A DNA stretch of 23,063 bases. Source: a virus. Of the stretch, positions 1-23,063 are shown piece after piece. A program made the position numbers and the translations under genes. A model generated the notes under the pieces. That model was given only the letters and a program-made list of their open reading frames with translations, had not been told where the DNA came from and did not search any database. Where the stretch lies: IMG/VR virus record IMGVR_UViG_3300033233_000170, positions 1 to 23,063 of that record; one strand, given 5' to 3'. How positions within the stretch are numbered: position 1 is the first letter of the stretch; every line of letters starts with the position of its first letter.

Positions 1-407
1 CGTGTTACAAGATATTCAATGCAAGTATATAGATCAGGAAAATCAATAAAAGCTGCAGTAATTGTAATCCATTGACCATTAATAAATTCTTGCGTACTGG
101 TTGATGTGCCTGAACCCTTTAAACCAAAGTAATTATTTTTACCGCTTGTGTGTTTGCCCCAGCCACTTTCCAATGCCCATTGAGCAGCAATACATTCTGG
201 GTATTTAGCACCTGCTGCTTTGCCTGCAGCAAGAACACCGTCCCAGGTATTGGGATATTGTTGCTCTGATTTTGGTTGAGTTCGGTATTTAACAGCAAAA
301 GACTCCAGAATCTCAGGGGCAAGCTGAGCCTGAAGCCAATCCCATGCAGTTATTTGATGCTGAAGTTGCTCGTCAAACTTTGCTGCATCACGTAGGTTAA
401 TTGTCAT
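1..407 (-). CDS. Glucosaminidase (GH73/FlgJ-like) endolysin or tail lysin, cut by left edge
   Basis: Reading from ATG at 407 the frame stays open to base 1, giving the first 135 residues; the C-terminus lies outside the window. Residues 74-84 (AAQWALESGWG) and 91-98 (NNYFGLKG) are the signature of the GH73 mannosyl-glycoprotein endo-beta-N-acetylglucosaminidase family; Glu80 sits where the family's catalytic acid lies. Such enzymes cut the glycan chain of peptidoglycan. There is no signal peptide, so the protein would act from inside at lysis or as part of the virion. It follows two small genes and two tail-fibre genes on the same strand, which would suit either a tail-associated lysin or an endolysin. 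Family assignment is strong; the biological role is inferred. Confidence 0.88.
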   Translation of the reverse strand, partial: MTINLRDAAKFDEQLQHQITAWDWLQAQLAPEILESFAVKYRTQPKSEQQYPNTWDGVLAAGKAAGAKYPECIAAQWALESGWGKHTSGKNNYFGLKGSGTSTSTQEFINGQWITITAAFIDFPDLYTCIEYLVT

Positions 408-448
408 GAGCCTAAGGTTTTAATTAAGTTTAGGCCCAATCAATTTAA

Positions 449-628
449 TCAGAGGACTTCAGGTGTAACTTCTGTTACTTCTTCAGTTTTTTCTGGTGCA
501 AACTCAAGGGCGTCAATAAGTTCACCAATCAAGTTAGCGGCAAAGGCAATGAGGTTAGCATCGTTAGAAGCACGAGCAGAACCAAAAGAATTAATTGCCG
601 AGACCAGTTGATTTTTGGTGGGGGCCAT
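449..628 (-). CDS. Small hypothetical protein, 59 aa
   Basis: ATG at 628 opens a 59-residue frame ending in TGA at 449. Its N-terminal 40 residues are alanine- and leucine-rich (for example LIAFAANLIGELIDALEF) and would form an amphipathic helix; the last 15 are acidic and rich in Glu, Thr and Val. I do not recognise the family. It is kept as real because it fills an otherwise empty 250-nt gap in the run of minus-strand genes, has phage-like composition, and has a TATACT box 21 nt upstream of the start, the same layout as several other genes here. It is 41 nt upstream of the glucosaminidase start. Confidence 0.72.
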   Translation of the reverse strand: MAPTKNQLVSAINSFGSARASNDANLIAFAANLIGELIDALEFAPEKTEEVTEVTPEVL

Positions 629-649
629 GGTGTTTAAAGCTTTTCAAAA

Positions 650-655
650 AGTATA
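650..655 (-). promoter_or_regulatory. TATACT -10-like box for the 59-aa gene
   Basis: On the minus strand TATACT lies 21 nt before the ATG at 628, preceded by GC and followed by a T-run. No -35 hexamer is visible at 16-18 nt. The spacing is the same as for boxes at 6452, 16632 and 19390, which is the main reason for calling it. Confidence 0.45.
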
Positions 656-662
656 GCAATAA

Positions 663-986
663 TCACCAGGGGATGCCAGAAGCATCAACAGGAGTTTGTT
701 TGGCGTCAAGTTGACCTGTCAATCCATTACAGATGGACTCAACTTTTTCGTCGCCAAGAGCGGACAACACCCAGCCTACAACTTGGCCTTCGGTCAGATC
801 TGCGTAAGGGGTAAAGTGGGTAGGATCTGGCTCACCAAAACCAATAGAACCATAGCCGCTAGCGGTAAGGTCATCCTCGCCGGTCACTTCGCGAGTGGCG
901 GTAACAGTCCAGTGGGCAGTGTAAACAGCACCATCAGAAAGTTTACGTTCTAATTGTGCAATGTTCCAGGTGTAAGTATCAGCCAT
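663..986 (-). CDS. Conserved small phage protein, 107 aa, tail-fibre region
   Basis: The 107-residue protein starts with MADTYTW and has a central stretch (VYTAHWTVTATREV) followed by GYGSIGF, then DLTEGQVVGWV and a C-terminal DAKQTPVDASGIPW. I recall this layout from a family of small, mostly beta-strand proteins of unknown function that is common next to tail-fibre genes in marine and freshwater tailed phages (I believe catalogued as DUF7936, not verified). No catalytic motif, signal peptide or membrane segment is visible. It sits between the second tail-fibre gene and a 59-aa gene on the same strand and has a TATAAT box 23 nt upstream. A role in the tail or adsorption apparatus is inferred only from position. 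Confidence 0.8.
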   Translation of the reverse strand: MADTYTWNIAQLERKLSDGAVYTAHWTVTATREVTGEDDLTASGYGSIGFGEPDPTHFTPYADLTEGQVVGWVLSALGDEKVESICNGLTGQLDAKQTPVDASGIPW

Positions 987-1009
987 TTTAATGCGTTAGC
1001 TATGGTTTT

Positions 1010-1015
1010 ATTATA
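1010..1015 (-). promoter_or_regulatory. TATAAT -10-like box for the 107-aa gene
   Basis: The minus strand reads CTTATAATAAAA, with TATAAT 23 nt before the ATG at 986. It lies in the 74-nt space after the tail-fibre gene. No -35 consensus is visible. It agrees with the other TATA(A/C/G)T boxes in the window. Confidence 0.5.
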
Positions 1016-1060
1016 AGGTAAAAAATTGTTGGTACCAGGTAGCGAAGGGAATTACTGAAA

Positions 1061-2257
1061 TTAGTAGGTAATCATCAGCGTACCATCTGATTTCCGGTAA
1101 ACATCACCTGCAACCAAGCCGCCAGCCAGTGCAGCGGTGTTGTCGGCATAGGTGGCAACACTGGAGAAGTTGATCGTGCCAGTGCTCTTGATCCGCATCC
1201 GCTCCGTAGGGGTAGCAGCGCCATCAGCGGTGGTACTAAACACCAATCTGCCTGGCATGTCGTTGGCGCCGGGGGTGCCGTCTACGGCGGCGTTAATTCG
1301 GGCGCCGTTTGTCATGTTTACGCCGTCGTAGCCGCTAAAGCTCAGCTCGCCTAGGTAATCATCATTTAAGACTATCGTAGGAGCTGCGATAGTTCCACGG
1401 CCCTTTTGAAGGTGTAATCTACTGCCGTTTAAATCCGCTGACCACCTTGTAATTGATTCCGCGGCTTCCTCATTTGATTCAATTTGAAAAATTGAATTAA
1501 AATTAATAACGTCTAATCGTGAGGACCTGCTGATACTTGTCCCCACTAACAGCCTGCCGGAGCTGTCGATGCGGGCGCGTTCAAGGCTTGCTGTCCAAAA
1601 AGAAATTGGAGCTGCATCTTGAGTAACTATTCGGAGTTCACTTGTGCCGCGATGTGTCAATTGGCTTACAGCATTGGCTCCTGCACTGTCACGAATAAGT
1701 CTCAATCCGTAGTCTGTATAAGTGGTATCAGTAATTAAATCAATAAATGCATTTTGACTTGTTGTTGTACCTAGGCCAATCTCAAGAAATGAACCTGTTC
1801 CTTGGTGCAAAATGCGAGTAGAGCCTCCTTGCACATCAAGGCGATACGCGCCAGAAGTAGTGCCAATCCCCACGTTGCCGGAGCTGTCGATAAACAAACG
1901 CCCGGTGCCACTACTTGAAATAGCTACTTGATCTGCACCAGGACTATAGATGCCTGTATTGGGATCACTTGTAAAAGAAATCGAAGGTGCGGCAGCAGAG
2001 CCTGCAGCAAAAATACCAGAGGTAACCGTAGTAGATGCACCGCTTAATACGGTAAATACACCACTGGTAAAGTTAGCCGTTGTACCGGTAACCGTAGTAC
2101 CAGAGACGGTTGTGCCTTGAATTGTAACGCCAGAAATTGTACCAGTAACCGTTACACCAGATGTAATAGCGCGATAGATACCAGAAACAGTGGTAGCTTG
2201 ATCAGCGCCGCCATTAGTGAATGTAATATTATCAACTTTAATTGCACCGTAAGGCAT
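1061..2257 (-). CDS. Tail fibre protein, 398 aa
   Basis: Starts MPYGAIKVDNITFTNGG, followed at about residues 20-80 by short Ser/Gly/Thr/Val repeats of the type SG-VTVTG-T. Next comes a segment common to environmental phage fibres: SFTSDPNTGIYSPG (about 94-107), GTGRLFIDSSGNVGIGT (about 117-133), and a second RARIDSSGRLLVGT copy near residue 230. The C-terminus reads GDVYRKSDGTLMITY. This is a beta-rich, probably trimeric fibre that would contact the host surface. The repeat-rich N-terminal part resembles that of the neighbouring 607-aa fibre, so the two may be assembled together or related by duplication. No chaperone or peptidase motif is evident. The ATG at 2257 is preceded by TATAAA at 14 nt. 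Confidence 0.85.
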   Translation of the reverse strand: MPYGAIKVDNITFTNGGADQATTVSGIYRAITSGVTVTGTISGVTIQGTTVSGTTVTGTTANFTSGVFTVLSGASTTVTSGIFAAGSAAAPSISFTSDPNTGIYSPGADQVAISSSGTGRLFIDSSGNVGIGTTSGAYRLDVQGGSTRILHQGTGSFLEIGLGTTTSQNAFIDLITDTTYTDYGLRLIRDSAGANAVSQLTHRGTSELRIVTQDAAPISFWTASLERARIDSSGRLLVGTSISRSSRLDVINFNSIFQIESNEEAAESITRWSADLNGSRLHLQKGRGTIAAPTIVLNDDYLGELSFSGYDGVNMTNGARINAAVDGTPGANDMPGRLVFSTTADGAATPTERMRIKSTGTINFSSVATYADNTAALAGGLVAGDVYRKSDGTLMITY

Positions 2258-2271
2258 GGTAGTACTCGTTC

Positions 2272-2277
2272 TTTATA
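2272..2277 (-). promoter_or_regulatory. TATAAA -10-like box for the 398-aa tail fibre
   Basis: Minus strand GGTATAAAG, 14 nt before ATG 2257, in the 47-nt gap after the 607-aa fibre gene. The spacing is shorter than for the other boxes, so this one is weaker. Confidence 0.3.
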
Positions 2278-2304
2278 CCAATAATAACAGGAAAATAATT
2301 AGTC

Positions 2305-4128
2305 TTAAGGAAGGATGGTAATTGTCCCACGAATAATTAACCCCGCGTCACCTGAAATTACACCAGATGAAATTAACGCAGGTGTTGCACCAGAAGGAGC
2401 TGTAAATACACCAGAAACACCAGTGATGTTACTAAACCTTCCCGCATCACCAGTAATTACAGCGCCTGAGACTTGAGTAGTGTAAACACCTGAGACAAAG
2501 TTAGCGGTAGTACCAGTGACCGTAACACCTGTGATTGTGGTAAAAGCACCCGAGACTCCAGTTACTGTTGTAAATTGTGCTGTTGTACCTGTAACGGTTT
2601 GACCGCTGATAACACCAGTAACTGAAACACCAGAACCAAAGAACCCAGAGCCACTGACCGTCAAGTTACCGGAGATTGTGGTATTGCTAAAAACAATATT
2701 GGTGAAATTACCACTGGTTGCATTGACCGTGGTTACATTCAACGTGGTACCACTGATTGTTGTTCCAGTAACTGAAGTAAATCCAGCGGTACCACCTGTA
2801 AGAGTTGTAAACTGAGCCGTATTGCCGGTGATGGTTGCACCAGAGATACTGGTAACAAAGACCGCTGCGATACCGGTTAAGCTACTAAATAGTCCCGTAT
2901 TACCTGTAACAGTTGAACCTGAGACAACAGTTGTGAAAGTACCAGTGGCACCTGTAACTGTTGTAGCAAGAACCGTATTACCGGTAACGGTCGCCCCACT
3001 GATACTGGTTGTGAATACACCGGTTCCTCCGGTTACGGTGGTGAACCTACCAGTATTTCCTGTGACTACAACACCAGAAACAACATCAGTAAAGACGCCA
3101 GAAACACCAGTAACAGATGCAAATCTTGCAATGTTTCCAGTAATTGTGGCACCGGACAGGGCTGTGTAGACACCAGAAACACCCGTGATGTTACTGAATA
3201 GTCCAATGTTTCCTGTAATAGTTGCACCAGAAATAATCTGTGTGTAAATGCCAGAGAGTGCAGTTACTCCCCCAAAAGAACCCGAATCCCCGGTAATTGT
3301 TGCACCAGATATTCTTGTGGTAAATGTACCAGAAACACCTGTGATGCTAGAAACCCTTACGGTGTCACCACTAATGATGGCACCACTTAAAGATGTAGTA
3401 AATACGCCGCTGACACCTGTAACACTAGTTGCACGAACCGTTGTTCCAGTAATTGTGGCACCTGAGAATGTACCCGTGGCAGTGACAGTAGATGCAAATT
3501 GAGCAGCACCAGAAACAACTAGTCCACTTTCGACGGTTAGGTTACCGCTAACAACAAGAACAGGTGTTACAAGTGTACCAAAAACACCGGAGGTTGCCTG
3601 AACGGTTGTACCAGTAATTGTGACACCGCTTAACGCATTAAAAACACCTGATGTACCAGAGATATTGTTGCCGGTTATTGTTGCACCGCTTAGGCGCGTA
3701 GAAAAATTACCACTGATTGCATTGACGGTTGCTCCAGTAAAGGTTGTAGCTGTGACCGTCACACCATTAATGTTAGTACCTTGGATAGTATTGCCCGTAA
3801 TTGTGGTGCCGCTAACGGTTCCACTGACAGTCGCATTATTTTGAACAATTAAACCACTAACAGATGCCTGGTTGCTGACGATTAAACCAGAGGTGGTTGT
3901 TAGGCCTGCAACATCAAGGGTTCCACTGATTGACGTGTTACCACTGATGGCGCCACCCGTGCGGGGAAGGTAGTAAATATTAAGATATTCTTTAGTTCCT
4001 GAGATGGTGATCTTCTTATTTTTTAACGCCGGGTCAACTTCAAAAACGTGCACAATAGTAAAAAGATCTTGCTCGGCAACGTCAATGCCAGCAAGTTCTT
4101 GTAAATCGCTAATGCGCCGGTTGGCCAT
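2305..4128 (-). CDS. Repetitive tail fibre protein, 607 aa
   Basis: Residues 1-54 form a distinct N-terminal domain (MANRRISDLQELAGIDV...EYLNIYYLPRTGG). I recognise this kind of N-terminus from cyanophage and other marine phage fibres, where it probably attaches the fibre to the baseplate or tail. From about residue 55 to the end the protein is Gly/Ser/Thr/Val repeats, with motifs SGATITGNT and TGVSGVFTT recurring about every 26 residues between 231 and 438. The pattern predicts a long beta-structured shaft. The C-terminus (GLIIRGTITILP) is short and carries no separate globular domain, so host recognition may lie in the shaft or in the 398-aa fibre next to it. No Cys is evident. Confidence 0.87.
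   Translation of the reverse strand: MANRRISDLQELAGIDVAEQDLFTIVHVFEVDPALKNKKITISGTKEYLNIYYLPRTGGAISGNTSISGTLDVAGLTTTSGLIVSNQASVSGLIVQNNATVSGTVSGTTITGNTIQGTNINGVTVTATTFTGATVNAISGNFSTRLSGATITGNNISGTSGVFNALSGVTITGTTVQATSGVFGTLVTPVLVVSGNLTVESGLVVSGAAQFASTVTATGTFSGATITGTTVRATSVTGVSGVFTTSLSGAIISGDTVRVSSITGVSGTFTTRISGATITGDSGSFGGVTALSGIYTQIISGATITGNIGLFSNITGVSGVYTALSGATITGNIARFASVTGVSGVFTDVVSGVVVTGNTGRFTTVTGGTGVFTTSISGATVTGNTVLATTVTGATGTFTTVVSGSTVTGNTGLFSSLTGIAAVFVTSISGATITGNTAQFTTLTGGTAGFTSVTGTTISGTTLNVTTVNATSGNFTNIVFSNTTISGNLTVSGSGFFGSGVSVTGVISGQTVTGTTAQFTTVTGVSGAFTTITGVTVTGTTANFVSGVYTTQVSGAVITGDAGRFSNITGVSGVFTAPSGATPALISSGVISGDAGLIIRGTITILP
2815..3438 (-). repeat. About eight tandem 26-residue (78-bp) units in the tail-fibre gene
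   Basis: These bases encode residues 231-438 of the 607-aa fibre. Each unit reads roughly (F/A)xx(V/L/I)TGVSGVFTT-(I/L)SGATITGNT and is 25-26 residues long. The copies are diverged at the DNA level, so they are coding repeats and not a recent amplification. Both flanks contain shorter, less regular versions of the same motif. Confidence 0.8.
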
Positions 4129-4156
4129 TTACTTATGAATAGATGCTCTTAAATTA

Positions 4157-4162
4157 ATTATA
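4157..4162 (-). promoter_or_regulatory. TATAAT -10-like box for the 607-aa tail fibre
   Basis: Minus strand GCTATAATTAATTT, 28 nt before ATG 4128 and just after the stop of the upstream membrane-protein gene. No -35 is visible. It has the same hexamer as the boxes at 1010, 16632 and 19390 but a longer leader. Confidence 0.4.
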
Positions 4163-4182
4163 GCTTCTTTGTGTTTAATACA

Positions 4183-4539
4183 CTACTTAACTTTAATTTC
4201 AATACGTGGCAACAGGTTGCTGCCAAAATTCCAACCGGCTTGCACGCCAACAACAATGCCGCATGCCAAGAAAACTGTCAGTATTAACTCAGCAACAGTC
4301 AGGTTGCGACGTACGTACACAACTTGGGGAGCAGGTTGAGAGTTTGCAGGAACTTGTAGTTGGGGAGCTGGGATTGCTTGTCGTTGTTCCATTGTGATAC
4401 GAATGGCTTCTTCCCTGGCGCGTGCCTTCATCATATTAACCATTTCAGGGGTAATAGACGTAGGAAAATTAGAAGCTGATGCAGGAGCTGTCAACAGGTT
4501 TTCAGGTACCTGAATGCTAGGTGCAATTTGTTCTTCCAT
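4183..4539 (-). CDS. Single-pass membrane protein, 118 aa, function unknown
   Basis: Residues 1-75 are soluble and rich in Pro, Ala, Gln and charged residues. Residues about 80-101 (LTVAELILTVFLACGIVVGV) form one clear transmembrane helix, preceded by VRRN and followed by a short tail ending IEIKVK. The basic residues on both sides leave topology uncertain. It is the first minus-strand gene after the divergent start at 4595 and lies just upstream of the tail fibres. A one-TM protein near lysis genes could be a holin or spanin-like partner, but there is no lipobox or signal peptide and the TM is C-terminal, so this is only a possibility. The ATG has no clear Shine-Dalgarno. Confidence 0.72.
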   Translation of the reverse strand: MEEQIAPSIQVPENLLTAPASASNFPTSITPEMVNMMKARAREEAIRITMEQRQAIPAPQLQVPANSQPAPQVVYVRRNLTVAELILTVFLACGIVVGVQAGWNFGSNLLPRIEIKVK

Positions 4540-4572
4540 TTACGTGACAAAAACTTTTTCAACAGACTAACA

Positions 4573-4578
4573 TATAAA
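4573..4578 (+). promoter_or_regulatory. TATAAA box in the 55-nt divergent spacer
   Basis: The 4540-4594 spacer separates two divergent genes. On the plus strand CATATAAAAAA places TATAAA 16 nt before the ATG at 4595. No -35 at the right distance is seen. Promoter activity for the plus-strand operon is inferred. Confidence 0.35.
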
Positions 4579-4594
4579 AAAGCTTTATGACGGC

Positions 4595-5023
4595 ATGGCA
4601 ACTTTTGGAATACGCAAGGGCTTGGAGGACGTTGCTCACGAGTTAAAAGGCATTCGAAATATTTTGGCGTCTATGTGGCATAGTCGTTATTCATCTGGTG
4701 AAACAAACCAATTAAATCCCGAAGCTTTTGCTGATGAGTACATCCCTACAGAGGAATGCGCCAGGCGCTTAGGGGTATCTGATCAAACACTTCGCAATTG
4801 GATTAGCCAAGGCAAGAAAAATACTGGGAAAGGCTGGACGGAAGGCATTCACTATGTCAATCTTTGTCCAGATAAAGGTAAGAAAGCTGTCATTCGTATT
4901 CCGTGGAACCAATTGGTGCAGTCCTTTGCAAGAAACAGGAATGTAGAACTTAACGACTTTAATGTCTCCAATATGTATCAATCCGTAAACACAGTGGCCA
5001 TGGACGATGGTTTACAACCATGA
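4595..5023 (+). CDS. Helix-turn-helix DNA-binding protein (excisionase/MerR-like), 142 aa
   Basis: Residues about 49-75 (EYIPTEECARRLGVSDQTLRNW) form a helix-turn-helix of the excisionase/MerR type: a conserved entry, a small second helix and a recognition helix ending in RNW. The next segment (GWTEGIHYV...IRIPWNQLV) resembles the wing and following strand of the same fold. The first 45 residues, predicted helical, may dimerise. It opens a plus-strand cluster of four genes joined by overlaps, so it is a candidate transcriptional regulator of that cluster or of the divergent minus-strand genes. The stop overlaps the next start by 4 nt (ATGA). An earlier ATG at 4587 is out of frame. The bound sequence is unknown. 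Confidence 0.75.
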   Translation: MATFGIRKGLEDVAHELKGIRNILASMWHSRYSSGETNQLNPEAFADEYIPTEECARRLGVSDQTLRNWISQGKKNTGKGWTEGIHYVNLCPDKGKKAVIRIPWNQLVQSFARNRNVELNDFNVSNMYQSVNTVAMDDGLQP

Positions 5024-5478
5024 CAAACCGTTTCAGTGGCATTGATTTGTCCCTTGTAACAATTGAAAATCATTCTCAACTGCTACCAGAATCCTTGGTG
5101 CTTCAGCTGGAAGATTTTCTCCCTCCCTTTGGCTCTTTTGATGATGATTGCATGCGTCGATATTTAGAAAATCTTTGTATTTATGAAGAGGAAGACGCCA
5201 ACTCCAGCATGACTTTGGCCAATCGTTTGCGTTTTGCGTTTAAAGATTTACAATCTGACACAATCTGTGGGAAATTCCCCCAAGCAGAATTGCCTCTTAA
5301 ACGACGCTTGCGTTGTGTAGCAGAGTATTTGATACGGTCAGGCGAATTTAACAAACTACGTGATGACAAGGGTAAGCTCGTCAAGAAACGTGGTAACCTT
5401 GGGAAGCTTGTGGTTATTTACCAACCACTACCAAAACTTTTAGACTCACTTTCTAAGCAAGGATTATTAGAACCATGA
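5020..5478 (+). CDS. Hypothetical protein, 152 aa
   Basis: No family is recognised. The protein is acidic in its N-terminal half (residues about 32-65, with FDDD and YEEEDAN) and basic in its C-terminal half (LKRRLRC near 90 and DDKGKLVKKRGNLGKLVV near 115-132). It has a PLPKLLDSLSKQGLLEP ending and no membrane segment. The LANRLRFAFKDLQ to AEYLIRSGEF stretch is predicted helical and could be a small winged-helix-type fold, which is a guess. The ATG overlaps the preceding stop and its own stop overlaps the next ATG, so it is almost certainly translated with its neighbours. Confidence 0.72.
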   Translation: MTNRFSGIDLSLVTIENHSQLLPESLVLQLEDFLPPFGSFDDDCMRRYLENLCIYEEEDANSSMTLANRLRFAFKDLQSDTICGKFPQAELPLKRRLRCVAEYLIRSGEFNKLRDDKGKLVKKRGNLGKLVVIYQPLPKLLDSLSKQGLLEP

Positions 5479-5861
5479 GTAGACGCAAAAAGCTTATAAC
5501 TGCCGCACTAAACGGAGAAACAGGGGACACAGAAGCCAAGTATCTGGACGCCGTCGTCAAGTTAATTCTTGGTGACATGGGAAAGCTCTACACACAATTT
5601 TGGGAAGCCGAAGGACCTGGCGTCATTTGTTTTCAGCCAGACAACCAAGAGCGCTCAATGTTCTATATGACACTTGAAGAATTGCACTCGGCACAAGAGT
5701 CATGTGAACGTGAAAACAACGGCGACCTTGCCGAAACATTTCGTCGCATCTTGGAGGCTGCACAAAAAAACAATCCAACAGAATCCGCAGGCTACATTAT
5801 TAACGATGCTGAAGGCATTCGTTATTTTGCAATTGATTACAACCAAGCTGTTGATGTGTAA
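5475..5861 (+). CDS. Hypothetical protein, 128 aa
   Basis: No family is recognised. It starts MSRRKKLITAALNGE and has a helical segment (EAKYLDAVVKLILGDMGKLYTQF). A mixed region follows that begins GPGVICFQP and contains SMFYMTLEELHSAQESC; the end is GIRYFAIDYNQAVDV. The alternation of strands and helices suggests a compact soluble protein. It starts inside the stop of the 152-aa gene (ATGA) and its TAA shares one base with the next ATG (TAATG), so all four genes from 4595 to 6445 are likely co-translated. It may be a phage-encoded host-modifying or replication-accessory protein, but nothing in the sequence proves this. Confidence 0.72.
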   Translation: MSRRKKLITAALNGETGDTEAKYLDAVVKLILGDMGKLYTQFWEAEGPGVICFQPDNQERSMFYMTLEELHSAQESCERENNGDLAETFRRILEAAQKNNPTESAGYIINDAEGIRYFAIDYNQAVDV

Positions 5862-6445
5862 TGACTAGAAAATTTAGAAAAAAATGTGAAGATCTTGAGT
5901 TAATTACTAATAAAGATTTAATTGCATCTGCTCATTCTCTTATGGATGGCATTGATTTAGATCCAGCCAGCTCTAAAGTTGCCAATTCTTACGTTCAGGC
6001 TGATAAATTTTATTCTCCTCAGGATGATGGACTAAATGTCCAAGAGTGGGAGGGCAAGGTTTACGTGTTTCCACCAAGTGGTGCTTATTATTTTGATAAA
6101 CATCTTGACAAATGGAAGATGACTAGAGCATCATCTGGATCATTGACCTCATCTCATGCTCTTTGGTTCAGAAAACTGTACCGCCTTTGGATAGCCGATG
6201 TTGTTAAGGAGGGTTTGTACTTTACCAACTGTACGGATATGATCCGGTATGATCAACGTATTTTTAATTTCCCGGTCTGTATCTTAAAAACAGCCCCAAC
6301 ATTAATTAAAAATACAAGTGAAGGTATTGGTACGCACAAAACCAGTACGTCGTTAGTAGCGTACCTGCAACCTAAGCAAAACAGTGGGTTGGCTACTGAA
6401 AAATTTATTGATATTTACGGTGAAAAGGGCCGCATCCTCTGCTAA
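5861..6445 (+). CDS. Phage Dam-like adenine methyltransferase homologue with altered motif (FPPS)
   Basis: The 194-aa protein has the layout of the phage N6-adenine methyltransferase family: IDLDPAS at 31-37, VANSYVQADKFYS at 40-52, DDGL at 55-58 and W-GKVYVFPPSG at about 63-74. The later WF...LW and RIFNFPVC segments match the C-terminal half. In active members the last motif is N/D-PP-Y/F, whose first residue contacts the target adenine; here it is FPPS (70-73). What is seen is loss of both catalytic positions. The family is therefore recognisable, but methylation activity is doubtful; it may be a binding-only relative. The start overlaps the previous stop by one base. Confidence 0.7.
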   Translation: MTRKFRKKCEDLELITNKDLIASAHSLMDGIDLDPASSKVANSYVQADKFYSPQDDGLNVQEWEGKVYVFPPSGAYYFDKHLDKWKMTRASSGSLTSSHALWFRKLYRLWIADVVKEGLYFTNCTDMIRYDQRIFNFPVCILKTAPTLIKNTSEGIGTHKTSTSLVAYLQPKQNSGLATEKFIDIYGEKGRILC

Positions 6446-6451
6446 GTTCGG

Positions 6452-6457
6452 TATACT
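6452..6457 (+). promoter_or_regulatory. TATACT -10-like box for the dCTP deaminase gene
   Basis: GGTATACTAAAAG lies in the 33-nt gap after the Dam-like gene, with 21 nt between the box and the ATG at 6479. No -35 is visible. The same hexamer at the same distance occurs at 650-655 on the other strand. Confidence 0.5.
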
Positions 6458-6478
6458 AAAAGACGATTGAAGAGGCTT

Positions 6479-7066
6479 ATGTCGATCCTGAGTGACGTGG
6501 AAATCAAACAACTTGTCCTTAAGGAGGGCATGATTTCTCCTTTTCAAGATCACTTAGTTAGCGAAGAAAACGGACATAAAATTCTTAGCTATGGCCTAAG
6601 TTCTTATGGATATGATATTCGATTGTCTCCTAAACAGTGCTTAGTATTTGGCCGCATTCAAGCCGGTGATTGTGACCCCAAAAATTTTGATGGTGACATT
6701 TTAACACCGTCCGAATTATTAGAAGATGAGAAAGGTTCATATTTTATCTTGCCTCCTTATGGGTATTGCCTGGGAGTTGCAGAAGAACGTCTTAAATTAC
6801 CCAGGGATGTAACTGTTGTTGCTGTTGGCAAAAGCACGTATGCTCGTTCAGGAATCATGGTAAATATTACTCCAGCAGAAAGTGCCTGGGAAGGATATTT
6901 AACTTTGGAAATCAGTAATTGTACTGGGTTGTTTAATCGTATTTACGCCAATGAAGGAGTGACACAATTATTATTCTTCCGGGGTAATCCTTGTGAAGTT
7001 AGTTATCAAGATCGAAAAGGTAAATACCAAAATCAATTGCAAGAAGTTGTGTACAGCAAAGCGTAA
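6479..7066 (+). CDS. dcd: dCTP deaminase
   Basis: The 195-aa product carries the dCTP deaminase/dUTPase trimer signature: SYGYDIRLSP at 42-51, GKSTYARSGI at 117-126, TPAES-WEGYLTLEISN at about 131-147 with the presumed catalytic Glu134, and YANEGVTQLLFF at 156-167. It would deaminate dCTP to dUTP, feeding dTMP synthesis for phage DNA replication; whether it also cleaves dUTP cannot be told. The ATG at 6479 is preferred over a TTG at 6467 because AGAGG (6471-6475) lies between them and precedes the ATG by 3 nt. It is followed after 2 nt by a small acidic gene. Confidence 0.9.
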   Translation: MSILSDVEIKQLVLKEGMISPFQDHLVSEENGHKILSYGLSSYGYDIRLSPKQCLVFGRIQAGDCDPKNFDGDILTPSELLEDEKGSYFILPPYGYCLGVAEERLKLPRDVTVVAVGKSTYARSGIMVNITPAESAWEGYLTLEISNCTGLFNRIYANEGVTQLLFFRGNPCEVSYQDRKGKYQNQLQEVVYSKA

Positions 7067-7068
7067 AC

Positions 7069-7278
7069 ATGACGGATCCACACGATATCGAGCAACGTTT
7101 AAATATTGTTGATGTTCTTTATCGGTCTGTAATGTTACTTGAAAATGAAGAGTTAGCTTCTGAGTTGGGACGTTACAGTTCGGACAATATTCAATGGGTT
7201 CTTAATATGCTCCAGGGAATCTTTGATGAACTAGATCATGTTTTAGATTTAGAAGAATCCAACTACATTGAATATTAA
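7069..7278 (+). CDS. Small acidic hypothetical protein, 69 aa
   Basis: It starts 2 nt after the dCTP deaminase stop, so it is probably co-translated. The protein is acidic and mostly helical (IVDVLYRSVMLLENEELASEL near 13-33, WVLNMLQGIFDELDHVLD near 43-60). It has no cysteine and no catalytic motif. Such small acidic helical proteins in phages often bind and inhibit host proteins, but that is only a general possibility. Its TAA shares the palindrome TTAA with the stop of the convergent gene at 7275. Confidence 0.72.
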   Translation: MTDPHDIEQRLNIVDVLYRSVMLLENEELASELGRYSSDNIQWVLNMLQGIFDELDHVLDLEESNYIEY

Positions 7279-7736
7279 AAACCTGCAAATTTACCAGCGG
7301 TAGATGTTGGTTTTGTTGCGTAGTTAGTGCTGCCGCCCATTCCAATCCTGTCCCCCAAGGTTGGTACGTTGGTTCCCTTAATACTCGCTTCTGTTCTTGG
7401 TGTGCGTCCACGAATTTGTGGTTCATCTACCAAGGCTTGCTGTTTAAACCTTCCAGCTGTTTTAGCTGCTGCTAAATATTTATTGACTTTAGATTCTTGC
7501 CTGTCATTACTAGTGCCTGCCCTAGAAGCGATTATTTTTTCCTCCGCGTTAAAATTTCTGGTATCCGTTGTGTATGCTCGCCCAGGATTTAAATCACTGG
7601 TGTCTCCACCGGAAGAACCAGCGTCTACCCTTGGATCGTAATTAGAAGGAATAGGAGTGGACTCCTGCCCTCTTCTTGGGTCGTAAAATCTTTCCATGAT
7701 AATATTGTAATCGAGGGAATTTAATGGCACTGCCAT
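7275..7736 (-). CDS. Hypothetical protein, 153 aa (or 140 aa from 7697)
   Basis: No family is recognised. From the internal Met14 the protein reads MERFYDPRRGQESTP and then NYDPRVD; after that it is low in hydrophobics and rich in Arg, Thr, Gly and Ser (DLNPGRAYTTDTRNF, KTAGRFKQQ, GDRIGMGGSTNYATKPTSTAGKFAGF). This composition is typical of small, partly disordered virion-associated proteins. Two starts are possible: ATG at 7736 overlaps the divergent gene's ATG, while ATG at 7697 leaves a 37-nt divergent spacer. Neither has a clear Shine-Dalgarno. Both ends abut plus-strand genes with no space, which is unusual. Confidence 0.68.
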   Translation of the reverse strand: MAVPLNSLDYNIIMERFYDPRRGQESTPIPSNYDPRVDAGSSGGDTSDLNPGRAYTTDTRNFNAEEKIIASRAGTSNDRQESKVNKYLAAAKTAGRFKQQALVDEPQIRGRTPRTEASIKGTNVPTLGDRIGMGGSTNYATKPTSTAGKFAGF

Positions 7737-7738
7737 GA
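7713..7738 (+). promoter_or_regulatory. Shine-Dalgarno and four-codon leader coupled to the 7735 gene
   Basis: GAGGG at 7713-7717 lies 6 nt before ATG 7724, which reads only ATG GCA CTG CCA TGA. The TGA (7736-7738) overlaps the next ATG (7735-7737). The good ribosome site thus serves a tiny leader, and the real gene would start by coupling. The alternative is that GAGGG acts at 17 nt distance. Confidence 0.35.
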
Positions 7739-8070
7739 TGCATGTTTATAAAAATGATTCAGAGCAATTAGAAGGGCGTCAAAACCCTGATGATTTTTTA
7801 ACAAAATTTATTACTTCCGACGATGAAGTAAGGCATCGTATGTTGTCGTGCTGCGATTTTGGTGCGCCTCTTGGTAATCAAGAAAATGATGTACCATTGT
7901 ATGATCACTACAACAGGGGGTTAGCTCTGTGTCAGGAAGACAAACCAAGGACAAATCTTTCCCTGGAGGGGACTCGCTCGGGACTGACTGGTTTTATCCC
8001 GTCGATGGAGGAAGCGCACAAGTACCCAGGGACGGTACCGATGGGCCGGAAACTCGTGACATCACTTTAG
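7735..8070 (+). CDS. Hypothetical protein, 111 aa, overlapping the DUF3310 gene
   Basis: The N-terminal 65 residues look like real protein: KNDSEQLEGRQNPDDFLTKF, TSDDEVRHRMLSCCDFGAPLG, and YDHYNRGLALC. The last 45 residues (from about 7929) share DNA with the DUF3310 gene in the -1 frame and look less natural. The gene may therefore be a true overlap, or its tail may be a by-product while the main function lies upstream. A ribosomal shift at AGG GGG (7915-7920) would join the two frames, since -1 is the right direction. No family is recognised. The double cysteine (residues 39-40) is not part of any motif I know. Confidence 0.6.
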   Translation: MMHVYKNDSEQLEGRQNPDDFLTKFITSDDEVRHRMLSCCDFGAPLGNQENDVPLYDHYNRGLALCQEDKPRTNLSLEGTRSGLTGFIPSMEEAHKYPGTVPMGRKLVTSL

Positions 8071-8345
8071 AGTGTAAGGATGGGTTTTGTCCGGTTCCAT
8101 GGGCAACAAAACCTTACCGTCCTGCGCTGCAAACTGATTTAGTCAATCATCCGCCGCATTACACCGACGGATCAATCGAATGTATTGACGCAATCGAAGC
8201 GCAGCTGACACCAGAAGAGTACCGAGGTTACTTGAAGGGGAATTGTGCCAAGTACACCTGGCGTGAGCGCCATAAAGGCGGGACAGAATCACTGAGGAAG
8301 GCACGCTTTTATTTAGATCGTTTGATAATGTTTGACGAAAATTAA
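7929..8345 (+). CDS. DUF3310 phage protein, 138 aa
   Basis: Residues 72-133 match DUF3310, widespread in tailed phages and sometimes labelled nucleotide-kinase-like: VNHPPHYTDGSIECIDAIE (72-90), YLKGNCAKYTWRE (101-113), KGGTESLRKARFYLDRLI (116-133). The true biochemical role is not established. Residues 1-70 are Gly/Asp/Pro-rich and probably disordered. The GTG at 7929 is preceded by AGGGGG (7915-7920) at a normal 8-nt distance, supporting independent initiation inside the 7735 gene; the frame is open from 7905, so a -1 frameshift product is the alternative. The stop shares the palindrome TTAA with the convergent NblA-like gene. Confidence 0.82.
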   Translation: MSGRQTKDKSFPGGDSLGTDWFYPVDGGSAQVPRDGTDGPETRDITLECKDGFCPVPWATKPYRPALQTDLVNHPPHYTDGSIECIDAIEAQLTPEEYRGYLKGNCAKYTWRERHKGGTESLRKARFYLDRLIMFDEN

Positions 8346-8650
8346 AAAGGAACACACTCTTCTTCGTCTTCGTCATCATCCTCGTCGTCGTACATGCATG
8401 CGGCGGCGAGTTCTTCTAGTTCTAAATCGGTTGGAATGTCAAAAGACAATTCAATATTTTCACCAGATAAAATTTCTTTTACTGCTTGCCACTCCATTAA
8501 GCGTTGATGATAAAGATTTAAAAGTGCAGCTTGTAATTGATCCCACGTCATTGCCTCAGAAGCAATCTCAGCTTTACGCATGGAGAATTGCAGTTCGAGT
8601 GGGAGTTCAAACCCCCTTGGTTTTACTGACCTCTCCATTGCGTCTTTCAT
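8342..8650 (-). CDS. nblA: NblA-like phycobilisome degradation protein with acidic C-terminal tail
   Basis: Residues 14-62 read FELPLELQFSMRKAEI, then MTWDQLQAALLNLYHQRLMEW and QAVKEIL. This fits the NblA pattern: E-L-S/P-L-E-x-Q-F-S-x-R, then M-S/T-x-D/E-Q and L-x-x-L-Y-x-Q about 20 residues later. NblA is a small two-helix dimer that links phycobilisomes to the Clp protease and causes their degradation; freshwater cyanophages and cyanobacteria carry it. Typical NblA is about 60 residues; this one has 102, adding a region to 85 and an acidic tail (DDEDDDEDEEE, 88-98). The match is by eye, so a different two-helix family remains possible. ATG at 8638 (Met5) is an alternative start. A TATAGT box lies 23 nt upstream. 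Confidence 0.68.
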   Translation of the reverse strand: MKDAMERSVKPRGFELPLELQFSMRKAEIASEAMTWDQLQAALLNLYHQRLMEWQAVKEILSGENIELSFDIPTDLELEELAAACMYDDEDDDEDEEECVPF

Positions 8651-8672
8651 GACTGGGCTGACAATATTCTAC

Positions 8673-8682
8673 GACTATAGTC
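8673..8682 (-). promoter_or_regulatory. TATAGT box inside a 10-bp palindrome before the NblA-like gene
   Basis: GACTATAGTC (8673-8682) is a perfect palindrome containing TATAGT on the minus strand, 23 nt before ATG 8650 and just after the lysozyme stop. The spacing agrees with the other -10-like boxes. A dyad over a -10 could be an operator. Confidence 0.4.
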
Positions 8683-8686
8683 CAAA

Positions 8687-9337
8687 TCAAATCGGGTGTA
8701 AGACCTCTTCTGTTTGATCAATCCAATCCGCTTGCTTTATCTGGAACGTATTAGCAAATTCAGCCAATAGATAAGGATTGATTCCTTCTTCTAATTTTTT
8801 AATTGCTTGAATTTCATGTGGTGCAGCTGAGTAATTTCTAAAAGCAGCCAAAAGAATTTCACCAACTTGGCTGGTGCTTGGGTTGATATAGCTTAGGAAA
8901 AGACAAGACTCTTCCCTGCGGCGCTCCAAAAGATTACCTACCACTACACGGTCTTGGTCAAAGATCCAACATTTAATTTCTTCGGTAATACCGACCCAGT
9001 TTTGTTGTTCAACTTGATCAATAATAGAACTATAAAGGAAAGCTTTCCAACCTACAGAGTGAATAAAAGAAATCAATGCTTGACGCATGGAGTTGTCAAT
9101 ATGAAGATTCAATCCATCCAGGTCATCTTTAATACAGCTAATTTCATGTTGCAAGTATTCCAAGGCTTTTTCTTTGGTGCAGTACTGCCCATACTTGACG
9201 GGTGACCCATCGGGATAAAACTGAGTCCCATACCCCAAAGTGAACGGTGCACCTCCCGTTACCTGGTCTGGGTATGCGCTTTCATTAAAGCCTTCGTATT
9301 TACGAATAATATCTATTGCGTTTACAAAGTAAAACAT
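8687..9337 (-). CDS. T4-type lysozyme (GH24), 216 aa with C-terminal extension
   Basis: The GH24 catalytic triad is visible as Glu15 (RKYEGF), Asp24 (AYPD) and Thr33 (PFTLGYGT), followed by CTKEKALEYLQHE near 53-65, RQALISFIHSVGW near 84-96, and NLLERRREE near 134-142. These belong to muramidases that cut peptidoglycan between MurNAc and GlcNAc. T4 lysozyme is 164 residues; here about 55 extra C-terminal residues have no recognised domain and may bind the wall or a virion partner. There is no signal peptide or membrane anchor, so export would need a holin. It follows the 40-aa basic gene, with two competing stem-loops at its 5' end. Confidence 0.87.
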   Translation of the reverse strand: MFYFVNAIDIIRKYEGFNESAYPDQVTGGAPFTLGYGTQFYPDGSPVKYGQYCTKEKALEYLQHEISCIKDDLDGLNLHIDNSMRQALISFIHSVGWKAFLYSSIIDQVEQQNWVGITEEIKCWIFDQDRVVVGNLLERRREESCLFLSYINPSTSQVGEILLAAFRNYSAAPHEIQAIKKLEEGINPYLLAEFANTFQIKQADWIDQTEEVLHPI

Positions 9338-9373
9338 GGGAGCACAATAAGTACTCCCATTGTATACACAATG
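9336..9373 (-). promoter_or_regulatory. Two mutually exclusive stem-loops over the lysozyme start codon
   Basis: On the minus strand CATTGT-GTAT-ACAATG (9373-9358) is followed by ATGGGAG-(loop)-CTCCCAT (9360-9336). The second stem ends inside the lysozyme ATG (9337-9335), with inner pairs TAC/GTG. The arms share the three bases 9358-9360, so both helices cannot be complete at once. No Shine-Dalgarno lies near this ATG. The structure could control translation; neither stem has a following T-run, so it is not an ordinary terminator. Confidence 0.5.
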
Positions 9374-9385
9374 TGTAATTAAATG

Positions 9386-9508
9386 TCAGCCTTGACCTCG
9401 GTTAAGTTTGCGGCCATGGCTTGGCTTGGAGTGTTTACCATCTCCTTGCTTAGTGCGTTTGGGTTTGGAATCAATCTTAAGAGATGTAGTGGACTTGGGT
9501 TTTGCCAT
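9386..9508 (-). CDS. Small basic protein, 40 aa
   Basis: ATG at 9508 follows the stop of the 95-aa gene by 5 nt and the frame ends at TGA 9386. The 40 residues are strikingly basic (MAKPKSTTSLKIDSKPKR, KHSKPSHGRKLNRGQG) and contain no acidic cluster or hydrophobic segment. It is likely disordered and could bind DNA, RNA or the virion interior. It is kept as a gene because of its tight spacing, consistent strand and phage-like Lys/Arg/Ser bias. Confidence 0.7.
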   Translation of the reverse strand: MAKPKSTTSLKIDSKPKRTKQGDGKHSKPSHGRKLNRGQG

Positions 9509-9513
9509 TTAAA

Positions 9514-9801
9514 TTACCAGTTGTAGTTACACGCCCACCAGCCGGGAGTCAGTTTGTCTTTCTTCTCGGCACAGTTGTGGCGTGCCTTGAAGTTAGCACG
9601 TCTTCCCTCGTCTTTGTGAGATAAGTAGTCGTCATATCCACGTAAACCAAACCTGACAATCCCTTCCCTTCCTTTGTCACAAGCTTTTACAACATACTTG
9701 TGCTTATCCCCCTTTGGGGCACGCTGAGGTTTATTGCACGCCATCTTATCTTTCTGATAACGATGCGCGGCACCTGCTGCTTTTTTATGTTTTTCTGACA
9801 T
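9514..9801 (-). CDS. DUF5872-like conserved phage protein, 95 aa
   Basis: The C-terminal half has the pattern KYVVKACDKGREGIVRFG, then EGRRANFKARHNC and LTPGWWACNYNW. I recognise this from a family of small phage and giant-virus proteins of unknown function (I believe DUF5872): a charged N-terminus, V-RFG, RR-F-ARH-C, and a Trp-Cys end. Three cysteines with ARHNC might bind zinc, but that is not shown. The first 30 residues are very basic. Its ATG shares one base with the stop of the 1183-aa gene (TAATG), so the two are translationally coupled, and it probably works with that virion protein. Confidence 0.78.
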   Translation of the reverse strand: MSEKHKKAAGAAHRYQKDKMACNKPQRAPKGDKHKYVVKACDKGREGIVRFGLRGYDDYLSHKDEGRRANFKARHNCAEKKDKLTPGWWACNYNW

Positions 9802-12800
9802 TAGAAACCACCAAAACTATCGAATAAAGACCCAACGGAATTATTTTTACTTGAAGAAAATCTTTGAGTAGATGCGTTTACATTTATCTTTATTGTAGGA
9901 GTACTTACACTTGACGTTGATCCAATACTTGAAAAAGGATTACTACTAAAAAATGGATCAGAATCTTCTGCGAAAGGATCTGTAATTCCAATCGTGTCAA
10001 AGGGATTGCCTATACCCATTTGATTTTTTTCTTTTGTGGTTCCACTGACAGTTGTAAATGGTGTTGATGTATCCGCAAACGGATCGCCAATTCCTATATC
10101 GTCTTCAGACGTGGTAAGTAAACCGCCAAGGCCACCAGGTTTAGTAGTGGAGACTGAAATACCAGCCGTGCCAAGTACCTCAGTAATACTGGAATCACCA
10201 AAAAGCTGAGCCATAGAGGCTATCTGTTCCGTGCCAGTACCACTAATTTTTGGTAACAAAGAACCTGCTTCACCAGCTGGTGTATAAGCAGCGTTCATGA
10301 TATTTATATCTTCTTGCGAAGCATCTGGTAAAAATGTTGAATAAAAATCTTTTTCGTTTCCGCTGTACCCAGCATTTTTAAAAACGGCGTAAACACCGCT
10401 TGCTGGTGTTTCTGTGCCACTTACTGTTGGTTTTTGAAGATACTCAACACCTAATTCTGTTTGCGTTGGTGTCTTACCTTCTTTAATTAAGTTACCAAGT
10501 CGTGTTTTAATATCTGTAGTTGAATCTTGTGTTAACGCATCAACCAAAGTATTCTTTAGTTCGTTTAATGATGCGTTAGGATCAAGACCGTTTTTTTCTA
10601 ATATGTTTGCCCATTGTTCTTTATTCTCAGGTAGATTAACAGCTTTTAAAATTTGATCAACATAATCAGAAGGTTTAATAAACTCACCAAAAACACTACC
10701 GATTTTATTTGCTTTGTCAATAAGATACGGAGTTAAAATTTGAGTGATATATGCTTGAGCAATCTGAGGTGCGTACACATCTGGAGCAGCATCAAATTGC
10801 CTTTTAACAATATTCCCATTAGCGTCTCGAACAATATTTCCATTAGCGTCTAATTCTGGCGCATTTAAACCAACAAGTTGATAATGTAGTTGAGCAAAGG
10901 CAGCCTTATTGTTTAAATCAACACCATAGTTGTAAGCCTGTTGCAACCAATTGATAGGATTTCCGTATGCATCTGTACTGCTTTCTCCTTTTTTAGCAGC
11001 TTCCCAGTCAGCATTAACTTTTGCGCTTTGCTGTTGTGATGTTTTTCCTGCATCTGTAAGTGCATAATCAGTAAAAGCAGCTCCAGGTAATAAGGGATTG
11101 TTTGGGTCTCCAACTCCTTTTGTTTTTAAATACCCATTTGGATCAAAGTAGTAATCTGAATTAAACTTACTATCACCTGCTTTTTGTAAATCAGCAAACC
11201 ATTTTGAAACACTTGTTTGAGCTGAAAGTTTTAATGCATCTAAACGATCTTGTGTTTGGAAAGGGTTTTGAGTACCCTTCACAACATCAATATAATCTTG
11301 AAATTCTGTAATAGACTGTGACGCGTCAAAACGTGGTTTTAAATACGAGCTGAAAAAATCTTTAGCAAATTGAACGTCTTGGTTCATTCGCTGTTCGGGA
11401 ACAATATAATCTGCTGGTGCGTTTGCAGGAACTACTTTTGTTTTGTTGTACTCTTCGTCATATTTTGTCCAACCAGAAAGCGTTTGAGGATCTACATATC
11501 CTGCAGTTTTTAACTGTGTTTCGTAATCAGTCCATGTTTTATTTACTGTTTTGCGACTTGCTACTGGAACATAATCCGTAGGTACATTAGCAACTACAGA
11601 TTTGGCAAATAAATCATTTGGGTTTGTTTTTAAAGTTACATATGCGTCATCGTATTTTTTCCAAGAGGCTGCTGTTGTATCATCTACAAAACCACCTGAT
11701 AATGTTCTGAATTTAGGTGCAACATAATCATTGGGTATATCAATATCCCCAGCATATTTCTTCTCGATTTGATTGTTAAACCAATCTTCCCAGTTATAAA
11801 TAAGTCCGTTTTTGGTTCCAAAAATATCTCCTAGCCCTAAATCTAATTTTTTGTTAAAGTTTTGTTGTGAAGAGCCAAGGGGAGTTATTCCTCCAACACC
11901 AAGATCACCCAGCAAAGATCCTTTGATGTCTTGAGTAAGTGTACTAAGTTCTTGTCCAACGGAACTAGATCTAAAAAACGCAATGTTATTTTCCTGTTGC
12001 TTTGCAATTTTTAATTGGTCAATGGTATCCCGAAGAATACTTTGTCGCATTTCTCCAAATTTTTTAATTTGCGCTTTTTCTGAAGATTGAACGGAAGCTG
12101 TAAACGCGTCGTTAACTGCAGGTGTATAGGAAGTTAAATCTTGAAATGTAGTATTATTTTTAAGTTCTGAAACCGCTTTAAATAAAGCGTTGTTATCGTC
12201 AATAATTTTTTTATCTCCTGCATTTGCAGTATTTAAAGTTGCAACGCGTGACAACAGTGTTCCAAAAGAGTCTTGATCTGTAATCATGGAGTCGTTGACT
12301 CCTAAACTTTTTGTTAATTTAGTCCACTGCCCAGGGGTACCTCCTGTAGCTTGGCTAAGAAGAACTTCATTTTTTGCGTCAGCCCAAAGTTTGTTAATTG
12401 TTTTATCGCTTGAAATTAAATCTGATAAACCTTGTTGTATATCTCGAAATTCATATCCGGTTGCACCAGGAGTCTTAGCTGCTACTAAGCCAAAAATTTT
12501 ACTTTGAACTTCATCTAATGTTTGTTGTTTTTCTGCATCTGGAAATACTTGTTCACGATATTCGGTAACCAAAGGAGATAACGGTGCTTTTTGGCTGCCA
12601 CGAATAGCTGCAATATCTGCTGAAGTTTTTGTTGGGTCTGTTATTTGATTTAAATAATCTTGCTTTGCATACGCCTCTAACGAACCATAGGGGCCAACAA
12701 TATCTAGATTGTCTTCTGCAACTGCTTTATCCCAAACAGCTTTAGCGTCTTGGCCTTGTTTTGTTTCTGTTACATAGAATCCACTTCTACCATCGGTGTA

Positions 12801-13352
12801 TTTATTAAAGTTAGAGCCTAGATCCGTGCGTTGCTTAGTAGTTGAACTTAAGTTTCCTGGAAGCACTGAAGGGTCCCAAGATGTAACGCGCTCGTTTAAA
12901 TAATAATTTCGATATTGACCGGTACTGCCAATTAATCCATCAATAATTTTATTAGCTTCTGTATCAGAAATACCAACAGCGGTCAACGTTGCTTTTTGGT
13001 TTTTAATTGCTTGTTTTGCATCTAAATAAGTATAAGAACCTTGGTTTGTAGCGTTAACAATATTGTTTACTTGTGTGTAAAAATTGTTTTTTGCTGTATT
13101 AAAATCGTTTAACTCAGTTGCTTGCGCATAGAGCTGCCAATTGTAATCATTTATTGTTACATTATTAGCTTCTTCGTCACTTTGCGCCCAGTACACATTG
13201 TACTGGGGTAATCCCTCAACATCGTACGTTGCCGAATCCGGATCATGTTCCCAATGCCCTTCTGGCAATGAATGGTTGTAATCTGTAAAATAATCTGTTT
13301 TGTCCGGCGTGTATGTCCACCCCTGTCCTTTTCCGTTATAAATTAATGCCAC
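9801..13352 (-). CDS. Very large virion or internal protein, 1183 aa
   Basis: No known domain is recognised. The product is hydrophilic, with long coiled or helical stretches (for example 420-455, AQIKKFGEMRQSILRDTIDQLKIAKQQE) and no clear transmembrane helix. Residues about 540-655 hold three units of about 52 residues, each with DYVAP/DYVPV/DYIVP followed by R, and W-K/T-x-Y-D/E between them. Residues 842-849 duplicate the eight before them. The C-terminus (1085-1145) is rich in Ser, Thr and Gly with five DPF/NPF tripeptides. Length and place at the end of the structural genes suit an injected internal virion protein or a tail protein. Start is GTG at 13352, one base after the HNH stop, with no Shine-Dalgarno; coupling to the HNH gene is likely. 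Confidence 0.75.
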   Translation of the reverse strand: MALIYNGKGQGWTYTPDKTDYFTDYNHSLPEGHWEHDPDSATYDVEGLPQYNVYWAQSDEEANNVTINDYNWQLYAQATELNDFNTAKNNFYTQVNNIVNATNQGSYTYLDAKQAIKNQKATLTAVGISDTEANKIIDGLIGSTGQYRNYYLNERVTSWDPSVLPGNLSSTTKQRTDLGSNFNKYTDGRSGFYVTETKQGQDAKAVWDKAVAEDNLDIVGPYGSLEAYAKQDYLNQITDPTKTSADIAAIRGSQKAPLSPLVTEYREQVFPDAEKQQTLDEVQSKIFGLVAAKTPGATGYEFRDIQQGLSDLISSDKTINKLWADAKNEVLLSQATGGTPGQWTKLTKSLGVNDSMITDQDSFGTLLSRVATLNTANAGDKKIIDDNNALFKAVSELKNNTTFQDLTSYTPAVNDAFTASVQSSEKAQIKKFGEMRQSILRDTIDQLKIAKQQENNIAFFRSSSVGQELSTLTQDIKGSLLGDLGVGGITPLGSSQQNFNKKLDLGLGDIFGTKNGLIYNWEDWFNNQIEKKYAGDIDIPNDYVAPKFRTLSGGFVDDTTAASWKKYDDAYVTLKTNPNDLFAKSVVANVPTDYVPVASRKTVNKTWTDYETQLKTAGYVDPQTLSGWTKYDEEYNKTKVVPANAPADYIVPEQRMNQDVQFAKDFFSSYLKPRFDASQSITEFQDYIDVVKGTQNPFQTQDRLDALKLSAQTSVSKWFADLQKAGDSKFNSDYYFDPNGYLKTKGVGDPNNPLLPGAAFTDYALTDAGKTSQQQSAKVNADWEAAKKGESSTDAYGNPINWLQQAYNYGVDLNNKAAFAQLHYQLVGLNAPELDANGNIVRDANGNIVKRQFDAAPDVYAPQIAQAYITQILTPYLIDKANKIGSVFGEFIKPSDYVDQILKAVNLPENKEQWANILEKNGLDPNASLNELKNTLVDALTQDSTTDIKTRLGNLIKEGKTPTQTELGVEYLQKPTVSGTETPASGVYAVFKNAGYSGNEKDFYSTFLPDASQEDINIMNAAYTPAGEAGSLLPKISGTGTEQIASMAQLFGDSSITEVLGTAGISVSTTKPGGLGGLLTTSEDDIGIGDPFADTSTPFTTVSGTTKEKNQMGIGNPFDTIGITDPFAEDSDPFFSSNPFSSIGSTSSVSTPTIKINVNASTQRFSSSKNNSVGSLFDSFGGF
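10806..10853 (-). repeat. Tandem 24-bp duplication in the 1183-aa gene
   Basis: Two adjacent 24-bp units differ at two or three positions and encode an eight-residue repeat around DANGNIV (residues 835-849). The near identity suggests a recent in-frame duplication. Confidence 0.75.
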
Positions 13353-13353
13353 T

Positions 13354-13722
13354 TTAAATTGCCAACTGACAGGGGGTTGTCTCTACAGAATACACAAAAA
13401 GCTCAACAACTTCTTGGTTTATCCAGGATTTTATTCTATCCATCCTAGCTTGCGTAAAGAACTCCTGTTGTTGGTACCATTCTTCCATCCTGGCACTTGC
13501 CTTACCAGTATTGCATCTACGGCATGCAGGTACCAGGTTGTTTCGGTTACTGGAACCAGATTTAAACCTGGGTATTACATGGTCCAAACTTGTAGCGAGT
13601 TCTTCGCAATAACCACATTTGTGGTCCCAGGCTTCGTAAATATGTTCTCGAAATCGTTTTTTTGCAAGTTTAGGAGTTAATTCAATAAGCAGTGCCAGCG
13701 GATCATTTGCGCTGCTGAACAT
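13354..13722 (-). CDS. HNH endonuclease, 122 aa
   Basis: A zinc-ribbon HNH nuclease: CGYC (36-39), SLDHVIPRF (45-53, with DH as the catalytic Asp-His), SSNRNNLVPACRRCN (57-71, supplying the Asn and the second Cys pair). Residues 1-35 and 75-122 are helical and lack a separate DNA-binding domain. Free-standing HNH enzymes in phages are often homing endonucleases; others aid terminase. Here it lies far from any terminase, sandwiched in the virion operon and divergent from an HTH gene, which favours a mobile gene. The gene ends one base before the GTG of the 1183-aa gene, so it sits in the operon without disturbing it. Specificity is unknown. Confidence 0.87.
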   Translation of the reverse strand: MFSSANDPLALLIELTPKLAKKRFREHIYEAWDHKCGYCEELATSLDHVIPRFKSGSSNRNNLVPACRRCNTGKASARMEEWYQQQEFFTQARMDRIKSWINQEVVELFVYSVETTPCQLAI

Positions 13723-13760
13723 ACTCTTTAGTTGCCGTTATCTAATTTTAAAGCTGCTTA

Positions 13761-13783
13761 TTTGTATCCATACAAAATACAAA
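13761..13783. promoter_or_regulatory. Operator-like repeat: TTTGTAT-CC-ATACAAA-ATACAAA
   Basis: A perfect 7-bp inverted repeat with a 2-bp spacer (13761-13767 and 13770-13776) is followed directly by a third copy of the half-site in tandem (13777-13783). It lies in the 134-nt spacer between the divergent HNH and HTH genes, 39 nt from the HNH start and 73 nt from the HTH start. This is the expected form of a binding site for a dimeric repressor, plausibly the HTH protein next to it. Confidence 0.5.
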
Positions 13784-13800
13784 CATAAAAGTTTTGTTAC

Positions 13801-13833
13801 AGCCCTTGACAAGCCCTTGAGGCTTGATAGCCT
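13801..13833 (+). promoter_or_regulatory. Promoter-like TTGACA ... TAGCCT before the HTH gene
   Basis: TTGACA (13806-13811) is a perfect -35 hexamer; 16 nt later TAGCCT (13828-13833) is a weak -10, 23 nt before ATG 13857. The -35 is covered by a direct repeat of AGCCCTTGA (13801-13809 and 13812-13820), one helical turn apart, and AGGCT-TGAT-AGCCT forms a small dyad over the -10. This is the only sigma70-like -35 I saw in the window. Confidence 0.45.
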
Positions 13834-13856
13834 GTGCGGGTACACAACCTTAAGTC

Positions 13857-14078
13857 ATGATCAAATCACGTGGTTGGGTCCCTGTAGCCCGCGCAGAGGA
13901 ACTCCTCGGCATTGACCGTCAGCAACTCTTCAAGATGCGCGACAACGGTACCTTAAAACTTGGACCGCATTTTGCTGCATTTCCTGAGACTCGTTCACGC
14001 GACACGTACCGCTGGAACACGGAAGCCATCAGTAGACACCTGCGTAAGCAAGAGAAGAAGGCTATGGCTGCTGTGTAA
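13857..14078 (+). CDS. Small helix-turn-helix DNA-binding protein, 73 aa
   Basis: Residues 7-32 (WVPVARAEELLGIDRQQLFKMRDNG) are a helix-turn-helix of the excisionase/MerR type; the rest (GPHFAAFPETRSRDTYRWNTEAISRHL) has the wing and a following YRWN strand. The same general layout occurs in the 142-aa protein at 4595, so the two may be related. It is the only plus-strand gene within the virion operon, diverges from the HNH gene across an operator-like repeat, and ends 11 nt before the convergent 14090 gene. A local repressor, perhaps limiting HNH expression, is the simplest idea; this is inference. Its GC-rich codons look slightly unlike the neighbours, hinting at acquisition. Confidence 0.74.
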   Translation: MIKSRGWVPVARAEELLGIDRQQLFKMRDNGTLKLGPHFAAFPETRSRDTYRWNTEAISRHLRKQEKKAMAAV

Positions 14079-14089
14079 TCACCTTATCA

Positions 14090-14311
14090 CTAGCCAGGTC
14101 CTATTCCGCTTGCGTAGGCCGCCCATGCATCGCCTAGCGCCTGCATAGTTGATGTCTCACCTGAAGCGTATGGCAAGTGTACTACGTCCCCCGGAGAGTA
14201 AACTGTTGGACTCCCGCTGTAGTACACTTCGCTAAAACCAAATTGACTAGCCGCAAGTTGAGCTTCGGATAGTATATAGCGAGTCTCAATAACTTCTCCA
14301 AAATCAGTCAT
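14090..14311 (-). CDS. Hypothetical structural protein, 73 aa
   Basis: The protein has an N-terminal segment DFGEVIETRYILSEAQLAASQFGF, then SEVYYSGSPTVYSPGDVVHLPYASGE and a helical end with MQALGDAWAAYASG. Mixed strands and helices without charge clusters suit a small virion component. It starts one base before the stop of the 504-aa gene, so it is co-translated with it. It is the last gene before the plus-strand HTH insertion, and the 1183-aa gene would be the next of the original series. No family is recognised. Confidence 0.7.
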   Translation of the reverse strand: MTDFGEVIETRYILSEAQLAASQFGFSEVYYSGSPTVYSPGDVVHLPYASGETSTMQALGDAWAAYASGIGPG

Positions 14312-14312
14312 T

Positions 14313-15827
14313 TTAAGTTGCCGGTGATTCCCCAGCGCTGGGATTGTAAAAAGCGCCAGTCTTATCTTGCATTCTAAAGTTCTCTAACCTAATAAAAGAC
14401 GTTGGAACATTAAGTAGTTTTTGCATCATTGGTAATAATTGCGGTGATTGGAAATTTTTAGGAGGTACATCCATCAATGCCATTCCTCTCATTGCATTAG
14501 CTGTGCCAACATGATCGTTTGTTTTAGACGATTCCCGTACTAAATTTTGTTCCCATTCCGTAATACTTTCTTCAGTAAAAAAAGGCAAGTCTGATGGTTC
14601 TGGCGGCAAGATACCTTCTTCAAATCGCAAGGCATATATATGTTTGCAATAACGCATCTCATCAAGAAGAGGAGACCAGTAATCAGAAAACGATGTGATT
14701 TGATTGTCTTTTGCAGTGTAATCTGCAAAGGTAGTTGGACCTTCTGCTCTTCGACTGGCTCCAAAATTACGTAAGTATCTTCCACCAAAATCATTAAAGA
14801 TGCCTGGGTTATCAATTGATTCAAAAGTCAGGCTTGAATTTCTGTTTTCATTTGCATTTGTCATAGCACTATTGTTTACGGCTCCAGTGCTTGGATCAGT
14901 TAATACTTCGTGTCGACCATATTTAAGCAGGGCTGGCCTGGTAAATGGAAAACGATTTTTCTCTTTACCATCCAGGTTCATCATGAAGGTGTAACTACGA
15001 CGACTAAAATCTTGACACGTACATGCGTAACGTGTACCAACGGTAAAGTAACGGCCAACAGAGAACGGCTTAGTAGAGGGCGTTAAATACACATTGTCGG
15101 GACTGGCTTCAAATGAGCTGGTGCGTTGAAGTTTTAATATGCCATTTGGACCATCCACATCAATCAAGATGGCTTGCACGTAGCCATAACGTTTATCTGT
15201 TGCTGGATTTAATGTATCTTTTGTAACGGGTGTACCACCTGGTGTTAATATTCTGTCTTCTAATATTTCTCCAAGTAAAGGTTTAATTGGATCTCCGTTT
15301 GGATTTGGTACATATAACGGAGGCGGCAATGGATTCGCAACGCTCCAACTACCGCTTAATTGTACGTACCAGTATTCGTCATCTTGTGTAATAGAAGCAA
15401 TACTTGCAAGTGCTCCGGTCGAATCGGTGACGTTATCAAATCTTAAAATAGAACCGACTCGACAACCCGTCCAATGCACGCCAAATTCTTTACCTGCTGT
15501 AAAAAATCCTTGAACAACACCAAGGATTAAAGGTTGATTTCCTTCGGTTGGCAAAGTCCCCTCTGGGAGAGGAACTCTGTATTCAAAGGGATATGTTAAA
15601 GCGTGTTGAATACCAACATAAGAAGCGATTTCATATCCACGACGCCATCTGCTCCATGCAGACTCCCTATCCATCCGCACAATTGAGTTAGGTACGGAAC
15701 CCTGGGAAAATTCAGTGGTGATTGGTTTAATTTCACCAATGTCAGGTACTTCATGCGAACCAAAAGTACCAAAAGAGCTACCACTAGAACCAAAAGAACC
15801 AAAGGAATTCTTTTTGGTTGAACTCAT
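14313..15827 (-). CDS. 504-aa virion-cluster protein with SWIM-type zinc-finger signature
   Basis: The first 25 residues are Ser/Gly/Phe repeats (SFGSFGSSGSSFGTFGS) and probably disordered. The middle is beta-rich (for example EYWYVQLSGSWSV near 151-163). YACTCQDFSRRSYTF (267-281) and MRYCKHIYALRF (391-402) together give the CxC...CxH pattern of the SWIM zinc finger: Cys269, Cys271, Cys394, His396, with CKHI-AL very typical. Normal SWIM domains have only some 6-25 residues between the pairs; here it is 122, containing KYGRHEVLTDP. SWIM proteins bind DNA or proteins. Position within the structural cluster suggests a virion, tail or injected DNA-binding protein. The zinc site is inferred from the pattern. 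Confidence 0.72.
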   Translation of the reverse strand: MSSTKKNSFGSFGSSGSSFGTFGSHEVPDIGEIKPITTEFSQGSVPNSIVRMDRESAWSRWRRGYEIASYVGIQHALTYPFEYRVPLPEGTLPTEGNQPLILGVVQGFFTAGKEFGVHWTGCRVGSILRFDNVTDSTGALASIASITQDDEYWYVQLSGSWSVANPLPPPLYVPNPNGDPIKPLLGEILEDRILTPGGTPVTKDTLNPATDKRYGYVQAILIDVDGPNGILKLQRTSSFEASPDNVYLTPSTKPFSVGRYFTVGTRYACTCQDFSRRSYTFMMNLDGKEKNRFPFTRPALLKYGRHEVLTDPSTGAVNNSAMTNANENRNSSLTFESIDNPGIFNDFGGRYLRNFGASRRAEGPTTFADYTAKDNQITSFSDYWSPLLDEMRYCKHIYALRFEEGILPPEPSDLPFFTEESITEWEQNLVRESSKTNDHVGTANAMRGMALMDVPPKNFQSPQLLPMMQKLLNVPTSFIRLENFRMQDKTGAFYNPSAGESPAT

Positions 15828-15830
15828 GAC

Positions 15831-16610
15831 TTAGAAAAATCCGCCTTGTGCAATCACGTGTACACCTGGAGTATAGCCAGAAATGTTAGGGCCATCCGGA
15901 AATACACCAACGTAAATACGGTCGCCACGTTCCAGGTAAATTCCTTTGTTGCGAAGGGGTGCAGTTTGCCCAAGACCGTTTGTGTTACCTGCACTTGGCA
16001 TTGGAACAGCCAAGACCGGCATTACGTCAGAACAATCAATAGTTTGAGTGTTAGCTGGAACTGTTTTAGCAAACACTAAACGATAGTCTCCGCTGGCGGG
16101 AATTGGCGTAGTTGTTCCACGGGTTTGATAAAAAGCAAAAGTGACAGGTTGTTGGTAACCGTAGCCAACACCTAAAAAGTTAAAGCCACTTGTTGTAGCA
16201 CCAGAGTAATTTATAGCACCTAATTTGCCGGTGATTGTGGTTGCACCGGTATAGGTGTAATAACCAACTCCACTTGCCGTACCTGTATTCATAGCACCAG
16301 TGGTAGTAATAGAGACAATCTGTCCGCTTACCAGTGATACTGCATTGCCTGATGTACTAGTGTCAAGAGTGTAGTCTGCTGCGCGATAAGCATCATTACG
16401 CGTGATCGTAATTGAATCAACTACGCCACCGCTGTTATTATCTTCACTTAACGTTGCATCCATGTCTACAAGAATGGACGGAGCTTGTCCACCTTGTACA
16501 AATAAAGTATTGACAGATGCGCTGCCAACAGTCTGAGTTGTGACTCGTACCGTGTCATATAACGGACGGTCAATTAGCAAGGGCTGCTTGTTCGTGCTAG
16601 TTGACGACAA
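15831..16610 (-). CDS. Probable structural protein, 259 aa
   Basis: The protein is rich in Thr, Ser, Gly, Val and Ala with alternating strand patterns (DTVRVTTQTVGSASVNTLFV, GVVDSITITRNDAYRAADY, GDRIYVGVFPDGP) and nearly no charged clusters, as in tail or head-decoration proteins. The end (VHVIAQGGFF) is a common strand-type C-terminus. No family is recognised. The start is TTG at 16610: no ATG or GTG lies earlier in frame, the first internal ATG would remove about 50 residues, and a TATAAT box is 21 nt upstream as for other genes. It is followed after 3 nt by the SWIM-type gene. Confidence 0.74.
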   Translation of the reverse strand: MSSTSTNKQPLLIDRPLYDTVRVTTQTVGSASVNTLFVQGGQAPSILVDMDATLSEDNNSGGVVDSITITRNDAYRAADYTLDTSTSGNAVSLVSGQIVSITTTGAMNTGTASGVGYYTYTGATTITGKLGAINYSGATTSGFNFLGVGYGYQQPVTFAFYQTRGTTTPIPASGDYRLVFAKTVPANTQTIDCSDVMPVLAVPMPSAGNTNGLGQTAPLRNKGIYLERGDRIYVGVFPDGPNISGYTPGVHVIAQGGFF

Positions 16611-16631
16611 TGTCTTTACGCAGTTTTTTTA

Positions 16632-16637
16632 ATTATA
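16632..16637 (-). promoter_or_regulatory. TATAAT -10-like box for the 259-aa structural gene
   Basis: The minus strand reads GTTATAATTAAAAAAAC with TATAAT 21 nt before the TTG at 16610, just after the stop of the 88-aa gene. No -35 is visible. The spacing supports the unusual TTG start. Confidence 0.5.
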
Positions 16638-16652
16638 ACTGACTTATTGTTC

Positions 16653-16919
16653 TTACTGAGCAAAATTTGCCAGGTTACCAAAGGGGGTATTTGGCATTTT
16701 AGCTTTTGATCTAAACAAAGCTTGAGGATCTTCTTGAAGAATTAAAAACCTCTCAAACAATTCTGATTTTGGCGCTCCAGTTGTATCGTCTTTCATCTTG
16801 TCCAGGTTTGCAATACGGCGTTTAAGCGTAAGTACAGGGTTTGGAACTACGTTGCCATAGGTGTATTCATTGGCCACGCTTGGTGAATATGAATCAAGAT
16901 AATCAGCACGTGACAACAT
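16653..16919 (-). CDS. Hypothetical protein, 88 aa
   Basis: Starts MLSRADYLDSYSPSVANEY, with a helical middle (LTLKRRIANLDKMKDDTTG) and LFERFLILQEDPQALFRSK, ending NTPFGNLANFAQ. It is soluble with no cysteine. A GGAGG site lies at the end of the preceding gene, before the ATG at 16919. It is 2 nt from the transglycosylase-like gene and probably co-translated with it. No family is recognised; a small virion or assembly protein is likely from context. Confidence 0.72.
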   Translation of the reverse strand: MLSRADYLDSYSPSVANEYTYGNVVPNPVLTLKRRIANLDKMKDDTTGAPKSELFERFLILQEDPQALFRSKAKMPNTPFGNLANFAQ

Positions 16920-16921
16920 GA

Positions 16922-17608
16922 TTACCTTCCTCCAAGCATGTTGGGCACCGTAAGTGTTCCTAAAATTCCTTGAGGAAACATTTGTTGAATAATGTTGCTC
17001 CTAAATTGATCTACTAAGTTTTGCGCCAGGGTTCTAGGTTCTTCTTCTGGTTGCGTAACACTTTGCCCCAAAGCTCCTGCAAGAGTTGCGGCGACCCCTG
17101 GCAGTTGAGGATTTGGTGCAGTTGTTGCTGTTGTTGCTGTTGTTGTTAAATTGAATGGGTCACCAAGAACTCGTTGAGCATTGGCGTACAAATCCCCACC
17201 CTTTTTAAAACGTTTGGAGGCTGAGTTAACAGATGTACCAAAAGAATCTTTAGAGTTTAAAGATACGTTTGGGTTTCCGCCAAGTACTGTTGCATATGCC
17301 CTTTCAATACCCATGCCAGGTTTATACCCACGATCTTCAAAGTATTGAAGAACCTTTGGAATTTGACCAGCACGCGTTTGCGGCCCTTGTATTCCGTATT
17401 TTTGTTGTTCATTTTGCCCAAATTGAATTAAACCTTTGTGTCTTCCTCCTGCACCACCAACAATGTTAGGGTCCATGTTGACGCCTGATTCCAATGAAAG
17501 GAATCCGCCAAACTCATACGGATCAAGGCCTAATTTTTTTGCAGCATCAAAAATTGCCTGGCGTTCAGATGCAGGAAGGGTTCCAATACGAGCCTTGGGT
17601 GTAGCCAT
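16922..17608 (-). CDS. Lytic transglycosylase-like virion protein, 228 aa
   Basis: Residues 12-110 follow the lysozyme-like transglycosylase pattern: IFDAAKKLGLDPYEFGGFLSLESG (catalytic Glu40 in SLES), RHKGLIQFGQNEQQKYGI (56-73, the G-LIQ motif), YFEDRGYKPGMG and ERAYATVLGG (102-111). Such domains open peptidoglycan, and in virions they help DNA entry. Residues 152-175 are Thr/Ala/Pro-rich linker encoded by a run of GTT-like triplets (TTTATTATTAP). The C-terminal 50 residues have no known domain. An AGGAG is 17 nt before the ATG, too far to be a clear Shine-Dalgarno. It is probably a tail or internal virion enzyme. Confidence 0.76.
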   Translation of the reverse strand: MATPKARIGTLPASERQAIFDAAKKLGLDPYEFGGFLSLESGVNMDPNIVGGAGGRHKGLIQFGQNEQQKYGIQGPQTRAGQIPKVLQYFEDRGYKPGMGIERAYATVLGGNPNVSLNSKDSFGTSVNSASKRFKKGGDLYANAQRVLGDPFNLTTTATTATTAPNPQLPGVAATLAGALGQSVTQPEEEPRTLAQNLVDQFRSNIIQQMFPQGILGTLTVPNMLGGR

Positions 17609-17621
17609 GCTTATTTTGTTA

Positions 17622-17823
17622 TTATTCTCCTACCCAGTTTGAATTAGCTTTGAGACCAGGCGTAAAAACTGTTTGGGAAACCAGGAACAGACTTACTGTA
17701 GTAGCAAGATGCTTAACAAACTTAGGGCAGAGAATCATCGGTTTAATGCGGGGACACTGGCTTCCATGAATACATGTGTATTCGTTGCCCAGTAGGTGGA
17801 CTTACACACCGAGGTGCTGCCAA
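17622..17823 (-). other. Candidate short gene with possible +1 frameshift, in a 237-nt intergenic region
   Basis: The region 17609-17845 has no long ORF, but two short minus-strand frames overlap or nearly abut. Frame A (17823-17743) could start at TTG and gives 26 residues ending WKPVSPH. Frame B (ATG 17738 to TAA 17622) gives 38 residues with a hydrophobic segment LATTVSLFLVSQTVF and ends 13 nt before the transglycosylase ATG. A +1 shift at TCC CCG (near 17749-17754) would join them as ...WKPVSPRIKPMILC. A small hairpin, GAATAC-ATGT-GTATTC, lies at 17768-17783. Neither frame has a Shine-Dalgarno. It may be one disrupted gene, a real small membrane peptide (frame B alone), or noncoding leader. 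Confidence 0.3.
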
Positions 17824-17845
17824 GTGATTCTAGTTTAACAAAAGT

Positions 17846-18709
17846 TTATCTTGAGGCTGCTTGCTTTAAAAGTTGCTCTTGATAAGCCTTGATCATTTCA
17901 GGTGTCACATCTTCGTCACTAAAGTTCATGAGCCGAGGACCTTCTCCAAGAACGTAGTTAGAACCAGCGGGATTTAGTGCAGGATCTACTTGTGGTACTA
18001 ATGGCGATGGTCCCATTGTGTACTCACCAGCCCCCCTGGACATACCGGGGAAAGTGCGTTCCATTAAAGGATTGAAAGATCCTACAGCGCCACCAGGCTG
18101 GCCCATGGGCGTACCGCCGTATTTGTTCTGCCAGATCTGCTTACCTAGCTGATCGGCTGTTGCAAAGTCTTTTGCTTTTTGTGCTGCACTCCATTGTTGC
18201 ATTAACGGGTCAGTTGCCACCATGGCCGCTGTTTCGGCCTTGGCACTTTGATAGGCACGATCTTCTGGAGAGCCTATACCAGACCGCCCTGTGGATGGGT
18301 TAACAGAGTAACCAGCATTACCGCCACCGCCACCTCCGCCGCCAGGTCTAGCTGCATCTGCAAGACGTAACTCAGCACGTCGATAGGATTCACCGTTGGC
18401 ACTAGGGGGAATGGAGCCAATCGCGTTCCCCCCATAAGGCATACGTCCCCGAAGAAGCTGTCCACCAATATATTGAAGTTCGTTCAAGGGGCCACGAGTA
18501 CCTTCAATAACTCCAGCGACGTTACGAGCTTTTTGTTCACCGTAACCTGGAATTGCGTATGCGGCAAGGATAGGATTGGCAAGGAATCCTCCAGTCGCTC
18601 TTGGCACCCCTGCGCGAGCGTTTAGACGTTGCCGTGCATTTGCATATCTAGGACTACCAGCATCTCGCCTATTAGTGCTAGCTTGATTCAAAAAATCATA
18701 CCAGGCCAT
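17846..18709 (-). CDS. Hypothetical virion-cluster protein, 287 aa
   Basis: Rich in Gly, Ala, Pro and Arg: N-terminal RRDAGSPRYANARQRLNARAGVPR, a run of eight glycines near residue 126-133, then helical SAKAETAAMVATDPLMQQWSAAQKAKDFATADQLGKQIW, and a C-terminus with DEDVTPEMIKAYQEQLL. No catalytic motif or TM is seen. It is probably a linker-rich virion or scaffolding-type protein. The ATG at 18709 is chosen over a TTG at 18721 because GGAG lies directly between them, 6 nt before the ATG. The gene is followed by the 237-nt gap and the transglycosylase gene. Confidence 0.74.
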   Translation of the reverse strand: MAWYDFLNQASTNRRDAGSPRYANARQRLNARAGVPRATGGFLANPILAAYAIPGYGEQKARNVAGVIEGTRGPLNELQYIGGQLLRGRMPYGGNAIGSIPPSANGESYRRAELRLADAARPGGGGGGGGNAGYSVNPSTGRSGIGSPEDRAYQSAKAETAAMVATDPLMQQWSAAQKAKDFATADQLGKQIWQNKYGGTPMGQPGGAVGSFNPLMERTFPGMSRGAGEYTMGPSPLVPQVDPALNPAGSNYVLGEGPRLMNFSDEDVTPEMIKAYQEQLLKQAASR

Positions 18710-18778
18710 TTTTATCTCCAATTAAGGTTTAGGTAAATACGTGATCCGACTGCTGTGTCGACTAGCCGTATAGTAAAT

Positions 18779-18886
18779 TTATTCTAAATCAAGACAGGCA
18801 AACTCTTGGTAAAAGACCTTTTGCGCATTAATAGCCGCTTTCTTAGCTTCTTCTTCGGTTTTAAAATTACCCCGTGTATCACAATC
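18779..18886 (-). pseudogene. Remnant of a small gene, AP2-domain-like C-terminus
   Basis: A 35-codon stretch between stops at 18887 and 18779 reads DTRGNFKTEEEAKKAA followed by INAQKVFYQEFACLDLE. It has no ATG, GTG or TTG in frame. The pattern (GNF-T-EEA--A, then Y-EFA-L) resembles the last strand-helix of AP2-type DNA-binding domains, which in phages occur on HNH homing endonucleases. Upstream frames toward 18907 give only a few residues, so the 5' part is lost or frameshifted. The match is short and could be chance; nevertheless the codon pattern is clearly coding-like. It fills most of the 197-nt gap between the 153-aa and 287-aa genes. Confidence 0.4.
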
Positions 18887-18906
18887 TTAGCGTACACCAA
18901 TTATAA

Positions 18907-19368
18907 TCAACGCCACATTTCATGCAGATAGATGCGAGTTCCAACGGAAACATCGGCTGGTCCAGGGAGTGCCTGGATGAATTCAGCGCCGGAGCGCTCA
19001 TAACGGTAACGCGCCTGGTACTCATCCTTGTAGTTAGGTACAAACAGAATACCGGCTAGACGATTCGTTTCGTATAGGTAGATCTGGTTCCAAACTTTCA
19101 ATGCTTCTGCGGCATTGCTAGAACGAATCGTACGATCAACGTCACCAATGATGCTTTCCAACCTGGTATTGGGATTGGAGGCAACCTCTGTTTTCTTTTC
19201 AGCCGTATCGCAACGACCAATTTGAATAACAATCTTGTCGTAGAAGTAAGAGTCAGGGACTGTATTCATTGCTTCTTCCAAGCGGGCATAGTCGCCTGCT
19301 GGCACAGAAACAGTAAAGTACCCTAAATGGTACCTGACCCTGCTTTTATCGAAGTCAGATAAATGCAC
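18907..19368 (-). CDS. Probable head-completion or connector-type structural protein, 153 aa
   Basis: The protein starts HLSDFDKSRVRYHLGYFTVSVPAGDYARLEEAMNTV, with VVIQIGRCDTAEKKTEVAS-like central sequence (actually KIVIQIGRCDTAEKK, about 45-59), then RLESIIGDVDRTIRSSNAAEALKVW and a C-terminus ending VGTRIYLHEMWR. The size, the SDFDKSRVRYHLGY opening and the position a few genes after the capsid gene recall small neck or head-completion proteins of tailed phages; this is inference. The start is GTG at 19368, since the frame closes upstream at 19382, and a TATAAT box sits 21 nt upstream. No Shine-Dalgarno is seen. Confidence 0.7.
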   Translation of the reverse strand: MHLSDFDKSRVRYHLGYFTVSVPAGDYARLEEAMNTVPDSYFYDKIVIQIGRCDTAEKKTEVASNPNTRLESIIGDVDRTIRSSNAAEALKVWNQIYLYETNRLAGILFVPNYKDEYQARYRYERSGAEFIQALPGPADVSVGTRIYLHEMWR

Positions 19369-19389
19369 TAACTTAAGACATTATTTTCA

Positions 19390-19395
19390 ATTATA
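19390..19395 (-). promoter_or_regulatory. TATAAT -10-like box for the 153-aa gene
   Basis: Minus strand CTTATAATTGAAAA, with TATAAT 21 nt before GTG 19368, just after the stop of the M23-type gene. The CTTATAAT context is the same as at 1010. No -35 is visible. Confidence 0.5.
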
Positions 19396-19407
19396 AGAGC
19401 TAGAAAC

Positions 19408-20133
19408 TCAACCCCAGATAGCCTTTGTATATTCTTCTGGTAAACCAGTAGGTGTTCCCAAGCCGGCGCCAGGATTTAGCGCTTGGCTCAACATTGATTG
19501 AGTAACTTGCTCTCTCATTGTGTCAAGAAATGATTTTGGCTTTTTAGCTTCTTTGTATTGTGTGCCGTACATAAAAGCTTCAAGCAAGTCTTGGGTGCGT
19601 TGACTTGCCTGATCATAACCTTGTGGTGAACCAGGGAGTACCGGAGCACTGGGCGCGTTACCGGTCTCAGGAGCCGATGCAGCCCCTGGTAGTTTACTCA
19701 TATGAAACACATCTAACTTATACGGACCCGTACGTAAAGTAGAGATGTTTCCGGCTCGACCTACGTTTGCTAATCCTTGAACAGTCCCTCCGCCCATAAA
19801 ACGCAAGTCGGTGCCCTCGGGAAAATTGTAATCTTCTCCTTGGTGAGCAACATTCTTTGCTCCAGTTACTGGATGAACGGCACGCATGCCGATACCTTCA
19901 GTAAGAGAAAGCGCTGAGTTTAATTTAAATTGGCCACCAGCTTGGGGGCTGTACATCTGCTGCCACTCTTGGGTGCCAGGTAACCGAAATTGAATTTTTT
20001 GTCCCAGGTCTGCGCGGGCTTGTGATAATCCGTAACGCTTGCCGTTTTTAGTTACTTCAAAATGACCATGAGGACCAGTGACCCCACCAGTTGCACCGGT
20101 TTTTCCTTGGTAGATAGTAGATCCCGCAGACAT
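19408..20133 (-). CDS. M23-type metallopeptidase with circularly permuted motifs, 241 aa
   Basis: From ATG 20133 the protein has GATGGVTGPHGHFEVTKNG (13-31), which is the normally C-terminal end of an M23/LytM peptidase, with His22 and His24. Downstream comes GMRAVHPVTG (82-91), HQGEDYNFPEGTDLRFMG (97-114, His97 and Asp101), GNISTLRTG (128-136) and KLDVFHMSKLP (139-149, His144), the normally N-terminal and middle parts. All M23 zinc ligands (His, Asp, His) and catalytic His residues are present but in permuted order. M23 enzymes cut peptide crosslinks of peptidoglycan. Residues 150-241 are Pro/Gly-rich then helical. The upstream in-frame ATG at 20190 is rejected because it lies in a terminator hairpin. 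Confidence 0.78.
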   Translation of the reverse strand: MSAGSTIYQGKTGATGGVTGPHGHFEVTKNGKRYGLSQARADLGQKIQFRLPGTQEWQQMYSPQAGGQFKLNSALSLTEGIGMRAVHPVTGAKNVAHQGEDYNFPEGTDLRFMGGGTVQGLANVGRAGNISTLRTGPYKLDVFHMSKLPGAASAPETGNAPSAPVLPGSPQGYDQASQRTQDLLEAFMYGTQYKEAKKPKSFLDTMREQVTQSMLSQALNPGAGLGTPTGLPEEYTKAIWG

Positions 20134-20162
20134 TATTAACAGTCTTTTACTTATTTTAAAAC

Positions 20163-20187
20163 AAAAAACCCCGCATTTTCTGCGGGG
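20163..20187 (-). terminator. Rho-independent terminator after the HhH gene
   Basis: On the minus strand CCCCGCA-GAAAA-TGCGGGG (20187-20169) is followed by six T. The stem is GC-rich and perfect, located 23 nt after the HhH stop and 36 nt before the M23-type ATG. It separates the capsid transcription unit from the following genes. Confidence 0.9.
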
Positions 20188-20209
20188 CATTAAGGAGATG
20201 AGTTAATAA

Positions 20210-20620
20210 TCAAACCCTGATTAAGTTGGCAGCCATAACAGAATCCCAATCAACCCGTGGAATTTTTTTTAACTGCTCAAGATTGTTGAATCTTTCACCT
20301 GATAATGACATCTGGAGATCTTTGATCTCGCGAGCAGTTTTTAATCCTACACCTTTGATGTGATCAGCGATCATTTGAGGTGTGGCGCTGTTGATATTCA
20401 AACGAGTTTCCGGGGGAAAAGCACGAGGTTCTTCTTGAGAAGCCTTGTCTTTTACTTGAAGTGTTTGGACTTTCTTGGTTGCAACCTCGTCAGGTGCTAA
20501 TTCGGTTTTGTAAGCAGTAAAAACACGACCGTCTTGGTCTTCGACCATTAACCAATCGCCGTTGTCAAACTCACTAATAACCTTGACACGAGCACCTGTT
20601 TTTTTGTGTTGATAAAGCAT
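20210..20620 (-). CDS. Helix-hairpin-helix protein (ComEA-like), 136 aa
   Basis: Residues about 1-45 (YQHKKTGARVKVISEFDNGDWLMVEDQDGRVF) look like a small SH3-like beta domain. Residues about 72-136 form a pair of helix-hairpin-helix motifs of the ComEA type: RLNINSATPQMIADHIKGVGLKTAREI and NNLEQLKKIPRVDWDSVMAANL. HhH motifs bind the DNA backbone without sequence specificity. Position after the capsid genes suggests a virion or packaging-related DNA-binding protein. A 9-bp stem-loop ends 1 nt before the ATG at 20620 and no Shine-Dalgarno is visible. The gene is followed by a strong terminator. Confidence 0.83.
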   Translation of the reverse strand: MLYQHKKTGARVKVISEFDNGDWLMVEDQDGRVFTAYKTELAPDEVATKKVQTLQVKDKASQEEPRAFPPETRLNINSATPQMIADHIKGVGLKTAREIKDLQMSLSGERFNNLEQLKKIPRVDWDSVMAANLIRV

Positions 20621-20621
20621 G

Positions 20622-20650
20622 TGGGACCAGGAAGTAATTCACTGGTCCCA
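20622..20650 (-). promoter_or_regulatory. Nine-base-pair stem-loop directly upstream of the HhH start codon
   Basis: On the minus strand TGGGACCAG-(11 nt)-CTGGTCCCA, a perfect inverted repeat, spans almost the whole 41-nt gap between the capsid-associated gene and the HhH ATG. It lacks a T-run, so it is not a typical terminator. It could limit read-through, protect the upstream mRNA, or govern HhH translation. Confidence 0.6.
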
Positions 20651-20661
20651 GTTTAGCTCAA

Positions 20662-21477
20662 TCAGCTAACAGTGCGGTTAGTCAGATATGCTTCGATATC
20701 TTCGTAGCCAGGAGCAAGGTCGGGCTGGACGTAACACACTTCAACAATCAGGTAACCAACACGGCCAGCAGCGGAGTCGCCACTAGAGATGTAGAAACCA
20801 CCAGCGGTAGAACCTGAAGTGTTTGCAGATGCCTTGGAGAACACCTGAACAGTGGTCGAAGCAGCAACGCCATAGTAGGCGGTACCAGGCCCAGGAACCG
20901 TACCAGCAGCACCCGTAGAGGTGATGAAAGGATCGGTGCTAAGGGCTTGAACGCCAGCAGCAAAGAAGATTTCACCAGCTTGGGTACCAGAGACGGTGGA
21001 AACCAGGTTTGCCTGGAACACACCTTCGCCAACACCAGAGGCGGCGGTGGGGAGGCTGCTGACGGAGCGGCCCACGGAGATCACGTTACCCGTAGCGTTG
21101 TAGACACCAGAAGCAACACGACCATCGCCCCAGCCAGAGGCCACGGAGATAGCGGTGCGGTACACATAACCAGTGCTTGTGGCGCTACCAGAGATCACCA
21201 TGCCGGTGATGTCAGTACGCGTATCGTCTTGACGATAAGGAGAGGGAACAATAATCTGAGCAGCGGCAACGGGACCACTACCAGAAGTTGCGGTAACGGC
21301 AACGTAGCCACGTTGTTGGAAGTAACGATAACCGGGGACGGCCAACACAGAAGTGGGGCCGCCTATGGTGCTATCGTTGGTTCCGTCGACAGGGTTGGCG
21401 TCGGTATTTTTGTACCAACCGTTTAAAGCATTTACCCAGTTACCGGGATAAATCTTTTTAGCAGACAAGTAAGTCAT
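20662..21477 (-). CDS. Probable capsid-associated (decoration-type) protein, 271 aa
   Basis: The protein starts MTYLSAKKIYPGNWVNALNGWYKNTDANP and is then rich in Ala, Gly, Ser, Thr and Val with strands (YFQQRGYVAVTATSGSG, AGEIFFAAGVQALSTD, AGRVGYLIVEVCYVQPD). The end is YEDIEAYLTNRTVS. There are few Lys or Glu, as in beta-rich virion proteins. It directly follows the major capsid gene, 28 nt after its stop, has AGGA 8 nt before the ATG, and shares its relatively high GC content, as expected for a highly expressed partner. A decoration, head-fibre or second capsid protein is likely; no family is recognised. Confidence 0.77.
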   Translation of the reverse strand: MTYLSAKKIYPGNWVNALNGWYKNTDANPVDGTNDSTIGGPTSVLAVPGYRYFQQRGYVAVTATSGSGPVAAAQIIVPSPYRQDDTRTDITGMVISGSATSTGYVYRTAISVASGWGDGRVASGVYNATGNVISVGRSVSSLPTAASGVGEGVFQANLVSTVSGTQAGEIFFAAGVQALSTDPFITSTGAAGTVPGPGTAYYGVAASTTVQVFSKASANTSGSTAGGFYISSGDSAAGRVGYLIVEVCYVQPDLAPGYEDIEAYLTNRTVS

Positions 21478-21505
21478 TTATTTTTCCTAAAGTTATTGTT
21501 AATTA

Positions 21506-22666
21506 TCAGATGTTGCCGTCATCAGAAACGAAGCTGAATGCAGTGGTGACAAAATCTTTGTTCAAGATTTCAAAACCAGCATACAGTTGCCAGATCAAGA
21601 TGATAAAGCGGCTGAAGTCATCGTTGTTGTTGATGAGCACCTGGGCGTTGGGACCACCAATGCCAACGCCGATTGCCTGAGGACCAAAGAAGTAACCTTG
21701 GGCAATTTCTTGCTGAGCAAAAGTACTAGCGTTAAAGCTAGCGTTAATGGTGCGGTTGGGGAAGTTGGTCGATTCGAAGAACTTCACACCTTCAAACTGA
21801 ACGCCAGTAGGCATCACAGGTTCGCCAGCCAGGAAGTAACCTTGGCCTGCTTGGGGACCCATGTAGAAGCTGGAGTTGTTGGGCATCGCGGGGTTGCCCA
21901 TGTACATCCCTTGACCAGGGTTGCCAGCATAACGAGCGATCTCACGGAAGTCGGGGTCACGACGCAGGTGCATCATGAACGTGGGATCACAAATACAACG
22001 ATACAGACCATCGGAATAGGTCGGAACGTTGCGCTTACGCAGGTCCTTAACAATATTCAGCAAGTCGGTACGGACTTGGAACTGTTGTACATCAGCGGTG
22101 TACTCAGTGGTGGTGTAAGAAATAGAGCCGTTGGAGGCTTTGGTCTTACCACCGGGGAAATAGTAACCACCTTGGGTAGTAGAAGCTTGACCATTGGCTT
22201 CTGCTTTGGCAAGTTCGTCAATAAAGACGCGGTCACGCCACCGACGATAGTCATCCAGCAGGGTGAGGCTACCGATAGATTGGTGGAACATATTTAGGTT
22301 ACCGGTATCCAGCAGCAAGCGCTGGGCGGTAATCAGGGTTTCACGAGCAATCTTGAAAGTCGAAGGCTGAGTCGGATCGCCGGGGTCGGCAGGACCGGTG
22401 TATTCCTTAAGCACCACCAGGACTTTCTCCTTGGTGATGTTACGGCTGTTGGCACTACCAATGGTTTGATCGGCAATACGTTCGCGGCTGTCCTTAGTAC
22501 CAGGGGTTCCCCAGAACTTATAACGGTCTAGTTGAACGGTTTGGCCAGGTTGGCGAGTAAAGTCGTGGACGACCACGGGCTCTACTGCCATCTCAGCAAT
22601 GTAAGCAGGGTGGGGACGGTAGAGTTCCGCGCCCAAGATTTTTGGAAAATCGTTATCAATAAACAC
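21506..22666 (-). CDS. Major capsid protein, 386 aa
   Basis: The length and layout suit an HK97-fold capsid protein of the N4-gp56-like kind: an N-terminal arm with LYRPHPAYIAEMAVEPVV, then PGQTVQLDRYKFWG (like the G-TV-IP motif of that family), a central helix with LLDDYRRWRDRVFIDELAKAEA, a FQVRTDLLNIVKDLRKRNVPTY stretch, and a strand-rich C-terminal half with GYFLAGEPVMPTG and FEGVKFFESTNFP. The final part, FSRFIILIWQLYAGFEILNKDFVTTAFSFVSDDGNI, is a typical capsid A-domain end. Codons are more G/C-ending than in most neighbours, fitting high expression. Start is GTG at 22666 with GGAGG 10 nt before it. The family match is by pattern only; the role is well supported by context. Confidence 0.84.
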   Translation of the reverse strand: MFIDNDFPKILGAELYRPHPAYIAEMAVEPVVVHDFTRQPGQTVQLDRYKFWGTPGTKDSRERIADQTIGSANSRNITKEKVLVVLKEYTGPADPGDPTQPSTFKIARETLITAQRLLLDTGNLNMFHQSIGSLTLLDDYRRWRDRVFIDELAKAEANGQASTTQGGYYFPGGKTKASNGSISYTTTEYTADVQQFQVRTDLLNIVKDLRKRNVPTYSDGLYRCICDPTFMMHLRRDPDFREIARYAGNPGQGMYMGNPAMPNNSSFYMGPQAGQGYFLAGEPVMPTGVQFEGVKFFESTNFPNRTINASFNASTFAQQEIAQGYFFGPQAIGVGIGGPNAQVLINNNDDFSRFIILIWQLYAGFEILNKDFVTTAFSFVSDDGNI

Positions 22667-22717
22667 CTTGTTTTATCCTCCAGTGTCGCGGGAAGTTTTT
22701 TAGCGGGTGAAAGATTC

Positions 22718-22786
22718 AGACATTATTATGTCTTATCTAACACAAATTTTAGCAGTCGTAATTTTAACAATAAGAAGCCTTATTGT
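22718..22786 (-). promoter_or_regulatory. Two stem-loops in the 121-nt leader of the capsid gene
   Basis: On the minus strand ACAATAAG-GCTT-CTTATTGT (22786-22767) lies one base after the upstream gene's stop (22788), and AGACAT-AATA-ATGTCT (22733-22718) lies further toward the capsid gene. Both stems are perfect. Neither has a T-run, so they may be mRNA end or processing structures. CATAATAAT in the second could be a -10 element. The leader from there to the GTG is about 50 nt and carries the GGAGG site. Confidence 0.4.
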
Positions 22787-22787
22787 A

Positions 22788-23063
22788 TTACTCCATTACA
22801 AACAATTTGTTTGCAACAGTTACAGGCTGCGCCTGATTAAGAATGCGCCAGGCATTCTGGGGATCGCGTGCCATAGTCTCGTTAAACCCGCCCCAGAAAT
22901 TTTCTGGTTGTTGGGCCGCAGCAACATTAGGAGGAGCTGGGAAATCAGCAATTCCACCATTAATGGGTTGCGTACGATAACCGCGAGAATCTAATTCGGC
23001 TTCGCTTTCATACACAGGGTACGGACCTTCAGGACCAAAAAAGCGCAGCGTGTAATCGCTAAG
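22788..23063 (-). CDS. C-terminal part of a head-region protein, cut by right edge
   Basis: The frame is open from base 23063 to TAA at 22788, giving the last 91 residues. A GTG at 23015 could be read as a start, but 16 sensible codons (LSDYTLRFFGPEGPYPVYE) precede it without a stop, so the gene more likely starts outside the window. Visible sequence: ESEAELDSRGYRTQPING, ADFPAPPNVAAAQQPENFW, and a helical end FNETMARDPQNAWRILNQAQPVTVANKLFVME. In tailed phages the gene just before the capsid gene is often a scaffold, protease or portal; the Pro/Ala/Gln-rich stretch is compatible with the first, but no motif decides this. Confidence 0.6.
   Translation of the reverse strand, partial: LSDYTLRFFGPEGPYPVYESEAELDSRGYRTQPINGGIADFPAPPNVAAAQQPENFWGGFNETMARDPQNAWRILNQAQPVTVANKLFVME

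Follow-up and report, generated by a model that had tools for sequence, protein, structure and literature searches.

The window, a stretch of 23,063 nucleotides (IMG/VR record IMGVR_UViG_3300033233_000170, positions 1 to 23,063), comes from a freshwater cyanophage and encodes a 241-residue protein (19408..20133, minus strand) in which the M23 peptidase domain is circularly permuted. M23 is a large family that is used in antibacterial enzyme work. Canonical members carry the segments HxxxD, His and HxH in this order, whereas the window protein carries HxH, HxxxD and the HLS-type His, and translation confirms the motif positions of the initial annotation, namely PHGHFEV (H22, H24), HQGED (H97, D101) and VFHMSKL (H144). 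Judged by its sequence and catalytic residues, the protein is an M23 homologue that differs in linear order. The same permuted domain is also found within tail proteins of unrelated phages, which suggests that viruses have re-cut the M23 enzyme fold and re-used it in permuted form.

Circular permutation of the M23 domain

The protein can be divided into four parts, all encoded on the minus strand. Residues 1-40 (GKTGATGGVTGPHGHFEV; 20014..20133) contain H22 and H24 and correspond to the canonical C-terminal third of M23. They are followed by a linker of about 26 residues (41-66; 19936..20013), which is absent from the canonical domain, remains unaligned to it, and connects the former C-terminus with the former N-terminus. 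Residues 67-155 (19669..19935) represent the canonical N-terminal two thirds with G82, R84, the HxxxD residues H97 and D101, and H144, while residues 156-241 together with the stop codon (19408..19668) form a low-confidence hinge and a helical C-terminal tail, which a tail profile also identifies in proteins with other N-terminal modules. Comparison with ShyA by phmmer recovers the two halves in reverse order, as query residues 68-148 match chain residues 238-318 and query residues 10-43 match chain residues 333-366.

Sequence doubling is a standard test for circular permutation, and it was applied with an HMM built from 73 canonical M23 domains. The window domain scored 22.8 bits in its native form and 46.6 bits when doubled, with a single HMMER match that covers profile positions 8-118 and spans the seam. 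Other relatives with the HxH motif gained about 15-28 bits and the tape-measure domains about 8-10 bits, while the cyanophage relatives with HxD gained 0-14 bits, many of them showing no gain at this sensitivity. Doubling cost the canonical M23 controls about 2-5 bits, and 500 shuffled sequences reached at most 7.2 bits doubled and 8.6 bits native. At the level of the family alignment, hhalign matched the native form in two pieces, residues 67-155 to template columns 1-89 (99.3%) and residues 1-40 to columns 88-127 (97.9%), and the doubled form in one piece, residues 67-195 to columns 1-127 (99.9%, E 2e-31), the best of 30 column-shuffled controls being 12.6%. The breakpoint thus lies at template column 88/89, the entire 127-column domain is rebuilt with nothing missing, and the full-length profile match places the new termini after the HLS-type His and before the TG..TGPHxH segment. 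Together with the order and catalytic residues kept across contigs and in a phage isolate, these tests bear out the permutation that had initially been proposed from the motif order.

Pfam on its own detects no more than a single short stretch of the window protein, which might be taken to mean that two independent partial M23 pieces, either fragments or the product of an assembly or annotation artefact, lie side by side. We regard this as extremely improbable, because the window contains only one M23 match and the halves are complementary and abut at the breakpoint, which excludes two separate incomplete domains at the sequence level. Furthermore, the same order is found in the S-EIV1 isolate, in 68 distinct cyanophage-type sequences, in dozens of independent contigs, in tape measure proteins of Acinetobacter and Moraxella phages and in Acinetobacter genomes, and an assembly artefact is therefore rejected. 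The Pfam match itself pairs only residues 10-33 with positions 70-93 of PF01551, and it falls below the gathering cut-off (22 versus 28.7 bits, E 2e-4) because the profile is linear and covers one half. One relative (L033) passes the cut-off with 33.8 bits in two stretches, and at E 0.01 PF01551 detects 21 of the 46 family members. Since linear profile searches largely miss the permuted form, permuted M23 domains are probably under-annotated in virion proteins.

The start of the gene is supported by homologues among L002-L013, L016-L097 and L277-L301, which begin at the equivalent ATG. Just upstream lies a terminator-like hairpin (GCCCCGCAGAAAATGCGGGG) followed by a T run (20168..20188, minus strand), identified by consensus match only, in a region with five such sites against 3.1 expected. 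An in-frame ATG at 20190, 5' of the assigned start, sits inside this hairpin, and a start there, or a start-codon artefact, was ruled out, as the first codon in the relatives corresponds to 20133. By eye, NRGFF/NQGFCC-like upstream codons are present in several relatives, of which the same hairpin may be the cause. No N-terminal signal peptide was evident on inspection of the protein.

Catalytic residues and predicted structure

In an alignment of 46 sequences with identities down to 23%, H22, G82, R84, H97, D101, G116, G128, Y138 and H144 are invariant; those among them that are polar belong mostly to the active site. The zinc-binding HxxxD motif is thereby present as H97 and D101 and the third catalytic His as H144, which aligns to the His of the HLS segment, while the HxH motif of the window protein consists of H22 and H24. 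In M23 peptidases zinc is bound by the His and Asp of HxxxD and by the second His of HxH, and the remaining two histidines activate water (PMC9662197); by correspondence, H97, D101 and H24 occupy the ligand positions and H22 and H144 the water-activating positions. The initial annotation had stated that every ligand is kept while the order is rotated, of which the rotation stands and the count needs correction: five catalytic residues are kept, and only three of them are ligands.

AlphaFold, run with the 46-sequence alignment, predicts residues 1-155, including the linker, as one strand-rich domain with pLDDT of about 95, and a weak, helical tail from residue 160 on. Predicted strands carry the HxH motif (22-29) and the HxxxD motif (93-97 and 100-102), and H144 follows strand 138-143. 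When this model was compared with known structures by VIA, a sequential aligner, ShyA came first with a weak match (Z 5.0, 92 aligned residues, rmsd 3.5, 21% identity), tied with unrelated chains such as a lectin at 4.9. Foldseek gave no match in the PDB at E<=0.001, which is expected as a sequential aligner faces a permuted fold, and a search of BFVD returned one match (A0A510E7V3, E 8.7e-5).

The position of H24 is the one at which the family divides. The second His of HxH is replaced by Asp in the S-EIV1 branch, as in GAHLDVRV, and in the tape-measure branch, and this HxD form is fixed at the zinc-ligand position in L054-L091, L161, L162 and L167-L174. With this replacement, zinc binding may be altered or lost in some HxD members.

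It could be argued that the permuted domain has lost catalysis and serves as a structural or binding module, as do the degenerate M23 proteins of the EnvC/NlpD type (PMC9662197), and both the HxD branch, which lacks one zinc-ligand His, and the L014-type module, which occupies the same gene slot and keeps few of the residues, could be read in this way. This is nevertheless unlikely, given that all five catalytic residues are present in the window protein, that 39 distinct HxH sequences share the order HxH, HxxxD, His, that the invariant polar residues are mostly those of the active site, and that Asp is also able to bind zinc. The window protein is best described as a putatively active enzyme.

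Distribution and the common C-terminal tail

Scans of IMG/VR combined with a scripted motif count identified the permuted order in 39 distinct HxH and 29 distinct HxD sequences of the cyanophage type. It is also present in an isolate, Synechococcus phage S-EIV1, whose protein AHV82231.1 is 35% identical to the window protein and is annotated as 'peptidase M23 family'. With the S-EIV1 protein and the relative L045 as tblastn queries, Acinetobacter phage tape measure proteins were matched over both halves without reordering, L045 residues 3-105 giving a single-piece match at E 1e-10. In the Acinetobacter and Moraxella tape measure proteins the motifs follow one another as, for example, TGPHLDVRY, SFHKGIDF and LKLLHQ. 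One Moraxella query matched 30 phage records at a coverage of at least 80%, and eight Acinetobacter genomes contain the permuted domain in long ORFs. Matches in genome contigs outside Acinetobacter were mostly ordinary canonical M23 domains, which were used as controls, and when 274 gammaproteobacterial genomes were searched with a profile at E 1e-12, the tape-measure version appeared in none but the Acinetobacter genome that had served as centre. After a weak S-TIM5 structure match, the S-TIM5 genome was searched with a profile as well, without any match. In addition, the 125-kb record IMGVR_UViG_3300042503_000838 contains a second M23 match besides its permuted M23 (bases 7679-7903, profile positions 10-77), which lies within a 930-residue frame.

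In a tree of the rotated permuted domains and canonical domains, the canonical sequences, a limited sample, lie together to one side of a single branch (76/93; 72% of the bootstrap trees), which allows the permutation to have arisen once without proving it. It is conceivable, although we would lean slightly against it, that the permuted domains constitute a distinct subfamily of single origin that has spread among cyanophages and gammaproteobacterial phages, in which termini brought together in one loop would let the enzyme be inserted into tape measure proteins or be fitted with a docking tail, and of which one branch would have shifted to a His-Asp-Asp zinc site.

The C-terminal tail is not confined to proteins with the permuted domain. 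The L014 protein has a tail that is 93% identical to residues 171-241 of the window protein, placed behind a different N-terminus, and in relatives the gene slot holds this common tail behind several kinds of N-terminal part: an M15-like module, an SGNH-like segment fused ahead of the permuted domain, and the L014 type. The last of these is seen in L014 (3761-4531) and in L099-L150 (A4). It has no match in Pfam, NCBIfam or PHROG and no significant match among PDB sequences, and its profile reaches at best 30% probability against canonical M23, while every chain that VIA returned for its model had Z under 4, and many of these chains were ferredoxin-like. It does contain an invariant H24-x-D26, D100 and H158, and is predicted to have a strand order similar to that of permuted M23; the L014-type module may thus represent a third, highly divergent branch of the permuted domain. 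By eye, L092 (3427-4116), L094 and L095 (4626-5315) have the same tail behind an M15/VanY-like module of the form H...D ... HxH (GYHPVGMAIDVRD ... HDTHVHLAL), for which no significant profile match was obtained, and they suggest an exchange of different peptidoglycan hydrolases at this gene position. In L012 (5524-6693) an SGNH/GDSL-like segment (FGDSIAVGYGG ... HPK; PF00657, E 0.034) is fused in frame upstream of the permuted M23 domain.

A second variable slot is located in the structural cluster, at 16922-17608 on the minus strand of the window, at 17158-17817 in L015 (S-EIV1) and at 8425-9153 in L009. The N-terminal parts encoded there differ between relatives and appear, by eye, SLT-like, tail-lysozyme-like or SleB-like. 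The S-EIV1 protein, which has the tail-lysozyme look, ends in a tail that weakly resembles the one of the permuted M23 protein (a small search gave E 0.002).

Proposed role and relation to known systems

The permuted M23 gene lies near the major capsid protein gene (21506..22666, minus strand; phrog_1357, E 2.7e-16). Its immediate neighbours, both on the minus strand and both conserved in relatives, encode a helix-hairpin-helix protein upstream (20210..20620) and a phrog_29158 protein downstream (18907..19368; E 9.8e-74). A separate phage lysozyme, which is likely the endolysin, is encoded at 8687..9337 on the minus strand (PF00959, 64.3 bits), and S-EIV1 has a separate lysozyme gene as well. 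The proximity to the capsid gene, the separate lysozyme and the swappable N-terminal modules on a common tail favour a virion-associated peptidoglycan peptidase. Many M23 proteins of phages carry an endolysin annotation, and the annotation of the S-EIV1 protein, which names only the family, would fit an endolysin-type lysis protein; this assignment is nonetheless quite improbable here, since the lysozyme genes of the window and of S-EIV1 argue against it, as do the position near the major capsid gene and the relatives of the domain that are parts of tape measure proteins.

The permuted protein is thus likely to be a zinc peptidoglycan endopeptidase that is docked by its tail to the virion and cuts the cyanobacterial wall at genome entry, rather than the main endolysin. 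According to this model, the old termini would be joined by the linker, the new termini would lie in the loop that connects the strand of the HLS-type His to the TG..TGPHxH strand, and H97, D101, H24, H22 and H144 would come together as in LytM. Zinc would be held by H97, D101 and H24, and water would be activated by H22 and H144, following the M23 mechanism (PMC9662197), while R84 may stabilise the oxyanion, as its invariance and the Arg proposed for EnpA suggest. The substrate is expected to be a peptide bond of peptidoglycan. Docking to the virion is probably mediated by the helical C-terminal tail, and peptide links of the cyanobacterial wall would be cut from there during genome entry, with the main endolysin role residing elsewhere. 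The initial suggestion that the permuted form could suit insertion into the virion is supported by its occurrence in tape measure proteins. The family also provides natural material for examining if permutation favours the incorporation of an enzyme into a tail protein, and what a His-to-Asp change does in a zinc site.

To our knowledge, catalytic metallopeptidase domains that are circularly permuted in nature and yet retain every active-site residue are uncommon, and no description of a circularly permuted M23 was found in the open-access literature. Among cell-wall peptidases, the LRAT-like and YaeF/G6R branches of the NlpC/P60 superfamily have a naturally permuted catalytic domain (PMC6403190); their papain-like cysteine fold, however, is unrelated to the zinc M23 fold. 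Permutations have also been described among barrel-sandwich-hybrid (HABAS) domains, where an M23 protein was superposed, although not as permuted within M23 (PMC11515920). The canonical M23 family (PF01551; LytM, lysostaphin, ShyA/MepM, phi29 gp13) shares with the permuted protein the HxxxD, HLS-type His and HxH segments and an FGxR-like signature before HxxxD, and the doubled permuted sequence covers its whole domain; the differences are the rotated order, the linker, the new termini after the HLS-type His and, in one branch, the change of H24 to Asp. S-EIV1 AHV82231.1 agrees with the window protein in permuted order, gene slot and C-terminal tail, and differs in GAHLDVRV, where Asp replaces the second His of HxH. 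Finally, the tape measure proteins of Acinetobacter phages (Vieuvirus and others) and of Moraxella Mcat phages possess the permuted domain with HLD, HxxxD and LLH, but there it is of the HxD type, has a shorter linker and lies in the middle of a tail protein of roughly 1,300-1,700 residues.
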